The position numbers and the translations under genes were made by a program. The notes beneath the pieces are model-generated. The model saw only the letters and a program-made list of their open reading frames with translations. It had not been told where the DNA came from and did no database searches. A stretch of 64,000 bases of DNA from an uncultured Litoreibacter sp. (GTDB taxonomy: Bacteria; Pseudomonadota; Alphaproteobacteria; Rhodobacterales; Rhodobacteraceae): the NCBI GenBank assembly GCA_947501685.1, contig CANMWQ010000001.1:186001-250000 (forward strand), read 5' to 3'. This document shows, one piece after another, positions 1-64,000 of this stretch; the first letter of the stretch is position 1; each line of letters begins with the position of its first letter.

Positions 1-196
1 TCATGAAGGTTGTGGGTTTCAGCAGCACGATCTTCTCAGAGCCCAGACGGCCTTCGCTGACCTGCCCCTGAAACTTTGATTTCCACGGCCCAAACCCATG
101 ATCTTGCGCCACCCCGTCCAGCGCCATGAAGCCAATATTATGCCGGTGGCCCGCATATTTCGCGCCGGGATTTCCGAGGCCTGCAAAGAGTTTCAT
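1..196 (-). CDS. pth: Peptidyl-tRNA hydrolase, N-terminal fragment (cut by window edge)
   Basis: Pth frees tRNA from peptidyl-tRNAs dropped by stalled ribosomes. The minus-strand reading begins [11 protein letters not shown], the hallmark N-terminus of bacterial Pth, and continues with RHNIGF, which carries the family's catalytic His (His19 here), and a conserved KPTTFM segment. About 65 codons are visible; the rest lies left of the window. Bacterial Pth is often downstream of rplY, as here, but an oppositely oriented methyltransferase gene sits between the two. Identification rests on motifs read by eye and is firm; the 3' end is not visible. Confidence 0.93.
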
Positions 197-267
197 GTCT
201 GGATGCCATATTGTCGGGACGCCGGGGCGCGGGTAAGATCTGCGCCATCTTAACAAGGTTTTTCTGC

Positions 268-960
268 GTGGCACAATTCGAACTCAGCGGTGTTTCTCTG
301 GAAGTCCCGGACCGGCTGCTGACCAAGCGCATCCGCGACAGGTTGGAGGCCGGAAAATACGAGGCCAACGAGGCCCGCGCCGCGCAATTGATGATCGATT
401 ACGGCGACCGCGTTTTGGAACTGGGGGCAGGGGTGGGCTATGTCTCCTCCATCTGCGCGATGCTGGCGGGGGCGGGAAACGTCATGTCGGTGGAGGCCAA
501 CCCACGCCTGCTGAACACCGCGCGCACCAATCTGGACCGCAACGATTGCGAAGAGACCGTGCTGCTGCATGGCGCGGTTGTTGGCGCGAAGGTCAAAGGC
601 GACCGGATGCATCTGAAAGACGCGCATGCGTTCTGGGCGTCCTCTTTGGGCGCTGCGGAGGAGGAGGATACGATCAGCGTGCCTGCGTTGGTGCTGAGCG
701 ACCTGTTGGAGGTCCACAAACCCACAGTGGTCATCATGGATGTGGAAGGCGCGGAGGCCGATCTGTTCGATACGCCATGGCCTGCATCCGTGCGGGTGGT
801 GACGGTAGAGCTGCACCCGAACCGCTACCCCGACACGGTGATCAAACGCATCTTTGACGGGATGTCGGCCTCGGGGCTGATTTATGCGCCCCACCTGTCA
901 CGCGGCGCTCTGGTCGGCTTTTGCAGGCAAGGGGCGCAGCTGGACGCATCTGGGACCTAG
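268..960 (+). CDS. FkbM-family SAM-dependent methyltransferase
   Basis: Predicted class I methyltransferase. Motif I reads [13 protein letters not shown] and is followed by an acidic SAM-ribose position in [10 protein letters not shown]; a later [13 protein letters not shown] block is typical of FkbM-like enzymes. I chose the GTG at 268 (protein begins VAQFELSGV), because an AAGG lies about 10 bases upstream and homologous-looking sequence starts there. An in-frame TTG at 211 would add 19 residues of unconvincing sequence. The gene runs opposite to its neighbours pth and rplY and separates them. The acceptor (sugar, lipid or peptide) cannot be told from sequence. Confidence 0.82.
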
Positions 961-983
961 CCGCGGCAAAAGCCAAGGAACAA

Positions 984-1016
984 CAAAAAAGGCGAGGCCG
1001 CCATGGCCCCGCCTTT
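984..1016 (-). terminator. Rho-independent terminator of rplY
   Basis: An imperfect-centre stem pairs AAAGGCG(A)GGCC with GGCC(C)CGCCTTT. Read on the minus strand it is followed by TTTTTTGTTG, giving a classical terminator about 27 bases after the rplY stop. The same hairpin follows the plus-strand methyltransferase gene but has no T-run in that direction, so it is a weaker terminator there. Confidence 0.75.
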
Positions 1017-1042
1017 CAATATCGTGGTGATGGTCGGAAGAG

Positions 1043-1705
1043 CTACTCTTCGCCGCCCTCTGCAGCTTCGGCTTCTGGTGCCGCATCTTCTGCGCCATCC
1101 TCTGCCTCGTCCTCGTCGTCGCTGGCAGATTTCAGACCGGATGGGGCCTGAATGTTCGCAATAACGAAGTCGCGGTCGATGGTTGGCTTGGAGCCGTCGG
1201 GCAACGTGACCGAAGAGATCGAGACGTTGTCGCCAATGCCCAGCTCAGAGACGTCGATGGTGATGCTGTCCGGAATGTCAGACGCGGTCACAACCAGCTC
1301 AACCTCAGGACGCACCAGCGACAGCACGCCGCCTTGGGTCAGGCCTGGGCTCTGTTCCTCGCCGGTCACTTCAACCGGGATGAACAGCGCAATTTTCGTG
1401 TTGCGCTTCAGGCGCAGCAGGTCGATATGCGTCGGCAGGTCTTTGACCACGTCGCGCTGCACGTTCCGACAGATGACGCGTACATCTTCCGCGCCTTCCA
1501 TCTTCAGGTTGAACAGTGTCGCGAGGAAGCGGCCCTCTTTCAACTTTTTGAACAGCACGTTGAAGGGGATCTGAATAGCTTGCGGGTCAACCCCGCCGCC
1601 ATAGACCACGCCGGGCACCATGCCATTACGACGTGCAGAGCGGGCGGCCCCCTTGCCTGTCCCCGCGCGTGGCTCAACTCCAAGATCAGGGATCTCTTTT
1701 GCCAT
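1043..1705 (-). CDS. rplY: 50S ribosomal protein L25 (CTC type)
   Basis: Binds 5S rRNA in the large ribosomal subunit. The 220-residue protein is the long, two-domain L25/Ctc form. An N-terminal L25 domain (about residues 1-95, with [20 protein letters not shown], typical of 5S-binding loops) is followed by a beta-rich C-terminal domain (to about 190). The tail of about 30 residues is very rich in Glu, Asp and Ala ([20 protein letters not shown]). Start chosen at [11 protein letters not shown], with GGAG upstream in TATGGAGAATTCAC. A convincing terminator follows the stop. The acidic tail is common in Rhodobacterales L25, to my knowledge. Confidence 0.95.
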
Positions 1706-1851
1706 GTGAATTCTCCATAGGTTATGCGGCTGCCTCCAAGGGTGTCGGGCCGCGTGAAACCGTGCGTATAGGCGCGAATCGAATGCATGGAAAGGGCTTT
1801 GTTGCCTTTGCGTATTGAGTGTTCTGCCCCTTGTGACTAACGCTTAGCCCT

Positions 1852-2988
1852 ATGTCCGTCCTCTCTGCCATTCGCGTCTCCCACGCCCCCGTTGCGGCCT
1901 TCGCGGTGGTGGGTCTGTTTTGGGGGGCGATGGCGGCGCTTGCGCCGCAGCTCAAGGCGCAGATTGGGGCCGATGATGCGACCTACGGGTTACTGTTGCT
2001 CGGTACGTCTTTCGGACTGATGACCACGATGATCTTCGCGCCGCTCTTTGACCGCGCTTTGGGGCAATGGGCCTTGCCGGTTGCCTCTGTTGGTTTGGCG
2101 GCGGCGTTCTTGTTTCCCGGCTTGGCCACCGCGCCGATGGCGTTTTTCGTGGCCATGGTGGTCGCCGGGCTGGCCTCCGGGCTGCTGGATGTGACCATGA
2201 ACGCGCGGGTTTCCGAATTGGAGGCGCAGCACAAACGCCCCTTGATGAACGCCAATCACGGCATGTTCTCCGTGGCCTATGCGTTGGGCGCCTTTGGCAC
2301 CGGTTTGGGGCGTGAGGCGGGCCTTGCCCCGGTCACTATCTTCGCCTGCGTCGGCGTGCTGGCCGTGATCCTTGCGACACGCACCCGCATGCAGGTTGCC
2401 GAAACGCAGGCTGACGCCGCACAAACCGCCCGCTTTCCCTATGCCATTGTTGGTCTGTGCGGCGCGGTTGTGATGATCGCCTTCATGGCCGAGGCCGCCG
2501 TCGAAAGCTGGTCGGCGTTGCATGTCGAGCGCACGCTCGGCGGCCGGGCGGCGCAAGGCGCGCTGGGGCCAACCATGCTGGGCGTGACCATGGCGATAGG
2601 CCGTTTTGGGGGGCAGGCCGTGGCGGAAAAATGGAGCGACCTGACCGTGATGTTCTGGGGAGCGGTGCTGGCGGTCATTGGTGCGGTCATCGCCGGGGTG
2701 GCTGCGACGCCGCTTGTGGCTTACCTCGGTTTCGGCACTTTGGGGCTCGGCGTCTCTGCCATTGGACCCATTGGGTTTGCCATCGTCGGACGGCTGGTTT
2801 CGCCTGAGGTGCGAACACTGGCCATTTCACGCGCCGCCGTCATCGGGTTCTCAGGATTTTTCATTGCACCCGCTGCTATGGGGCTGATCTCCCAAGGGTA
2901 TGGGCTGCGCATGGCGTTTGTCGCCGTGGGCGTGCTGGTCTGCTTGCTGTTCCCGTTGTTGGCTTTGCTTCGAAAACGCGGGGCCTAG
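1852..2988 (+). CDS. MFS transporter (YbjJ-like)
   Basis: A 378-residue inner-membrane protein with about 12 hydrophobic segments and very few charged residues, the size and pattern of a major facilitator superfamily permease. The early region VAAFAVVGLFWGAMAALAPQ and the NARVSELE / MNANHGMFSVAYALG blocks resemble the YbjJ-like branch, whose substrates are poorly known. It stands alone: rplY is divergent and lldD ends convergently 10 bases after its stop. No signal shows which compound is moved or in which direction. Confidence 0.85.
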   Translation: MSVLSAIRVSHAPVAAFAVVGLFWGAMAALAPQLKAQIGADDATYGLLLLGTSFGLMTTMIFAPLFDRALGQWALPVASVGLAAAFLFPGLATAPMAFFVAMVVAGLASGLLDVTMNARVSELEAQHKRPLMNANHGMFSVAYALGAFGTGLGREAGLAPVTIFACVGVLAVILATRTRMQVAETQADAAQTARFPYAIVGLCGAVVMIAFMAEAAVESWSALHVERTLGGRAAQGALGPTMLGVTMAIGRFGGQAVAEKWSDLTVMFWGAVLAVIGAVIAGVAATPLVAYLGFGTLGLGVSAIGPIGFAIVGRLVSPEVRTLAISRAAVIGFSGFFIAPAAMGLISQGYGLRMAFVAVGVLVCLLFPLLALLRKRGA

Positions 2989-2998
2989 GCCAAGTTGC

Positions 2999-4162
2999 TT
3001 AAGTCCAGTCGCCCACGAAATCCTTCGGCACTAGAAGGTTATGCGCGCCGAGGTTTTTGATGTCGCGCTCGCCGCACAGCGCCATCGTGGTGTCGAGCTC
3101 TTTATGGATGACCCGCAACGCCTCGCTTACGCCCTTCTCGCCCATCGCACCCAGACCGTAGATGAACGCGCGGCCAATATAGGTGCCTTTGGCCCCCATC
3201 GCGACGGCTTTCAAAACGTCCTGACCCGTGCGAATGCCACCGTCGATATGGACCTCGATCTTGTCGCCTACAGCGTCGAGAATGGGCTGCAACATCCGAA
3301 TGGAGCTAAGTGCGCCGTCCAACTGCCGCCCGCCATGGTTTGACACGATGATCGCGTCGGCCCCCACGTCGAGCGCCTTCTTGGCGTCCTCCACATCCAG
3401 AATACCCTTCAGGATCAGCTTGCGGTCCCACTTCTTGCGGTATTCTTTCACCGTGTCCCAATTCAGGCGCGGGTCAAATTGCTGCGCGGTCCAGCTGTGC
3501 AGCTGGGAGATGTCATCCACCGATTGCGCATGGCCCACAATGTTGCGGAAGGTGCGGCGTTTTGTTTGCAGCATCTTGATGCCCCAGCCCCATTTTGTGG
3601 CCAGATCGGCAATCACCATCGGGGTCAGCTTGGGCGGGGCGGAGAGGCCATTTTTGATGTCCTTGTGCCGTTGCCCGAGAAGCTGCAAATCCAGTGTCAG
3701 GACCAGCGCGTCGCAATTGGCGTCATGCGCCCGGCCAATCAGGTTGTCGATGAACTGCGCGTCCCGCATCACGTAGAGCTGGAACCAGAACGGCGCGGAC
3801 GTGTTTTCCGCGATGTCCTCAATGGAGCAGATCGACATGGTCGACAGCGTGAAAGGCACCCCGAATTTTTCCGCCGCCTTGGCCGCCAGAATCTCGCCAT
3901 CGGCATGCTGCATGCCGGTCATTCCGACAGGGGCAAGGGCTACGGGCATCGCGACCTCTCGGCCGATCATCTGCGACTTGGTGGTGCGGTTTGTCATGTC
4001 CACCGCCACACGCTGGCGCAGCCTGATCTGCTCGTAATCGGAGATATTCTCGCGGAAGGTCTGCTCCGTCCAGCTGCCGCTTTCGCAATAGTCGTAGAAC
4101 ATCTTCGGGACCCGCTGCTTGTAGAGACGTTTGAGGTCGGCAATTTCGGTGATCACAGGCAT
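2999..4162 (-). CDS. lldD: FMN-dependent L-lactate dehydrogenase
   Basis: Oxidises L-lactate to pyruvate at the membrane, passing electrons to quinone. This is a 387-residue FMN-dependent alpha-hydroxy acid dehydrogenase. Seen: LAPVGMTGM near the N-terminus (FMN loop), FWFQLYVMRD, LILKGILDVEDA with the FMN-binding Lys, SNHGGRQLDGA with the catalytic His (about residue 275) and DGGIRTGQDVLKA (FMN phosphate). The start MPVITEIADL fits the family better than a longer in-frame start at 4204. It lies 78 bases downstream of rhaK on the same strand. Lactate is the expected product of the rhaD dehydrogenase domain, so it closes the pathway. An ATTGGT/ACCAAT inverted repeat lies in its leader, so it may also be controlled separately. 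Confidence 0.9.
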   Translation of the reverse strand: MPVITEIADLKRLYKQRVPKMFYDYCESGSWTEQTFRENISDYEQIRLRQRVAVDMTNRTTKSQMIGREVAMPVALAPVGMTGMQHADGEILAAKAAEKFGVPFTLSTMSICSIEDIAENTSAPFWFQLYVMRDAQFIDNLIGRAHDANCDALVLTLDLQLLGQRHKDIKNGLSAPPKLTPMVIADLATKWGWGIKMLQTKRRTFRNIVGHAQSVDDISQLHSWTAQQFDPRLNWDTVKEYRKKWDRKLILKGILDVEDAKKALDVGADAIIVSNHGGRQLDGALSSIRMLQPILDAVGDKIEVHIDGGIRTGQDVLKAVAMGAKGTYIGRAFIYGLGAMGEKGVSEALRVIHKELDTTMALCGERDIKNLGAHNLLVPKDFVGDWT

Positions 4163-4182
4163 TGCAGGCTCTTTCGGGCTAT

Positions 4183-4205
4183 ATTGGTTATATTCTCTTA
4201 CCAAT
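4183..4205. promoter_or_regulatory. ATTGGT-N11-ACCAAT inverted repeat in the lldD leader
   Basis: A perfect 6-base inverted repeat (ATTGGT at 4183-4188, ACCAAT at 4200-4205) sits about 20-40 bases upstream of the lldD start, between rhaK and lldD. The half-sites match the core of FadR/LldR/PdhR-type GntR operators (TTGGT...ACCAA), but the 11-base spacer is longer than the usual 3, so a known regulator cannot be assigned. No gntR-type gene is nearby. Confidence 0.35.
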
Positions 4206-4240
4206 TCGGGTAAAACGTCGCAATCCCCCAGTTAGAGCGT

Positions 4241-5623
4241 TTAGCTGCAATGCGCGCGGGTCAGCCGCGCCCATGTGTTGGCGTAGCGCCGCAGCTCGGA
4301 GGAGTTTTCGGGCGTGATCGACGGGATAGGGGCTGCGGCATGGGTGCCCGTTGCAAAGAGCAATGCCGCGCCGATGCTGGTGCCAGTCTGTGCTTCGCTG
4401 CGGTAGATGTGGCGGCCTGTCACCACGTGCAACATCGCAAGATATTCGTCGTTCTGCCCAAACGGCCCCTCCACGATCACCGGACCGTTCGCGCCGGTCA
4501 GCTCGAGACAGGTGTTCGTCATCAGCGCAAGATAGTAGGACAAAGACGCCGCCCGCACGCCGGAGCCGATTTCCGGCTCACCGCCATGCCAGGCCATCTC
4601 GACACCTTGAAACGGGCCGGTGCTTGGGTCCACGGATGGCAGCAACATCACCATGCGGTCCAGCACCTCTGCGATATCTGCCTCTGTCGGGCTGACCTTA
4701 TGGCCTTGCTGGATCATCTCGAACTCGCGCCCCCCCATGAACCGGGCGGAGGGCACGGGCTGGCCAAGCGCGTTGACATTGACCAGCGTGTCACGGTCGG
4801 GATCCAGCTCGGGCTGATCCGTGCCCATTGACATGACAATCACCCAAGTGCCCGTCGAGACCACCGAAAACGGTGGCTCCAGCGCAAGGATATGCGGGTA
4901 AAGCGACGCGTTTGAATCGTGAATGCCGCAAATCACCGGGGTCTGGGGCGGCAGCCCGGTGGCCGCAGATATGTCAGGCAGGATAGCTCCCAGAATGTCG
5001 GTCGAGTTGCGCACCGGGGCCAGCTTGTCCGCGATGCCCAGACGGTCGGTCAGCTCCGAGTAGGCGCCACGGCCCGGCTCCCACAGGTCAGTATGGCACC
5101 CGATGGAGGTGACATCGCTGGAAATCACCCCGGTCAACCGGTGGCTCCAATATTGCGGGTAGGTCAGGATATGGGCGGTGCGCTCCAAGAGCCCCGGATC
5201 AGTTTGAAACTGCCAATGCAGCTGCGCGCCCGGGTTCAGCCCATTGGCCAATCGAGGCGATCCCGTGCGCTCGAAGGCAGGCCGCATTTCATTATAGGCG
5301 GCGGCCGTCTGTTGCGGGCCGTCATGCTCGTAGTCCAGTATCGGTGCCGCAAGCGCGCCGTCTTCGTCCAGCAGCACGATGCTGGCCCCATGGGTGGTGA
5401 CTGAGATCCCGTCGATCGGGTACTCCTTGCCAAACCGCGTCAACGCATCGAGCAGAAAATCCCAATGCCCTTCTGTGTCAAAATGCGGCCAAGGAGGGCC
5501 GGGCAGCACCGTGTTGGGCCGCGTGACCACGGCAATCTCGGACAGGGTGTTGAGGTTAACCAGCGCGAGCTTGGCATTGGTTTTGCCGATATCGATGACG
5601 GCAATGTGCTGTCCGCGGGTCAT
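4241..5623 (-). CDS. rhaK: Rhamnulokinase-like FGGY-family carbohydrate kinase
   Basis: Predicted to phosphorylate L-rhamnulose (or L-rhamnose-derived sugar) with ATP in the cytoplasm. The 460-residue protein starts [20 protein letters not shown], with the DxGKTN phosphate-1 loop of FGGY/actin-fold kinases. It carries [14 protein letters not shown] and [16 protein letters not shown] (phosphate-2-like STGTW) and, near the end, [10 protein letters not shown] and [10 protein letters not shown]. The ATG overlaps the rhaU stop in an ATGA, implying coupled translation. In Rhizobium leguminosarum the equivalent RhaK is encoded at the same place and is also needed for transport through the RhaSTPQ importer; that role here is inference. 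Confidence 0.87.
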
Positions 5624-5937
5624 GGCATGTGGAACAGGCGCGGCAAGGGCACGGCGATGGGCGAATTGTCGGCCTGCGTCTCCATAATATCGGCCATATG
5701 CGCCCACCATTTCTGCATCACCGGATGGTCCGGCAGCGCGTCCATGCCGTGATCCTCGCTGCGGATCAGCACGCCAATCAGCAGGTTGGTCTCCGCGTCC
5801 AGATGGATCGAATAATCGCTCACCCCGGCCTCTTTCAGCAAGGCGACAAGCTCTGGCCAGATCGCGTCATGACGGCGCTTGTATTCCTCTTCCTGCCCCT
5901 CGTTCAGGCGCATGCGAAAGACAAAACGCTCGCTCAT
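5620..5937 (-). CDS. rhaU: L-rhamnose mutarotase
   Basis: Interconverts alpha and beta anomers of L-rhamnose, feeding the isomerase. The 105-residue length and the sequence ([20 protein letters not shown], then [20 protein letters not shown], and a late [15 protein letters not shown]) match the dimeric alpha/beta RhaM/RhaU family, with its conserved N-terminal His and WW pair. Overlaps its upstream (rhaQ) and downstream (rhaK) neighbours by ATGA on each side, so it is tightly embedded in the operon. Confidence 0.93.
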
Positions 5938-6941
5938 GCTCTGCGCCTTTTCTCGGCCGCCATCTTCCAAAGCCGCGGCAGGGCGATGACCCCGATCAGC
6001 AGCAAGCCAATGAAGATCGACATCACAATGCCGGGCACATTCAGCAGGCCCAGCCCGAAGGTCACCAGACCGATGACAAAGGCCGCGATGACCACGCCGG
6101 GGATCGTGCCTGACCCACCCAGGATATTCACTCCGCCGAGGACCACCATGGTGACGACCTCTAGCTCCATTCCCTGCGCAATGCTGGGACGGGTAGAGCC
6201 GAGCCGCGAGGTCAGGCAGATCGCGGCGACGCCGGACATGAAGCCGGTGAGCAGGAACAGGATGAATTTGACCCGCTGCACCCGGATGCCGCTGAAAACA
6301 GCACCTGTCGGGTTGTTGCCAATCGCATAGACGGAGCGCCCGAAATTCGTTTTGTGCAAAAGCACGCCGTAGATCACCGCAATGATCGCAAAGAGCACCA
6401 TTTCCACCGTGATCACCCAATAGACATAGCCCTGCCCAAACCACGAAAAGCTGCTGGGGTATCCACGAAAAGCGCCGTCGCCCAAGATGATATAGCTGAT
6501 GCCGCGAAACAGGCTCATGGTGCCGATGGTCACCACGATAGAGGGCAGGCCCAATATGGTGACAAACACCGCGTTGAACGCGCCGCAAAGCAAGCCTACC
6601 GTCAGCCCGATGATCACCAGCTCAGGCGTGCCCGCGCCGTATTGCACGGCCAACCCCATCGCGGTGCTGGCCAGCGCGATGATGGAGGCCACGGACAGGT
6701 CGATCTCTCCGGCGATGATCAGCAGCGCCATGGCAAAGGCGATCATCGCTTTCTCGGTGAAGTTGAACGTCGCGTCGCTGAGGTTCCACGCGTTCAGGAA
6801 GTACGGGGACGCAAAACTGTTCACGATGAAGATCGCGATGGCAACAGCCAGCAAAAGCGCCTCCCAGCTACGAAAAACGCGCGTGGTGCGGCTGGTCAGC
6901 CGATCCGGGATTTGGCGGGTGTTGGTTGCGGTGTCGGTCAT
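5934..6941 (-). CDS. rhaQ: Rhamnose ABC transporter permease
   Basis: One of two membrane subunits of the sugar importer. The 335-residue protein has a short cytoplasmic N-terminus ([13 protein letters not shown]) and about 8-10 hydrophobic segments. It shows the RbsC/XylH-family signatures [13 protein letters not shown] and [15 protein letters not shown], the cytoplasmic loop that contacts the ATPase. Start chosen at 6941, where the ATG overlaps the stop of rhaP in ATGA; longer frames extend into rhaP and are not credible. By order it corresponds to rhizobial RhaQ. Confidence 0.9.
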
Positions 6942-7918
6942 GATGAACTCTGCGCAGACTTGAGGATGATGCGCCCTTTCGCGTTGCCCGAGCGGGCGTT
7001 GAAGGCCACGGCGATCAGGATAGCGCTGCCGGTGATGGCCAACTGCCAGAAGGGCGAGATATTGACCACCGGCAGCGCGTTCTTGACGACCCCGAGGAAC
7101 AAAGCCCCCAGAACAGCACCCCCAACCGTGCCAATGCCCCCCGCAATGGAGATGCCGCCGATGACGCAAGCCGCCACGACCTCCAGCTCAAACCCGCCCG
7201 CAATGTCGACATAGGCGACAGCGTAGCGGGCGACCCAGAGATAGCCGGTCAGGCCGGCCAAAGCGCCTGAGATAACAAAGGCCAGAAACTGCGTCTTGCC
7301 GACATTGATACCCGTGTAGACCGCCGCATGCGGGTTGCCTCCCACGGCAAAGATCGACCGGCCCAGCGGCGTGCGCGCCATCATGATGCCAAACACGATA
7401 ACGCAAAGAACGGCGACCCAGGACAAGACCGGAAGTCCCAGCACGGCCGCACGCGGGAAGCCGGTGAAGGCCTCGCTCATCTCATGGGCGTTGACCCATT
7501 TGCCATCAGAAATCAGGAAAATGATCCCGCGAAAGATAGTCATTGTGCCTAAAGTGACCACGATGGGGGGGATTTCCAGTTTCCAAACCAAGATGCCGTT
7601 GATCGCGCCCATGATCGCGCCCAGCGTGATGGCTATCGCAATGATAATCGGGATGGGCAGGCCCGGCACGGCCACGTTCAGCATCGCCACGGCCATGCCG
7701 GTCAGAGCCAAGTTTGCCGCAACAGATAGATCAATGCAGCGCGTTAAAATCACGACCATCTGGCCAAGGGCCAAGATGATCAGGGGCGCCGTGTCGTTGA
7801 ACACATTGGCCAAGTTGGAAGGTGCCACAAAGCCAGAAAACCGCGTCGCGATCAACGCCAGCAGCAGCAGGATTGCGGCGCTCAAAATGGTTTCGCGCAC
7901 TGGGATCATTCGCATCAT
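6938..7918 (-). CDS. rhaP: Rhamnose ABC transporter permease
   Basis: The second membrane subunit of the importer: 326 residues, about 8-10 hydrophobic segments, same RbsC-like family as rhaQ and clearly paralogous to it. Signatures seen are RCIDLSVAANLALTG and IGGISIAGGIGTVGGAVLGA. It follows rhaT with only 3 bases between stop and ATG and overlaps rhaQ by 4 bases. Two paralogous permeases probably form a heterodimer in the membrane; stoichiometry is inference from the family. Confidence 0.9.
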   Translation of the reverse strand: MMRMIPVRETILSAAILLLLALIATRFSGFVAPSNLANVFNDTAPLIILALGQMVVILTRCIDLSVAANLALTGMAVAMLNVAVPGLPIPIIIAIAITLGAIMGAINGILVWKLEIPPIVVTLGTMTIFRGIIFLISDGKWVNAHEMSEAFTGFPRAAVLGLPVLSWVAVLCVIVFGIMMARTPLGRSIFAVGGNPHAAVYTGINVGKTQFLAFVISGALAGLTGYLWVARYAVAYVDIAGGFELEVVAACVIGGISIAGGIGTVGGAVLGALFLGVVKNALPVVNISPFWQLAITGSAILIAVAFNARSGNAKGRIILKSAQSSS

Positions 7919-7921
7919 GGG

Positions 7922-9445
7922 CTATGCCTCTTCCATTGTGGCAGCGCTGGTGATCCCGGCGGCGTGCCGCACAAGGGTCTCGGGGGTCAGCTCGTCTTTG
8001 GCCAGTTCGGCCTCGATCCGCCCGTCGCGCATCACGATGACGCGGTCAGACATGCCGATCACCTCGGGAATTTCCGAGGTGACCATGATCACCGACAGGC
8101 CTTGCGCTGCCAGCTCCGCCATGAACTCATGCACCGCCGCCTTCGAGCCGACATCGATGCCCTTGGTTGGCTCGTCCAGAATGATCACTTGCGGTTGCGT
8201 CGCCAGCCATTTGGCGATGACCACTTTTTGCTGGTTCCCACCAGACAAATTGCCGACATCCTGATCCAACGAGGCGGCGCGCAAATCCAATCGTTCCGCG
8301 TAGGTGCGGGCCAGCTTGAATTCCTCGACGAGTTTCAGAAAGCCGGATTTTGATGTCCGTCCCAACGAGGGCAGGGTGATGTTCTGAAAAATGGGTAGAC
8401 CAATAATGGTGCCTTGCTTGCCGCGATCCTCGGGCACATACACAATGCCGCTTTCAACCGCGTCCGCAGGCGAGCGGATCACACGAATCTGGCCGTTTAT
8501 CTTGCACACGCCCTTCGACGGCTTGGTGATGCCGAAAAGCGATTGCATGAACTCGGAGCGCCCGGCGCCCACAAGCCCGTAAAAGCCCAGAATTTCGCCG
8601 CGGCGGAGGGTGAAGTTGATGTCTTCAAATTCTGTCGGATGGGCGTAGCCCGCGACCTGCAACACGTCTTCGCCCACATTGGTGGTGCGGTCTGGAAAGA
8701 TATGATCGACAGTCCGGCCGACCATCATCTTGACCAGCGCGTCTTCGTCAATATCCGCAATCAGCCCGTCGCCCACAAAGGCTCCGTCGCGGAAAACGGT
8801 GTAACGGTCCGCAATATGGAAAATCTCGTCGAACTTGTGGCTGATGAACAAGATCGCCTTGCCCTGCGCCTTCAGCTTTTCGACCAGCTCATAGAGCTCG
8901 GCAATTTCCTTATGTGACAGGGCGGCGGTGGGCTCGTCCATGATCACCACGCGGGCGTCCACAGACAGCGCGCGGGAGATCGCGACCAAGTGTTTGTTGG
9001 CAATTCCGAGATCACGCAGCCTTGTGCGTGGGTCAAACGTTGCGCCAATGCTCTCCAGCAATTTGGCCGCGTCACGCTGCATAGTGGCGGTGTCGATCAA
9101 GCCAGAGCGGGTGCGCGGCGCGTGGCCGATGAAGATGTTCTCAGCCACCGATAGCTCGTCAAAAAGGACAGTCTCTTGGTGGATGGCGGTGATGCCAGCG
9201 TCGGCGGCCGCATTGGCATTTGCAAACGTGACCGGCGCGCCATCAATCCGGATCGTGCCGCCATCAGGCTGGTAAATGCCGGTCAGAATTTTGACTGTGG
9301 TGGATTTGCCGGCCCCGTTCTCTCCGACAAGGGCCGTCACCTGGCCCGCGTAGAGGTTGAGCTTCACAGCATCGAGCGCTTTGACGCCCGGAAAAGTCTT
9401 GGTGATCGTGTCCATCGAGACGACGGGCGTTTCGCGCTCAGACAT
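7922..9445 (-). CDS. rhaT: Rhamnose ABC transporter ATP-binding protein (two ABC domains)
   Basis: Energises rhamnose import. The 507-residue protein is a tandem ABC ATPase of the RbsA/MglA type. Domain 1 (about residues 8-240) has Walker A GENGAGKST, and VVIMDEPTAALS as Walker B. Domain 2 (about 255-495) has a degenerate Walker A region (GLVGAGRSE), the signature LSGGNQQK and Walker B VIILDEPTKGIDVGS. The start is taken at MSERETPVVSMD; the open frame extends 42 codons further but that sequence is Ser/Arg-rich and unlike the family. Lies 79 bases after rhaS. Confidence 0.92.
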   Translation of the reverse strand: MSERETPVVSMDTITKTFPGVKALDAVKLNLYAGQVTALVGENGAGKSTTVKILTGIYQPDGGTIRIDGAPVTFANANAAADAGITAIHQETVLFDELSVAENIFIGHAPRTRSGLIDTATMQRDAAKLLESIGATFDPRTRLRDLGIANKHLVAISRALSVDARVVIMDEPTAALSHKEIAELYELVEKLKAQGKAILFISHKFDEIFHIADRYTVFRDGAFVGDGLIADIDEDALVKMMVGRTVDHIFPDRTTNVGEDVLQVAGYAHPTEFEDINFTLRRGEILGFYGLVGAGRSEFMQSLFGITKPSKGVCKINGQIRVIRSPADAVESGIVYVPEDRGKQGTIIGLPIFQNITLPSLGRTSKSGFLKLVEEFKLARTYAERLDLRAASLDQDVGNLSGGNQQKVVIAKWLATQPQVIILDEPTKGIDVGSKAAVHEFMAELAAQGLSVIMVTSEIPEVIGMSDRVIVMRDGRIEAELAKDELTPETLVRHAAGITSAATMEEA

Positions 9446-9524
9446 GTCGGCTCTCGCAAGGGTTGGGGGGATAGAAGCGGTTCGGCCCGCACGCGAAGCG
9501 ATGCGCCGGGCCGAACCAGGGAGA

Positions 9525-10517
9525 CTAGAAGATCGACTTGAACTCGTCGATATTGCTGGCGTCATAGACAAACGGATCAGCCATCGCGCCTTCGGAATTT
9601 TCGTCCAGCGTCAGCGTGCCCATGCGGCCCATTGGGATTTCTGCACCGGGTCCGGCTTCAACACCGTTCTTGGAAATCTCGTAAGCCAACATTGCAGCAG
9701 AGTAGCCCAGATCGATCGGGTTCCAGATCGCGAAGGATTTGGATGCGCCGGACTCAATCGCACCGGCCATCTCGGAAGGCAGACCCAGACCGGTCACATT
9801 GACCTGACCGACTTTGCCAGCGTCAACCACCGCTTGAGCCGCAGCCACGATACCCACGGAGGTTGGCGCGATGATTGCGTCAAGATCGGGGTTGGACTGC
9901 ATCAGGCCTGTGGCCTCGCGGTAGGATTTATCGGCGAGGTCGTCACCGTAAACGGTGCCAACCACGTTGATGCCGGGATAGTTGCCCATCACCTTGTTCA
10001 TTTCTTCGATCCAGATGTTCTGGTTGGTCGAGGTGGTTGTCGCTGACAGAACCGCCACGTCACCGCCATCGGGCAGGTGGTCTGCGGCCAGCTTGATGAT
10101 CATGTTACCAATCAGAGCGTTGGACGATGGGTTCAGGTGCATCTGACGGCCTTCAGGCGCCACGCCGCTGTCCCAGCTGATCACGGTGATGCCGCGCTGC
10201 ATGGCTTTCTGCAGGGCAGGAACCAAAGCGTCTGTGTCATTCGCAGAAATCGCGATTGCGTCCACGTTCTGCGCGATCAAGGCGTTGATCACTTCGATCT
10301 GCCCTTCGGCGGTGGTGTCCGTGGGGCCGGTGTAGATGATCTCCACGTCGCCAAGCTCAGCAGCGGCTTCCTCGGCACCTTTCGCGGCGGCTTCAAAGAA
10401 GCCGATGCCAAGCGCCTTCACGACGAGCGCGATGCGCACATCTTCCGCCGCAGCGGGCGTGGCAAACATCGTTGCAGCAAGCGCCGCCGATGCCATTACT
10501 TTCTTAAATACACTCAT
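9525..10517 (-). CDS. rhaS: Rhamnose-binding periplasmic protein
   Basis: Periplasmic substrate-binding component of the importer (330 residues, RbsB-type type I fold). It begins with a signal peptide (MSVFKKVMASAALAATMFA, cleavage likely after TPAAA) and continues with VRIALVVKALGIGFFEAAAK. It has two-lobe features such as IISAND-like AISANDTDALVPAL and the hinge segment IAPTSVGIVAAAQAV. The Shine-Dalgarno AAGGGAGG lies 5 bases before the ATG and is the strongest of the operon, as expected for an abundant binding protein. It follows the regulator gene by 36 bases. Confidence 0.92.
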   Translation of the reverse strand: MSVFKKVMASAALAATMFATPAAAEDVRIALVVKALGIGFFEAAAKGAEEAAAELGDVEIIYTGPTDTTAEGQIEVINALIAQNVDAIAISANDTDALVPALQKAMQRGITVISWDSGVAPEGRQMHLNPSSNALIGNMIIKLAADHLPDGGDVAVLSATTTSTNQNIWIEEMNKVMGNYPGINVVGTVYGDDLADKSYREATGLMQSNPDLDAIIAPTSVGIVAAAQAVVDAGKVGQVNVTGLGLPSEMAGAIESGASKSFAIWNPIDLGYSAAMLAYEISKNGVEAGPGAEIPMGRMGTLTLDENSEGAMADPFVYDASNIDEFKSIF

Positions 10518-10553
10518 GGTTTCCTCCCTTAGAGTGGTTGATGTCGGTACGGC

Positions 10554-11357
10554 TTAAGAGGCCGTCCCGCTTTTTTGTGCCGCACTTGTAGGCACGACGA
10601 TGAGGTTGATATCGGCCGCATCCAGCATGGCCGCAGTGCGGTCATCTATGCCGTCATCGGTGATGATGGTGGTGATCTCGGTCAGCGGGCAAAGGACCAG
10701 ACTTGACCGGTTCGCAAATTTCGAGCTGTCGGCCAGCACAACAAGTTCTTCCGCCTGACCGATCAGTTTCTGTTCGGCTTGGATCAGCAACGGATCCTGC
10801 TCCATCAGACCGAGCGGCCCAATCCCCTGCGCGCCCATAAACATGCGCTTGGCGTAGAAGTTACGGGTCACGTCATTGTCGAAAGGCGACAGGATGATGT
10901 TCTGCTCCCGGTAAATCACGCCGCCTGACAGCAGGATGGTGTTATGCGTGTTCTTCAGCAGATGTTCTGCAATCGGGAACGAGTTGGTGAAGACCTGAAG
11001 CTGCCGCGTGGCCAGCGGATGAACCATTTGGAACGTCGTTGTCCCGCCATTGATGATGATCGGCTCATCATCTGCACAAAGCTCTACGGCGGCTGCGGCA
11101 ATCGCCTGTTTCTCGGCAATATGCAGCGTCTCGTTATAGGAAAATGGCCGACCCGCCAGCCCGACAAACGGTTTGGTCGTCATAGCCTCCGCTCCGCCCC
11201 GCACGCGTTTCAACTTCTTGGTTTCGTCGAGCGTATTGATATCGCGGCGTATCGTGGCTTCGGAAGCCCCGGTCAGCGCACATAGATCAGGCACGGTGAC
11301 GACGGAACGATCCTGGACCGCCGATAAGATCACCCGATGTCTGTCAATCTCGTGCAT
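10554..11357 (-). CDS. rhaR: DeoR/GlpR-family transcriptional regulator of the rhamnose locus
   Basis: A 267-residue DeoR-type regulator: N-terminal winged helix-turn-helix (about residues 3-57, with VPDLCALTGASEATIRRDIN and LKRVRGGAEAM) and a C-terminal phosphosugar-sensing domain of the GlpR/ribose-isomerase-like fold (PIIINGGTTTFQM, VLADSSKFANRS). Start taken at MHEIDRHR with GGTGTGGG just upstream. First gene of the minus-strand operon and divergent from rhaD, so it likely binds the repeat-containing 180-base gap between them. The inducer is probably a phosphorylated rhamnose intermediate (inference from family). Whether it represses or activates is not visible. Confidence 0.85.
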   Translation of the reverse strand: MHEIDRHRVILSAVQDRSVVTVPDLCALTGASEATIRRDINTLDETKKLKRVRGGAEAMTTKPFVGLAGRPFSYNETLHIAEKQAIAAAAVELCADDEPIIINGGTTTFQMVHPLATRQLQVFTNSFPIAEHLLKNTHNTILLSGGVIYREQNIILSPFDNDVTRNFYAKRMFMGAQGIGPLGLMEQDPLLIQAEQKLIGQAEELVVLADSSKFANRSSLVLCPLTEITTIITDDGIDDRTAAMLDAADINLIVVPTSAAQKSGTAS

Positions 11358-11407
11358 TCCCACACCCTTGTTGCGTGCCTTTAGCTGGGGTGAGTCGCGA
11401 CAATATG

Positions 11408-11476
11408 TCAATCATTTTTTGTCATAAATAAGCATTCTGCGGTGCAGCATGATTGATAATGATTGTTTGTGATTGA
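11408..11476. promoter_or_regulatory. Repeat cluster in the rhaR/rhaD divergent control region
   Basis: TGATTG occurs at 11450, 11460 and 11470, exactly 10 bases apart, and the inverted copy TCAATCA lies at 11408-11414. The three direct copies would sit on one face of the helix. The position between divergent rhaR and rhaD makes this the natural operator for a DeoR-type regulator, a family that commonly uses multiple short repeats. Regulator identity is inferred. Confidence 0.6.
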
Positions 11477-11533
11477 CTTGAGAGGGGCAACTCGCCAGCT
11501 TGAGGGCAACATATTTTCCCAACGCAGCCGGTC

Positions 11534-13648
11534 ATGGAGACAATGATGCGCGACAGCCAATCCCAGCAACCCCTTGAATTTAAATGGGTAGATGCCGATG
11601 CCAGCAAAATGAGCGAGCCGGAAAAGCTGCTCTACCGCTCCAACCTTCTGGGCTCCGACAAGCGAATCACAAATTATGGAGGGGGCAACACCTCGGCCAA
11701 GGTCACGCAGCCCGACCCCCTGACAGGTAAAGACGTGGAGGTCCTCTGGGTCAAAGGCTCTGGTGGGGATGTGGGTTCCATCAAGATGGACGGGTTTTCG
11801 ACGCTTTACATGGATAAGCTGAACGCGCTGAAGGGCCTCTATAGAGGGGTTGAGTTCGAGGACGAGATGGTCGGCTACCTGCCGCATTGCACCTTCAACC
11901 TGAACCCCCGCGCGGCCTCCATCGACACGCCGCTGCATGCCTATGTGCCTGCGAAACATGTCGACCACATGCACCCTGACGCGATCATCGCCATTGCCGC
12001 CGCAAAAGACAGCAAGGCGCTGACCCAGCAGATTTTCGGCGACACGATCGGTTGGCTGCCCTGGAAAAAGCCGGGCTACGAGTTGGGTCTGTGGCTCTCG
12101 GATTTCTGCGCCAAAAACCCTAACGCAAAAGGCGTGGTCCTTGAAAGCCACGGGCTGTTCACTTGGGATGACGATGCGCGCGAATGCTACAAGCTGACGC
12201 TTGAGATCATCCAAAAGGCGATGGATTGGTTCGAAGAGCAAACTGCTGGGAAAGAGGCGTTCGGCGGTGAAATTCACACAAGCCTGCCCGCGGAAGAACG
12301 CCGCTCCATCGCCGCGCGGCTGATGCCGGCGATCCGGGGCATGGTCTCGGGCCAGCAGCATATGGTAGGGCATTTCACCGACAGCGACACGGTGCTGGAG
12401 TTTGTGAACGCCAAAGACATGGAGCGCCTCGCCGCCCTCGGCACCTCTTGCCCTGATCATTTCCTGCGCACGAAAATCTGCCCGCTGGTCGTCGATTTTG
12501 ACCCCGCCAAGCCGGATGTCGAAGCCACCCTGGCGGGCCTGACAGACGCGGTTGCCGCCTACCGCGAAGGCTACACGGCCTATTACGAGCGCTGCAAACA
12601 TGACGACAGCCCGGCCATTCGCGATCCCAACGCGGTGGTCTATCTGGTGCCGGGCGTCGGCATGATCACCTTTGCGAAAGACAAGGCAACGGCGCGAATC
12701 TCGGGCGAGTTCTACGTCAACGCGATCAACGTCATGCGCGGCGCGGATGCGGTGTCTGAGTATCAGGGCCTGCCCGAACAGGAGGCCTTCGACATCGAAT
12801 ATTGGCTGCTTGAAGAGGCCAAATTGCAGCGCATGCCCAAGCCCAAAGCGCTGGCAGGTCGCGTCGCTTTGGTCACCGGTGGGGCAGGGGGGATCGGCAC
12901 GGCCTCCGCGGAGCGCTACTTGCGCGAAGGGGCTTGTGTTATGCTGGCCGATATTGACGAAGCGGCTTTGGCGGACACGGCGAAAGCGCTGAAAGCGCAA
13001 TATTCTGACGACGTGGTGCGCACGGTGAATATGAACGTCACCGACGAGACCGCCGTTGCCGACGCCTATCTGGACATCTCTGCCGAATTTGGCGGCGTGG
13101 ATATTCTGGTCTCCAACGCAGGCATCGCCAGCTCGGCGCCTGTGACGGAAACCAGCTTGGATCTGTGGAACATGAACATGTCGATCCTGTCGACCGGTTA
13201 TTTCCTTGTCAGCCGCGAGGCCTTCAAGGTGATGCAGGTCCAAAACATGGGCGGCGCGGTGGTGTTCGTGGCGTCCAAGAACGGTCTCGCGGCGAGCCTC
13301 AACGCCTCCGCCTATTGTACCGCGAAAGCGTCTGAAATTCATCTGGCCCGCTGCCTCGCCCTTGAGGGCGCGCCGATTGGCATTCGTGTCAACGTAGTCA
13401 ACCCGGATGCGGTGCTGAAAGGCTCGAAAATCTGGTCGGGTGACTGGCTCAAAGAGCGCGCGGAGACCTATGGCAAAGACAAGGAGGGCCTTGAGGAGCA
13501 CTACCGCGAGCGCTCCATGCTGAAACGATCCGTGCTGCCCGAGGACATCGCCGAAGCTGCGTATTTTCTGGCCTCCGACTTGTCGGCAAAATCCACGGGC
13601 AATATCATCAATGTCGACGCTGGCAACGTCCAGGCATTCACGCGCTAG
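11534..13648 (+). CDS. rhaD: Bifunctional rhamnulose-1-phosphate aldolase / short-chain dehydrogenase
   Basis: A 704-residue fusion. The N-terminal class II aldolase domain (about residues 25-425) has metal-binding His residues in HVDHMHPDAI and an ESHGLFTWDD segment, and would split L-rhamnulose 1-phosphate into DHAP and L-lactaldehyde. The C-terminal short-chain dehydrogenase (about 437-700) has the NAD loop TGGAGGIG, SNAG and the catalytic YxxxK (SAYCTAKAS, Tyr near 593); it would oxidise L-lactaldehyde to L-lactate. This fusion is known in rhizobia and related bacteria. Possible ATGs at 11534, 11543 and 11546 are not resolved by a clear ribosome site. First gene of the divergent rhaDI operon. 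Confidence 0.93.
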   Translation: METMMRDSQSQQPLEFKWVDADASKMSEPEKLLYRSNLLGSDKRITNYGGGNTSAKVTQPDPLTGKDVEVLWVKGSGGDVGSIKMDGFSTLYMDKLNALKGLYRGVEFEDEMVGYLPHCTFNLNPRAASIDTPLHAYVPAKHVDHMHPDAIIAIAAAKDSKALTQQIFGDTIGWLPWKKPGYELGLWLSDFCAKNPNAKGVVLESHGLFTWDDDARECYKLTLEIIQKAMDWFEEQTAGKEAFGGEIHTSLPAEERRSIAARLMPAIRGMVSGQQHMVGHFTDSDTVLEFVNAKDMERLAALGTSCPDHFLRTKICPLVVDFDPAKPDVEATLAGLTDAVAAYREGYTAYYERCKHDDSPAIRDPNAVVYLVPGVGMITFAKDKATARISGEFYVNAINVMRGADAVSEYQGLPEQEAFDIEYWLLEEAKLQRMPKPKALAGRVALVTGGAGGIGTASAERYLREGACVMLADIDEAALADTAKALKAQYSDDVVRTVNMNVTDETAVADAYLDISAEFGGVDILVSNAGIASSAPVTETSLDLWNMNMSILSTGYFLVSREAFKVMQVQNMGGAVVFVASKNGLAASLNASAYCTAKASEIHLARCLALEGAPIGIRVNVVNPDAVLKGSKIWSGDWLKERAETYGKDKEGLEEHYRERSMLKRSVLPEDIAEAAYFLASDLSAKSTGNIINVDAGNVQAFTR

Positions 13649-13659
13649 GGGGCCTGAAC

Positions 13660-14934
13660 ATGATCACCGAACACATTATCAACCAAGACAACGATAAACG
13701 CGTGGCTGCGCTGCATGCGGATTACGACGCGCTGGGCGAGCATCTGGACCGGCGTGGTATCGACATTGCAGTCATCAAAGCGAAGGTCGCCGATTACGGC
13801 GTTGCCGTCCCCAGCTGGGGCGTGGGCACTGGCGGCACGCGTTTTGCGCGCTTTCCCGGCAAAGGCGAGCCGCGTGATGTCTTTGACAAGCTCAGCGATT
13901 GTGGGGTGATCCAGCAGCTGACCCGCGCCACGCCCAGCGTGTCGCTCCATATTCCGTGGGACAACGCCCCGGCGGCAGACTTGAATGCCAAGGCCGAAGA
14001 AGTCGGGCTCAGCTTTGACGCGATGAACTCCAACACGTTCCAAGACCAGGCGGATCAGCCGCATAGCTACCAGTTCGGCTCTCTGTCGCATACGAACGCC
14101 GCCACCCGCACCCAAGCGGTCGAGCACAACATCGCCTGCATCGAGCTGGGCGCTCAGATTGGCTCCAAAGCACTGACAATCTGGGTGGGCGACGGGTCCA
14201 ACTTTCCCGGCCAGACCAATTTCACCAAACAGTTCGAGCGTTATCTGGACGCCGCCCGTCAAGTCTATGACGCGCTGCCAGACGACTGGACGCTGCTCAC
14301 CGAGCACAAGATGTACGAGCCCGCCTTCTATTCCACAGTGGTGCAAGATTGGGGCACCAACCTGCTGATCGCGCAACAGATGGGCGACAAGGCCAAGTGC
14401 TTGGTCGATTTGGGTCACCATGCACCCAACGTAAACATCGAGATGATCGTCGCCCGGCTGACGCAGTTCGGCAAACTTGGCGGCTTCCATTTTAATGACA
14501 GCAAATACGGCGATGACGATCTCGATACCGGCAGCATCAACCCGTACCAGCTGTTTCTGGTGTTCAACGAGCTGGTGGAGGCCGAGGCTGATCCCGACTT
14601 CAACCCGATGCATATGCTGGACCAAAGCCACAATGTGACAGATCCAATTGAAAGCCTGATGGTCTCAGCCATGGAGGTGCAGCGCGCCTATGCGCAGGCC
14701 TTGCTGGTGGACCGCCCGGCCTTGGAAGGTTTTCAGGAGGGCAATGACGCGTTGATGGCCACCGATACGCTGAAGGCCGCTTACCGCACCGATGTTGAGC
14801 CCATCCTCGCCATGGCGCGGCTTGACCAAGGTGCTGCCATTGCGCCCATCCCGGCTTTCCGCGCTTCGGGCTACCGCAAAGCCGTTGCTGATGAGCGCCC
14901 CGAAGTTGTTGGCGCGGGCGGCGGTATCGTCTAG
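13660..14934 (+). CDS. rhaI: L-rhamnose isomerase (RhaI type)
   Basis: Converts L-rhamnose to L-rhamnulose. A 424-residue TIM-barrel isomerase of the xylose-isomerase-like fold, of the RhaI kind rather than E. coli RhaA. It shows HIPWDN, a metal-binding cluster including LLTEHKMYEP, VDLGHHAPN and GGFHFNDSKYGDDD, and Mn/Co-type Asp/Glu/His ligands. It starts 11 bases after rhaD, with a GGGGG stretch as ribosome site, so the two are one transcript. Together with rhaD and rhaK it completes the path from rhamnose to triose phosphate and lactate. Confidence 0.93.
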   Translation: MITEHIINQDNDKRVAALHADYDALGEHLDRRGIDIAVIKAKVADYGVAVPSWGVGTGGTRFARFPGKGEPRDVFDKLSDCGVIQQLTRATPSVSLHIPWDNAPAADLNAKAEEVGLSFDAMNSNTFQDQADQPHSYQFGSLSHTNAATRTQAVEHNIACIELGAQIGSKALTIWVGDGSNFPGQTNFTKQFERYLDAARQVYDALPDDWTLLTEHKMYEPAFYSTVVQDWGTNLLIAQQMGDKAKCLVDLGHHAPNVNIEMIVARLTQFGKLGGFHFNDSKYGDDDLDTGSINPYQLFLVFNELVEAEADPDFNPMHMLDQSHNVTDPIESLMVSAMEVQRAYAQALLVDRPALEGFQEGNDALMATDTLKAAYRTDVEPILAMARLDQGAAIAPIPAFRASGYRKAVADERPEVVGAGGGIV

Positions 14935-14975
14935 CCCCAGTTTTTGACGCTCCTTGGCTTTAGGGCAGGATTTTC

Positions 14976-15012
14976 TGGCGTTGCCGCTGACACTTTGGCG
15001 TTACCGCTGACA
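14976..15012. repeat. 20-bp tandem direct repeat upstream of the Rieske operon
   Basis: TGGCGTTRCCGCTGACA occurs at 14976-14992 and 14996-15012, a period of 20 bases with one G/A difference in the core. A degenerate third start (TGGTGTGGC) follows at 15016, again 20 bases on. Location is about 70-100 bases before the first gene of the Rieske operon. Likely a regulator-binding array; the protein is unknown. Confidence 0.5.
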
Positions 15013-15027
15013 ATCTGGTGTGGCACA

Positions 15028-15058
15028 ACATGCCCAAACATGTAAACTTTGCTTTACA
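15028..15058. promoter_or_regulatory. Two overlapping palindromes before the Rieske operon
   Basis: ACATG-N6-CATGT spans 15028-15043 and TGTAAA-N6-TTTACA spans 15041-15058; they share three bases. They lie 22-52 bases before the ATG at 15080, where an operator overlapping the promoter or start would be expected. No regulator gene belongs to this operon, so the factor is presumably encoded elsewhere. Confidence 0.5.
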
Positions 15059-15079
15059 GGTTAAAGTCAAAGGCGTGCT

Positions 15080-15448
15080 ATGGACCAAGCCGAACTGATT
15101 TTGTTATTCGCCAAAATATGGGGCGGTGTCGGGGCTTTGGTGGCGCTGGCGTTTCTCAGCTTCGGGATCGACCGCCTCGATGAGGACGCCAAAGGGGCCT
15201 ACGTGTTTCGCCCGCTCATCGTCCCGGGAATCCTGCTGATCTGGCCGCTTGTGCTCTGGAGGTGGTACATTCTGGCCGATGGCAAAGACGAATGGGCCAA
15301 ACGCTATAAGCCCAAACGCAATTCCCACAACCTGTTCGCCCTGATCATGCCCGTGCTGATCATAGGCATCATCGCCGCCGGGCTGTCGGTGCGCCAGACA
15401 TGGCCTGTCAATCTGGCCCCCGTTCAATTGACGGAGCCCGGCCAATGA
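15080..15448 (+). CDS. Small membrane protein, first gene of the Rieske operon
   Basis: A 122-residue protein I do not recognise. It has three hydrophobic segments (about residues 8-28, 45-62 and 88-106), with a charged loop FGIDRLDEDAKGAY between the first two and a WAKRYKPKRNSH basic stretch before the third. The W-P-L-V-L-W-R-W motif at the end of the second segment is striking. Its stop overlaps the next start in ATGA, so it is translationally coupled to the ferric-reductase/Rieske protein and is probably a subunit or assembly factor of that complex (inference). AAAGGCG precedes the ATG. Confidence 0.7.
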   Translation: MDQAELILLFAKIWGGVGALVALAFLSFGIDRLDEDAKGAYVFRPLIVPGILLIWPLVLWRWYILADGKDEWAKRYKPKRNSHNLFALIMPVLIIGIIAAGLSVRQTWPVNLAPVQLTEPGQ

Positions 15449-16509
15449 GCGTCAAATACACCCCCGTCCAGTGGAACCTGAATAAATGGGTCTACGACGC
15501 GGTCATGCTGGTGGGCGTCGTTGCCTTCTTGTGGCTGTTCCTCTTTGTCAGCCCGGAGCTGCTGAGCCACGAATTCCCGATCAATCCGCAAGTCCATAAC
15601 GCACGCGCCTTCGGGGCCTGCGCTTTTGTCATGCTGACGGTGATCTTGTGTATCGGCCCGCTTGCCCGGATCGATGAGCGCTTCCTGCCGCTGCTCTACA
15701 ATCGCCGCCATTTCGGGGTGATGACGACTTTTGTGGCGATCACCCATGCCAGCTACATCCTGAATTGGTACTTCGCCTTCTCAAAATCCGACAAGTTCTC
15801 CGCATTGCTCTTTGCCAATACCAGCTACACCCAATTGGCCGGTTTCCCCTTCGAGGCCTTTGGCATCTTCGCGCTTATTTGTCTGGCGGTGCTTGCCGCT
15901 ACCAGCCACGATTTCTGGATGAAGTTCCTGACGCCGCCCGTCTGGAAGCGCCTCCACAGCTTGATTTATTTTGCGTATGCCGCCGTGGTCGCGCATGTCA
16001 GTCTGGGCATTTTGCAAGACCAACAAAACCACGTCTTCACAGTGATCTTCATTGGCGGGGCGCTGGCCGTCGCGGGATTGCATGCCTATGCCGCTTGGCT
16101 GGATTGGCGTGGCGGCGACGAGGTCGGGGCGGAGAGCAATGGCTGGATTGAGATTTGCAGCCCTGAGGACATCAAGAACGGCTTTGCCAAAATCAAGCTC
16201 CTGCCCAATGGCGAGCGCGTTGCGGTGTTCAACCAAGAGGGCAAGCTCAGCGCCATCTCGAATGCCTGTGCCCATCAGAACGGGCCGCTGGGGGAGGGAC
16301 GGGTGATCGACTGTCTCGTGACCTGTCCTTGGCACGGGTTTCAGTATGACGTCACTAATGGCCGCTCCCCCGCGCCTTTCACCGAGACGGTGCCGACGTA
16401 TAATCTACGCCTGACAGATGGCGTCATTCAGGTCGACCCAAAGGCAAACCCGCCGGGCACATTTGTCGAACCTGTCCCGATCCCCGGCTGGCAGGAGGTG
16501 CCCGCATGA
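15445..16509 (+). CDS. Ferric-reductase-like transmembrane protein with C-terminal Rieske [2Fe-2S] domain
   Basis: A 354-residue membrane protein in two parts. Residues about 20-220 form five to six membrane segments with His residues placed to bind b-type haems (VAITHASYIL, then RLHSLIYFAYAAVVAHVS), as in ferric reductase / MsrQ-like domains. Residues about 230-340 form a Rieske domain with CAHQNGPLGEG and CPWHGFQYD, the full CxH...CxxH ligand set. This suggests electron transfer between a soluble donor, the 2Fe-2S cluster and membrane haem or quinone. It overlaps its neighbours by 4 bases on both sides. Electron direction and partner are inference; the downstream Rieske-ThDP enzyme is the obvious candidate. 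Confidence 0.83.
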   Translation: MSVKYTPVQWNLNKWVYDAVMLVGVVAFLWLFLFVSPELLSHEFPINPQVHNARAFGACAFVMLTVILCIGPLARIDERFLPLLYNRRHFGVMTTFVAITHASYILNWYFAFSKSDKFSALLFANTSYTQLAGFPFEAFGIFALICLAVLAATSHDFWMKFLTPPVWKRLHSLIYFAYAAVVAHVSLGILQDQQNHVFTVIFIGGALAVAGLHAYAAWLDWRGGDEVGAESNGWIEICSPEDIKNGFAKIKLLPNGERVAVFNQEGKLSAISNACAHQNGPLGEGRVIDCLVTCPWHGFQYDVTNGRSPAPFTETVPTYNLRLTDGVIQVDPKANPPGTFVEPVPIPGWQEVPA

Positions 16510-17270
16510 GCAATGACGACAAGCCGTTTTTCGTAGGCTACCTCGACGTCCCCGGACCTCTTCGCCGGTTTCTGCTTCTGGCCTGTGTGGCCGTGATCGG
16601 AATTTTTGTGGCAACGGGTTTTCTGATCGGCAGCACGCAGGACGAGCCGCCCGCTTCCGGGTTCCGCTTTGACTATGGCCGCCAGACCGTGACCGGCGTG
16701 ATCGAGCTGACCCCTTACCCGCTGCTGCGGGTCACCCAAGGCAATGACCTGATCAAACCCGGCAAGACGCTGATGCTGACGGGGCAGGGCAAGTTTGGCG
16801 TCGACGCGCGGGCGATGGGGCTGGAGGGCCAGTTGGCCGAAGTCAGCGGCATCATCCTGCAACGCGGCACGATCGACATGATGCAGTTGGCGGGCGGAAG
16901 ACGCGGGCTAAAGATGATTGAGGGCGACGCGCCCGCAATGGAGACGGAGCCGTTGGGCCGCTGGAAAGTGGCCGGAGAGATTTGCGACGGCAAATGTCTG
17001 AACGGTGCGATGCGCCCGGGTCGGGGCTTGGCCCATAAAGCCTGTGCCGCGCTTTGCCTTGTGGGCGACGTGCCACCGGTTTTCGTCTCGACCCAGCTCA
17101 TTGAAGGCTCTGACTTCATGCTCATCACAGGGCCGGATGGCACCAGATTGCCCAAGGCGGCTTATGACTATATCGGGCAGTTCATCACCGCAGAGGGTGA
17201 TTTGGAGCGTCGCGGAGACATGCTGATTTTCAAAATCGACACCGATACGCTTGAGGTGACCGACGAATGA
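16506..17270 (+). CDS. Membrane-anchored protein with a CxxxC...HxxCxxxC motif, unknown function
   Basis: 254 residues, not assigned to a named family. A cytoplasmic N-terminus (MSNDDKPFFVGYLDVPGPLR) is followed by one membrane anchor (about residues 21-42), so the rest is probably periplasmic. Near residues 155-180 lies the compact motif ICDGKCLNGAMRPGRG, then HKACAALC and GDVPPVF; the four Cys and one His look like a metal or cofactor site. The flanks are beta-rich with several small repeated-looking modules. It overlaps both neighbours by 4 bases, so it is made with the haem/Rieske protein; a role as periplasmic electron-transfer or assembly partner is inference. Confidence 0.7.
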   Translation: MSNDDKPFFVGYLDVPGPLRRFLLLACVAVIGIFVATGFLIGSTQDEPPASGFRFDYGRQTVTGVIELTPYPLLRVTQGNDLIKPGKTLMLTGQGKFGVDARAMGLEGQLAEVSGIILQRGTIDMMQLAGGRRGLKMIEGDAPAMETEPLGRWKVAGEICDGKCLNGAMRPGRGLAHKACAALCLVGDVPPVFVSTQLIEGSDFMLITGPDGTRLPKAAYDYIGQFITAEGDLERRGDMLIFKIDTDTLEVTDE

Positions 17271-17569
17271 AACGCGTCTTCCTCCTCCTCCTTGTGGCCC
17301 TGCTGGGGGCGGTCATGCTCTACCTGTCAAGGTTCTGGATGTTTGATCTTTGGTCGCGCCCCGGTCTCTTTGGCTTGCCAGAGCTGCGCCCCAATGGCGG
17401 CCTCTTGGCGCGCTGGTTGCGCGGCACGCCCTTCGCGCCTTTTGAGCTGCTGATCTGGGCCACGGGTGTCTTCATGATCCTCACACTGCTGCAGAAGATT
17501 GTGGATTTCTTCTCTCCCCAACCCGACGTGGACCCAGGACCAGAAAAGGACGATGCGAATGACGGATGA
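17267..17569 (+). CDS. Small two-segment membrane protein of the Rieske operon
   Basis: 100 residues, unrecognised. A hydrophobic N-terminal segment (RVFLLLLVALLGAVMLYL) may be a signal anchor; a second membrane segment spans about residues 62-82 (FELLIWATGVFMILTLL). The tail is polar and acidic (DVDPGPEKDDAND). It overlaps the previous gene by ATGA and the next start by 11 bases. Probably a small subunit of the same membrane complex, judging only from position. Confidence 0.65.
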   Translation: MKRVFLLLLVALLGAVMLYLSRFWMFDLWSRPGLFGLPELRPNGGLLARWLRGTPFAPFELLIWATGVFMILTLLQKIVDFFSPQPDVDPGPEKDDANDG

Positions 17570-19538
17570 GACTCTCGACTGGATCAGCGTAGGCCACCTA
17601 ACCGATCTGCCTGAGGGCCGTGTAAAGACCGTCACTGCTCGCACGACCTCCATTTGCTTGGTCCATTTCGACGGCCAATGGGCCGCCATGAACAACCATT
17701 GCCCTCATCAACGCGGACCGCTTGGTGAGGGCTCGATCGAAAAAGGCGTCGATGACAAATGCTGGATTCGCTGCCCGTGGCATGGCTGGGACTTTGACCC
17801 GCTAACCGGCAAACCACCCGGCGGCCATGAGGATACGGGGCAGGATATGTACCCCGTCGATATTCGCGATGGCGAAATATTCGTGGGGCTGGAGCCAGAG
17901 CCGCCGCATGAACGCACCGTCACAGATGTTATGGTCGACACGCTGTCCAATTGGGGCGTGCAGTCGGTGTTTGGCATGGTGGGTCACTCCAACCTTGGCC
18001 TGTCAGACGCAATCCGGCTGGCTGTCGTCGACGGCAAAATGACCTATTTCGGCATCCGGCACGAGGGTGCTGCCGCCTTTGCGGCCTCCGCTTACGGCAA
18101 GCTGACTGGCATGCCTGCTGCCTGCCTGACCATTGCGGGGCCCGGGGCCACGAACCTGCTGACCGGCCTTTGGGACGCCAAGGTGGACCGCGCCCCGGTG
18201 CTGGCACTGACAGGTCAGGTGCAAACGCAAGTCATGGGCCCCGGCGCGTTTCAGGATATCGACCTGCTATCCGCCTTCGACGCCGTGACCGCCTTCTCGC
18301 AACCGGTGTTGGGCAGCTCCAACCACGCAGAGCTGGCGTCGCTCGCCTGCAAGACCGCCATCGTGGAGCAAAATGTCGCCCATCTGATCTTCCCCGATGA
18401 CGTGCAAACCAACCCCTCTGACCAGGAGCCCGGCTCGCCGGAGGGGCGCATCACGCAAAGTGCGGTGTCTCCGGCCCAAAGCGACGTGGACCAAGCGGCG
18501 GCGATGATCAAAGCGGCCAAACGCCCGATTATTGTCGTGGGTCACGGCGCCTATCCGATGCGCGATCAGGTTGTCGCTCTGGCCGAAACGCTGGGCACTC
18601 CGGTGCTGACCACCTTCAAGGCCAAAGGCCTGATCCCCGACGACCACCCCAATGCGGGCGGCGTGCTGGGCCGCTCTGGTACGCCGATTGCCAGCTGGTT
18701 CATGAACGAGGCTGATCTGATTATTGCGCTGGGCACCAGCTTCTCCAACCACACCGGGATTGAGCGCGGCAAGACCATCATTCAAGTCGATCACGAACGC
18801 ATGCAGCTCGGGAAATTCCACCCGGTGGCTCTGCCCGTCTGGGGCGATGTGGCCGCCTTTTGCGCGGCGTTGACAAAAGCGGACCACAAGAACGCAAAAG
18901 CCGACAACCAAATCACAGAGCTGGCCGACCGCTGGAAGATTTGGCGCAGCGAAAAGCAGACACGCCTACAAGAGAATCTTGGCAAAGGCATCCACTCTTT
19001 CGCGATCTTCGAGGCCTTGGGCCGTCTGGTCCCCGACAACACGATCTTCGCTGTGGACGTGGGCAACAACACCTACTCGTTCGGACGTTACCTTGAAACG
19101 AAAGGCAGTCAACGGGTGCTGATGTCGGGCTATCTTGGGTCTATCGGCTTCGGGCTGCCCGCTGCGATGGGGGCATGGGCCGCGACGCAGGACAAGGCGG
19201 ACCTCAAAGGCTGCAAAGTCGTGTCGATCTCGGGCGACGGGGGCTTCGGGCAATATCCGATGGAGTTCACCACCGCCGTCAAATACGGCATGGATATCAC
19301 CCATATCCTTTTGCATAATGGCGAATTGGGTAAAATCTCGAAAGAGCAGCGCTCCGGCGAATGGCCCGTCTGGGAGACCAACCTGCAAAACCCGGGCTTT
19401 GCGGCTTTCGCCCGTCTCTGCGGTGGGCACGGGGCGAAGGTGACGGACGCCTCCGAGATCGAGGCCGCGATCAAAGAAGCCTTGGATCACAAGGGCCCCG
19501 CCTTGGTGGAGATTATGACCGACGCGGATCTCGTCTGA
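17559..19538 (+). CDS. Rieske domain fused to a thiamine-diphosphate-dependent (pyruvate oxidase/acetolactate synthase-like) enzyme
   Basis: An unusual 659-residue fusion. Residues 1-110 form a Rieske domain (NHCPHQRGPLGEG and CPWHGWDFDP supply the CxH and CxxH ligands). Residues about 120-659 form a complete ThDP enzyme: the activating Glu in RHEGAAAFAASAYG, substrate-channel PGATNL, a central domain around PIIVVGHGAYPM, and the ThDP/Mg loop SGDGGFGQYPMEF followed by HNGELGKI. The architecture is that of acetolactate synthase and pyruvate oxidase. The start at 17559 has AAGGA 8 bases upstream; ATG 17553 is too close to it. A 2-oxoacid decarboxylase handing electrons through its own 2Fe-2S cluster to the membrane Rieske/haem protein is my inference. 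The substrate is unknown. Confidence 0.85.
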   Translation: MTDETLDWISVGHLTDLPEGRVKTVTARTTSICLVHFDGQWAAMNNHCPHQRGPLGEGSIEKGVDDKCWIRCPWHGWDFDPLTGKPPGGHEDTGQDMYPVDIRDGEIFVGLEPEPPHERTVTDVMVDTLSNWGVQSVFGMVGHSNLGLSDAIRLAVVDGKMTYFGIRHEGAAAFAASAYGKLTGMPAACLTIAGPGATNLLTGLWDAKVDRAPVLALTGQVQTQVMGPGAFQDIDLLSAFDAVTAFSQPVLGSSNHAELASLACKTAIVEQNVAHLIFPDDVQTNPSDQEPGSPEGRITQSAVSPAQSDVDQAAAMIKAAKRPIIVVGHGAYPMRDQVVALAETLGTPVLTTFKAKGLIPDDHPNAGGVLGRSGTPIASWFMNEADLIIALGTSFSNHTGIERGKTIIQVDHERMQLGKFHPVALPVWGDVAAFCAALTKADHKNAKADNQITELADRWKIWRSEKQTRLQENLGKGIHSFAIFEALGRLVPDNTIFAVDVGNNTYSFGRYLETKGSQRVLMSGYLGSIGFGLPAAMGAWAATQDKADLKGCKVVSISGDGGFGQYPMEFTTAVKYGMDITHILLHNGELGKISKEQRSGEWPVWETNLQNPGFAAFARLCGGHGAKVTDASEIEAAIKEALDHKGPALVEIMTDADLV

Positions 19539-19560
19539 CGCGTCTTCACGTGGAGAGAAT

Positions 19561-20178
19561 ATGCCAGCGCAACCGTTTCTCGTGGGCCAGCCCGTGCTGC
19601 TTGTTATAGACATACAGGCCAGCACCTTCATCGATGACAGCGCCGAGCGCTCTATCCCCAACATGCCAGGCTACCGCGACCGGATGGAGAAAGCCTGCGC
19701 GCTGGTCGCCCATGCCCGTGCCAGCGGCGTCCCGGTCATCTTTGTCCAGGAAGCCCACCGCCCCGACCTGATTGATTTCGGCCGTGAACTCGACGGCTCT
19801 GAAACGGTGCATTGCCTTGAGGGTGACCCGCGCACCGAATTGGCGGTGGAACAGCTGCAAATCACGCAAGCTGACTACACGATCAAGAAGCGGCGCTATT
19901 CGTGTTTCTTTGGCACCGACCTTGAGATCCTGCTCAAGGGCTTGAAGGCAGAAACGCTGGTCATGGTCGGTGGGCTTACGGATGTCTGCGTGCATTACAC
20001 CTTCGCGGACGGGCATCAGATGGATTATCACTGCCGGGTGGTGGAGGAATGCGTCGGTGGCTCATCGGACGCCGCGCATGAAGCTTCGTTGAACGCGATG
20101 GAATATCTGCAAACTGGCGCGCGACGTTCTTTTGACGAAACCTGCGCCGCATTTTCAGCAGTGTCGCGGCGCGGATGA
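19561..20178 (+). CDS. Isochorismatase-family cysteine hydrolase
   Basis: 205 residues with the triad pattern of the family: Asp in LLVIDIQAS, Lys in YTIKKRRYSCF, and nucleophilic Cys in GLTDVCVHYT. Members hydrolyse isochorismate, nicotinamide, N-carbamoyl compounds or other amides; nothing here narrows the substrate. The ribosome site GGAGAG is 4 bases before the ATG. Its stop overlaps the next start in ATGA. Its place between a ThDP enzyme and a beta-keto acid cleavage enzyme suggests an amide or carbamate intermediate in one catabolic route (inference). Confidence 0.88.
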   Translation: MPAQPFLVGQPVLLVIDIQASTFIDDSAERSIPNMPGYRDRMEKACALVAHARASGVPVIFVQEAHRPDLIDFGRELDGSETVHCLEGDPRTELAVEQLQITQADYTIKKRRYSCFFGTDLEILLKGLKAETLVMVGGLTDVCVHYTFADGHQMDYHCRVVEECVGGSSDAAHEASLNAMEYLQTGARRSFDETCAAFSAVSRRG

Positions 20179-21107
20179 GCAAACCCGTCATCATCACCTG
20201 CGCGCCCACGGGCGGCATCCACACGCCGACCATGTCGCCCTACTTGCCGGTCACACCTGCCGAGATTGCCACTGCCAGCATCGAGGCTGCAGAGGCCGGG
20301 GCGTCGATCATCCACCTCCATGCCCGCGACCCTGAGACCGGCAAACCTGACCCGCGGCCCGAGACGTTCCAGCAGTTTTTGCCGGTGATCAAACAGGCGA
20401 CGGATGCGGTGGTGAATGTCTCGACGGGTGCGGGGCTTGGTATGACAATGGACGAACGCCTGCTGGCCGCGACCACCGCCAGCCCTGAAATGGCGTCGCT
20501 CAATATGGGCTCGATGAATTTCGGGATTTTCCCGCTGCTCGAAAAATACGACGACTGGCAGTTTGACTGGGAGCCGGAGTTCTTGGGCATGACCAAAGAC
20601 TTCATTTTCCCCAACACCTTCGCCACGATTGAATATGCGCTGAAGAATTTGGGCGAGGCGCATGGCACCAAGTTCGAGTTTGAATGCTACGATCTGGGCC
20701 ATCTCTACAACGTCAAATATTTCGTCGACAAAGGCCTGATCAAGCCGCCATTCTTCATTCAGTTTGTCCTTGGCATCTTGGGCGGGGCCGGGGCAGAGTT
20801 GGAAAACCTGCAACATCTCAACCGCATGGCCGACAAGCTGTTCGGGCCCGAGAATTACGAATGGTCCGTGCTGGGCGCGGGCAAGGCGCAGATGCCGATG
20901 GCGACTCAAGCCGCCTTGCTGGGAGGCAACCTGCGGGTGGGGCTGGAGGACAGCCTGTTCATCGGCAAGGGCGAGCTTGCGACCTCGAACGCGCAGCAGG
21001 TCCGCAAAATACGCACCATCGTTGAAAGCCTCGGGCTAGAGGTCGCGACCCCCGCTGAGGCCCGTGAAAGACTGGCCTTGAAAGGCGGCGATCAGGTCGG
21101 GTTCTGA
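20175..21107 (+). CDS. Beta-keto acid cleavage enzyme (BKACE, DUF849 / Kce-like)
   Basis: 310-residue TIM-barrel Zn enzyme. Members condense a beta-keto acid with acetyl-CoA and split it into acetoacetate and a new CoA ester. Zn ligands are seen in IIHLHARDPETG (His-x-His near residues 46-48), and VGLEDSLF carries the catalytic Glu. SCAPTGG-like CAPTGGIHTPTMSPYLP and NVSTGAGLGMTMDER are typical family blocks. Substrate class cannot be fixed without modelling the pocket. Last gene of the Rieske operon; its 3' end overlaps that of convergent trmD by 16 bases. Confidence 0.9.
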   Translation: MSKPVIITCAPTGGIHTPTMSPYLPVTPAEIATASIEAAEAGASIIHLHARDPETGKPDPRPETFQQFLPVIKQATDAVVNVSTGAGLGMTMDERLLAATTASPEMASLNMGSMNFGIFPLLEKYDDWQFDWEPEFLGMTKDFIFPNTFATIEYALKNLGEAHGTKFEFECYDLGHLYNVKYFVDKGLIKPPFFIQFVLGILGGAGAELENLQHLNRMADKLFGPENYEWSVLGAGKAQMPMATQAALLGGNLRVGLEDSLFIGKGELATSNAQQVRKIRTIVESLGLEVATPAEARERLALKGGDQVGF

Positions 21108-21904
21108 TCGTCCTCAAAGGCCTTCCACAAATCAGGCCGCCGCTCTTTGGTCAACGCCTCCGACATCTCTTGCCGCCACGTATCCACCTTGCCGTGATCA
21201 CCTGAGGTCAGCACCTCCGGCACACCCAACCCGCGCCATTCGGCGGGTCGGGTATATTGGGGGTGTTCCAGTAACCCATTGGAAAAGCTTTCTTCTTCGG
21301 TCGATTCTGCGTTGCCCAGCACTTCCGGGCGCAAGCGCACCGTGGCGTCGATCATCGCCTGCGCGGCAATCTCACCCCCCGTTAGAACGAAGTCGCCAAG
21401 GGAGACTTCCTCGATTTCGTAGTGGTCGAGCACGCGCTGATCTACCCCCTCAAACCGCCCGCAGAGCATGGTGATGCCATCGGCCTTGGCCCAGTCGCGC
21501 GCCTTGGCTTGGGTGAAGGGCGTTCCGCGTGGGGACAGGTAAACCAAGGGCCATTTCGCGCGATCACGTGGCACCCCGCGCATGGCTTGATCCAGCGCTT
21601 TGCCCAGAACATCGGCGCGCAAAACCATGCCCGCGCCGCCGCCATAAGGCGTGTCATCGACGTTGCGATGCTTGCCCTCGCCAAAAGGGCGCAGGTCAAT
21701 CGGCTCGATGCACCACAGCCCGTCTTTCAACGCCTTGCCCGTCAGGGACGCTCCCAAAACGCCGGGAAAGCTTTCGGGGAAGAGCGTAAGGATCCGGGCG
21801 GTCCACGCGCCGACAAAGCGTTGCGGACCTTCCATCAGGTCTCGCGGTTTCAGCGAGGCGGAGATCGACTTGCGACCATGCGAAAGAGAAGGTTTTTGAG
21901 CCAT
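21092..21904 (-). CDS. trmD: tRNA (guanine-37-N1)-methyltransferase
   Basis: Methylates G37 next to the anticodon, preventing +1 frameshifts. The 270-residue protein shows ILTLFPESFPGVLGASLTG at the start, DDTPYGGGAGMVLRADVL, and the SPOUT knot segments LSPRGTPFTQAKA, LCGRFEGVDQRV and SLGDFVLTGGEIAA. The N-terminal leader (MAQKPSLSHGRKSISASLKP) is about 30 residues longer than in E. coli; an internal Met (MEGPQRF) is an alternative start. Last gene here of the ffh-rpsP-rimM-trmD block. rplS, which commonly follows trmD, is absent, and the Rieske operon ends at this point instead. Confidence 0.96.
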   Translation of the reverse strand: MAQKPSLSHGRKSISASLKPRDLMEGPQRFVGAWTARILTLFPESFPGVLGASLTGKALKDGLWCIEPIDLRPFGEGKHRNVDDTPYGGGAGMVLRADVLGKALDQAMRGVPRDRAKWPLVYLSPRGTPFTQAKARDWAKADGITMLCGRFEGVDQRVLDHYEIEEVSLGDFVLTGGEIAAQAMIDATVRLRPEVLGNAESTEEESFSNGLLEHPQYTRPAEWRGLGVPEVLTSGDHGKVDTWRQEMSEALTKERRPDLWKAFEDDQNPT

Positions 21905-21943
21905 GCCCTCGCGTTACTGCCTCCTGCGCCCCATTGCAAATCA

Positions 21944-22390
21944 TCAAGCCCTGCGCGTCCGCGACGCTTTGGTAACAATCTGATGCAGCCCATCCGCGCC
22001 GCCCGACAACAGCAGGCTGGTCAAAATAATATCCACCATATCGAAACTGCGCCGCTGAATCAGATCCAGCGGAGGCGTGTCGGCCATTTGCGCCAAAAGC
22101 CGCACGCCCACAACGGAGACCGCGAGGCTCAGCGCCAGGCTCGCCATCATCGCCGCGCGGCGCTTATCGGGGCGGGGGCAATCGGCGTCGGGATCGAAGC
22201 GGTTCGACAGATAAATCTCGACCGCGCGTTCAATGGCCAGGGCCACAAGCGTCAGGCTGACAAGCTTGGCCCCCAGATCGGACAGTTTCGTGCCGGTCAG
22301 TGTGATCGCGGAAAAATCCGCATGAAACGTCGCAGCGAGTGCTACGGCGGTCATCAAGAGCAAAGTTGGAAGCCGGTCAAAAAGAGCCAT
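21944..22390 (-). CDS. Hypothetical four-segment membrane protein between rimM and trmD
   Basis: 148 residues, unrecognised. Four hydrophobic stretches are seen (about residues 8-28, 38-60, 82-102 and 116-132), with a polar Asp/Arg-rich loop (NRFDPDADCPRPDKRRA) in the middle. It lies on the strand of the rimM-trmD block, 57 bases after rimM and 39 bases before trmD, and is probably co-transcribed. No ligand-binding or catalytic motif is visible, so no function is offered. Confidence 0.65.
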   Translation of the reverse strand: MALFDRLPTLLLMTAVALAATFHADFSAITLTGTKLSDLGAKLVSLTLVALAIERAVEIYLSNRFDPDADCPRPDKRRAAMMASLALSLAVSVVGVRLLAQMADTPPLDLIQRRSFDMVDIILTSLLLSGGADGLHQIVTKASRTRRA

Positions 22391-22447
22391 GGGATATCCG
22401 TTGCGAGGGCGGCACAGATAGCACCTACGCGCGGGGTGTTCCCGATT

Positions 22448-22954
22448 TTATGAGGCAGCGTCCTCGGGCGGGTTCACAATGACCCGGCGCGCGGACAGAT
22501 CCACGGTCGGGACGATCTCGCGGGTGAAAGGCAAGAGCAACGCGGATTTCAGCGCCGGACCGCGTATGTCGAGAATGTCGCCCGCGCCATGATCCTGAAT
22601 GTCGGCGATCTTACCCAAGACCGCGCCGCCCGTGTCCAGCACCTCAAGGCCGATCAGGTCGGTGTAGTAAAATTCGTCATCGGGCAGAGCGGGCAGCAGG
22701 GCGCGGTCGGCATAAAGCTTGACCCCTCTCAGCGCGTCGGCCTCGTCCTTGAAGCGGATGCCGGAAAGCCTTGCAGCAAAGCCGTTTTTGATGCTGCGAT
22801 TGATTTTGACGGAGTACTCAACGCCTGCTTCGGATTGCAGCGGAGAGTAGTTGGCGATGTCTTCGGGCATCGCGCAAAAGCTCTTGAGCCGCACCTCGCC
22901 TTTGACCCCAAAGGACCCGGCGATCACGCCCACCACGATCTTGTCTTTGCTCAT
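22448..22954 (-). CDS. rimM: 16S rRNA processing / 30S maturation factor RimM
   Basis: Helps mature the 3' domain of the 30S subunit and binds S19. 168 residues: an N-terminal RimM barrel (VVGVIAGSFGVKGEVRLKSF, about residues 6-90) with the conserved GxxGVKGE block, and a C-terminal PRC-barrel with DDEFYYTDLIGLEV. The end reads TREIVPTVDLSARRVIVNPP, the usual RimM close. It follows rpsP by 60 bases in the classical rpsP-rimM-trmD order. Confidence 0.95.
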   Translation of the reverse strand: MSKDKIVVGVIAGSFGVKGEVRLKSFCAMPEDIANYSPLQSEAGVEYSVKINRSIKNGFAARLSGIRFKDEADALRGVKLYADRALLPALPDDEFYYTDLIGLEVLDTGGAVLGKIADIQDHGAGDILDIRGPALKSALLLPFTREIVPTVDLSARRVIVNPPEDAAS

Positions 22955-23014
22955 CTCTTGACCCTCAAAAGGGTGGGATGCGGCGTAAAATTCATGCGCC
23001 GCATCCGGTGCTGA

Positions 23015-23482
23015 TTACTCAGCTTTTTCTTCAGCAGCAGCCTCTTCGGCGGGTGCTTCAGCAGGTGCTTCCTCGGCGGGAGCTTCCTCGGCTGGAGCTT
23101 CTTCAGCAGGCGCAGCAGCAGCTTCTTCAGCAGCTTCTTTGGCGGCTTGGGCTTTGGCGGCTTTCTCTTCGACGCGCTCTTGGGCTTTTTTGCCGGGCTC
23201 GCCTTTTTTGAGGTTGGCGCGCTCTTTTTTCTCAAGGACGCCAGCGGCTTCGAGGAAACGGGAGACGCGGTCGGTGGGCTGGGCGCCTTCGCTCAGCCAG
23301 TACTGAATGCGCTCCATGTTCAGCTTCACGCGTTCTTCGCTGTCTTTGGGCAGCAGCGGGTTGTAGGTGCCCAGTTTTTCGACATAGCGGCCATCGCGTG
23401 GCATGCGCGAGTCGGAGGCGACGACGCGGTAAAATGGGCGCTTTTTGGACCCACCACGGGCCAGACGGATTTTCATTGCCAT
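23015..23482 (-). CDS. rpsP: 30S ribosomal protein S16 with long Ala/Glu-rich C-terminal tail
   Basis: Structural protein of the small subunit. Residues 1-80 are standard S16 ([20 protein letters not shown], then LGTYNPLLP). The remaining 75 or so residues are an extension. First comes a Lys-rich stretch ([20 protein letters not shown]), then a low-complexity tail of repeated APAEE units ending in EEKAE. The total of 155 residues is nearly double the E. coli protein; long tails are common in alphaproteobacterial S16 but their role is unclear. Start chosen at MAMKIRL with AAGGAGAA upstream; a longer in-frame start at 23518 is not credible. Confidence 0.95.
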
Positions 23483-23525
23483 TGTGTAGTTCTCCTTGGA
23501 TGGCGTGACCGGTAACAACCGGAAA

Positions 23526-23819
23526 TTATTGAAACTTTTTGTGGTTCTGGATGACTTCCCGAATGATGAAATTCAGGAAGGATTTGGCGAATTCGGGGTC
23601 GAGATCGGCGCGTTTTGCCAGATCTTCAAGTCGTTCGATTTGCCGCGCTTCGCGGTCAGGATCAGAGGGCGGCAGGTCATGTTCGGCCTTCAGTTTGCCG
23701 ACGTCTTGCGTGTGCTTGAACCGCTCGCCAAGCGTGTAGACGAGGATGGCGTCGAGCCGGTCGATCGAGGCGCGATGCTCTTTCAAAAGCTCTTGGGCGC
23801 GGGTGGTTGGATCGGTCAT
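23526..23819 (-). CDS. Chorismate mutase (AroQ type)
   Basis: Rearranges chorismate to prephenate for Phe/Tyr synthesis. A 97-residue all-helical AroQ domain. It has [20 protein letters not shown] with the active-site Arg, the Arg in [20 protein letters not shown] with its conserved Lys, and [10 protein letters not shown]. It stands between ffh and rpsP on the same strand, a placement seen in Rhodobacterales. Start at MTDPTTRA; a longer in-frame start is unsupported. The promoter-side region carries three GTACACA repeats. Confidence 0.9.
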
Positions 23820-23837
23820 TTGGCCCTCAAAACTGGC

Positions 23838-23866
23838 GTACACAGCGCGTACACATCCTGTACACA
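23838..23866. repeat. Three GTACACA repeats, 11-bp spacing, upstream of chorismate mutase
   Basis: GTACACA begins at 23838, 23849 and 23860, so the copies are exactly 11 bases apart (TGTGTAC when read toward the gene). They lie 19-47 bases upstream of the chorismate mutase start, in the 124-base gap after ffh. One-turn phasing suggests a bound protein array or promoter element. Confidence 0.5.
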
Positions 23867-23918
23867 TCCCGTCGTGACACGATGTCGGCGGACACGCGCG
23901 TGGCCGAGCGTGCTTTGT

Positions 23919-23942
23919 GCATATTTGAAGCAGAAAGAAGCC
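23919..23942 (+). repeat. Dispersed intergenic element, copy 1
   Basis: GCATATTTGAAGCAGAAAGAAGCC, matched in other copies at 31126-31149 and 31330-31353 (the latter inverted) and, in a shorter GAGTATTTTTGAAGCAGTGATG form, at 28319-28342, 34818-34840 and 39112-39134. This copy abuts the ffh stop codon. Function unknown. Confidence 0.55.
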
Positions 23943-23943
23943 A

Positions 23944-25440
23944 TTATTTCTTCTTCCCAAAGCCCGAGAGGCCGGGGGGCAACTGCCCTCCACCGAGGCC
24001 CGGCAGGCCGCCGCCGGGCATCCCCATACCCATCTTCTTGGCGGCCTCTTCCATCGCCGCGGGGTCGTTCATATCGGGCATGCCGCCCTTGCCGAACATG
24101 CCCTTCATGGCCTGTTTCAGCATCCCGCCTTTGCCCATCTTGCCCATCTTCTTCATCATGTCGCCCATCTGGCGCTGCATTTTGAGAAGCTTGTTCAGTT
24201 CGGAGACCTCAAGGCCGGAGCCCGCCGCGATGCGTTTCTTGCGCGAGGCCTGCAACAGCTGCGGGTTGGCGCGTTCTTTCTTGGTCATCGACTGGATCAG
24301 CGCGATCTGGCGTTTGAGCACCTTGTCATCGAGCCCGGCGGCATCCGCTTGGGCGGCCATTTTCTTCATGCCGGGCATCATCGACATCATGCCTTCCATG
24401 CCGCCCATCTTCAGCATCTGCTCGAGCTGCATCTTCAGGTCGTTCATGTTGAACTGACCTTTGGTGAAGCGCTTCATCATCTTCTCGGCCTGTTCGGCCT
24501 CGATGGTTTCCTGCGCTTTCTCGACGAGGGAGACGATGTCGCCCATGCCAAGGATACGGCCTGCGATACGGTCGGGCTCGAACGTCTCGAGCGCGTCCAT
24601 CTTCTCGCCCAGACCCACAAACTTGATCGGCTTGCCGGTGACCGCACGCATGGAGAGCGCCGCACCACCGCGCCCGTCGCCATCCATCCGGGTCAGCACG
24701 ACGCCGGAGATGCCGATCTTGGCGTCAAATTCCTCGGCCACCTCGACGGCGACCTGACCGGTCAGGCCATCGACCACCAGAAGCGTCTCGCGCGGGTTGA
24801 CGACATCGCGGACGTCTTCGACCTCTTGCATCAGCACTTCGTCGATCTGCAACCGGCCCGCCGTGTCGAGCATATAGACGTCATAGCCGCCCAGTGTGGC
24901 CTGCTGCTTGGCGCGGCGCGCAATATCGACGGGCTTCTCGCCTTTGACAATCGGCAACGTATCGACGCCGATTTGCATCCCCAGAATGGCAAGCTGATCC
25001 ATCGCGGCGGGGCGGTAGATGTCCAAAGATGCCATCAGCACCTTCTTCTTGTTTTTGTCCTGTAGCCGTTTGGCCAGCTTACCCGTCGTGGTTGTCTTAC
25101 CGCCGCCCTGTAGGCCGACCATCAGGATCGGCGCGGGCGGGTTGTCGATTTTCAGCTCGCCCGGTTCTTCATTATCGCCCGCGAGCACATGTTTCAGCTC
25201 GTCATGAACGATCTTGATGACCTGCTGGCCTGGCGTGACCGATTTGGTGACATTCTGCCCGGTGGCTTTTTCGGCCACGGCTTTGACGAAATCGCGGGCG
25301 ACGGGCAGGGAGACATCGGCCTCGAGCAACGCCACGCGCACCTCGCGCAGGGCGGTTTTGACGTCATCCTCGGACAGCGCGCCCTGCTTGGTGAGTTTAT
25401 CAAAGACGCCGGAGAGGCGTTCGGACAGGTTCTCAAACAT
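23944..25440 (-). CDS. ffh: Signal recognition particle protein Ffh (SRP54)
   Basis: GTPase that, with 4.5S RNA, takes nascent membrane proteins to FtsY. 498 residues. The N domain (about 1-90) starts MFENLSERLSGVFDKL. The G domain (about 95-295) has G1 GLQGGGKTTTTGKLA, DTAGRL and TRMDGDGRGGAAL. The Met-rich M domain (about 325-440) has the RNA-binding SGLEVSELNKLLKMQRQMG. The last 60 residues are a Gly/Met/Pro-rich tail (GMPGGGLPGLGGGQLPPG), longer than in E. coli. Heads the translation block of the minus strand. Confidence 0.97.
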   Translation of the reverse strand: MFENLSERLSGVFDKLTKQGALSEDDVKTALREVRVALLEADVSLPVARDFVKAVAEKATGQNVTKSVTPGQQVIKIVHDELKHVLAGDNEEPGELKIDNPPAPILMVGLQGGGKTTTTGKLAKRLQDKNKKKVLMASLDIYRPAAMDQLAILGMQIGVDTLPIVKGEKPVDIARRAKQQATLGGYDVYMLDTAGRLQIDEVLMQEVEDVRDVVNPRETLLVVDGLTGQVAVEVAEEFDAKIGISGVVLTRMDGDGRGGAALSMRAVTGKPIKFVGLGEKMDALETFEPDRIAGRILGMGDIVSLVEKAQETIEAEQAEKMMKRFTKGQFNMNDLKMQLEQMLKMGGMEGMMSMMPGMKKMAAQADAAGLDDKVLKRQIALIQSMTKKERANPQLLQASRKKRIAAGSGLEVSELNKLLKMQRQMGDMMKKMGKMGKGGMLKQAMKGMFGKGGMPDMNDPAAMEEAAKKMGMGMPGGGLPGLGGGQLPPGLSGFGKKK

Positions 25441-25755
25441 GGCGCTCTCGGCTCCTCACTTAACTCAGGCCCCTGTCATATAGGGACCGCTCAAACGGTT
25501 TTCGCCCCCACGGGCGAAACTCGCTGGTGGGGGGCGATCCCTGCACAAGGCGGGGACCGGAAGGTCAAAGCTTCCGGATGTCATGCGGATATGGCGGAGC
25601 GGTGCAGGCGAGTCAAGACAGTGTCTACCGGGGGCAGGGCCCATATCGGTAGATTGCCCCTAGGGTATGTAATCTGCCACTTGGCAGGCGGGACGATATT
25701 TGCAAATGTGAACGCTCAGGAAGATTGCCGTCAGGCAGCGTGAACAGGTGCACAT
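25441..25755. other. Gene-free control region between ffh and the LysR gene (315 bases)
   Basis: The region between divergent ffh and the LysR gene has no credible gene. It holds two perfect hairpins: TTTCGCCC/GGGCGAAA (25500-25519, 4-base loop) and CCGGAAG/CTTCCGG (25557-25577, 7-base loop), neither with a T-run. A small ATTTGCAAAT palindrome lies near 25698-25707, 50 bases before the LysR start. Promoters for both genes must lie here; none was placed with confidence. Confidence 0.4.
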
Positions 25756-26643
25756 ATGGAAATAGACAATTGGGATGAATACCGCACGGCCTATCAGGTT
25801 GCGCGGCTTCGAACCGTCTCTGCCGCCGCCGAGGTGCTGGGCGTGCACCATGCAACGGTCATTCGCCATATCGACAGCCTCGAAGGAAAGCTGGGCGCGA
25901 AACTCTTTCAGCGCCATGCGCGCGGCTACACCCCCACGGAAGCGGGTGAGGACTTGCTGACCGTTGCGGGTGCCACAGAAGACCAGCTGACCCAGCTTGC
26001 GGGCCGCATTCACGGGCGTGGCGCGTCTGTCTCGGGCGAGCTGATCGTGACCTGCGTGCCGCAAATGTCGCCCTTGATGGCGCGGGTGCTGACGAAATAC
26101 CAGATCTCCAATCCCGAAGTGCGTGCGCAGCTGATCGTGGACACGCGCCCCCTGCGGCTTGAATATGGCGAGGCGCATGTGGCGTTGCGCGCGGGCGCGC
26201 CGGGCAATGATCTGGACAATATCGTAGCCGAGCTGGGCACCCTGCCTTTGGCGCTCTATGCCCATAAGGATTACGTCTTTCGCCACGGCCCGTTGAACGG
26301 GATCGAGGACATTCCCAACCACCGGTTCTGCCGGGTGGCCAACCTCGATATGCGTGCGCCGTTCATGAAATGGATCGGCGAGAACGTGCCGGAGGAAAAC
26401 GTGGTCTACAAATGCTCCGACACCAACACCGTGCAGGATGCGGTGATGGCAGGCGCAGGGATCGGGTTCCTGCCCTGCTATCTGGGCAACGAGAACCCCA
26501 ATATGAAGCAGATGATGGCCCCGATGCCCACCTGGCTGTCGACCTTCTGGTGCGTGACCCATGTTGATTTGCACCGCACCGCCAAAGTGCATTCCTTCGT
26601 GACCTTCCTGAAAGAAGAAGCAAAGGGCTGGGAGGCCCTTTGA
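25756..26643 (+). CDS. LysR-family transcriptional regulator
   Basis: 295 residues. The N-terminal winged helix-turn-helix (about 5-65) reads TAYQVARLRTVSAAAEVLG, then HHATVIRHIDSLEGKLGAKL and TPTEAGE. The C-terminal half is the periplasmic-binding-like effector domain (about 95-290), including VQDAVMAGAGIGFLPCYLG. The variant H-T-H, which has HHATVIRHI where most LysRs have SQPAVSRQI, places it in the subgroup often seen as stand-alone regulators. It overlaps the following transporter gene and probably controls it and itself; the effector is unknown. Confidence 0.9.
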   Translation: MEIDNWDEYRTAYQVARLRTVSAAAEVLGVHHATVIRHIDSLEGKLGAKLFQRHARGYTPTEAGEDLLTVAGATEDQLTQLAGRIHGRGASVSGELIVTCVPQMSPLMARVLTKYQISNPEVRAQLIVDTRPLRLEYGEAHVALRAGAPGNDLDNIVAELGTLPLALYAHKDYVFRHGPLNGIEDIPNHRFCRVANLDMRAPFMKWIGENVPEENVVYKCSDTNTVQDAVMAGAGIGFLPCYLGNENPNMKQMMAPMPTWLSTFWCVTHVDLHRTAKVHSFVTFLKEEAKGWEAL

Positions 26644-27557
26644 TCCGGGCGGCGGGGCTGATCTTGAAAGCGTCCCGCCTGTCAGAGCCCGCCAAAGGCC
26701 ATGCGGCGATGCTGCTCTTTTCCTTGCTGGTGGCAGGCTCCTTTGCGCTGGGCGCGATGGTGGCGCGCGACATTGCCCCCACGGCGCTGAACGCGGTGCG
26801 CTTTGCCATCGCCGCCGGAGTGATCGGCGCGCTGGTCATGGCCACGGGCGGCATGACGCGCAAAGACTGGCAGGCGCCGTGGCGCTACCTGATCCTGGGC
26901 GGGCTTTTCTCGGTGTATTTTGTGCTGATGTTCGAAGGGCTGAAAACCGCGCCCCCGGTCTCGGCGGCGGCGGTGTTCACCTTGACGCCGATCCTGTCGG
27001 GCCTCGCGGGCTGGGTGCTGCTGCGGCAGGTTACCACCGGATGGATGGCCGCTGCTTTGGCCATAGGCGGCAGTGGGGCGCTGTGGGTGATCTTCCGCGC
27101 GGATATCGCGGCTTTTCTGGCCTTCGAGATAGGCAAGGGCGAGGCGATCTACTTTGTGGGCTGCATCGCGCATGCGATATATACGCCGATGATCGCGAAA
27201 CTGCACCGGGGCGAGCGCCCCTTGGCGTTCTCCTTTGGCACGTTGCTGGCCTGCGTGGTGGTGCTGACGCTTTGGGGCTGGTCGGATTTGCGCGCCACGG
27301 AGTGGGCGGCGCTGTCGCCGCTGGTCTGGATCACGATTGTCTATGTCGCGGTGTTTGCGTCCTCGGTGACCACGGTGCTGGTGCAGTTTGCCTCCCTCCG
27401 GCTGCCGTCGGCCAAGGTCATGGCCTACACTTACCTGACCCCAAGCTGGGTCATTTTGTGGCAAATCGCTTTGGGCAACGGAGCGCCGCCCGCCGCTGTG
27501 TTGGGCGGGGTGGCATTAACCGTCGCGGCGCTGAGCATGCTGTTGAAGGCGCGTTAA
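26640..27557 (+). CDS. DMT/EamA-family transporter
   Basis: 305-residue inner-membrane protein with ten hydrophobic segments in two EamA halves (about 20-150 and 165-300). FSLLVAGSFALGAMVARDIAP and the late VTTVLVQFASLRLPSAKVMA, then YTYLTPSWVILWQ, are typical of drug/metabolite exporters. The TTG at 26640 overlaps the stop of the LysR gene (TTGA), consistent with coupling; an internal ATG (MLLFSLL, about 26709) would remove a 23-residue N-terminus. Substrate unknown. Ends convergently with a small membrane protein gene, overlapping by 4 bases. Confidence 0.85.
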   Translation: MIRAAGLILKASRLSEPAKGHAAMLLFSLLVAGSFALGAMVARDIAPTALNAVRFAIAAGVIGALVMATGGMTRKDWQAPWRYLILGGLFSVYFVLMFEGLKTAPPVSAAAVFTLTPILSGLAGWVLLRQVTTGWMAAALAIGGSGALWVIFRADIAAFLAFEIGKGEAIYFVGCIAHAIYTPMIAKLHRGERPLAFSFGTLLACVVVLTLWGWSDLRATEWAALSPLVWITIVYVAVFASSVTTVLVQFASLRLPSAKVMAYTYLTPSWVILWQIALGNGAPPAAVLGGVALTVAALSMLLKAR

Positions 27558-27799
27558 CGCTCTTTGCGGTCCATCACGAAAAACAGCGAGCTGATCATGC
27601 CGAAACCCATCAAGATGGCGCCGGTTTTCAACGATCCCAGATAGCCGATCCCTTGATTAACAATGCGCTGCGCCCGCTCCAGACGGTTCGGGTCCGCCGG
27701 GTCTTCGGGCAGCAGGTAATAGGGAATTTGGTCGGTCCATACGAAATAGGCCAACAGGCTGAAAAAGCCCAGAAACAGAAAGGCGGGGATGAATTTCAT
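27554..27799 (-). CDS. Small membrane protein with ArsR-linked promoter
   Basis: 81 residues with two membrane segments (about 3-22, FIPAFLFLGFFSLLAYFVW, and 55-75, TGAILMGFGMISSLFFV) joined by a polar loop PEDPADPNRLERAQR. Not recognised. The start MKFIPAFLF has GGAGAAACC just upstream, so longer in-frame starts are rejected. Its promoter region carries a TTCAACC half-site (27828-27834) that also occurs in the ArsR gene promoter, suggesting joint control by that regulator. Confidence 0.7.
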   Translation of the reverse strand: MKFIPAFLFLGFFSLLAYFVWTDQIPYYLLPEDPADPNRLERAQRIVNQGIGYLGSLKTGAILMGFGMISSLFFVMDRKER

Positions 27800-27868
27800 C
27801 AGGTTTCTCCAAAAAGCAAGGCGCTTGGTTGAATCGTCTCTACCCAATGAATTTGGCAAAAATTTGCT

Positions 27869-28204
27869 TTAATTCGTGTCTGTTTGCCCCAGTTCGCGGT
27901 CCAGATAGGCCTCGAACGCATCGAAATTCAGCGCCTCCAGCTGACCAAAGCTCTCGATCCAGACAATCGCGTCGCGCATCGCCTCTGGCTCCAGCTTGCA
28001 CCACTTCACCCGGCCGCGTTTCTCCTGACTGATCAGCCCGGCCTTGCTCAAAAGCATCAAATGCTTGGAAATCGCGGCCAGCGACATCTCGAACGGCTCG
28101 GCCACATCGGTGACGGCCATGTCATCCTCCAGCAACATCGTCAGGATCTGCCGGCGGGTGCCGTCAGACAAGGCCGCAAACACTTGATCAATACGCTCTG
28201 TCAT
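27869..28204 (-). CDS. ArsR-family transcriptional regulator
   Basis: 111 residues, a winged helix-turn-helix of the ArsR/SmtB fold: RIDQVFAALSDGTRRQILTM, then VAEPFEMSLAAISKHLMLLS as recognition region and ISQEKRGRVKWCKLEPE as wing. It lacks the CVC metal box of arsenic sensors, so it is of the metal-independent kind that often pairs with SRPBCC or small membrane proteins. Start at MTERIDQ; an alternative lies 4 codons earlier. A palindrome AACC-N4-GGTT lies about 57 bases upstream and is a likely self-operator. Confidence 0.88.
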   Translation of the reverse strand: MTERIDQVFAALSDGTRRQILTMLLEDDMAVTDVAEPFEMSLAAISKHLMLLSKAGLISQEKRGRVKWCKLEPEAMRDAIVWIESFGQLEALNFDAFEAYLDRELGQTDTN

Positions 28205-28260
28205 GGCCCCGTACATAACGAGCTTAGGGACCCGCCCACAAGCCAAGACGCTCAATCATA

Positions 28261-28276
28261 AACCAAACGGTTGAAT
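28261..28276. promoter_or_regulatory. Probable ArsR operator (AACC-N4-GGTT)
   Basis: AACCAAACGGTTGAAT lies upstream of the ArsR gene. The core AACC/GGTT is palindromic, and the GGTTGAAT half recurs at 27827-27834 before the small membrane protein gene downstream. Shared half-sites in the two promoters point to the same regulator. Confidence 0.45.
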
Positions 28277-28318
28277 ATCCAGAACAGCCGCAAATCAGCT
28301 GGGCGCACCCTCGGCAGG

Positions 28319-28342
28319 CATCACTGCTTCAAAAATACTCAA
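28319..28342 (-). repeat. Dispersed intergenic element, copy 2
   Basis: Minus-strand reading is TTGAGTATTTTTGAAGCAGTGATG, nearly identical to copies at 34818-34840 and 39112-39134. Lies between divergent ArsR and atpI genes, followed on the plus strand by an AT-rich stretch that may hold the atpI promoter. Confidence 0.55.
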
Positions 28343-28443
28343 TAATTACAGTAGATTAAATGGAGCGCCCTTTGATTGACTCTCCCCCCGCCAAAACCTA
28401 TCACACCCTCGAATGACCGCGTGCGCTTTGAGGGGGTATTTTC

Positions 28444-28773
28444 GTGGGCAGTGAACCGGACAAAGAGGGCCTCGACGCGCTCAACGACCGGATCGCGGCG
28501 CTGAAAGAGAACCAAGGGCCCAAAGCGCGGGCGGATGAACATTATTCGGCGGCCAATCAGGGCTGGCGGATGGTAACGGAGCTGGTGGCCGGGTTGGGCA
28601 TCGGGTTCGCGATTGGATACGGGTTGGACTACGCCTTCGGGACCCTGCCTTTATTCATGTTGATATTTACGCTGCTGGGCTTTGCCGCGGGCATCAATGT
28701 GATGATGCGCACCGCGAAAGAGTTTGGCGAAGGACAGGCCGCCGAGGCGGCGCGCAACAAGAAGGACGAGTGA
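28444..28773 (+). CDS. atpI: ATP synthase assembly protein AtpI
   Basis: 109 residues. A polar N-terminal arm ([20 protein letters not shown]) is followed by two membrane segments (about 45-65, [17 protein letters not shown], and 70-90) with an intervening FGTLP turn, the pattern of AtpI, which assists c-ring assembly. GTG start at 28444, since no ATG fits; the GGGGG run eight bases upstream serves as ribosome site. First gene of the F0 operon, order atpI-B-E-X-F as in Rhodobacter capsulatus. F1 genes are not in the window, as is usual for alphaproteobacteria. Confidence 0.92.
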
Positions 28774-28774
28774 C

Positions 28775-29524
28775 TTGGCAGACGACGCAAAAGACGGCGG
28801 GCTTGTTTTTCACCCAATGGATCAGTTTATCGTCAAACCCTTGTTTGGCGACGGCCCGGTGGGCATGTTCACAATCACCAACTCCACCATGTGGATGGCA
28901 CTCTCGATCCTCGCTGTAATCGCGCTGCTGGTGCTGGGCACCAGATCGCGCGCCATCGTGCCGTCGCGCAGCCAGTCGGTGGCCGAACTGGCCTATGGCT
29001 TCGTCTACAAGATGGTTGAAGATATCGCGGGCAAGGATGGGGTGAAATACTTCCCCTACATCATGACGCTGTTCATGTTCATCCTGTTCTCGAACTATCT
29101 GGGCCTGCTGCCCATGGCCTACACGCCCACCTCGCATATCGCCGTGACCGGCGTGCTGGCCGTCGCGGTGTTTCTCGCTGTGACTGTGCTTGGCTTTGTG
29201 AAGAACGGCGCGTCCTTCCTGAGCCTCTTCTGGGTGTCCTCAGCCCCGCTGGCGCTACGGCCAATCTTGGCGCTGATCGAGGTCATCAGCTACTTCGTGC
29301 GCCCCGTCAGCCACTCCATTCGTCTGGCGGGCAACATGATGGCTGGTCACGCCGTTATCAAAGTTTTCGCGGCCTTTGCCGCCGTGGCGGCGATCGCGCC
29401 GCTGTCGGTTCTGGCAATCACCGCAATGTACGGGCTGGAGATGCTGGTTGCCGGCATTCAGGCCTATGTTTTCACCATTCTGACATGTGTCTACCTGAAA
29501 GACGCATTGCACCCGCATCACTAA
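28775..29524 (+). CDS. atpB: ATP synthase F0 subunit a
   Basis: Proton-path subunit of F0, 249 residues. About five membrane segments follow an N-terminus that reads [17 protein letters not shown]. The key Arg lies in [13 protein letters not shown], followed by the conserved [18 protein letters not shown] take the TTG at 28775, two bases after the atpI stop, because GAAGGACGAG lies upstream and the resulting N-terminus (M)ADD...[11 protein letters not shown] matches relatives; ATG at MDQF would be too short. Confidence 0.94.
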
Positions 29525-29530
29525 AGGTTT

Positions 29531-29548
29531 GGCGGGCTGAACCCCGCC
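29531..29548. repeat. GGCGGG/CCCGCC hairpin between atpB and atpE
   Basis: GGCGGG-CTGAAC-CCCGCC in the 64-base gap between atpB and atpE. No T-run follows, so it is not a strong terminator. A stem here could act as an mRNA-processing or stabilising element for the highly needed subunit c; that role is inference. Similar GC stems are common between Rhodobacterales genes. Confidence 0.45.
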
Positions 29549-29588
29549 CTACAAGATCACCACTTATTCCATCGTAAGGAGAAAAGAC

Positions 29589-29825
29589 ATGGAAGGCGAT
29601 ATCGCACAAATGGGTCAATTCATCGGCGCAGGCCTGGCTTCTGTTGGCATGGGCGGCGCAGCCGTCGGTGTGGGCAACGTGGCTGGCAGCTTCCTGTCCG
29701 GCGCATTGCGCAACCCATCGGCTGCTGCCGGTCAGACGGCCACCTTGTTCATCGGCATCGCGTTTGCGGAAGCTCTGGGTATCTTCTCGTTCCTCGTCGC
29801 TCTGCTGCTGATGTTCGCGGTCTAA
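29589..29825 (+). CDS. atpE: ATP synthase F0 subunit c
   Basis: Monomer of the rotating proton ring. 78 residues, two membrane helices (about 8-35 and 50-76). The first is Gly/Ala-rich ([20 protein letters not shown]), the loop has RNPSAA, and the second helix carries the proton-binding Glu in [13 protein letters not shown]. Length and motif are exactly as in alphaproteobacterial subunit c. AAGGAG lies 6 bases before the ATG. Confidence 0.97.
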
Positions 29826-29905
29826 GACTTCAAAACCATCCTTACGCTTGGGCGGAGCCGTGACCGGTTCCGCCCGAAGTAACCTTGGGTTCTTTGGAGG
29901 CCGTT

Positions 29906-30433
29906 ATGGCAGACACACCTACAGAAGGCGCAGCCTCGGCACCTGGTATGCCGCAGCTCGACTTCTCGACATTCCCGAACCAGATTTTCTGGCTCCTCGT
30001 CACGCTGATCGTGATCTATTTTGTGCTGTCGCGCATCGCGCTGCCCCGTATCGGGTCGGTTCTTGCGGAGCGCTCGGGCACGATCACCAATGACATCGCC
30101 GCCGCAGAAGACCTCAAGCAAAAAGCTGTCGAGGCCGAGGAGGCGTATAACAAAGCGCTCGCCGACGCTCGGTCTGAAGCCGCCAAGATTGTCGCCAGCA
30201 CCAAGGCCGATATTCAAAGCGAGGTTGACGCGGCCATCCTCGAGGCCGACGCCGAAATCGCTGCGCGCTCCGCCGAGGGTGAAAAGGCGATTGCCGCGAT
30301 CCGCGACAGCGCCCAAGCCGACGCCGCAACCGTGGCCAAAGACATCGCCAAGGACATCGTGGCCGCCGTGGCCCCGGGCAAGATCGACGCCAAATCGATC
30401 ACCGCCGCCGTCACCGCGAAAATGAAAGGGTAG
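29906..30433 (+). CDS. atpX: ATP synthase F0 subunit b'
   Basis: Second, diverged copy of the peripheral stalk subunit. 175 residues: a polar N-terminus ([14 protein letters not shown]), one membrane segment (about 30-50, [20 protein letters not shown]) and a long Ala/Glu/Lys helix that would form a heterodimeric coiled coil with subunit b. ATG at 29906 has TTGGAGG 5 bases upstream; an earlier in-frame ATG at 29885 lies before that site and is rejected. Presence of b and b' together is typical of photosynthetic and related alphaproteobacteria. Confidence 0.93.
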
Positions 30434-30439
30434 CAGATC

Positions 30440-30997
30440 ATGAAAAAGCTATTCGCCCTCGCGGCCCTTACGCCCGCGCCCGCCCTGGCCGCCGGCGACA
30501 AACCGTTCTTCTCGCTGGCCAATACCGACTTTGTCGTGTTTCTCGGCTTTTTGGTGTTTCTGGGCATCCTTGCCTATTTCAAGGTGCCTGCCCTGATCAT
30601 GGGCATGCTCGACAAGCGGGCCGAAACGATCCAGTCCGAGCTGGACGAGGCCAAAGCCCTGCGCGAAGAGGCCCAGACCATTCTGGCCAGCTACGAGCGC
30701 AAGCAAAAGGAAGTGGCCGAGCAATCCGAGCGCATCATCGCGAACGCCAAGAAAGAGGCGCAAGCGGCAGCCGATCAGGCCAAGCTGGACCTGAAAGCCT
30801 CCATCGAGCGCCGTCTGGCCGCAGCCGAAGACCAGATCGCCTCTGCCGAGGCGGCAGCCGTGAAGCAAGTGCGCGACCGCGCGATTTCTGCAGCAATTGC
30901 CGCGGCGTCGAATGTGGTGGCGTCCAAGACGTCAGCCGCTGACCAGAACAGCCTGATCGACGACGCCATCGCGGAAGTGAAGGCCAAACTGCACTAG
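30440..30997 (+). CDS. atpF: ATP synthase F0 subunit b
   Basis: Peripheral stalk subunit, 185 residues. An N-terminal segment rich in Ala/Leu (KKLFALAALTPAPALA) may be a cleaved or anchoring signal. It is followed by the membrane helix (FVVFLGFLVFLGILAYF, about 30-48) and a long amphipathic helix (LREEAQTILASYERKQKEV onward) with heptad-like spacing. Starts 6 bases after atpX. Last gene of the F0 operon; a strong terminator follows. Confidence 0.94.
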   Translation: MKKLFALAALTPAPALAAGDKPFFSLANTDFVVFLGFLVFLGILAYFKVPALIMGMLDKRAETIQSELDEAKALREEAQTILASYERKQKEVAEQSERIIANAKKEAQAAADQAKLDLKASIERRLAAAEDQIASAEAAAVKQVRDRAISAAIAAASNVVASKTSAADQNSLIDDAIAEVKAKLH

Positions 30998-31016
30998 GCG
31001 CGACCAATCCAATTGA

Positions 31017-31060
31017 AAAAGCCCCGGATGCCTGACGGCCTCCGGGGCTTTTGCTTTTTC
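31017..31060 (+). terminator. Rho-independent terminator of the F0 operon
   Basis: AAAAGCCCCGGA pairs with TCCGGGGCTTTT around a 12-base loop, followed by TGCTTTTTC. It lies 20 bases after the atpF stop. Stem GC content and T-rich tail are textbook. Confidence 0.88.
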
Positions 31061-31125
31061 TATGGGCGCATGTGGCGGCGTGAGCCCGATATATCCGTGC
31101 TCGGAGAGTTGCGGGGCGGCACCAT

Positions 31126-31149
31126 GCATATTTTTTGCAGAAAGAAGCC
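31126..31149 (+). repeat. Dispersed intergenic element, copy 3
   Basis: GCATATTTTTTGCAGAAAGAAGCC; differs from copy 1 (23919) by a T/G stretch in the middle. Faces copy 4 across the gene-free region. Confidence 0.5.
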
Positions 31150-31329
31150 GGTATGGTTTTGTCCTCAAAGACGCGGCGGGCCCGGTGGAAAGAGGTCCGA
31201 AGCGCCTTGTGCTAAGGGCCAATTATAGCACCAAAGACAAGGCGGCTTCTTCCTGCACGGCCATCGGCATGCCTGCCTGTACCGCTCTGCCACCCTGCGC
31301 CATCAGGGGTTATCAAGGCGTTACCTGAT

Positions 31330-31353
31330 GGCTTCTTTCTGCTTCAAATATGC
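31330..31353 (-). repeat. Dispersed intergenic element, copy 4
   Basis: Minus-strand reading is GCATATTTGAAGCAGAAAGAAGCC, identical over its length to copy 1 next to the ffh stop, and inverted relative to copy 3. Lies 28 bases beyond the stop of the vWA gene. Confidence 0.55.
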
Positions 31354-31381
31354 AAATCCGACGGGGCGCGCAGGGCACTGC

Positions 31382-33421
31382 TCAGCGGCTCTTCGAAAGA
31401 CTCTCGGCCAGGCGCATCAGCGTGATGGCCTCGCTGCGATAGCCAAATGCATCGGCCCCTTTTCCGGCATTGGCCAGCGCGATTGCATCTGAAAAGCTCC
31501 AGCCCCCCAGATAGTCGGACCCGCGCAGTAATTGGCCAAAACCGGCGATGGCGGCGGCAAAATTTGTGTCCACAGATGCTGTAGCCGTGGCGTTAGAAAT
31601 CGGCTGCTCGATCAGCTTGCTACTATCCTCGCCGGGCTGTTTGTAGCGCAGGCGCAGGAAGCCCAGCTCGTCGCTGGCGGCCCCGCCGTCAACAGCCTCG
31701 CCGTAGCGCAGCGCGTTGTTCAAAACGGCCGGAGAGCCGACCGGCGTCACTTCGTAAAGCGCGGTCACCTGCAAACCAGCCCCGATATCGCCTGCATCCA
31801 CGGTGTCATTGTTGAAATCCTCGCGCTTCAGTGCGCGGGTCTCATAGCCGATCAGCCGGTATTCGGCGATCTGGGCAGGGTTCCATTCGACCTGCACTTT
31901 CACGTCGCCCGCAATCGGGAAGAGCGCTCCTGTTAGTTGGTCCACAAGCACTTTGCGCGCCTCGCTGAGCGTGTCGATATAGGCGGCCTGCCCATTGCCG
32001 TTTTGCGCCAGCGTTTGCATCAGCGCGTCGTTGATATTGCCGCGGCCAAAGCCCAGCACGGAGAGGTAGGTGCCGCTGTCGCGTTTGGCCTCGATCAGGG
32101 TTTTCATTTGCGCGTCCGAGCTAAGGCCCACGTTAAAATCGCCATCCGTGGCGAGGATCACGCGGCCGATCTCGCCCTCCTCAGACATTTGCTCGGCCAC
32201 TTGGTAGGCCTGCTGCAACCCGGCGGCCCCGGCGGTGGAGCCGCCTGCGGACAGGTTGGCCAGAGCCCTGTTGATCGTCGCGCGGTCACTGGCTTTTGTG
32301 GGCTCCAAGACCAGCCCGGCAGCACCTGCATAGGTGACGATGGCGACCTCATCCTCCGGGCGCAGTTCCGACAGCATCAGCTGGAAGGATTGCACGAGCA
32401 GCGGCAGTTTGTCAGGCGCGTTCATCGAGCCGGACGTGTCGATCAGAAAGACCAGATTGAGCGGCGGGCGATCCTCCACTGCGGGCATCGCGCCTTGCAG
32501 GCCGATATGAACCAGTTGGGTGTCAGGGTTCCACGGGGTCTCGCTCACCGAGACTGTGGTGGCGAAAGGCACGTCGCCCTCTGGGGTGGGGTAGTTATAA
32601 TGGAAATAATTGATCATTTCCTCGACGCGCACCGCCGCGGGGTCGGGCATTTGGCCCCCTTGCAAGCTGCGCCGGACCCAAGCGTAGCTGGCGGTGTCCA
32701 CGTCTGTGGAGAAGGTCGAGACGGGCTCTTCCGCTGTGATTTTCAGCGGGTTTGGGGCCTCGTTCGCGAAGCGGTCGGTGTTGGGCGCCTCTGTCGGGAA
32801 GACCTCTACGGGGAGCGGGCGCGGGAGGGCGGCCGCTGTAGGCGCGGCTTGCAGGCTCGTTTGCGCGCCGGAGGCGGCGTCGCTGGCCATGTGGCGCACC
32901 CCGTCACGGCGCTCCTGGAGGGGCTCAGCCTCGGCAAATTCCAATACTTGGTCAGAGTCTCCCATTGTTACGGTTCCGGAAGTCGCGTCTACGGAGATTT
33001 CTGCGTTCCGATCTTGTTGTGGGGAAGATGGCGAGAGATCCAAATCAACTTCGCTCCCCACAGTGAGGCCATTTTTAGCTTCCGTGGGCGACGTAAACGT
33101 CACATCAACGTCGTCGAGTGAGAGTTCAGGGCTGGCTGGGTTTTGCACAAGCACAACACCGAGCCCGATGACGACAAGCGAGGAGGTGGTCAGCAACAGC
33201 GGCTTCATGGAATTGGGAGCAAACATGTCAAATAGTCCTTTCAGAAAACCGGCCGGTTTGGCCTGTGTTTCTGTGGGACGTGCGAACCCGCCATTTTCTT
33301 GGAGCCTGTCGAAATTTTCTTGCGCCACGCGCAATGCGGCCTGCTTTGCGGCCTCGCTGGGGGCAGGCGCGCCCTTCAGAGCGGCTTTCAACCGGGCAAG
33401 TTCATGTTCATGGTCAGACAT
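31382..33421 (-). CDS. Membrane-anchored von Willebrand factor A protein (YfbK-like)
   Basis: 679 residues. A cytoplasmic N-terminus of about 70 residues (SDHEHELARLKAALKGAPAP) is followed by one membrane helix (about 72-92, LLLTTSSLVVIGLGVVLV) and a large exported part. That part holds a vWF-A N-terminal module (FSTDVDTASYAWVRRSL, then EEMINYFHYNYPTP), a vWA domain with MIDAS DTSGSMNAPDKL (about 325-500) and a DUF3520-like C-terminus. It is paired with an ECF sigma factor whose stop overlaps this start (TAATG). A cytoplasmic tail plus anchor next to an ECF gene suggests an anti-sigma-like sensor, which is inference. The ligand of the metal site is unknown. Confidence 0.87.
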   Translation of the reverse strand: MSDHEHELARLKAALKGAPAPSEAAKQAALRVAQENFDRLQENGGFARPTETQAKPAGFLKGLFDMFAPNSMKPLLLTTSSLVVIGLGVVLVQNPASPELSLDDVDVTFTSPTEAKNGLTVGSEVDLDLSPSSPQQDRNAEISVDATSGTVTMGDSDQVLEFAEAEPLQERRDGVRHMASDAASGAQTSLQAAPTAAALPRPLPVEVFPTEAPNTDRFANEAPNPLKITAEEPVSTFSTDVDTASYAWVRRSLQGGQMPDPAAVRVEEMINYFHYNYPTPEGDVPFATTVSVSETPWNPDTQLVHIGLQGAMPAVEDRPPLNLVFLIDTSGSMNAPDKLPLLVQSFQLMLSELRPEDEVAIVTYAGAAGLVLEPTKASDRATINRALANLSAGGSTAGAAGLQQAYQVAEQMSEEGEIGRVILATDGDFNVGLSSDAQMKTLIEAKRDSGTYLSVLGFGRGNINDALMQTLAQNGNGQAAYIDTLSEARKVLVDQLTGALFPIAGDVKVQVEWNPAQIAEYRLIGYETRALKREDFNNDTVDAGDIGAGLQVTALYEVTPVGSPAVLNNALRYGEAVDGGAASDELGFLRLRYKQPGEDSSKLIEQPISNATATASVDTNFAAAIAGFGQLLRGSDYLGGWSFSDAIALANAGKGADAFGYRSEAITLMRLAESLSKSR

Positions 33422-33981
33422 TATGTGGCCTCCTTTTCGGCCAGAGTGCGGAGGTGCTTTTTAACCTCCGACATGCGCCACGCGATGGTCCCCTCGGACA
33501 CGCCCATCACGGCGGCGGCGTCTTTCTGGGTCAGCTCTTCGCCCAAGGTCAGGGCGACGGTCTGGCGCAGCTCCTCGGGCAGGGAGCGCATGGCGATTGT
33601 GAGCCATTCATAGCTTTCCTGCGCTTCCTCGGCCTCCGCCGCGCGGCTTTTGTAATCTTCGCCCCAGCCCTCGCGGGCCCGTGCGCGGCGCTGGGCTTTG
33701 CGGGCGCGGTCGGTGGCGGCGTTCATCACGACGCGGTAGAGCCATGTGATAAACTTGGCCTCGCCGCGGAAGCTGCGCAGCTTGGCGGGCAAGGCGGCCA
33801 TGATGTCATGAGCCAGATCTTCGGCGTCGGCTTGAGTGCCGCACAGACGCCAGCCCATCCGGAAAATCCGGTCGTAATGGCGCTCTATCAGGATGCTGAA
33901 CGCCTCCCTGTCGCCGTTTCCGGCCGCCACCGCCAATGCCTCGTCGCTGGTTTTCATACGCATAGTGATGGTAGGACGCAT
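33421..33981 (-). CDS. ECF RNA polymerase sigma factor
   Basis: 186 residues. Region 2 (about 20-90) has FSILIERHYDRIFRMGWRLC, DAEDLAHDIM (the -10 recognition helix region) and FITWLYRVVMNAATDR. Region 4 (about 125-180) has LRQTVALTLGEELTQKDAAA, then VMGVSEGTIAWRMSEVKKHL for -35 binding. A 35-residue charged linker joins them. Start at MRPTITMRM with AAGGA about 14 bases upstream; later in-frame Met codons are possible. Overlaps the vWA gene by one base, so the pair is co-expressed. Confidence 0.9.
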   Translation of the reverse strand: MRPTITMRMKTSDEALAVAAGNGDREAFSILIERHYDRIFRMGWRLCGTQADAEDLAHDIMAALPAKLRSFRGEAKFITWLYRVVMNAATDRARKAQRRARAREGWGEDYKSRAAEAEEAQESYEWLTIAMRSLPEELRQTVALTLGEELTQKDAAAVMGVSEGTIAWRMSEVKKHLRTLAEKEAT

Positions 33982-34017
33982 CACGTCGGTCAATCCTTGG
34001 AAAGAAAGTTGGAAAAA

Positions 34018-34812
34018 ATGTCTGCAACTCAAAAAGAGCGCGACGACGCCTATGAAAACGGCGCATTCATTCCGGGGGCCGAGAAGTATCTGCCCAAATG
34101 GCAGGCCGCGGCGGAGGCGTTTCGCGATGCAACACCTTGCGAGCTGGATCTGGCCTATGGGGCGGGGGAGCGTGCGCGCTACGACCTGTTCTTTCCCGAA
34201 GGGGAGGCGAAAGGTTTGTTTGTCTTCGTGCATGGCGGCTACTGGAAGGCCTTCTCGAAATCGGAGTGGTCGCATTTTGCGACCGGCGCTTTGGCGCATG
34301 GATTTGCCGCCGCATTGATTGGCTACCCTTTGGCCCCGGAGGCTCGGATGTCCGAGATCACCGCTTCGGTCAGCGCCGGGATTGCGGCGGCAGCAGACAA
34401 GGTTGCGGGGCCCGTGCGGCTGGCCGGCCATTCTGCGGGCGGGCATTTGGTTGCGCGGATGGCGATGCCGGGCGCGTTGCCTGAGACCGTGGCCGCGCGC
34501 GTGGACCGTGTCATGCCGATCTCGCCACTGTCGGACCTGCGGCCATTCCTGCAGTTGTCAATGAACGAGGTTTTGCAACTGGACGCGCCCGAGGCAGAGG
34601 CGGAGAGCCCTGTTCTAGGGGACAAGCGCGAGGGAATCGACATGTTGAGCGTCGTCGGGTCACAGGAACGGCCTGTGTTTTTGGACCAGAACCGCTGGCT
34701 GGCCAAGGCTTGGGATATCGAGCAGTTGATCCTGCCCGGACGGCACCATTTTGACATCATCGACGGGCTGGCGTCGAAAGACACGCCGGTGATGCGCTGG
34801 TTGATGGCCTAG
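34018..34812 (+). CDS. Alpha/beta hydrolase (esterase / arylformamidase-like)
   Basis: 264 residues of the alpha/beta hydrolase fold. The oxyanion motif HGGYW (in FVFVHGGYWKAFSKSEW), nucleophile elbow GHSAGGHL (Ser about residue 140) and late GRHHFDIID with the catalytic His are seen. The HGGYW form and length resemble kynurenine formamidase-like hydrolases, but no tryptophan-degradation gene is close, so the substrate stays open. Divergent from the ECF sigma gene with only 36 bases between the two starts, so their promoters must overlap. A dispersed element follows the stop. Confidence 0.85.
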   Translation: MSATQKERDDAYENGAFIPGAEKYLPKWQAAAEAFRDATPCELDLAYGAGERARYDLFFPEGEAKGLFVFVHGGYWKAFSKSEWSHFATGALAHGFAAALIGYPLAPEARMSEITASVSAGIAAAADKVAGPVRLAGHSAGGHLVARMAMPGALPETVAARVDRVMPISPLSDLRPFLQLSMNEVLQLDAPEAEAESPVLGDKREGIDMLSVVGSQERPVFLDQNRWLAKAWDIEQLILPGRHHFDIIDGLASKDTPVMRWLMA

Positions 34813-34817
34813 GATTT

Positions 34818-34840
34818 GAGTATTTTTGAAGCAGTGATGG
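34818..34840 (+). repeat. Dispersed intergenic element, copy 5
   Basis: GAGTATTTTTGAAGCAGTGATGG, six bases after the hydrolase stop and just before the converging P1 peptidase stop. The T-run after a possible short stem makes it terminator-like. Confidence 0.5.
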
Positions 34841-34841
34841 G

Positions 34842-35834
34842 CTAGGGGCCGAACGTCTCTTGCCATGTCGGAAGCGTGTCGGCGGGGGCGTATTGCGCGT
34901 GAAACACCCCTCGGGCGATGGCGCGGGTCAGACACAGCGCGGCGGCGTGGCCTATATTGAGCGTGTCGGTGATCTCGTCTTTCAGCGGCTTGGCATCTGT
35001 CGCGATCCCGAAGATCAAATCGCCATCCATCGGCGTGTGGCTGGGCCAGAGCGCGCGGGCCATGCCGTCCTGGGCGGCGGTGGCCATGCGGGTGCATTGC
35101 GCTTTGCTGAGCACCGCGTCGGTGGCCACAATCGCGATGGTGGTGGCCGTGGAGGGGTGCAGCTTGGTGGCGGGCGTCTTGGCCGCGTTGGTGTTGATCT
35201 TGGGGCCGAGGCCGCCGAATTCCTCGTCCAACTCGCAAGGCGCTGCATGAAAATGCGCGCTTTCATCCACGGTTGCCGAGCCCAGCGCGTTCACGACCAC
35301 CAACGCGCCGACCATATGCCCCGATGGCAGCAGCAAGGAGGCCGAGCCGAGCCCGCCTTTCAGATTTGCGGTTGTGGCCCCGGTGCCTGCGCCGACGGAG
35401 CCCAGCTTGAAGTCGGCGCCGCTGGCGGCAAGCGCTTTGGCGCCCAAGGCGGGGTAGGGGTTGTCGGACCAGCTTTGATCGCCATTGCCCAGATCAAAGA
35501 TGATGGCGGCGGGCACAATCGGCACGATATGGGGCCCGACTGGGAAGCCTTTGCCAGCGGCCCGCAGGGCGCTCGACACGCCGTCCGCCGCCGCTAAACC
35601 GAAAGCAGAGCCGCCAGAGAGGACCAGCGCATTGACCTGCTGGACGGTCTTGTCGGGGGCCAAGAGGTCCGTTTCCCGTGTTCCCGGCGCGCCGCCCATA
35701 ACGCTGATCCCGGCGGTGAAGGGCGCGTCGCGGCTGAGCACCGTGACGCCGGAATTCAGCCTTGCATCCGCCGCGTTGCCGACCATCAGGCCGGTAATGT
35801 CGGTGATCAGGTTCAATGGACCTCGTTTCATCAT
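34842..35834 (-). CDS. P1-family (DmpA-like, MEROPS S58) peptidase
   Basis: 330 residues of the DmpA/P1 fold, self-cleaving N-terminal-nucleophile aminopeptidases. The start LNLITDITGLMVGNAADARL is typical, with GVTVLSRDAPFTAGISVMGG. VNALVLSGGSAFGLAAADGV is the family's conserved block, and ATTIAIVATDAVL near residue 245 contains the predicted cleavage/nucleophile Thr or Ser region. The start MMKRGPLNL is chosen; upstream in-frame Met codons lie in unlikely sequence. No signal peptide is visible, so it is cytoplasmic. Substrate may be small D- or beta-peptides by family analogy only. Confidence 0.87.
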   Translation of the reverse strand: MMKRGPLNLITDITGLMVGNAADARLNSGVTVLSRDAPFTAGISVMGGAPGTRETDLLAPDKTVQQVNALVLSGGSAFGLAAADGVSSALRAAGKGFPVGPHIVPIVPAAIIFDLGNGDQSWSDNPYPALGAKALAASGADFKLGSVGAGTGATTANLKGGLGSASLLLPSGHMVGALVVVNALGSATVDESAHFHAAPCELDEEFGGLGPKINTNAAKTPATKLHPSTATTIAIVATDAVLSKAQCTRMATAAQDGMARALWPSHTPMDGDLIFGIATDAKPLKDEITDTLNIGHAAALCLTRAIARGVFHAQYAPADTLPTWQETFGP

Positions 35835-36006
35835 CGGGCTGCGGGCTTTCTTTGGCGAGAGAGGCAGAGGGTTCACATGTCGAACACGCCTCAAAATGGG
35901 CTTGCTTTTGTTATGGCATGACCGGGTTTGGCATGGCAAACTCTGGTAAATCACGCAATCGTGCTTATGTGACGATCAATCACATTGAACAAAGAGGGAT
36001 AATTAT

Positions 36007-37083
36007 ATGGCCGATTTTGACGCTCAGGTACGGGAATCTCAGGCACAGGTGGCGGAGGCGCAATCCAAAATCACCGAGTTGACCAGCCGCATCGAGACCG
36101 CACGCGCCAAGCTGAAAACCGGCGATGATATCACGATCGACATCGAGAACGCCTCGCTTGGGGATGTGCACGCCCATACCGAGCTGATGAACGCCAATAT
36201 CGCGGAACTGATCATGGGGCTCGACGATGTGACCTCTGGTTTCTCGGAAGATTTCAGCGCGATGCGCGATAAGACAGGCTGGGAAAGCTTCGTTGGCATC
36301 TTCTCGAAAGGCAAATCCGAGAGCATGCGTCAGGAGCGGATGCGCACAGCCTCCATTGACGACAAGCTGCAGGATTTGATCTCGAAATCCGACCAGATTG
36401 TCGCCTTGCTGCAAGGCCAGCTGACGGTGCTGGAAGAGCAGAAGGTGAAGGTCGAGGGTAACCTCTCGGGCACGTTGGACGAGCGTGAAATGGTGGTGGG
36501 CGAACTTGAATCCCTGCGTGCCGACATTCTGGGCATGGACCCGCAGATCATTGAGTTGGAAAACAAGATCAGCGTCGAACAGGACGCCGCCGCGCGCACC
36601 AAACTGGAAACCCAGCTGGCGGAAATGAACAACCGCTATAACGAAATGGTGCAGCAAGAGCAGGTCAAGCTAGCCAAAAGCCAGACGCTGGAGCGCTATA
36701 TCGAGAAGGGCAAAACCTGGATCGATAGCCTGCAAAACCAGGCGGCGACGCAGATGGTGCTGATCAACAAGCTGGAGACGGATACCAAGCAGCGCGTGGT
36801 TCTATATGACGCGCTGACCAAATCGTTGAAGACGGCCCAGCAGCAAGACGTGGCCCACCAGATCAACGAAATTGGCGTCAAGACCGACCAGGAGGCGCAA
36901 GCCGCCATGGCCGGAATTGGGTCCGCGACCAACACCCGGATGGCGGAGATGATGGAAGCCCATGAGGACCAGATGGTCTTTGCGCGGAAGGTACTGGAGC
37001 AGAAGGCGAAAGCCGACGAACGGTTTGCAAGGCGGTTTGAGAAGATCGTCGAGAAGCACGACAAGAACCTGTATGGGGCATGA
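36007..37083 (+). CDS. Long coiled-coil protein, first gene of the ATPase cluster
   Basis: 358 residues, almost all predicted helix with heptad patterns: VRESQAQVAEAQSKITELTS near the start, QLTVLEEQKVKVEGNLSG in the middle and ARKVLEQKAKADERFARRFE near the end. No membrane segment or catalytic motif. GAGGGA lies 9 bases before the ATG. It overlaps the next gene by ATGA. The make-up recalls TelA or PspA-like scaffold proteins in general, but I could not match their signature blocks, so no family is given. Likely scaffold or membrane-associated partner of the AAA ATPase encoded 2 kb downstream (inference). Confidence 0.75.
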   Translation: MADFDAQVRESQAQVAEAQSKITELTSRIETARAKLKTGDDITIDIENASLGDVHAHTELMNANIAELIMGLDDVTSGFSEDFSAMRDKTGWESFVGIFSKGKSESMRQERMRTASIDDKLQDLISKSDQIVALLQGQLTVLEEQKVKVEGNLSGTLDEREMVVGELESLRADILGMDPQIIELENKISVEQDAAARTKLETQLAEMNNRYNEMVQQEQVKLAKSQTLERYIEKGKTWIDSLQNQAATQMVLINKLETDTKQRVVLYDALTKSLKTAQQQDVAHQINEIGVKTDQEAQAAMAGIGSATNTRMAEMMEAHEDQMVFARKVLEQKAKADERFARRFEKIVEKHDKNLYGA

Positions 37084-37358
37084 GGTTTCGTCGTCAGGTA
37101 CTGACCACGTTCGTTTTTGGGATGATTATGATCTTAGGAGCATTTGCGCTGCATGATCTCTCCGTACTGAATGAGCATTCAGGGGATATACTGCTTTTTC
37201 TTGGCGGCGTGCTCGTCTGGCTTTCTATCATACGGTGCTTCTTCCGATTCATGTGGAGCGTGACCAAAACGGACAAGAGCACGCTCTACGGCGGAGCGAT
37301 GGGAGCTAATATACGACAGGGCGCTCTTGGGCGTTGGCTGTGCGGAATTGAAAAGTGA
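37080..37358 (+). CDS. Small membrane protein in the ATPase cluster
   Basis: 92 residues with two membrane segments (about 8-26, TTFVFGMIMILGAFALHDL, and 38-58, ILLFLGGVLVWLSIIRCFF), then a short basic and Gly-rich tail. Unrecognised. Linked to the coiled-coil gene by ATGA. Its bases are noticeably poorer in GC than the flanking genes, as is the broken gene at 41080, hinting at a later insertion. Confidence 0.6.
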   Translation: MRFRRQVLTTFVFGMIMILGAFALHDLSVLNEHSGDILLFLGGVLVWLSIIRCFFRFMWSVTKTDKSTLYGGAMGANIRQGALGRWLCGIEK

Positions 37359-37365
37359 GATAAGA

Positions 37366-37384
37366 TGTCTTACATTGTAAGACA
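37366..37384. promoter_or_regulatory. Perfect palindromic operator of the toxin-antitoxin pair
   Basis: TGTCTTAC-ATT-GTAAGACA, an 8-base perfect inverted repeat with a 3-base centre, lies 16 bases before the antitoxin ATG. Position and form fit self-repression by a ribbon-helix-helix antitoxin alone or with its toxin. Confidence 0.7.
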
Positions 37385-37399
37385 ATAGGAGTGATCCAC

Positions 37400-37684
37400 A
37401 TGCCCACCGTTCAATTCACCATGCGCGTCGATGCGGAGCTGAAAGCCTCGCTGGAGGAAGAAGCCCGGCGCGAGGATATCTCCGCCTCCCAACTCGCGGC
37501 CCGCGCGATCCGCTCGCATATCGGTGCGAAGGAGGCTGAGCGCGCGGCGATCGAGGCAGCTTTGATTGAGGCTGACAAAGGTGTATTTATCTCGGAAGAG
37601 GCCTTCACCGCTTGGGTCAGCAGCTGGGATACGGACAATGAGCTGCCGCCGCCAAAGCCTGATATCTTTCCGGAGCAGCACTAA
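37400..37684 (+). CDS. Ribbon-helix-helix antitoxin
   Basis: 94 residues. The N-terminal 45 residues form a CopG/ParD-like ribbon-helix-helix (VQFTMRVDAELKASLEEEAR, then ISASQLAARAIRSHI), which would bind the palindrome just upstream. The rest is a flexible acidic arm (EAALIEADKGVFISEEAFTA, then ELPPPKPDIFPEQH) suited to wrap the toxin. ATG 37400 has TAGGAG 9 bases upstream; GTG 37391 lies inside that spacing and is rejected. The toxin gene follows after 3 bases. Confidence 0.85.
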   Translation: MPTVQFTMRVDAELKASLEEEARREDISASQLAARAIRSHIGAKEAERAAIEAALIEADKGVFISEEAFTAWVSSWDTDNELPPPKPDIFPEQH

Positions 37685-37687
37685 TCC

Positions 37688-37966
37688 GTGCGTCTCGTCT
37701 ATCTTGAAAGTAGCATTCCTGATGTCATCTGGTTTCGCCAATATTATTCCAGTGTTTTCCCTGAAGGCCGCGAGAACGCGGATCAGAGCGTTTTGAATTT
37801 GCAGGCTCTTCTCAAAGCTAACCCCTATATGGGGCAGGCGGTTGAGGGCATGGCCGCAACCCGCCGCGTTCCCGTATCGCGAACACCTTTCGTGCTGATC
37901 TACCGGGTGAAACCGGATCAAATTGAAGTGCTCCGCCTCCGCGACAGCCGTAGGGGGGCAGAATGA
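37688..37966 (+). CDS. RelE/ParE-family toxin
   Basis: 92 residues of the RelE/ParE fold: RLVYLESSIPDVIWFRQYYS, LQALLKANPYMGQAVEGM, RRVPVSRTPFVLIYRVKPDQ and LRLRDSRRG. The R/PF-IY-V and L-LRD-R close are family hallmarks. GTG start 3 bases after the antitoxin stop. Its stop overlaps the next cluster gene in ATGA, so translation of that unrelated large protein may be coupled to the toxin. Whether the target is ribosome-bound mRNA or gyrase cannot be told. Confidence 0.85.
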   Translation: MRLVYLESSIPDVIWFRQYYSSVFPEGRENADQSVLNLQALLKANPYMGQAVEGMAATRRVPVSRTPFVLIYRVKPDQIEVLRLRDSRRGAE

Positions 37967-39093
37967 CTGATGACCTAAACCTCACCGTCGACCATCAAGG
38001 CATCACCGATGATCTTGCGGCGCGGCGGTATTTTGCGAAGTTTGAGCGGATCACCGGGCATTTGGCGCGTGTGGCGGCTGAGCTTGAATTGGACGGTACG
38101 TTTTCGAAGCGCGACGTCGAGATCATTGCAGACTACGTGGCCCGGATTGCACGGAGCTTTCGGGCGCTGAGCCATAAATATTTGTTGACGGGACGCGACA
38201 CCGGGCAGTTTTTCGGCTCGCTCACCATTGATAAGCATGAGAGCGGGTTTCCGGTCTTCTCGGAAATTCTGACCATGGCCAATGACGCCCAGCAGGCGGA
38301 GACGCATCTGGCGGGCATGCGGTCGAGGGACTCGCTGAAAGACGAGATGATCCGCCAGATCGTGGGCGACTTGACGGTCCCGACGCGATTGCAATTTGCT
38401 ATGTCGCAGCGGCTCTATTATGAGGCCCTTGCCCGGCGCGGCTTGTTTTGGGCGACGAATGACCCGCAGGCCATCTGGACCGACAGCGAGGGGGAGCGGC
38501 GCAGCTACCTGATCCATTGGGCCGTTTACGACTCGCGCCAGAACGTACCGACAATTTATCTGATGGATGTGGAGGACACAGGCGCATCAGCCCTGCCCAA
38601 GGACCCGCGGCGCTGGCCCGCGGTGCAGGCGCATTTGACCGCACAGGGCTCTTCCGGACTGAAGCTTTTGACGATTGCCCAAGGGTTCGACCGCGACTTT
38701 GACGACATCCACCCCAAACGCCTGCGCCGCATCCATGTGGGGCCGATGTACAGCCACAGCTTCACCCAGCAATCCGGCCCGATCCGCGACGTGTTGGCCG
38801 AGGCGCAGGGCGGAGCCGGTGAAGATTGGACGCTGGCCTGGACCATCGAGACGCTGGAATCGGAGCGCGTCGAGATGGAAAAGAAAGGCTGGTTCAGCGA
38901 GGTGGAGCGCGAGATCTTCAAGCTGGACCCGTTTGCCGGGCGCGGTGCGGAAACTGGCGCGACCTCCACCCAACGCGCCGTGATTATGCCGCAAAAACCA
39001 TATCAAGTGCTGGCGGAGAAACGGCCAGCTGGGTTTGCGGATGTGCAGAAATTTGTGGTGAGCCCCGCGGGCCGCATCGTGTCCGCGAGATAG
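37963..39093 (+). CDS. Unknown 376-residue protein of the ATPase cluster
   Basis: No family recognised. The first 130 residues look helical (RRYFAKFERITGHLARVAAE, then FRALSHKYLLTGRDTGQFFG). The middle is mixed alpha/beta with aromatic blocks (RSYLIHWAVYDSRQNVPTIY). The C-terminal quarter holds LAWTIETLESERVEMEKKGW and KLDPFAG. No membrane segment, signal peptide or obvious catalytic motif. The ATG overlaps the toxin stop. It ends 49 bases before the AAA ATPase start, with dispersed element copy 6 in between. Probably a cytoplasmic partner of the ATPase. Confidence 0.7.
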   Translation: MTDDLNLTVDHQGITDDLAARRYFAKFERITGHLARVAAELELDGTFSKRDVEIIADYVARIARSFRALSHKYLLTGRDTGQFFGSLTIDKHESGFPVFSEILTMANDAQQAETHLAGMRSRDSLKDEMIRQIVGDLTVPTRLQFAMSQRLYYEALARRGLFWATNDPQAIWTDSEGERRSYLIHWAVYDSRQNVPTIYLMDVEDTGASALPKDPRRWPAVQAHLTAQGSSGLKLLTIAQGFDRDFDDIHPKRLRRIHVGPMYSHSFTQQSGPIRDVLAEAQGGAGEDWTLAWTIETLESERVEMEKKGWFSEVEREIFKLDPFAGRGAETGATSTQRAVIMPQKPYQVLAEKRPAGFADVQKFVVSPAGRIVSAR

Positions 39094-39111
39094 GGCAGGA
39101 GCCTCCGGCGG

Positions 39112-39134
39112 GAGTATTTTTCAAAGCAGTGATG
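39112..39134 (+). repeat. Dispersed intergenic element, copy 6 (terminator-like)
   Basis: CTCCGGCGGGAG, a short stem, runs straight into TATTTTTCAAAGCAGTGATG, the element core. The stem plus T-run form a weak terminator 10 bases after the stop of the 376-residue gene. The element also reaches to the ribosome site of the ATPase gene. Confidence 0.5.
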
Positions 39135-39142
39135 AGGATAAA

Positions 39143-41083
39143 ATGAGCCAATCAGCCAATTTCATGGAGTTGAAGGAAGACGACATTCGCAAGCATTTCG
39201 TGCCCGCTGCCGAGATGCTGATGCAGCTTGATCATACGCCGCGTCTGGCGCAGGCGCGGCTGTCGCTCTCCTCCCCTGAGAAGTCGCCTGATGTGGCGGC
39301 CACGCGGCGCAGGTTTCGCTCAACCACGCCGGGGCTTTTGACGCGGAGCACGGCTCCGGGCTCTGGCGTGCGGCTGCTGGACCGCATTGCGGAGACCGAT
39401 GATGACGACCCGCTGACTTCTCCCGCGCAGGCCGCCGTCGCGCATGCGTTGCGCCGGGCGCTGTCCATCGCGCTGGCCATGGGGGAGGCCTATGCCGACC
39501 AGACCCCGCTGACCGAGCTGAAACGGATCAACCTGGAAGGCCGCCTGCCCGCCGACCGCAAGACCGAGTTCACCGAGCTGCTGGCGGCCGAAGCGCTGAT
39601 CACGCTCTATACGTTCGGCAACGCGTCGTCTTATCTGCTGGCCAGCCACGCCACGGAGGCGAGTGTGGAGGTAGGCTCCGTTGATGAGGTGCTGACCGAT
39701 AACGCGCCGCTCGCCCTGCATGGCGCCATCTGGGAGCTGGACCAGAAGCTGGGCCAGTTTGCCACTGACGAGGACACGTTCATTGCGACGGTCCTGGCCT
39801 ATTGCGAGCAGCTGATGGACAAGGTGGCGGGCCGCGCCAGCACGGCCGGGCGCTTGGCGTCTTTCACTGACAATTCCTTCCGGGTGGAGGCCGATGACCT
39901 GACCCTGAACGGGTTCACCCCGGCGCGCACCGCGAAGGGCTCGAAATTAACCATGACCTTCAAAAAGCCCAACGAGGTCGTGGGCAACCATATCGCCAAA
40001 TATCAGGCGATGAAGCTGGCCAAAATGCTGATGGCCTATGACTTTGAGCGCAAGCTGAACCCCTTTGCCGATCTTGGCGGCTTCATCTTCACCTTCATGG
40101 GCGACGGTGCGCCGGGCACCGGGAAGACCACGCTCATTCAGATGATGGCGGGGCTGATCTCCGGCTATTGCGAGACGGCGGGCTACGCCTTCCGCTACCA
40201 GAACCTGAGTACGGATAATATCGACAGTTATCAGGGGAAATCGGGCCAAAACGCCAAGGCCTTCATCAATAATATCATTGATCCCAACGTCATCGGCTTC
40301 GGCACAATTGACGACATCGACCAGCTTGCGGGCAAGCGCGGGGACCGGCAATCCAGCGCGGGCCAGCTGGAAATCACCGCCGTTCTAATGGAGAGTTTCG
40401 CAGGCGCCAACACCGTCGTGCGCGGCAATTGCACCTTCGGGATGTTCTCGAATTACCCGGAGAATGTCGACGATGCGCTGCGCCAGCGGGCGGGCGCGCG
40501 GTTCTTGGTCGATGGGCCGCAAACGCGGGACGATTACGTCGATATTCTTAACCTTCTCATGGGCAAAAACCACGACATTCCGCTGGGCGACTTCGAGCCC
40601 TTTGCCGCCCAAGAGATCAAGAAAGCCGTCGCGGCCAGCTTTGAAAGCCACGGCAAGCCGCATGAGGAAGGCCTGCTGCGCGTCTATGAGAAAGTCTCGA
40701 AAGAGATCGGCGCGCTGGACACGATCAACAAGCTTGGCACCTACCTTAAGGGCATCCAGGAGGCCGACCACCGCTTCACGGGCCGCGCGATCAAGAACAT
40801 CACCGACGCCGTCAAAGTCCGCGCGATGGATTTCGAGCTGCCCGATGAATGGATGGAAGAGCCCGACTTGTTTCTGTTCAAGGATTACGAGACCAAGCTG
40901 GGCATGATCAAAGAGCTGCGCCAGCCGATCACGGTGGAGATGGTGATCCAGGAGATCAACCGCTACGCGGATAGCGAGTTCCGCTATGCAGACAAGTCCG
41001 ACGAGGTGGCGGTGGCGAATATGGTGCGGGAGTATGGGCTGACGGAAGAGGCGAAGAAAAGGTATTTGGAGAGTAAGGGGTGA
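39143..41083 (+). CDS. AAA-type ATPase of the uncharacterised cluster
   Basis: 646 residues. The N-terminal half (1-300) is helical and of unknown fold. The ATPase core follows: Walker A GDGAPGTGKTTL (about residue 320), a Walker B-like VIGFGTIDDIDQL with two acidic residues (about 383), the sensor-like FGMFSNYPENVDDALRQR (about 431) with a candidate arginine finger, and a helical lid (RFTGRAIKNITDAVKVRAMD). The C-terminus carries MVREYGLTEEAKKRYLE. This is the pattern of MoxR/ClpX-type remodelling ATPases rather than ABC or SMC proteins. Likely remodels a client made by the same cluster (coiled-coil or unknown proteins); inference. Confidence 0.85.
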   Translation: MSQSANFMELKEDDIRKHFVPAAEMLMQLDHTPRLAQARLSLSSPEKSPDVAATRRRFRSTTPGLLTRSTAPGSGVRLLDRIAETDDDDPLTSPAQAAVAHALRRALSIALAMGEAYADQTPLTELKRINLEGRLPADRKTEFTELLAAEALITLYTFGNASSYLLASHATEASVEVGSVDEVLTDNAPLALHGAIWELDQKLGQFATDEDTFIATVLAYCEQLMDKVAGRASTAGRLASFTDNSFRVEADDLTLNGFTPARTAKGSKLTMTFKKPNEVVGNHIAKYQAMKLAKMLMAYDFERKLNPFADLGGFIFTFMGDGAPGTGKTTLIQMMAGLISGYCETAGYAFRYQNLSTDNIDSYQGKSGQNAKAFINNIIDPNVIGFGTIDDIDQLAGKRGDRQSSAGQLEITAVLMESFAGANTVVRGNCTFGMFSNYPENVDDALRQRAGARFLVDGPQTRDDYVDILNLLMGKNHDIPLGDFEPFAAQEIKKAVAASFESHGKPHEEGLLRVYEKVSKEIGALDTINKLGTYLKGIQEADHRFTGRAIKNITDAVKVRAMDFELPDEWMEEPDLFLFKDYETKLGMIKELRQPITVEMVIQEINRYADSEFRYADKSDEVAVANMVREYGLTEEAKKRYLESKG

Positions 41084-41451
41084 GTGACGACGCCTTGCAC
41101 ACTGTATTCGTTCTATTGATTCCAGCGCTTTCTGGAATGCTCGGTGGCTATTTTTCTGATTTGGTAAAGTATCAATAGAGCGATCAATGGGTCCAGGTTT
41201 TGGTTGCTCTCCTTTTTTCATATGTATGTTGCTTGGTGGGTTACTTTGTTCCTGGGGCGCTTTACATGATGAACGAGGGTGATCTCTTCGCAGGTTTTGG
41301 TGCCGTTGTTAGCCTGCCCAGCTTGGTTTGGATGTGTGGAATGGCCGCATTCCTAGCTGGCATCATTTGGTTGCCCATCGGCCTTGTCAGCGGGTTATTT
41401 TTCTATTTCGGGGCCGTGGAGAAACAGGCTGGTTCTCGCGACACGAGTTGA
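41080..41451 (+). pseudogene. Small membrane protein gene broken by an in-frame amber codon
   Basis: A GTG at 41080 overlaps the ATPase stop (GTGA) and opens a frame beginning SDDALHTVFVLLIPAL. It stops at TAG 41176-41178 after 32 codons. The same frame continues without any other stop to 41451 as SDQWVQVLVALLFSYVCC and further membrane segments, giving one coherent protein of about 123 residues with three to four membrane helices. The part after the TAG has no ribosome site of its own (a TTG at 41200 is the only start), so I read it as one gene with a nonsense mutation. It could instead be a sequencing error or a suppressed stop. The bases are poorer in GC than in neighbouring genes. Confidence 0.55.
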
Positions 41452-41560
41452 CTGATTAATCATGCGCGACCGATGGCGTATCTGCCCCACTGGTTGTCAC
41501 GCCTTGCGCTGTATTTCATTCGAAAGTTATGTTTCCTTTTGAAAAAGTGAGAGGGGGCAT

Positions 41561-42190
41561 ATGACCGCATCAAAATCTGTGTGGTGGATCGCGGGAGCTG
41601 CGCTGATGGTCCTTGTGGCGGCCTCCTTCATCGCTGCTTCGGTCTTTCAAAGATCTGGCCTTCTCTCCCTCGTCCCGCCGCTAACAGAGGCCAACCCAAA
41701 CCCCGCCGCAGACGTCACACCCGACCGCGTGTTGTCGCTTTACCAATCGGCCTTCACCGCTTGGGCGGCGCTCATTTTGCTGGTCCCGGCCTATATCTTC
41801 GTCTGGTTCCGCACGCATTACGACCGATGGCTGGCCTTCTGGGCGGTCAGTTACGTGGCCTATGTCATCCACCTCTATGTCTCCGCCTTTTGGTTCTTCG
41901 AAGGGGATTTCACGGCGATGACCACCTCCTCCCGCGTGTCGGCTTTTTGGCCGGGGATGGTGATCTTGATCTGGTGGGGCGTGGATGTGCTGATCGGGAT
42001 GGCCAAGATGCAGGCCAAATGGATCACGGTGCAGCGGGTGGTCGTGCATGTCTTGGTGTTCGTGCTCTTTGTGGGCGGCTCCGCCGTGAAGGGGGAGACG
42101 GCGTTGATCCAGTTGATGGGCTGGGCGCTGTTTGGGGCGGGCGTGGGCACGCTGGTGGTCTCCTATCTCAACACCCGCAAGCTGGCTTAG
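41561..42190 (+). CDS. Integral membrane protein of the ATPase cluster
   Basis: 209 residues, unrecognised. Five hydrophobic segments are seen: about 8-30, 62-82, 92-112, 128-145 and 155-200 in two parts. Many Trp and Tyr lie at the membrane edges (FRTHYDRWLAFWAVSYVAYV). A polar loop with TEANPNPAADVTPDRVLS lies outside. AGAGGGGG is 4 bases before the ATG. The next gene starts directly at the base after its stop, so both belong to one transcript. Confidence 0.7.
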   Translation: MTASKSVWWIAGAALMVLVAASFIAASVFQRSGLLSLVPPLTEANPNPAADVTPDRVLSLYQSAFTAWAALILLVPAYIFVWFRTHYDRWLAFWAVSYVAYVIHLYVSAFWFFEGDFTAMTTSSRVSAFWPGMVILIWWGVDVLIGMAKMQAKWITVQRVVVHVLVFVLFVGGSAVKGETALIQLMGWALFGAGVGTLVVSYLNTRKLA

Positions 42191-42517
42191 ATGGCGAAAC
42201 TGTTTCTTGTTGTTTGGCTGCTGCCCGCCCTTTGGGGCGTTTTTTGCGGGTGGTGGCGGGCGGCTCGGCCTGCCTTGTCACCGAGCGGTTTTGCCCGTGA
42301 CATTGGCGTAGCGCTGATCACCGCGGCCCTCCCGATCTTTATGTTCCACATGGTCTGGCTGGGCGCGTTCATGGAAGTGACCGGTGGCGCTTCAAAACTC
42401 GGCGCGTGGTCATCCTATTGGTCGGCGCTGACCGCGCTGCTATGGTTTCCGTTGCTGGTGATTGCCTATATCATACGCGCAACGAAGCTGAAGGCAGAGG
42501 CGCAGGATATGGGGTAG
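42191..42517 (+). CDS. Small integral membrane protein of the ATPase cluster
   Basis: 108 residues with three membrane segments (about 4-22, 36-58 and 78-98), unrecognised. The first may double as a signal anchor (KLFLVVWLLPALWGVFCGWW). Begins at the very next base after the preceding stop. After it comes an 80-base AT-rich stretch with TTATATATATCATATGG, a plausible promoter for the downstream genes. Confidence 0.65.
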   Translation: MAKLFLVVWLLPALWGVFCGWWRAARPALSPSGFARDIGVALITAALPIFMFHMVWLGAFMEVTGGASKLGAWSSYWSALTALLWFPLLVIAYIIRATKLKAEAQDMG

Positions 42518-42615
42518 GCCCCATGTTTCTGGGGTTAACATCTGGTAAATGAAAATATGAAACCTTATATATATCATATGGTTACAAATTCCGACGCGTG
42601 CGTCGCCTTTCACCT

Positions 42616-43959
42616 ATGATGCGCCTCATCCAAAAAGGGCTGATGTTCGGGAACCTCTTTCATGTGGGCTCCCCCGCCTTGGTAGAGCGCTACAACCGTG
42701 CCCTGAAATCGCTGACCGGCAAGACCACGGCCCTGACCGATTTCCATGTCGATATCTCGGGCTTTGCCCCCGAGGTTGGCCAGGAGCTGGGCGATGATCT
42801 CTATCTCAACCCCCAAGGCTGCAACCGCCAGTTCATCCTGCTGTCGACCGAACAAAAGACGGCACCTCTGCTGGACGCCAAATTCTCCACCTCGCGTGGC
42901 ATTCTGCGGCAATTCATCGATGAGAACGAGGCGCAGCTTTTTGCCCTGACCGCCCGAGACGCGGTGGCGGGGGAGCTGGTGAACTCGATCTACACGGTGG
43001 ATAAGGCGGCGCATCTGTTTGATATCCGCAAAATCCATGTCGAGGCGGACACCACCGGCGGCCATGTTGGCGAGGCCCAGAAACTGGGCGCGATGATCGA
43101 CGAATTCCGCGCCCGCGATGATGCCTGGTGGGACGACGTTTTGATCGCCGAAATGATCACGCTGGCCAAGAAAACCGGCGACGTGACCCGGACCCCGATC
43201 CAGCTGAAAAACACGGAGTTCGAGCAGAAGAATTTTTGGACCTCACATTTTGGCGGCATGTATGTGTTTCGTGATGTGGAGCAGCCCGCGACGATTTCAG
43301 TGGGGCCGAAAAAAGCGCTGGGCAAGCTGCCGACAGAACTGGTGATCGGCTTCAAAGAGACCAGCAAGATCGCGGCGTTTCTGGAAGAAAACCGGCTGGT
43401 TGAGCCCATCGTGAAAGCCAAAGGCACCAATGCCGTGTCGATCCTGCGCCAGAAGCTGGACTTCATTATCGTGGACGTGGCCGCCAGCATGGAGGCGGAT
43501 TTGACCGGCATGCGCCGCTCTGATCTGCGCGGGCTGGCACGGCGCTACGCCAAGCAATTGCCACGCGAGTTTCACCAGCTCAACGACCTGCTCAGATGGG
43601 CTGAGGGGGGCGGGGGCTGGCCACGGATCACCTCGAATGACCCGGCATATTTCTACACCTTGCGCGCGACGCGCCACCCGGACCGTGACCTCGTGAACCA
43701 ATTGCTGGCCGAGCTAGCGCCTTTGGACGTGCGGCAGCTCTTCATCTGCCACAAGCAGCTCTTCTATGACCGCTACGCCACATGGCCGGATGAGAAGAAA
43801 GAGTTTGTGGCAAACTTCCTTGAGCGGGAGTATCAGGTGGATAAGGCAGGCGCGCGTGAGGCGCTGTTTGGCCCTGAAGACGCAATGGACGAGCCGCAAC
43901 CAAATGCTGACCCGGTTGATCTGGTCGGGCCTTGGGGCGCAATCAGGAGACGCGGATGA
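42616..43959 (+). CDS. Unknown 447-residue protein (DUF6638-like)
   Basis: A large soluble protein without signal peptide or membrane helix. The start MMRLIQKGLMFGNLFHVGSP, then ALVERYNRALKSLTGKTTAL and FHVDISGFAPEVGQELGDDL, are conserved-looking blocks that I associate, from memory and tentatively, with the Rhodobacterales DUF6638 family. Later come DLTGMRRSDLRGLARRYAKQ and LFICHKQLFYDRYATWPDEK. No catalytic motif was identified. Start chosen at ATG 42616; GTG 42598 is the alternative, and neither has a good ribosome site. Its stop overlaps the next start in ATGA. Confidence 0.72.
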   Translation: MMRLIQKGLMFGNLFHVGSPALVERYNRALKSLTGKTTALTDFHVDISGFAPEVGQELGDDLYLNPQGCNRQFILLSTEQKTAPLLDAKFSTSRGILRQFIDENEAQLFALTARDAVAGELVNSIYTVDKAAHLFDIRKIHVEADTTGGHVGEAQKLGAMIDEFRARDDAWWDDVLIAEMITLAKKTGDVTRTPIQLKNTEFEQKNFWTSHFGGMYVFRDVEQPATISVGPKKALGKLPTELVIGFKETSKIAAFLEENRLVEPIVKAKGTNAVSILRQKLDFIIVDVAASMEADLTGMRRSDLRGLARRYAKQLPREFHQLNDLLRWAEGGGGWPRITSNDPAYFYTLRATRHPDRDLVNQLLAELAPLDVRQLFICHKQLFYDRYATWPDEKKEFVANFLEREYQVDKAGAREALFGPEDAMDEPQPNADPVDLVGPWGAIRRRG

Positions 43960-44225
43960 TCTTCGGAATTCTCAGATTGATGGTGATCGCTTTCGCCATC
44001 ATGTTGGTGGTCTATTTTGTGCTTTCTGCATGGTCGCGCTCGGTGCGGCGCGGCAAATTGGCGGAGGAATGGGACGAAGACATCGCCACCGGCGACCGCG
44101 ACGCCTTCATCGAAGAGGGGCTTGAGGAATACGACACCTCCCTCAGACGCAAGCTGATCCTGGGGGTGTTCGTCGTCCCCTATCTGGTGATCGGCCTTTT
44201 GGTCTATATCGTCAATTTTCAGTAG
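43956..44225 (+). CDS. Small two-segment membrane protein of the ATPase cluster
   Basis: 89 residues. The first membrane segment (about 3-23, FGILRLMVIAFAIMLVVYFV) is followed by a charged loop (SVRRGKLAEEWDEDIATGDR, then DAFIEEGLEEYDTSLRRK) and a second segment (about 66-86). The acidic loop is probably cytoplasmic. Start 43956 has AGGAGACG upstream and an ATGA overlap with the preceding gene. Unrecognised; moves with the DUF1523-like gene that follows. Confidence 0.72.
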   Translation: MIFGILRLMVIAFAIMLVVYFVLSAWSRSVRRGKLAEEWDEDIATGDRDAFIEEGLEEYDTSLRRKLILGVFVVPYLVIGLLVYIVNFQ

Positions 44226-44237
44226 GAGACCCCCCTG

Positions 44238-44924
44238 ATGCATATCGTAAAGCGCGTGTTATGGACGGCCTTCTGGGTGCTCCTATTTGCGTTCCTGCAC
44301 TACACTTTGCCGCAACGCGACATCGTTCGTATCGTCGAGACAGAGGTGCGCCGCGTCGATTTTGGCGAGAACTCGATCTTTTGGGCCGGTGCCGATACCG
44401 GGCAAGACGCCTCGGGCGTGAATCGTGACGTGCGGTTTATCAACACCCAGAAACGCGACACGTATTTGTTCGGCCTGATCCGTTCGGAAAGCACCCGTCC
44501 TATGGTCTACCGCAACGAGGATACGGGCTGGGGCTGGCCTCCGTATTTCAAACTGGATTCCTCCAACCTGCAAACCGACGTGGCCGATTTGAAAAGCACC
44601 GCCGCAGAGCCCCAATGGGTGGTGTTGACCCATTACGGCTGGCGCAACGAGCTGTTGTCGATCTTCCCCAACGCCGTGGGCGTGCGTGGCATTGAGAACC
44701 CGGACAAGCTGCTGATCCCGTGGTTCAACACAATCATTTTGATCATTTTTGCAGGGCTCATGCTGGGTTTCTACCGTTTGACCCAATGGTTCCGCCGCGA
44801 AAAGATCGACCCGATTGTGGACAGCGCGCAGGACACGTGGGAGGGCGTGGACGCCTATGCCGACGAGCAGCGTGCAGGATTTCGGGGCTGGTTAGACAGC
44901 TGGAAAAGCAAGCCTAAACGCTGA
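44238..44924 (+). CDS. DUF1523-like membrane protein
   Basis: 228 residues. A membrane segment at the N-terminus (about 5-22, RVLWTAFWVLLFAFLHY) is followed by a large exported domain (TLPQRDIVRIVETEVRRVDF, then NRDVRFINTQKRDTYLFGLI, GWGWPPYFKLDSSNLQTD and LTHYGWRNELLSIFPNAVGV). A second membrane segment (about 158-178) precedes a cytoplasmic tail. From memory this pattern is the DUF1523 family, function unknown. Ribosome site AGGAGAC lies 8 bases upstream. Last gene of the cluster. Confidence 0.8.
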   Translation: MHIVKRVLWTAFWVLLFAFLHYTLPQRDIVRIVETEVRRVDFGENSIFWAGADTGQDASGVNRDVRFINTQKRDTYLFGLIRSESTRPMVYRNEDTGWGWPPYFKLDSSNLQTDVADLKSTAAEPQWVVLTHYGWRNELLSIFPNAVGVRGIENPDKLLIPWFNTIILIIFAGLMLGFYRLTQWFRREKIDPIVDSAQDTWEGVDAYADEQRAGFRGWLDSWKSKPKR

Positions 44925-44928
44925 TTTT

Positions 44929-44954
44929 GGAGGGGCATTAACCCTCTGGCTTTT
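44929..44954 (+). terminator. Weak hairpin after the ATPase cluster
   Basis: GAGGG (44930-44934) pairs with CCCTC (44942-44946) around GCATTAA, followed by TGGCTTTTC, directly after the DUF1523-like gene. The short stem and modest T-run make it a tentative terminator. The remaining 200 bases before the next gene hold nothing I recognise except the terminator listed next. Confidence 0.4.
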
Positions 44955-45126
44955 CAAGGGGGAATGGGCGGATTTCTTTCCCATAACGCAACCTCCCGTT
45001 GTCAGGCATACATGATCCAAGAGAGAAACTGGGTCTGTTGTTGTTAAGGACCGAAGCAGAGCGTTGCCGTTTATTATCTTTCCCCGAAGGTGTTGCTGTC
45101 GCCCCTGCGCGTAGGTTTCTCACTCT

Positions 45127-45153
45127 AAAGAGCCCGGGCCCTGTGCCCGGGTT
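45127..45153 (-). terminator. Terminator of the deoC-ALDH operon
   Basis: On the minus strand AACCCGGGC pairs with GCCCGGGCT around a 5-base loop and runs into CTTTAG. Position is about 20 bases after the aldehyde dehydrogenase stop. The 7-base all-GC stem is strong, the T-run short. Confidence 0.6.
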
Positions 45154-45171
45154 CCGCATTTTGGGGATCGG

Positions 45172-47475
45172 CTATTCGCCGTATGGCACCCAGATATTTT
45201 TGACCTCACTCGCCGCCGCAAGCATGTCCTTTGCGCCAAGCGGTTGCGCGGCCGTCAGGGTGCGTTTGAGGTTGCTGGCAGAGCTTGCCTCGATGATCTC
45301 CTGCAGCGGGGAGGAGGAGAAGTTCCAGACCGCATCAATATCCATATGACTGCCCATATGCGGCGCAATTTCGGCGTGGCTGCCGGTGAGAATGTTCACC
45401 ACACCCGCCGGGATGTCGGAGGTTTCCAACACCTGAATAAAGTCGGTTGCAGCCAAAGGATAGGGCTCTGACGCGGCAAGGACCACGCGGTTGCCCATGG
45501 CGAGGGCAGAGGCAAGCGTTGCAACGAGGCCCGAAAGCGGCCCGTCATCAGGGCAAAGCGCGCCGATGACGCCGACAGGCTCTTTCATCGCAAGCGCCAC
45601 GCCGCGAATGGGGACGCCGTGCACCTGCCCGTCATATTTGTCGGCCCACGCCGCATAGGTGAAGAGCGTCGAAAGGGCGGTTTGCACCTCGGCCGCGCCG
45701 CTCTTGCCGGTCATGGATTTGATGCGGGCCTCAAACTCTGTCGCCCGGACGGAGAGGTTTTCAGCCAGATAATAGAGGATTTGCGCCCGCAAATGGCCTG
45801 TGGTGCCGGACCAGGATTTCGCGCCATGCGCGGCCTCGACAGAGTTGCGCAGATCCTTGCGATTGGCGAGGGGGACCTCGCCCAATGCGGCGCCTTTGGG
45901 GCCGTAGACGATCCGGCTATAGCCACCATCCGGGCGCGCCTGCTTGCCGCCAATGTAAAGCTTCGCCGTGCGGTCAATCGGGTCAGACAGCCCGCCGCTG
46001 CCCGTGAAGCAGTCGATCTTTTGTATGGGTTTCGGAGTGGTCTTGGGCTTGGTGTAGCCCGCCAGACCCTCCCAACCGCCTTCGCGCCCAAAACCGCTTT
46101 CGCGCACCCCGCCAAAGCCAGCGGCAGCGTCCATCATATTCGTGCCGTTGATCCAAACAATCCCTGCGACCAGCTTGGGGGCAATGCCCAGCGCGAGATT
46201 GATATTCTCCGTCCACAGCGTCGCGGCCAGCCCGTAGCGCGTGTCATTGGCCATCTGCACGGCCTCTGCAGGCGTGCGGAAGGTGGTGGAGACCAGCACG
46301 GGGCCAAAGATTTCCTCCTGCATCAGGGGGGAGGCCGTGTGCAGCCCGGTGATCAATGTCGGCGGGTAAAAGCAGCCCTCAGGGGCGGTGGTTTGAAACA
46401 TCTCGCCTTCGGTGTTGGCGGCGATCATGTCGGTGATGGATTTCAGCTGGGCGGGGTCCACGATGGCACCGACGTCGATGCTTTTGTCCAGCGGGTCGCC
46501 GATGCGCAGCTTCTCCATGCGGGCTTTCAGCTTGGTGTAGAACCTGTCGGCCACACCTTCCTGCACCAGCAACCGCGAGCCCGCACAACAGACCTGGCCT
46601 TGATTGAACCAAATCGCGTCGACCAGCCCCTCGACCGCGCTGTCGAGATCAGCGTCGTCGAACACGATATAGGGCGACTTGCCGCCCAGCTCCAGCGACA
46701 GCGCCTTGCCGCTGCCTGCCGTGGCTTCGCGGATTTTGCGCCCCACAGCGGTGGAGCCGGTGAAGGCGATCTTGTCCACGTCACTGGCCACGATCATCTC
46801 GCCCACACGCCCATCGCCCGTGACGATGTTGACCACGCCTTTGGGCACGCCCGCCTGGTCGCAAATCTCGGCAAAGATCATGGCCGTCAGGGAGGTATAT
46901 TCGGCCGGTTTCAGCACCACCGTGTTGCCCATCGCCAAGGCAGGCGCGATTTTCCAGGCGAGCATCAGCAGCGGGAAATTCCACGGGATGATCTGCCCGC
47001 AGACGCCCAGTGGCTCGCGGTCTGGCAGCTCCTCTTTCATCAGCTGCGCAAAGCCCGCGTGGTGGTAGAAATGCCGGATTGCCAGCGGCACGTCGATGTC
47101 TCGGGCCTCGCGGATCGGCTTGCCGTTATCCATGCTCTCCATCACCGCCAAGAGGCGGCTGTTCTTCTGCAAACCGCGCGCGACGGCGTAAAGCACCCGC
47201 GCGCGTCTCTCGCCGTCCTTGGCCCAAGCAGGCTGCGCCTTGCGGGCGGCTTTGACGGCGGATCCAACCTCGTCTGCGGTGGTCTGGGTCACGCCTGCCA
47301 GCTTTTTGCCGGTGGCCGGGTTGGTGCTGTCGAAATCATCACGCAACGGGCCCCATGCGCCATTGATGAACGGGCCCGCGATGCCGCCATGGCCCTTGAT
47401 CCAGGCCAGTGCCTCTACGTTGCTTTCGGGGGCGGGGCCATAGTCCATGCTCTCGAAGATGTCTTTGACGGTCAT
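45172..47475 (-). CDS. ALDH16-like tandem aldehyde dehydrogenase
   Basis: 767 residues with two aldehyde dehydrogenase-like units. The first (about 1-490) is complete: PWNFPLLMLAWKIAPALAMG, GSTAVGRKI for NAD, catalytic Glu in LSLELGGKSP (about 262) and catalytic Cys in NQGQVCCAGS (about 295). The second (about 505-767) keeps the fold (GVIGALCPDDGPLSGLVATL, then ASALAMGNRVVLA) but lacks the Cys region, so it is a pseudo-domain. This is the ALDH16 layout; bacterial ALDH16 with an active first domain has been described from the roseobacter Loktanella. The ATG overlaps the upstream small gene. Beside deoC it would oxidise acetaldehyde or a related aldehyde (inference). Confidence 0.9.
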   Translation of the reverse strand: MTVKDIFESMDYGPAPESNVEALAWIKGHGGIAGPFINGAWGPLRDDFDSTNPATGKKLAGVTQTTADEVGSAVKAARKAQPAWAKDGERRARVLYAVARGLQKNSRLLAVMESMDNGKPIREARDIDVPLAIRHFYHHAGFAQLMKEELPDREPLGVCGQIIPWNFPLLMLAWKIAPALAMGNTVVLKPAEYTSLTAMIFAEICDQAGVPKGVVNIVTGDGRVGEMIVASDVDKIAFTGSTAVGRKIREATAGSGKALSLELGGKSPYIVFDDADLDSAVEGLVDAIWFNQGQVCCAGSRLLVQEGVADRFYTKLKARMEKLRIGDPLDKSIDVGAIVDPAQLKSITDMIAANTEGEMFQTTAPEGCFYPPTLITGLHTASPLMQEEIFGPVLVSTTFRTPAEAVQMANDTRYGLAATLWTENINLALGIAPKLVAGIVWINGTNMMDAAAGFGGVRESGFGREGGWEGLAGYTKPKTTPKPIQKIDCFTGSGGLSDPIDRTAKLYIGGKQARPDGGYSRIVYGPKGAALGEVPLANRKDLRNSVEAAHGAKSWSGTTGHLRAQILYYLAENLSVRATEFEARIKSMTGKSGAAEVQTALSTLFTYAAWADKYDGQVHGVPIRGVALAMKEPVGVIGALCPDDGPLSGLVATLASALAMGNRVVLAASEPYPLAATDFIQVLETSDIPAGVVNILTGSHAEIAPHMGSHMDIDAVWNFSSSPLQEIIEASSASNLKRTLTAAQPLGAKDMLAAASEVKNIWVPYGE

Positions 47476-47678
47476 TGAGGAACCCCCGATTTGAGGAAAA
47501 GTGCAAGGATAAGTCCGAATAGCAACAGAAGGACTACTGCAAATGCTGGCCTATTTCGGCGAAGGCTGCCCAATAGACCACTGCTAGTCGTTGGCGTCGG
47601 CTTTATGACGGACCAGAGCAGCGCGACAACAAAGATCAGAACAAGAAGCGCAAGGGCATACGCGAATATGATCGTCAT
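47472..47678 (-). CDS. Small membrane protein between deoC and ALDH16
   Basis: 68 residues: two membrane segments (about 2-22, TIIFAYALALLVLIFVVALL, and 46-64, FAVVLLLLFGLILALFL) with a basic loop (GSLRRNRPA). Unrecognised. It starts 4 bases after the deoC stop and overlaps the dehydrogenase start by ATGA, so it is a genuine operon member rather than a chance frame. Role unknown; it may seat the dehydrogenase at the membrane. Confidence 0.65.
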   Translation of the reverse strand: MTIIFAYALALLVLIFVVALLWSVIKPTPTTSSGLLGSLRRNRPAFAVVLLLLFGLILALFLKSGVPQ

Positions 47679-47682
47679 GGCG

Positions 47683-48666
47683 TTATCCCATCGGATGTCT
47701 GTAGGAGGCGGAGTAAGCGCCGGTGACGTGATGCTCAAGCTGGCGTTCGATATCGTTCAGAAGGGACGATGCGCCAAAGCGGAAAAGGTCGGGTTGCAGC
47801 CAGCGGGGGCCAAGCTCTTCTTTGATCAAGGCGAGATAGGTGATCGCGTCCTTGGCCTTCGAGATGCCGCCTGCGGGTTTGTAGCCGATATGATGGCCAG
47901 TGGCGTCAAAGTAATCCCGGATCGCGCGGATCATGACCAACGAAACAGGCAGCGTCGCATTCACGCTTTCCTTCCCGGTGGAGGTCTTGATGAAGTCCGC
48001 CCCGGCCATCATGCAAATCACGGAGGCGCGGGCGACATTGCGCAGGGAGCCGAGCTCTCCGGTGGCCAAAATCGCCTTCACATGGGCGTCGCCACAGGCC
48101 GCGCGGAAGGCGCGCATCTCGTCATAAAGCGCCTGCCAGTTCTGGGTCAGCACATGGCGACGCGAGATCACGATATCGATTTCGCGCGCGCCTGCTTTGG
48201 CGCTTTCCTCGATCTCTGCGACGCGCAAAGCGAACGGCGACAGCCCCGCCGGAAACCCGGTGGAGACGGCGGCGACAGGGATGCCTGAACCCTGCAAAGC
48301 GTCAACAGCGGTGCCTATCATGTCGTGGTAAACACAAACCGCGCCTGTGGTGATCGGCCCCATGCCAAGCTGCCCCAGAATATCCGCGCGCACAGGTTGA
48401 CGGGCCTTGGCGCAGAGCCTGCGGACCCGGCCTGCCGTATCGTCGCCGGATAGGGTGGTCAGGTCAATGCAGGTGGCGGCCTTCAACAGCCATGCGGCTT
48501 GGTACGCTTTCTTTACAGAGCGCCGGGCCGGCAGGCTGGCCGCCCGGCGCTCGATGGCGGAGGTGTTGGCCTGCACGCGGGCGACCCAATCGAGATCGAG
48601 CGGCATGCCGGGATTGCGGGGCAGGTGCAGCTGCGGCAATTGGGCGGGAGCGAGGGTGTGTTCCAT
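47683..48666 (-). CDS. deoC: Deoxyribose-phosphate aldolase
   Basis: Splits 2-deoxyribose 5-phosphate into acetaldehyde and glyceraldehyde 3-phosphate. 327 residues, the longer DeoC form: ATCIDLTTLSGDDTAGRVRR near residue 70, CVYHDMI, EIDIVISRRHVL, then the Schiff-base Lys segment FIKTSTGKESVNATLP (about 230) and KPAGGIS. The start MEHTLAPAQ is chosen; the longer frame adds Pro/Arg-rich sequence. Product acetaldehyde fits the dehydrogenase two genes downstream. Divergent from rpe with 100 bases between. Confidence 0.94.
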   Translation of the reverse strand: MEHTLAPAQLPQLHLPRNPGMPLDLDWVARVQANTSAIERRAASLPARRSVKKAYQAAWLLKAATCIDLTTLSGDDTAGRVRRLCAKARQPVRADILGQLGMGPITTGAVCVYHDMIGTAVDALQGSGIPVAAVSTGFPAGLSPFALRVAEIEESAKAGAREIDIVISRRHVLTQNWQALYDEMRAFRAACGDAHVKAILATGELGSLRNVARASVICMMAGADFIKTSTGKESVNATLPVSLVMIRAIRDYFDATGHHIGYKPAGGISKAKDAITYLALIKEELGPRWLQPDLFRFGASSLLNDIERQLEHHVTGAYSASYRHPMG

Positions 48667-48766
48667 CCCGCCAGTTTGATCCGCTTGGCGCGCAAGGGCA
48701 AGGCAGCTCAGGCTTTGACGCGGCGGCGGATCGGGTCTAGGGAAGGGCACAGATCAGGAGGCCCCC

Positions 48767-49450
48767 ATGAGCTCAACAGATATCAAGATCGCGCCGTCCA
48801 TTCTGGCCGCAGATTTCGCCAATTTCGGTGCAGAGATCGAGGCCGTTGAGGCCCAAGGCGCGGATTGGATCCATGTCGATGTGATGGACGGGCATTTCGT
48901 GCCAAACATCACCTTCGGGCCCGAGACCTGCAAGGCGATCCGCCCGCATATCAAAACGGTGATGGACGTGCATCTGATGATCTCGCCAGTGGATACCTAT
49001 ATCGAGGCCTTTGCCGAAGCGGGCGCAGACGTGATCACCGCCCATGTCGAGGCGGGCCCGCATATTCACCGCACGTTGCAGGCCATTCGCGGGGCAGGGG
49101 CCAAGGCGGGCGTGGCACTGAATCCCGGCACCGATCTGGACAGCGTGGACTACCTGTTGGACATGGTTGATCTGGTCTGCATCATGACCGTGAACCCCGG
49201 ATTTGGCGGGCAGAAATTCATCCACAGCCAGGTCGAGAAGGTACGCAAGCTGCGGGCCATGATCGGCGACCGGCCCATCCATATCGAGATCGACGGAGGG
49301 GTCACACCGCAAACGGCGCCCTTGGTGGTGGAGGCAGGTGCGGATGTGCTGGTCGCAGGTTCAGCAGTGTTCAAGGGTGGCAGTGTCAGCAACCCTGCGC
49401 CTTACGGCGACAACATCCGCGCTATCCGGCAAGCTGCCGGTTCTGCGTAG
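48767..49450 (+). CDS. rpe: Ribulose-phosphate 3-epimerase
   Basis: Interconverts ribulose 5-phosphate and xylulose 5-phosphate (pentose phosphate or Calvin cycle). 227 residues, TIM barrel. It shows IAPSILAADFANFGAEIEAV, the metal/catalytic WIHVDVMDGHFVPN, MDVHLMI, MTVNPGFGGQKFI and EIDGGVTPQTA with the second catalytic Asp, then AGSAVFKG. Length and motifs are fully standard. AGGAGG lies 5 bases before the ATG. Genes for the Calvin cycle are not nearby, so the housekeeping role is likelier. Confidence 0.96.
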   Translation: MSSTDIKIAPSILAADFANFGAEIEAVEAQGADWIHVDVMDGHFVPNITFGPETCKAIRPHIKTVMDVHLMISPVDTYIEAFAEAGADVITAHVEAGPHIHRTLQAIRGAGAKAGVALNPGTDLDSVDYLLDMVDLVCIMTVNPGFGGQKFIHSQVEKVRKLRAMIGDRPIHIEIDGGVTPQTAPLVVEAGADVLVAGSAVFKGGSVSNPAPYGDNIRAIRQAAGSA

Positions 49451-49772
49451 AGGTTGCGGGCTCAATGAAATACGGGTCCACGTCGCGCCAATAGGCCAGA
49501 AGGTCGGCTCCCGTTGGGCTGAAATTGCCCCGCTTTTGCATCGCGAACAGGTCCACCGATAAAAGCGACGCCATCCGAAGGGCCTGCGCGGTCTCTGCAT
49601 TGGGCGTGTCGTTCTCGCCGGAGAAAACCCGCTCGATCGCATGCGCGGCGCTGACCATCACGAATACGATTTGCAAGCCGGTGACATTTGGCCAGCGGGT
49701 CGCCAGCTCGGACACTGCCCGCCTTGGCCCGTCCGGACCTTCCGACACCCGCGCGATAGCGAAGTCGATCAT
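49422..49772 (-). CDS. Hypothetical 116-residue protein convergent with rpe
   Basis: Coding reads MIDFAIARVSEGPDGPRRAV, then HAIERVFSGENDTPNAETAQ and ADLLAYWRDVDPYFIEPATS. The composition is that of a real, soluble, mostly helical protein. It overlaps the 3' end of rpe by 29 bases on the other strand. A longer frame to 49907 exists but the Met at 49772 is the last sensible start. Unrecognised; it might be a false gene, hence the moderate confidence. Confidence 0.5.
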   Translation of the reverse strand: MIDFAIARVSEGPDGPRRAVSELATRWPNVTGLQIVFVMVSAAHAIERVFSGENDTPNAETAQALRMASLLSVDLFAMQKRGNFSPTGADLLAYWRDVDPYFIEPATSTQNRQLAG

Positions 49773-49976
49773 ATTGTCTATTTGCTTCAGCCCCAAAACC
49801 GTAACTCTCAAAACACCATAAACAAACGCCCCACCAGCATGGCGTATACGCAAAACACTAACCCCGACCGCAGGGCTTTGCCAGCGCGGTGAACGGCTCC
49901 GGGGCACTGACGCGTTTTGCGTCTTCCCCCTCCGGGGCTCAGGTCCTAGAAAGGTCCCCTGCTCAAGGAGGCATGA

Positions 49977-50903
49977 ATGGCTTCGATCCTATCAGTTCGC
50001 GATGTAAACAAGGTCTTTGACGGTGGTCACGAGGCGCTGAAGTCGGTCTCCCTCGAGATTGAGGAGGGCGAGATTCTGGCCCTGCTCGGCCCCAATGGGG
50101 CAGGCAAAACCACGCTCATTTCGATCATCTGCGGCATGGTGAACCCGACGGGGGGCACGGTGCGTGTCGGCGGATATGACATCATCGACGAGTTCCGCGA
50201 GGCAAGGCGGCTGATCGGGCTGGTCCCGCAGGAGATTAACCTTGAGCCCTTCGAGCGGGTTTTGAACACGGTGCGCTTCTCGCGCGGGCTGTTTGGCAAG
50301 CCACGCGACGACGCCAAACTGGAGACCATCCTGCGCCAGCTGTCGCTGTGGGACAAGAAAGATGCCCGGATCAAAGAGCTCTCCGGCGGCATGAAACGCC
50401 GGGTGCTGATCGCCAAAGCGCTGAGCCATGAGCCCCGGATTTTGTTTCTAGATGAGCCTACGGCGGGTGTGGACGTGGAACTGCGCAAGGACATGTGGCA
50501 GATCGTGCGCCAGCTGAAGGCGGATGGCGTGACCATCATCCTGACCACGCATTACATCGAAGAGGCGGAGGCGATTGCCGACCGTGTGGGCGTGATCTCC
50601 AGCGGAGAGATTTTGTTGATCAAGGAGAAGGCTGCCCTGATGACGCAGATGGGCCGCAAGGAGCTGGAGATCGACCTCGACCAGAGACTGGACGCCGTCC
50701 CGGACGCGCTGTCGCAGCATGCGTTGGAGCTGGGCAAGGATGGCCGCTCCCTGATCTACAGCTACGACACGGCGGCGGAACGTACGGGCATCACAACCTT
50801 GCTGGGCGACGTGGCCAAGGCCGGGTTGGTGACCCGCGATGTGTCCACGCGGCAATCCTCGCTGGAAGATATTTTTGTCGGTCTGGTGGAGGACGCGAAA
50901 TGA
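49977..50903 (+). CDS. ABC exporter ATP-binding protein (YadG-like)
   Basis: 308 residues, the same length as E. coli YadG. Walker [15 protein letters not shown] (about 37), Q-loop LVPQEINLE, signature [17 protein letters not shown], Walker [14 protein letters not shown] and switch His in [16 protein letters not shown] are all present. The last 80 residues form the usual accessory domain. The stop overlaps the permease start in ATGA. Substrate unknown; YadGH-like exporters are widespread and mostly uncharacterised. Confidence 0.92.
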
Positions 50904-51661
50904 ATTTGGAAGCAGTACGCGCCATTTACATATTTGAAATGGCGCGGTTTTTCCGCACGTTGATGCAAAGCTTCATCTCGCCGGTGATCTCGACCTCGCT
51001 CTATTTTGTGGTCTTCGGCACCGCCATCGGATCACGCATAGACAGCGTGGAGGGCATCAGCTACGGCGCGTTCATCGTGCCGGGTCTGATCATGCTCAGT
51101 GTGATGACGCAGGCCACGGCCAACGCGTCTTTCGGCATCTATTTCCCCAAATTCATGGGCACGATCTACGAACTGCTCTCGGCCCCTGTCAGCTTCTTCG
51201 AGATTGTCATTGGCTATGTGGGTGCGGCGGCCACCAAAGCGCTGTTTATCGGCACCGTGATTTTTGTCACCGCGCATTTCTTTGTTGATCTGCCGGTGGT
51301 CCACCCGCTGGCCATGGTCGCGTTTCTGGTGCTGACCTGTATCAGCTTTGCGCTGCTGGGCTTTATCATCGGCATCTGGGCGCAGAATTTCGAGCAGTTG
51401 CAGCTGATCCCGCTCTTGGTCATCACGCCCTTGGTCTTCTTGGGAGGCTCGTTCTATTCGGTCTCCATGCTGCCGCCGGTTTGGCAAACGATCACCATGT
51501 TCAACCCGGTGGTTTACCTCATCTCCGGGTTCCGCTGGGCGTTCTTTGGCACGGCTGACGTGCCGATTGGCCTGAGCCTGTTTGCAATCTCGGTCTTCAC
51601 GGCGGGCTGCCTTGCGGTGATCTGGTGGATTTTCAAAACCGGCTACCGCATCAAGAGTTGA
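50900..51661 (+). CDS. ABC-2 type exporter permease (YadH-like)
   Basis: 253 residues with six hydrophobic segments in the ABC-2 membrane fold. [20 protein letters not shown] as the amphipathic connector, [20 protein letters not shown], and [20 protein letters not shown] before the last helices are typical. Start 50900 overlaps the ATPase stop, so subunits are made at matched levels. It pairs with the YadG-like ATPase to form a dimer-of-dimers exporter in the inner membrane. Confidence 0.92.
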
Positions 51662-51720
51662 CTGCCCGTGAGGTCGAATTGGTATAGGGTAAAGACTCTA
51701 TAACCAAAAGCGAGACCCCC

Positions 51721-52194
51721 ATGATCAAAGCCCTGACCCCCCGCGGATTTTTGATGTTGATGCTTGGCGGCGCGCTGGCGACTATTGCCTTCGAGCTTTA
51801 CGGCGAGGTCGTGAGCCCAAGTCTGGGCGGCTCGCGTCTGGCGCCAGTGCCTTTGGCAGGGTCGGTCTTTCGCGCAATCGCGGGCTACGGGTCCAAAGAA
51901 ATGGCGGTGCTTTTGCACTACATCGCCGGCGTCATCGGCTACCCGCTGGGCTTCGCGCTGGTGGCGCGCCCGCTTTGGCAGAAGATCGCACCGCGCATGC
52001 CGTGGTGGGCTGTCGCTGTTGCATTTGGCTGCGTGCAATGGGTGTTCGCACTTTACATCATGGCGCATCTGATCGCGGGCCAGCCGCCGTTTCTGGGCTT
52101 CACCGGCATCACTTGGGCAGCTCTTTACGGCCATATCATTTACGCATTTGTGGCCATCGGGGTCGGCCATCACTACGCGTTGTCGCGGCGCTAG
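51721..52194 (+). CDS. Hypothetical four-segment membrane protein
   Basis: 157 residues with four membrane helices (about 8-28, 60-80, 92-114 and 125-150), Gly-rich loops and His/Tyr near the membrane (LLHYIAGVIGYPLGFALVAR, then GHIIYAFVAIGVGHHYAL). The spacing of the His residues could bind haem or metal, but this is only a suggestion. Begins 59 bases after the exporter genes with its own leader; ends convergently with the esterase gene, sharing four bases. Family not recognised. Confidence 0.7.
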   Translation: MIKALTPRGFLMLMLGGALATIAFELYGEVVSPSLGGSRLAPVPLAGSVFRAIAGYGSKEMAVLLHYIAGVIGYPLGFALVARPLWQKIAPRMPWWAVAVAFGCVQWVFALYIMAHLIAGQPPFLGFTGITWAALYGHIIYAFVAIGVGHHYALSRR

Positions 52195-52988
52195 GAGCCT
52201 GCCTCCAGCAGCTCATCGAGCTGTTTGGCGAACCACCCGCGCGGGATGAAATGCCCGCGGGGATGTTGATCAAACACAACCTTGCCAGCCGCGCAATTGT
52301 CCCAGACAGTTCGCGAGAATTGGTCCTTGTCGGTGGTAGCGTAGCTGTCCGTGCCGGTGGGCTCCGCGCAACCAAGCGTGCGTCGCCAAAGCGCCACAGG
52401 GTAAAGCGCGTCGCCATCGGGGCCAAAAGGATAATCCAGCACAGTGTCGCGCAGCCCATGGGTGTGGCGCACTTCGGCGGGCATGGTCTCGCAGGTCTCG
52501 TCCTGATCCAACGTGCCGGAGACGGCTAGAAGCGCACGCACGTCAGCGCCGTTCTCGCAGGCATAGCGCCAAGCCATGGCCGACCCCCACGAATAGCCTG
52601 AGACAAAAATTTGGCTGCGGTCGATCGGGTAGCGCTTAGCAGCGTCCTCTATCACGGCGGCGGCGAAATCCGTGTCAGGGCTGCCGGGGTTCCAGAAATC
52701 CCAGGATTTGCCCAATCCATTCGGGGCCAGCAACAGCACGCCGCGCTTGCGCGTGGCCCCGGAGATGCGTCCATGTTTGACGATCAGCGTGCCCTGCCGC
52801 GCCCAGCCGTGAAAATGCAGCATCACTGGCATCGGCGTCACGCCGTCCCAATCATCAGGCACCTTTACATGGTAGGAGCGGTCCCCCAACTGGCAGGGGG
52901 TCTGGTCAACGCAGTCGGGCGCGGCCATGGCAAGACGCGGGACCGCCGAACAGAGCGCAAGGGCGATAAGAGTTGCAATGGCGCGCAC
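52191..52988 (-). CDS. Secreted polyhydroxybutyrate-depolymerase-like / LpqC-type esterase
   Basis: 265 residues. N-terminal signal peptide (RAIATLIALALCSAVPRLAM, cleavage near AAPDC) and Cys residues typical of exported proteins. The alpha/beta hydrolase core has MLHFHGWARQG (oxyanion), GYSWGSAMAWRYACENGADV with the nucleophile Ser (about 131) and GHFIPRGWFAKQLDE with the catalytic His at the end. Relatives hydrolyse short polyesters or feruloyl esters outside the cytoplasm. No signal of operon partners. Confidence 0.85.
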   Translation of the reverse strand: MRAIATLIALALCSAVPRLAMAAPDCVDQTPCQLGDRSYHVKVPDDWDGVTPMPVMLHFHGWARQGTLIVKHGRISGATRKRGVLLLAPNGLGKSWDFWNPGSPDTDFAAAVIEDAAKRYPIDRSQIFVSGYSWGSAMAWRYACENGADVRALLAVSGTLDQDETCETMPAEVRHTHGLRDTVLDYPFGPDGDALYPVALWRRTLGCAEPTGTDSYATTDKDQFSRTVWDNCAAGKVVFDQHPRGHFIPRGWFAKQLDELLEAGS

Positions 52989-53073
52989 AGCGGGCCTCCT
53001 TCTGGCGTGTTTGTGCCAGACTTACCGCAGCCCGTGGCAAAGTTGATCTCACATATCCGTCAGCGGCTCAGGC

Positions 53074-56000
53074 TCAGGTGTCAGGCGGCCTGATGGTGAT
53101 GGAGCCGAAATAGTTGGTTACCACCCCGTCACTGTTATTTGTGGAGGACATGCTGACCGTCATGATATGTTTGCGCCCGTCGCCCGTGGTGATCTTGAAG
53201 TCGTCCTGATACGGTGCCCCGGTGCTGAGCGTGTTCTGGCGATGCTTCAAGAAGCGAGCCTGATCCTCCGGCGCGACCATCGAATGTATCAGCTTGAAAG
53301 TCGCCACCTTGCGCGGATCAACCCGAAGCAAGCGGTAGTTGCTTGGGCTCCAATAGGCCGTGTCGGTCAACACGTCATAAGAGAAAAAGCCAATGTCCTG
53401 ATGGTCAACAAGCACCTCCAACTCGGAGGCGCGGGTCTCGAAGGCCTTCTCAATGGTGATGTCGCGGAAAGATCCGACAAGGGACGCGGGCTCGCCCTCA
53501 GGCCCTTCGACAATATCGGCGAGTGCTTGTACCCATAGCGTGCTGCCATCAGGGCGCAGCAACCGCGCTCTGAACGAATAGCCGCGCTTTTCTGAAAGGG
53601 CCTTTTCGACCAATGTCTGCACCATCTCCCGGTCGTCAGGATGATAGGCATTGATCCCGTCTTCCAGCGCTGGCGAGCCTTCTTCAGGTCGCATGCCGTG
53701 AATTTCAAAGACTTTGTCCGACCAATGCATTGTCTGGCTGACAAGGTCGACGCGCCAATAGCCTGTGTTGCCGAGGGTTTCGACCAACCTCAAGGAGTTG
53801 TTGGAAATATCAAGCACCCGTGTCGCCTGCACGATATCGGTCACGTCATTTGCCAGCACAACGACATTGAGCGACCCGCTGGTCGGGTCCGTATAGGCGT
53901 GCCGCATACCCGCGAGCCAAACGGCCTTGCCATCTGCCGTCGTAAGTTGGAACGCCTTTTCCTGCTTTTCACCCTGAACCAGCCGATGCAGGCCACCCTC
54001 CGGATCAATTTCTGTCTTGCTCAGAACGTCGTCCACGACCTCCCCGAGAAGTTCTGCATGGGGAGCTCCCAAAAGCTGCGCCATCCGTGCGCTGACACGG
54101 GTAATGACGCCTGCCTCGTTATGTTGAAGCAGGTAGATGGGGGCTTTGGTCAGAAGCTGCTGCAATTCCGCGGCCAGCGACTGGGTGATGGGCGAGCGCA
54201 GGAAGACCAACGTGGTCCCAATCATCTGCCCGACCTCACCCGCGAAAGGCGCGCATTGCAACGTGTAAGGCCCGCTATCGGTCTGGAAGTCATGGGTGAC
54301 AGGCACGCCCAATTGCAACGCCTCGTTGCAGATCTCCACCAAGCGGGGGAAGCCATCCGGCAGGTTGATCTGGCTCAAATGCGGATTGCGCAGTGGGTTT
54401 GATATGCCAAAGAGCTGCATGGCAGATTTGGAGGCGCGTGCGACTTGCAGCGCGTTGTCGAGCACTAGGAGCGGGACCGGCACATTGCCCAGAAGCGAGC
54501 CCAGCTCGGCATTCAGACCCATCAGTTCGGAAGAGTTGACCTGCAACTCTTCATTCACCGTGATCAGCTCCTCATTGGTCGATTGCAGTTCTTCGTTGGA
54601 GGTCTCCAACTCCTCATTGGTGGCCTGAAGTTCTTCATTGGTCGATTGCAGCTCTTCGTTGAGGGCTTGCAGCTCTTCGTTCGACGTTTCCAGCTCTTCG
54701 ATGGTTTGCTGCAAAGCCTCTCGGGTGGTGGCGAGCTCTTGGTCCAGTTCCCGCAGATGCGCGTCGGTCATCTCGATGGCGGGTGTGTCGGAATTGGCCG
54801 GCAGCTTGGCGAAATCGTCCTCGGACCAGGAGTTGATGACGATCAACGCAAGATTTTCGTCAAGTGACGGCACCTGAATAGGGATCACCTCAAGGCGGAC
54901 CATCCGGGTCTCCGCCCCGATTTCAAGCGGGTGTTTGGCCCCCACGCGGCGCTGGTTGTGTTTCAGCGACAAGGTGACAAGGCTGCGGGCCTCTTCGCGA
55001 AAGGGCGATTTCAGCAGGCTCAGCTGCAAATTCAGCGCCGTGTTCTCGGACAGATTCACAAAGGGGGTGATGTCACCATAGACGCGCAGAAAGCTGTGAT
55101 CGCCGGACACCAGAATGGAGTTCTCCCCAAGCGAGCGGGCCAATGCGTCGAACATAAGCCGCTCGGCCTTGACCGCAGGCTCTGTCGGGGGCGGGCCGAT
55201 TGTACGCGCGGCGCGGGATGCGGAGGGTTTCCACGTGCCTGGAAAGGCTTTGACATTGGCCGGGTCCGTCTTGCGCAGCACGCGTTTACGAAAAATATGC
55301 GGCTTGCCGTCGGCTTCCAGAAACAACTGATCCGACCCAGCAACGGTTTCGGCGGTGCCCACAAAGAGATAGGCCCGCTCCTTCATGGCGTAGTGCAGCC
55401 TTGAGAAAACCTTGCTCTGCAACTTGGCGTTGAAATAGATCAGCAGGTTGCGGCAGCAGATCATGTCCATGTGCAAGAACGGAGGGTCCTGACAGAGGTT
55501 ATGATCCGAAAACAGAACCACCGAGCGCAGCGCCTCAATCACGCGGACGCCTTCTGATTGCTGGATGAAGTATTTGTCGGCCAGGTTCTTTGGCACGTCC
55601 AGCAAAGCGCCTTGCGAATATTGCCCGCGTCGCGCGTAATCCAGCGCGCCTCGGTCAATGTCAGTCGCAAAGATCTGCGTCTTGGACTGCACCAGCTGCG
55701 CGGCGCCTCCCATCGCCTCGGCCAGCAGCATCGCGATGGAATATACCTCCTCGCCGGTGGCGCAGCCGGCCACCCAGATGCGCAGCGGCCGCCCGTCACG
55801 GCCATCGGCGAGCTCTTGGATATAAGGTTTGAGGCCGGAAAACTCGGTGCCGTCGCGGAAAAACCGCGTCACGGAGATCAGCAGGTCCTTAAACAGCGCA
55901 TCCACCTCGGCGGGCTCGTTGCGGCAATGGATCACGTAGTCTTCCACCGTCGGTATCCCCAAGGCGGTCATCCGGCGGTCAATCCGGCGCAAAACTGTAG

Positions 56001-56703
56001 ATTGCTTATATTCGCGAAAATCAACACGGGTGCGGGCCAGCACGATCTGCAAGATGCTCGACACCGGCGAGACGTCACCGTGATCGGTCCGGAACTGATC
56101 CAAACTGCGCGGGGCGGCCAGAATTTTCTTGAGATGGGTGCCTATATCGCTGGGCCGCAACACAAGGTCCACGCAGCCCGTTTCAATCGCCGCGTTCGGC
56201 ATGCCGTCATATTTCGCCGTTGCATCGTCTTGGGCAATGGTGATCCCGCCCGCCTCGCGCACGGCTTGCACCCCGTAGGCCCCATCTGACCCGGTACCCG
56301 ACAAGATGATCCCAAGCGAGCGGTCGCCGCGCTCTTCGGCGAGGCTGGTCAGAAAACGGTCAACGGAGGGCTTGGGCTTACCCAGATCGTTGCTGGGTGG
56401 CAGCAGCCGCAGCTTGCCGTCTTTCATGATCACATCCGCTTTGGGCGGGGTGACATAAATCACATTGGGCTCGGGCGTCATTTCATCGACGATGTCGACA
56501 ACATCTAGGTCCGTCTCGCTGGCGATAAGGCTGGTCATCATGCTTTTGTGCTGCGGCGACATATGCTGCACAATGACGTAGGCGCACCCATTGTCGAGCG
56601 GCAGGTGCGTCGCCAATTCGCGGATCGCCTCAAGCCCACCGGCCGATGAACCCACACCCACAACGACCGGCAGGTCGCTTTGTACCTTATCATTTTCAGT
56701 CAT
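53074..56703 (-). CDS. CheB-CheR-PAS hybrid signalling protein
   Basis: 1209 residues. Residues about 10-195 form a CheB methylesterase domain (VGSSAGGLEAI with the nucleophile Ser, VQHMSPQHKS with His and LSGTGSDGAYG with Asp). Residues about 210-480 form a CheR methyltransferase with RIWVAGCATGEEVYSIAMLL for SAM. Residues about 660-722 form a coiled coil of repeated EELxxxNEEL units. At least three PAS domains follow, each with PAC-like ends (SLVGSFRDITIEKAFETRAS). No histidine-kinase or output domain is present at the C-terminus. Such hybrids are known but poorly understood; no chemotaxis cluster is in the window. Divergent from an unknown gene. Confidence 0.92.
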   Translation of the reverse strand: MTENDKVQSDLPVVVGVGSSAGGLEAIRELATHLPLDNGCAYVIVQHMSPQHKSMMTSLIASETDLDVVDIVDEMTPEPNVIYVTPPKADVIMKDGKLRLLPPSNDLGKPKPSVDRFLTSLAEERGDRSLGIILSGTGSDGAYGVQAVREAGGITIAQDDATAKYDGMPNAAIETGCVDLVLRPSDIGTHLKKILAAPRSLDQFRTDHGDVSPVSSILQIVLARTRVDFREYKQSTVLRRIDRRMTALGIPTVEDYVIHCRNEPAEVDALFKDLLISVTRFFRDGTEFSGLKPYIQELADGRDGRPLRIWVAGCATGEEVYSIAMLLAEAMGGAAQLVQSKTQIFATDIDRGALDYARRGQYSQGALLDVPKNLADKYFIQQSEGVRVIEALRSVVLFSDHNLCQDPPFLHMDMICCRNLLIYFNAKLQSKVFSRLHYAMKERAYLFVGTAETVAGSDQLFLEADGKPHIFRKRVLRKTDPANVKAFPGTWKPSASRAARTIGPPPTEPAVKAERLMFDALARSLGENSILVSGDHSFLRVYGDITPFVNLSENTALNLQLSLLKSPFREEARSLVTLSLKHNQRRVGAKHPLEIGAETRMVRLEVIPIQVPSLDENLALIVINSWSEDDFAKLPANSDTPAIEMTDAHLRELDQELATTREALQQTIEELETSNEELQALNEELQSTNEELQATNEELETSNEELQSTNEELITVNEELQVNSSELMGLNAELGSLLGNVPVPLLVLDNALQVARASKSAMQLFGISNPLRNPHLSQINLPDGFPRLVEICNEALQLGVPVTHDFQTDSGPYTLQCAPFAGEVGQMIGTTLVFLRSPITQSLAAELQQLLTKAPIYLLQHNEAGVITRVSARMAQLLGAPHAELLGEVVDDVLSKTEIDPEGGLHRLVQGEKQEKAFQLTTADGKAVWLAGMRHAYTDPTSGSLNVVVLANDVTDIVQATRVLDISNNSLRLVETLGNTGYWRVDLVSQTMHWSDKVFEIHGMRPEEGSPALEDGINAYHPDDREMVQTLVEKALSEKRGYSFRARLLRPDGSTLWVQALADIVEGPEGEPASLVGSFRDITIEKAFETRASELEVLVDHQDIGFFSYDVLTDTAYWSPSNYRLLRVDPRKVATFKLIHSMVAPEDQARFLKHRQNTLSTGAPYQDDFKITTGDGRKHIMTVSMSSTNNSDGVVTNYFGSITIRPPDT

Positions 56704-56908
56704 CGAATGCCTTGTCGAGCCAAACGGCTCAAAATGTACTTACCGGTTAAATGCCTTCCCTTATTTTGACGCTAGCGCTTAAGGCGGGCAAAAACAAATG
56801 CGAACTACGCGGCTTAGACATCGCCCAAATTTGTAAACGATTTGTTAATAAAGTTTGCCTAAGAGTAAACGCCGGGGAAAGTGAGTGATACGAGAACTGG
56901 GGAATATA

Positions 56909-57583
56909 ATGTCTGCCGACCACGCACTTGAAACCACCGAAAGCGACCACTTCGTTGTTCACGTCGTCCGTGGCAAAAACGCCGAGATACGCGTCAGCTC
57001 AGTGGAGTTGATGCAGCCTGACATGCGCAACCGATACTCCTTTCGCACCCCTCGCGCCCTTAACGAGCTGTTCGTCAAGGAACTGGCCGACGCGCTTGAT
57101 AGCGCCTTGAGGCGGTTCGAGCGCGACGCCCGCATCCTGTCCATGCCTGATTTCAGGGTACAGGTGCCCGGATTGGTCCTTGGCGGACTGCGACTATTGT
57201 CCACTCGGCTTGAAGACGGCACCGATGCGATCATGGTGCGCGTGCGCGAATATGTAGGGTCCATCAAGTCGGCTTTTCGCTTCGACCACGCAATGTCTTT
57301 GGAAAGTTCTTGCGTGCGCGAGCGCATCGCCGTCGAGGTTCTCAAGGATATCGTGAACCCGCTACTCGACATCCTTTCGATTGCCAAAGAAGCCCCGCCG
57401 GAGGTGTTGCGCAGCAATTCAGATGCGCTAAACCGCCAACTGCGCCGTATGGGCGCGCGGCAGGAAGAGCTGAGTTTCTACACCGGGATGCTGCAACGCT
57501 ACATTGCGGGGTGCCGCGAGGATGCGGAAAACAATCGCCTGCCGGGCCCTGCGGAGAACAGGCGGCTGTTCAGCGGGCATTAG
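56909..57583 (+). CDS. Unknown 224-residue protein divergent from the CheB-CheR hybrid
   Basis: No family recognised; no membrane or signal sequence. The first half has beta-like blocks (FVVHVVRGKNAEIRVSSVEL), the middle LVLGGLRLLSTRLEDGTDAI, and the second half is helical (VRERIAVEVLKDIVNPLLDI, then REDAENNRLPGPAENRRLF). A GGGGAA lies 7 bases before the ATG at 56909; GTG 56885 would add eight residues and is rejected. It shares a 205-base control region with the CheB-CheR-PAS gene and so may act in the same signalling path (position only). Confidence 0.65.
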   Translation: MSADHALETTESDHFVVHVVRGKNAEIRVSSVELMQPDMRNRYSFRTPRALNELFVKELADALDSALRRFERDARILSMPDFRVQVPGLVLGGLRLLSTRLEDGTDAIMVRVREYVGSIKSAFRFDHAMSLESSCVRERIAVEVLKDIVNPLLDILSIAKEAPPEVLRSNSDALNRQLRRMGARQEELSFYTGMLQRYIAGCREDAENNRLPGPAENRRLFSGH

Positions 57584-57589
57584 CGTCGG

Positions 57590-58579
57590 TCAAACAACAC
57601 CCGTCTGCAACAAGATTTGCCGCCAAATGGCGGTCTCGTCGATCAGGCTCCACTCGCGTCGCAGCCCGTTTGCGCCAAACTCCGCATGGGTGATACCCAT
57701 CACATGCACCGGCACCCCCGTCGGTTTGCCAAACCTGCCCCACCCGTCATGGAGCCCGTCCAATGACCAACGCACCGCGGCACGAGGCGGCAAACCGGGG
57801 TCGTCGCGCCCGATCCGGTGGTGAATCGTAAAGCGCGCCGACGGAAAGGACGCACGTAAAGGCAGCCAAAACCGGTCCGCGCCGCCATGGCCGTAAGCGG
57901 TGACATGACCCGGATAGTGCAGCGTGGCCGCGCGGTCATAGCAGGCCGGGATCGCCGAGAAATCCGCTTGCATCATGCGTTCCAGCAAGGCCGCAAGCGC
58001 CGCGCCGCTCTCGTGATCATTGCCTTGGCCCTGATAGGGCCCATCAACATCGAGCGCGGGCGTGAAGGGCGGCACACAATGATCCGGCCCGCCTTCGCGG
58101 GCAATCTGCGAGCGGGTCCAGCTTTTGATGTCGCCGCCCATTTGCAGCACAATTGCCGCCTGATCCCGCACCAGCCATTCGTCCTGCACGGCGTTCCGGG
58201 AGCAGTAGCAATCCGCCAAAATACGGTATGTCAACGTCCGCCCGGTTGGAGCGCCATAGGCCCCCGCGCCAGTATGGGTGGCGGTGCAGATCAGCCGATG
58301 CGACGACAAAAAGCCGCCTGGTGCTGCAGACCAGATCACGTCCTCGCCGGGAAGCTGGCGGTCCGGAAACTCCGCCAGCGTCGCCATGGTTGCCGCGATG
58401 ATCCCGTCATTGCCCTGCACTATGCTGGCCGGAGAGCGCACGATGAGCCCATCCGCGTAATATTTCTTGAGCGTGCCGATCTGGCGCTCCTCCCAGATCT
58501 CGGAGGTGATGCCATTGATGTAATGCGGCACGTTTTGCCATTTGGGGTCAAACCCGTCCAACTCAGCGCCGCGCATCAT
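57590..58579 (-). CDS. SnoaL-like (ester cyclase / NTF2-fold) protein, tandem domains
   Basis: 329 residues, two NTF2-like units. The first spans about 25-165 ([20 protein letters not shown], then [15 protein letters not shown]) and the second about 195-320 ([40 protein letters not shown]). The family catalyses cyclisation or hydrolysis of varied substrates, so a reaction cannot be named. Start MMRGAELDG is chosen because AGGAG is 5 bases before it; an earlier ATG at 58606 has none. It overlaps the end of truA by 17 bases on the same strand and may be coupled to it. Confidence 0.8.
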
Positions 58580-59351
58580 GCTCTCCTGTGAACGGGTCGT
58601 GGTCATAGTGCACGTGGCTCAGATACAGCCCCTGAGGCGGGCAAACCGGCCCACACGCCGCGCGGTCACGCGCATCAAGGGCGCGTTGCATTTGGGCGGG
58701 CTCCCATGTGCCTGCGCCGACTTGGACCAGCGAACCGACAAAGCTGCGAATTTGGTTGTGCAGAAAGGACCGCGCCCGAAAGTGGAACATGTAGTCGGTC
58801 CCGTAAGGGCGCGGCGCGCTTTCGATCCGGGCCTCATCGAGCGTTTTGACCGGGTTAGCCGCCTGACAGATGGTCGAGCGGAAGGTTGTGAAATCATGCT
58901 TGCCGATCAGGATTTGGGCGGCCTGCTGCATCGCGTCCAGATCGAGAAGGTAGTTGATCTGCCAAACGAGCCCGCGCTCATGGGCCAGCGGGGCGCGGCG
59001 CGAGACCAGCCGAAACAGGTAGCGCCGCTCTGTTGCTGAAAATCTGGCATGCCAGTCCGCAGGCACCAAAGCCGCCTCCAAGATCGCAACAGGATGGGGC
59101 TTGAGATGGTAGTTCAGCGCCTCGCTCAGACGAAACGGCTCCCAGTCGCGCTGCAAATCAGCATGCGCAACCTGCCCGCTGGCATGAACGCCCGTATCCG
59201 TGCGCCCCGCCGCCGCGATCGTCTCGAAACCGGGCTCAAGCTTGCGAATGGCATCCTCGATTGCGCCTTGCACCGTGGGCTGTCCGGGCTGGCGCTGCCA
59301 CCCGTTGAAAGGCGCGCCGCTATACTCAATTTTGAACGCATATCTGGGCAT
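58563..59351 (-). CDS. truA: tRNA pseudouridine(38-40) synthase
   Basis: Isomerises uridines 38-40 in the anticodon arm. 262 residues: [20 protein letters not shown] at the start, the catalytic Asp in [32 protein letters not shown], and [20 protein letters not shown] towards the end. All TruA blocks are present at normal spacing. Divergent from the ycjX-like gene with about 95 bases between. Confidence 0.96.
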
Positions 59352-59447
59352 AATGACCGAGTAGCGCGAAGTTTCCCCGAAACCAAGCCCCTACACAGAG
59401 GCGGGCGGGCGTCTTATGTAGGTCCAGCAGGCAAGGAAAGTGACGCA

Positions 59448-60863
59448 GTGATTATTAACGATATTGTCGATGGCGTGGCCCGCCGGATCGAAGACGCGGC
59501 GGGCTCGGTGACAGGTGTGTTCGAGCCGACCATCCGGCTTGGCGTGACCGGGTTGAGCCGCGCGGGCAAAACCGTGTTCATCACCTCGCTGATTGCAAAT
59601 TTGATGGATCGCGGGCGCATGGGGCAATTACAAGGCGCGGCGCATGGCAACATCAAATCCGCCTATCTGCGCCCGCAGCCTGACGACACCATTGCCCGGT
59701 TCGAGTATGAGACCCATCTGGCCGCAATGACCGGGCCCGAACCACATTGGCCTGAGTCGACCCGCACCATTTCAGAGCTGCGCCTGTCGCTGAAAGTCCA
59801 GCCCGGCGGGTTGATCGGCACGTTTTCAGGCCCGCGCACGGTGCATCTGGATATCGTGGATTACCCCGGCGAGTGGTTGCTGGATTTGGCGCTGATTGAG
59901 AAATCCTATGCGGAATGGTCCGCGGAAAGCCTTGCGCGCGCGCGGACCCGTGACGCCTCCGCCGCCTATCTCAATCATGTGGCCGAGGTGGACACCCAAG
60001 CCAAGCTGCAAGAGCCTGTCGCCGCAGAGCTGGCGGCGATCTACACCAGCTATCTGCACGATATTCGCGAGGCAGGGTTCTCTGACGCCACGCCGGGGCG
60101 GTTCCTGTTGCCGGGCGAGCTGGAGGGGTCCCCGGTTTTAACCTTTGCCCCTTTGCCAACACCCGACGCGCAGCCACGAAATTCGCTATACCGCGAATTT
60201 GAGCGGCGCTATGAAGCCTACAAATCCAAAGTCGTGAAGCCCTTCTTTCGCGACCATTTCAGCCGTATTGACCGCCAAGTCGTGCTGGTCGATGCACTTG
60301 GCGCAATCCATGCCGGGCCGCAGGCGCTTGACGCGCTCCGCCAATCCATGGCCGATATTCTCGGCGCATTTCGTCCCGGCCACAGCAGCTGGTTGGGTTC
60401 GATCCTGTTTGGCAAGAAGGTGGAGAAAATCCTCTTCGCAGCAACTAAGGCGGATCATCTGCACCACGCACAACACGGGGCTCTGACGGCCATAATGGAG
60501 GCGCTTTTGCGCGAGGCCCGCGACCGGGCAGATTTCGCAGGGGCCGCAACCTCCGCCATGTCCATCGCTGCACTGCGGGCCACGATCGAGACGCAGATGC
60601 CGCATGAGGGCGAGACGCTCGACGTGGTGCAGGGCCGGTTACTGTCCACCGGGAAACAGGCCGCCTTCTACCCCGGTGCCTTGCCGTCCGATCCGTCAAA
60701 ATTGCTCAACCCGGCCCGCGACGGGGAGGAAAAATGGCTGGACGCGGATTATTCCGTGATGGCCTTCGCACCGGCAGAGATAGAGCTACAACCGGGCGAG
60801 GGGCCGCCTCATATTCGGCTGGATAAGGCGGCTGAGTTTTTGATCGGGGACAGGTTGACATGA
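59448..60863 (+). CDS. ycjX: YcjX-like P-loop protein (DUF463)
   Basis: 471 residues. P-loop GLSRAGKTVFITSLIANL (about 35-52), then VHLDIVDYPGEWLLDLAL with a switch-like DYPGEW, and VLVDALGAIHAGPQALDALR and FAATKADHLHH as later nucleotide-fold elements. These identify the YcjX/DUF463 family of GTPase-like proteins, linked to envelope stress in enterobacteria. GTG 59448 has AAGGAAAG upstream; the frame is open further back through truA's promoter but that part is not coding-like. Overlaps the next gene by ATGA. Confidence 0.88.
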   Translation: MIINDIVDGVARRIEDAAGSVTGVFEPTIRLGVTGLSRAGKTVFITSLIANLMDRGRMGQLQGAAHGNIKSAYLRPQPDDTIARFEYETHLAAMTGPEPHWPESTRTISELRLSLKVQPGGLIGTFSGPRTVHLDIVDYPGEWLLDLALIEKSYAEWSAESLARARTRDASAAYLNHVAEVDTQAKLQEPVAAELAAIYTSYLHDIREAGFSDATPGRFLLPGELEGSPVLTFAPLPTPDAQPRNSLYREFERRYEAYKSKVVKPFFRDHFSRIDRQVVLVDALGAIHAGPQALDALRQSMADILGAFRPGHSSWLGSILFGKKVEKILFAATKADHLHHAQHGALTAIMEALLREARDRADFAGAATSAMSIAALRATIETQMPHEGETLDVVQGRLLSTGKQAAFYPGALPSDPSKLLNPARDGEEKWLDADYSVMAFAPAEIELQPGEGPPHIRLDKAAEFLIGDRLT

Positions 60864-61933
60864 GCAAACCGCCAAAGAAAAACGGCCCCGTCCTGTTTGA
60901 TCTCGAGACGCAGGACAAGCCGAAAGCCAAGCCCAAATCCCGCGCCAAAGCAAAGGTCAAAGAGGCAGAGGCCCCTGCATTGACGCCCGCCACCGCGCCG
61001 GTCGTGCCGGACGTGGATATGCCCGCGCCAACGGGACGCGCGATGCAAACGCTTGCCCATTTGGGGGCGCGTCGCGGCTCGAAACTGACGCGACTGTTTT
61101 GGTCCAGCCTGGTGGCGCTTGTGGGGTTCTCCTCCTCCGTGGCCGCGTGGAATTTCGTGATGGGGCTGATCGCTTCAAACCCGGTTCTGGGCTGGGTCGC
61201 CGCCGCTTTGGCGGCTCTGTTCTGTCTCGCCTTGATCCTTGTCGCCGGGCGCGAGTGGCTGGCGCTGGTGCGCCTCAAACGCATAGACGGCGTGCGGGCG
61301 GAGGCCGATGCCGCGCTGGCCACAGGCGACTTGAAAGCGGCGCAGGCGACGCGCGACCGGATCGTGGGGCTCTACAAAGCGCGATCCGAACTGGCGGCAG
61401 GGCGCGACGCCGTGGCGCGCCGTGAGGGCGACGGTTTCGACGCGGAAGCTGTGTTGGGCGTGGTCGAACACAACCTGCTGGCCCCGCTTGATGAAGCGGC
61501 CCGCAGAGAGGTCGAGGCCGCGTCCCGCCAAGTGGCCATGGTCACTGCCATCGTACCGCTGGCCTTGGCGGACTTGATCGCTGCTTTAACCGCAAACCTA
61601 CGCATGATCCGCCGGATTGCAGAGCTCTATGGCGGGCGCTCCGGCACACTGGGCAATTGGCGGCTGACCCGTGCGGTGATGACCCATTTGGTGGCCACGG
61701 GTGCGGTTGCTGTGGGCGACGATCTGATCGGCTCGATCGCTGGAGGCGGGGTACTCGGGAAAGTCTCGCGCCGCTTTGGCGAAGGGGTGATCAACGGCGC
61801 GCTGACCGCCCGCGTCGGCGTCGCGGCCATCGAAGTGTGCCGCCCGCTGCCTTTCGTGACAGAGCGCAAACCCTCCATCACCAAAATCGTCAAAGGCGCG
61901 TTGACCGGGTTGTTTCCGGGGATGAAGGACTAG
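60860..61933 (+). CDS. ycjF: YcjF-like membrane protein (DUF697)
   Basis: 357 residues. A Lys/Ala-rich cytoplasmic N-terminus (SKPPKKNGPVLFDLETQDKP) of about 75 residues precedes two membrane helices (about 85-108 and 112-135). A soluble C-terminal half follows, with LRMIRRIAELYGGRSGTLG and GDDLIGSIAGGGVLGKVSRR. The order ycjX-ycjF is the same as in E. coli, where both belong to the phage-shock regulon. The ATG overlaps the ycjX stop, so the two are made together. psp genes proper are not in the window. Confidence 0.87.
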   Translation: MSKPPKKNGPVLFDLETQDKPKAKPKSRAKAKVKEAEAPALTPATAPVVPDVDMPAPTGRAMQTLAHLGARRGSKLTRLFWSSLVALVGFSSSVAAWNFVMGLIASNPVLGWVAAALAALFCLALILVAGREWLALVRLKRIDGVRAEADAALATGDLKAAQATRDRIVGLYKARSELAAGRDAVARREGDGFDAEAVLGVVEHNLLAPLDEAARREVEAASRQVAMVTAIVPLALADLIAALTANLRMIRRIAELYGGRSGTLGNWRLTRAVMTHLVATGAVAVGDDLIGSIAGGGVLGKVSRRFGEGVINGALTARVGVAAIEVCRPLPFVTERKPSITKIVKGALTGLFPGMKD

Positions 61934-62030
61934 CGCGCCGCGACCCGCGCAATGCGACACTGGACCCCCTGCGCTGGGCCTTGTATAGAAACCGCATGTT
62001 GACGCATTTCCGCATCATACGAATTACAAC

Positions 62031-62061
62031 CCCGGCGCTCTGATCCAGATGAGACGCCGGG
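62031..62061 (+). promoter_or_regulatory. CCCGGCG/CGCCGGG hairpin in the ileS leader
   Basis: A perfect 7-base GC stem with a 17-base loop lies about 70 bases before the ileS start. No T-run follows, so it may be the end structure of the ycjF transcript or part of the ileS leader. It does not show the conserved elements of a T-box, and T-boxes for ileS are not expected in this group. Confidence 0.35.
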
Positions 62062-62133
62062 CCAAGGTGCTGACGTCCTCGCGCCGCCCTCCTTCTGCTA
62101 TTCCCGAACATGACCACAAAAAGGACGCCTGAA

Positions 62134-64000
62134 ATGCGCGCCGACACACCTGAAGTGAACTACAAAGACACACTGAACCTGCCCAAGACTGATTTCCCGA
62201 TGCGCGCGGGTCTTCCAAATCGCGAGCCCGGCTGGCTGGAGCGCTGGGCGCAGATCGGCGTTTATGACCGACTGCGCGAACGCGCTGAGGGCCGCAAGCC
62301 CTTCACCCTGCATGACGGGCCGCCCTACGCAAACGGGCATCTGCATATCGGGCACGCGCTGAACAAAATCCTGAAAGACATGGTGGTGCGCTCCCAGCAA
62401 ATGATGGGACGCGACGCGCGCTATATCCCCGGTTGGGATTGCCACGGCCTGCCTATCGAGTGGAAGATCGAGGAGAAATACCGCTCCAAAGGGCGCGACA
62501 AGGACGCGGTGGATGTGGTCGAGTTCCGTCAGGAATGCCGTGCCTTTGCCGAAGGCTGGGTCGACATCCAGCGCGAGGAGTTCAAACGGCTGGGCGTGAC
62601 CGGCAATTGGGATAACCCCTATCTGACGATGAACTTCCATGCGGAGCGGGTCATTGCGGAGGAGTTCCAGAAATTCCTGATGAACGGCACGCTGTATCAA
62701 GGCTCGAAACCCGTGATGTGGTCGCCCGTGGAGAAAACCGCGCTGGCGGAGGCGGAGGTCGAGTATCACGACCGCCAGACCGAAGCGATCTGGGTGAAGT
62801 TCCCCGTCATCTCGGGCGATGACGCGCTGGGCAAGGCCACGGTTGTCATCTTCACCACGACCCCTTGGACCATCCCGCAAAACCGCGCGGTGTGCTTTGG
62901 GCCGGGCATCTCCTACGGGCTTTATGAGGTCACGGGCCGCCCGGAGGAATGCTGGGCCAGCATCGGCGACTGCTACGTGCTAGCCGACGCCATGGCCGGA
63001 GAAGTGCTGGGCCTCGCCCGGCTTGAAGAGGGCATGTATCGCCGCCTCAGCGATGTCTCTGCCGAGCAGCTGGCCGGCCTCACCTGCGCGCATCCGCTGC
63101 GCGGGGCCGAAGGGGCGGATGGCGAATGGGACTACGACGTGCCGCTTTTGCCGGGCGATCACGTCACGGATGACGCAGGCACCGGGCTGGTGCACACGGC
63201 ACCAAGCCACGGCGACGACGACTATGCGGTTGGCGTCAAGCACGGGCTGGAGATGACCTATAACATCCTCGACGACAGCTCCTTCCGCGCCGACCTGCCG
63301 TTCTTTGCGGGCGAGGTGATCATCAAGCCCAACGGCAAGCCGGGCAGCGCCAATAAGGTGGTGAATGCCAAGCTGATCGAGTTGGGCGGCTTGCTGGCCT
63401 CCAAGCGCATCACCTTGTCTGATGCCCATAGCTGGCGCTCCAAAGCGCCGGTCATTCGCTTGAACCGCCCGCAATGGTTTGCCGCCATCGACAGGGCCGT
63501 GGGCGACGGGCAGGACACCTATGGCACCACCATCCGCGAACGCGCGCTGCGCTCCATCGACGAGCTGGTGACATGGACGCCGCAAACCGGGCGCAACCGC
63601 CTTCATTCGATGATCGAGGCGCGGCCCGATTGGGTGCTGTCGCGCCAACGCGCCTGGGGCGTGCCCTTGACCGTGTTCACCAAAAAGGGCGCGGATATCG
63701 CTGATGACGACTACCTGCTGCGCAATGACGAGGTGAACGCTCGCATCCTTCAGGCCTTCGAGGCTGAGGGCGCGGACGCTTGGTATAAAGGCGGCGCCAA
63801 AGAACGGTTCCTTGGCGGTATCGTGGACCCCGATGACTACGCCCAAGTGATGGACATTCTCGACGTGTGGTTTGACAGCGGGTCGACCCATGCCTTCACG
63901 CTGCGGGATCGCGAGGATGGCTCGGAAGACGGGCTGGCGGATCTCTATTTGGAAGGCACCGACCAGCATCGCGGGTGGTTCCACTCCTCGCTGCTGCAGG
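62134..64000 (+). CDS. ileS: Isoleucyl-tRNA synthetase, N-terminal part (cut by window edge)
   Basis: Charges tRNA-Ile. About 622 codons are visible. The class I signature HIGH lies in DGPPYANGHLHIGHALNKIL, followed by YIPGWDCHGLPIEWK. The editing (CP1) domain contains VVIFTTTPWTIPQNRAV, a GTGLVHTAPSHGDDDY block and the hydrolytic Thr-rich pocket. The WFDSGSTHAF and GTDQHRGWFHSSL blocks before the edge are typical; the KMSKS loop lies beyond the window. The start MRADTPEVN has AAGGA upstream; an in-frame ATG at 62110 adds eight residues. Not truncated by mutation, only by the window. Confidence 0.97.
   Translation, partial: MRADTPEVNYKDTLNLPKTDFPMRAGLPNREPGWLERWAQIGVYDRLRERAEGRKPFTLHDGPPYANGHLHIGHALNKILKDMVVRSQQMMGRDARYIPGWDCHGLPIEWKIEEKYRSKGRDKDAVDVVEFRQECRAFAEGWVDIQREEFKRLGVTGNWDNPYLTMNFHAERVIAEEFQKFLMNGTLYQGSKPVMWSPVEKTALAEAEVEYHDRQTEAIWVKFPVISGDDALGKATVVIFTTTPWTIPQNRAVCFGPGISYGLYEVTGRPEECWASIGDCYVLADAMAGEVLGLARLEEGMYRRLSDVSAEQLAGLTCAHPLRGAEGADGEWDYDVPLLPGDHVTDDAGTGLVHTAPSHGDDDYAVGVKHGLEMTYNILDDSSFRADLPFFAGEVIIKPNGKPGSANKVVNAKLIELGGLLASKRITLSDAHSWRSKAPVIRLNRPQWFAAIDRAVGDGQDTYGTTIRERALRSIDELVTWTPQTGRNRLHSMIEARPDWVLSRQRAWGVPLTVFTKKGADIADDDYLLRNDEVNARILQAFEAEGADAWYKGGAKERFLGGIVDPDDYAQVMDILDVWFDSGSTHAFTLRDREDGSEDGLADLYLEGTDQHRGWFHSSLLQ

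Follow-up and report, generated by a model that had tools for sequence, protein, structure and literature searches.

Which reaction chain is encoded by a locus that carries one Rieske domain on a membrane haem protein and another on a thiamin-diphosphate (ThDP) enzyme, and how many of its genes take part? Here we analyzed this question for positions 15,080 to 21,107 of a 64,000-nucleotide stretch of DNA from an uncultured Litoreibacter sp. (the window). The reading that we favor, at a probability of roughly 0.43, is that the first five genes, g1 to g5, form a membrane-linked electron-transfer module in which electrons would pass from g5 to g2 and across the membrane.

Locus organization and the catabolic neighbors

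The ORF list contains seven plus-strand reading frames at 15080-21107, mostly overlapping, as the original prediction had described. ATGA overlaps occur at 15445, 16506, 17267, and 20175. With the g5 start at ATG 17559, the first 11 nt of g5 lie within g4 (an alternative in-frame ATG lies at 17553), and a gap of 22 nt separates g5 from g6. On the same strand, 5' of g1, is a tandem 20-nt repeat (14976..15015; two copies, 85% alike), which is overlapped by a weak promoter-like match. The presence of two separate Rieske domains, on g2 and g5, was borne out by Pfam. The core of the locus is g1 to g5.

The two genes that follow are g6 (19561..20178, plus strand), an isochorismatase-fold hydrolase (Pfam Isochorismatase, 2.4e-38), and g7 (20175..21107, plus strand), a BKACE (Pfam BKACE, 5e-108) that scores 506 bits against the NCBIfam model for 3,5-dioxohexanoate:acetyl-CoA BKACE, NF053538, above its cut-off of 430. 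These had been proposed as partners in the breakdown of an amide- or carbamate-bearing acid, and all seven genes could be read as one catabolic operon for such an acid with electrons exiting to the membrane. The short g5-g6 gap, the ATGA overlap of g6 and g7, and the same arrangement at locus L024 of a near relative fit this reading. However, L024 is the only one of 111 relative loci in which g6 and g7 adjoin g5 (12 of the 111 had less than 1.4 kb downstream, too short to tell). Among 13 homologues of g6 in other genomes of the family, none has a BKACE or g5 within about 1.5 kb, and the neighbors of other g6 homologues are unlike (8 proteins from 6 loci). Furthermore, the same-genus genome G171 carries g5 without g6 or g7 (locus L123). 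Since only this locus and that of one near relative place the two genes next to g5, the amide or carbamate pathway is not supported, and we consider a single seven-gene operon very improbable. Both g6 and g7 are probably lineage-specific neighbors only, outside the module.

The Rieske-ThDP enzyme g5

The g5 protein (17559..19538, plus strand) has an N-terminal Rieske domain (Pfam Rieske, 1.5e-16, residues 7-85) fused to a pyruvate-oxidase-like ThDP enzyme (residues 119-651), to which Pfam TPP_enzyme_N, TPP_enzyme_M, and TPP_enzyme_C each match at 6e-32 or better. The Rieske ligands C48, H50, C72, and H75 (17700-17783) form an intact CxH...CxxH motif, present in 107 of 107 homologous rows with the full region; it is partly or wholly missing from another five of the 112 rows. 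In the ThDP part, R167-H168-E169, G559-D560-G561, and N587 are invariant in 15/15 alignment rows. We take RHE to be the catalytic Glu motif and GDG...N to be the ThDP motif of pyruvate oxidase-type enzymes. Once haloarchaea are added to the alignment, the G559 and N587 columns lose their invariance, with haloarchaeal forms carrying SDG in this motif and D replacing N.

The best PDB sequence match of g5 is E. coli PoxB (3eya, 7.5e-60). An AF2 model (pTM 0.82) has PoxB and PQO among its top Foldseek matches, with a TMt to PoxB of up to 0.86; the input was 15 rows, the five models ranged from 81.5 to 67.3 pLDDT, and residues 221-236 and 590-611 fell below 50. The ThDP three-domain make-up is common to g5, PoxB, and C. 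glutamicum PQO. The N-terminal Rieske domain sets g5 apart, as does its score of 390.8 bits against the best NCBIfam pyruvate oxidase model, PRK08611, far below the cut-off of 742. In addition, the match to PoxB stops at PoxB residue 527 of 572, with 5 g5 residues remaining. The C-terminal tail of E. coli PoxB binds the membrane, and by this sequence match no PoxB-type tail is present in g5, which makes a different electron exit plausible, in keeping with the proposal of a route unlike that of classical pyruvate oxidases. PoxB, AHAS, and 2-hydroxyacyl-CoA lyase score almost equally against g5 by both sequence and Foldseek, so the choice of oxidation over carboligation is not firm.

Membrane proteins g1 to g4

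The g2 protein (15445..16509, plus strand) is predicted by Pfam to combine a Ferric_reduct haem membrane domain (1.6e-11; 44.8 bits, cut-off 28) with a C-terminal Rieske domain (1.9e-15). The Rieske ligands C275, H277, C294, and H297 (16267-16335) again form an intact CxH...CxxH motif. All four are kept in 71/71 aligned rows, so the conservation of Rieske ligands in homologues, which the original prediction had proposed to check, is found in g2 as well as g5. Outside the Rieske part, His 89, 101, 155, 171, 184, and 213 of the membrane part are invariant in the same 71 rows. The ferric reductase domain superfamily has six TM helices. The hydropathy cut gave five for g2, not six, and we therefore treat the cytoplasmic side for its Rieske domain as an assumption. 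The Ferric_reduct domain is common to g2 and the superfamily members MsrQ/YedZ, NOX, and bFRE; g2 differs from these in its C-terminal Rieske domain, its partners g1, g3, and g4, and its coupling to a Rieske-ThDP enzyme. No FAD/NADPH domain was found in g2 with Pfam.

Hydropathy agrees with the description of the other three as membrane-associated. The 122-aa g1 (15080..15448) has three TM segments, and the 100-aa g4 (17267..17569) has two. Between g2 and g4, g3 (16506..17270) has one N-terminal TM helix (residues 17-43 in the AF2 model) followed by two predicted OB-like barrels, with C160, C164, H177, C180, and C184 invariant. All three lie on the plus strand, and none matches a Pfam family at its curated cut-off. 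In the loci of relatives, g1 homologues accompany g2 and g4 homologues come after g3.

Co-occurrence of g5 and g2

Across 295 genomes of the family (16 with g5, 279 without; 24 with g2, 271 without), g2 is present in 14/16 genomes with g5 versus 10/279 without (p=7e-16, odds ratio 188, both ignoring kinship), which agrees with the predicted coupling of the haem/Rieske membrane protein to the Rieske-ThDP enzyme. In six of the 14 (G001, G029, G125, G171, G194, and G240) the two genes are unlinked, lying on different contigs or more than 700 kb apart, and the tie thus exceeds gene order. The membrane genes and g5 could instead be separate modules, brought together by common habitats and joint drift. 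Consistent with this, 10 family genomes have g2 but no g5 and two have g5 but no g2 (G126 and G266); g2 also lies on 5 Rhizobium plasmids without g5, with g2-g3 together on such plasmids. The odds ratio, the coupling in six genomes despite unlinked genes, and the several gene orders that join g5 and g2 all argue against independence, which we regard as improbable.

The association of the ThDP gene with the membrane genes, a further check that had been proposed, held within the family and came out evenly split, either way, beyond it: among 16 further g5 genomes, 8 have g2 and a full Rieske-GltS (see below), 7 have neither, and 1 has a partial GltS match only, so that g2 is missing from 8/16. 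In 8 named genomes g2 is not close to g5, and five of these carry it elsewhere; G1029 among them resembles G029 again. Since some g5 genomes do not have g2 or Rieske-GltS, and g2 also occurs without g5, the parts can work apart.

A third Rieske enzyme and the proposed module

The commonest neighbor of g5 is c1, a Rieske-glutamate-synthase-like FMN protein (Rieske-GltS), found within 6.5 kb in 77 of 109 loci; g2 is found in 54 and an antiporter in 38. Rieske-GltS is present in 14/16 family genomes with g5 versus 13/279 without (p=7e-15), and in 15/24 with g2 versus 12/271 without (p=3e-12), kinship ignored in both. The two family g5 genomes in which it was not found are G194 and the window's own, and the original prediction, made on a genome from which Rieske-GltS is absent, could not show it.

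In the module as we picture it, g5 would decarboxylate and oxidize a 2-oxo acid, with pyruvate as the default guess, and pass electrons, probably via a flavin, to the Rieske [2Fe-2S] cluster at its own N-terminus. From there they would reach the Rieske domain of g2, whose predicted haems would move them across the membrane. A model that draws a Rieske domain as the electron-transfer agent is among the domain models in PMC3591440 (M4). The g3 protein, with its five invariant Cys/His residues and its OB-like barrels presumably facing outside, may serve as a periplasmic exit or anchor, and Rieske-GltS may feed or draw on the chain in most family g5 genomes. If so, a pyruvate-oxidase-type enzyme would be wired to its own Fe-S cluster and then to a transmembrane haem, unlike PoxB/PQO.

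Electrons could also run inward, with g2 drawing them from the membrane and supplying the ThDP and GltS-like enzymes through their Rieske domains, for instance for imino acid reduction. This direction would suit glutamate-synthase FMN domains, which as a rule use up reductant, and Rieske ferredoxins, many of which supply an active site, but PoxB-like enzymes oxidize. Ferric reductases and NOX, moreover, are described in passages of PMC3591440 as carrying electrons from the cytosol to the outside. On balance we consider inward flow quite unlikely.

Exchange of Rieske and CDGSH modules

In c1 of locus L066, Rieske and Glu_synthase domains are combined, and CxH...CxxH stands near the N-terminus in 86/92 c1 rows; the other six are shorter ORFs of 165-487 aa. 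Type 5 CISD, as presented in passages of PMC3174974, joins a tandem CDGSH to the FMN domain of a glutamate synthase. In its glutamate synthase part, c1 is about 62-65% identical to CDGSH-bearing homologues, but c1 has a Rieske domain where Type 5 CISD has the CDGSH pair. With no tandem CDGSH, c1 was rejected as a Type 5 CISD. In GltS homologues of Vibrio and in 4/4 readable family loci, the CDGSH pair replaces the Rieske domain. A CDGSH pair also lies 5' of (N-terminal to) the Rieske domain in 4/4 long g5 forms tested. His-ligated 2Fe-2S modules therefore recur, by domain make-up, on both the g5 and the GltS-like enzymes. In divergent g5 forms, CDGSH and Rieske domains occur together, mostly along with Fer4_19. 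This resembles the proteins in PMC5859297 that pair CDGSH with Rieske_2, Fer4_19, or Glu_synthase; in a word search of its main text, thiamin, acetolactate, and pyruvate had 0 mentions. The proposed module, if correct, would give Rieske and CDGSH fusions of unassigned function a testable role.

Antiporter, stress context, and spread

A Na+/H+ antiporter (c4) is often encoded with Rieske-GltS. Homologues occur in 15/31 g5 genomes versus 4/40 without g5, though many matches have an identity of no more than 39-46% and could be paralogues; none was found in the window's own genome. ECF sigma and zf-HC2 genes are present in 6 loci with the antiporter and g5, and K+-channel genes are also found nearby. 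These regulatory and ion-transport genes, together with the exchange or addition of CDGSH and Rieske modules on the same enzymes, would also suit redox or oxidant sensors, with the clusters switching the ThDP and FMN enzymes and g2 being part of another redox system in the membrane. The link to a transmembrane haem-Rieske protein, seen even when the genes lie apart, is a better fit to electron transfer, and we judge the sensor role unlikely. For the electron-transfer module, the likely role would be to keep redox state or ion levels stable under stress, and not to break down a single carbon source.

No description of a Rieske-ThDP/haem-Rieske module was found in the open-access literature searched. 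The module genes are carried by some bacteria, mostly marine, and the Rieske-ThDP enzyme is also present on five plasmids, four of them haloarchaeal and one mycobacterial. A broader and rather speculative extension is that bacteria and haloarchaea share a modular redox chain, in which unrelated ThDP and FMN enzymes of the cytosol would bear interchangeable His-ligated 2Fe-2S plugs of the Rieske or CDGSH kind, the transmembrane haem-Rieske protein would be their shared docking hub in alphaproteobacteria, and an antiporter would be driven or gated under oxidative or electrophile stress. If the proposed reading is true, it would define a redox module whose enzyme occurs both in bacteria and on plasmids of archaea. 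The antiporters from haloarchaea and mycobacteria are distant from c4 or bear no likeness to it.

Conservation and fold of the Rieske-ThDP enzyme

The original prediction took the Rieske ligands to be conserved among homologues, and this holds: all four are kept in 107/107 rows of the Rieske-ThDP enzyme g5 that contain the full region (5 of 112 rows miss part or all of it) and in 71/71 rows of the ferric-reductase-like haem membrane protein g2. The g5 ligands were still invariant after four haloarchaeal sequences and one mycobacterial sequence were added, as was the ThDP Glu. The GDG...N motif of g5 is invariant in 15 rows from the alphaproteobacterial samples. Haloarchaeal g5 has SDG instead of GDG and D in place of N, a change that could, but need not, alter cofactor binding.

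The closest solved sequence to g5 is E. coli PoxB, with a match that stops at residue 527 of 572. When the AF2 model of g5, which has weak stretches at 221-236 and 590-611, was compared using Foldseek, PoxB, PQO, AHAS and 2-hydroxyacyl-CoA lyase scored close together.

Distribution and co-occurrence

Sample scans found g5 in 16/295 family (Rhodobacteraceae), 15/385 class and 5/398 phylum genomes, with some genomes, including the source genome, shared between samples; every match falls within the Alphaproteobacteria. The Rieske fusion is constant, since the match starts at residue 1-6 in 35 of the 36 rows from these samples, the exception being G636, where it starts at the contig edge.

By raw counts that ignore kinship, g2 occurs in 14/16 family genomes with g5 versus 10/279 without it. 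The same comparison gives 14/16 versus 13/279 for full-length c1, a glutamate synthase FMN domain with a fused Rieske domain. The 27 c1-positive genomes are those in which the match includes the Rieske end, among them G098 (residues 4-468 of 536), G157 (4-372) and G184 (two pieces). A further 21 family genomes have c1-query matches starting at residue 94 or later, and two CDGSH motifs were present in 4/4 loci inspected from these. Across c1 rows, CxH...CxxH is found in 86/92, the remaining six being short ORFs. Among the 14 family genomes having both g5 and g2, the two are unlinked in six.

Sixteen g5 genomes lie outside the family sample: eight carry g2 and full c1 (g5 identity 65-75%), seven carry neither (53-64%), and G636 has a partial c1. 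Homologues of the Na+/H+ antiporter c4 occur in 15/31 g5 genomes versus 4/40 without g5, kinship again ignored and 20 of the 40 having been chosen for carrying g2 or c1; just seven of the positives with g5 and two of those lacking it exceed 55% identity. Searches of the source genome found neither c1 nor c4; for c4 this absence has a positive control, because the same query matches c4 in other genomes.

Gene neighbourhood of g5

The neighbourhood set comprises 111 loci, 80 of them the best of 291 from a scan of named genome contigs and 31 added to these; nine locus pairs have an identical enzyme C-terminus, leaving about 102 distinct loci. The fetched flanks contain both g2 and c1 in 45 loci, c1 only in 30, g2 only in nine and neither in 27, counts that are lower bounds because many contigs are short. 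When 109 loci were examined to 6.5 kb from g5, 77 contained c1, 54 contained g2, 54 the membrane-anchored protein g3, and 38 contained c4. Named genomes lacking g2 near g5 carry it elsewhere in 5/8 cases, and those lacking c1 near g5 in 3/6.

One frequent gene order is c4, c1, g1, g2, g3, g4, g5, where g1 and g4 are small membrane proteins; Roseibium and Labrenzia have the order c4, c1, g5, g1, g2, g3. In L065, L070, L085 and L103, two genes lie 3' of g5, one for a protein resembling DUF5996 and the other for a small membrane protein resembling TrkA_C; both Pfam matches fall below curated cut-offs.

The original prediction also made the isochorismatase-fold hydrolase g6 and the BKACE g7 partners of g5. 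This was not upheld: they adjoin g5 in just one of 111 loci, L024 (in 12 loci the downstream flank is too short to show them), and 13/13 other g6 homologues have neither BKACE nor g5 within ~1.5 kb. Judging by these neighbourhoods, the hydrolase and BKACE are lineage-specific. At L256:322-1470, a g6 homologue is flanked by a sulfatase gene and a gene for a Rieske ring-hydroxylating oxygenase.

A 20-nt repeat occurs as a tandem pair upstream of g1 (14976-15015); the pattern had no match in the fetched loci beyond the source genome. Directly upstream, at 10554-14934, are three genes whose translations resemble a regulator of the DeoR type, an aldolase fused to a dehydrogenase, and an isomerase; together they may form an L-rhamnose operon.

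Plasmid-borne and CDGSH-containing forms

Among 72,556 plasmid records (E limit 1e-100), g5 was found on four haloarchaeal plasmids, three of which carry full c1, and on one Mycobacteroides abscessus plasmid. In Halorarius, genes for a Na+/H+ antiporter and a K+ channel come after g5 on the plasmid, and c1 lies ~4 kb further along; the mycobacterial plasmid has an antiporter gene 3 kb from g5. These antiporters are distant from c4 or have no match to it. The haloarchaeal g5/c1 regions L272, L273, L275 and L277 also contain annotated thioredoxin, DsrE, TauE, mercuric reductase and radical SAM genes.

Two CDGSH domains precede the Rieske domain in 4/4 long g5 homologues tested, with Fer4_19 too in three. 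The latter (L145:7557-10190, L147:9090-11672 and L148:8037-10718) have two CDGSH, Fer4_19, Rieske and ThDP domains in a single chain of 860-893 aa, a ThDP enzyme that may carry four Fe-S clusters. When 47 sequences were placed in a FastTree phylogeny, with two source-genome paralogues as the root, the mycobacterial and haloarchaeal forms appeared basal, the CDGSH forms and one short form came next, and the module-bearing alphaproteobacteria appeared to group together.

Proposed mechanism and context

The module's component parts are known families. Published papers already describe the FRD-Rieske architecture (PMC3591440) and CDGSH-glutamate synthase proteins (PMC3174974), and PMC5859297 mentions CDGSH together with Rieske; our searches of one open-paper library found no account of the Rieske-ThDP fusion or of the whole module. 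We propose that g5 would act as a 2-oxo-acid oxidase, presumably with a flavin, whose electrons would exit via its own Rieske cluster to g2. G2 would then pass them across the membrane through its putative haem, with g3 predicted to sit outside. Two points slightly lower our confidence in the module: the altered motif in haloarchaeal g5 and the weakness of the matches to the antiporter.

As context only, the surroundings of g5 and g2-g3 suggest a setting of stress or ion homeostasis. Six loci with the antiporter and g5 also contain genes for an ECF sigma factor and a zf-HC2 protein (Pfam was run on one of each). Five Rhizobium plasmids carry g2-g3 without g5, and on the one viewed the pair lies near ECF, NrsF and chlorite-dismutase-family genes. 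As a separate observation, a pirin gene is found near g2-g3 at L208:11781-12719 (Pfam run on this locus only), and the same cluster occurs in L209 and L222.
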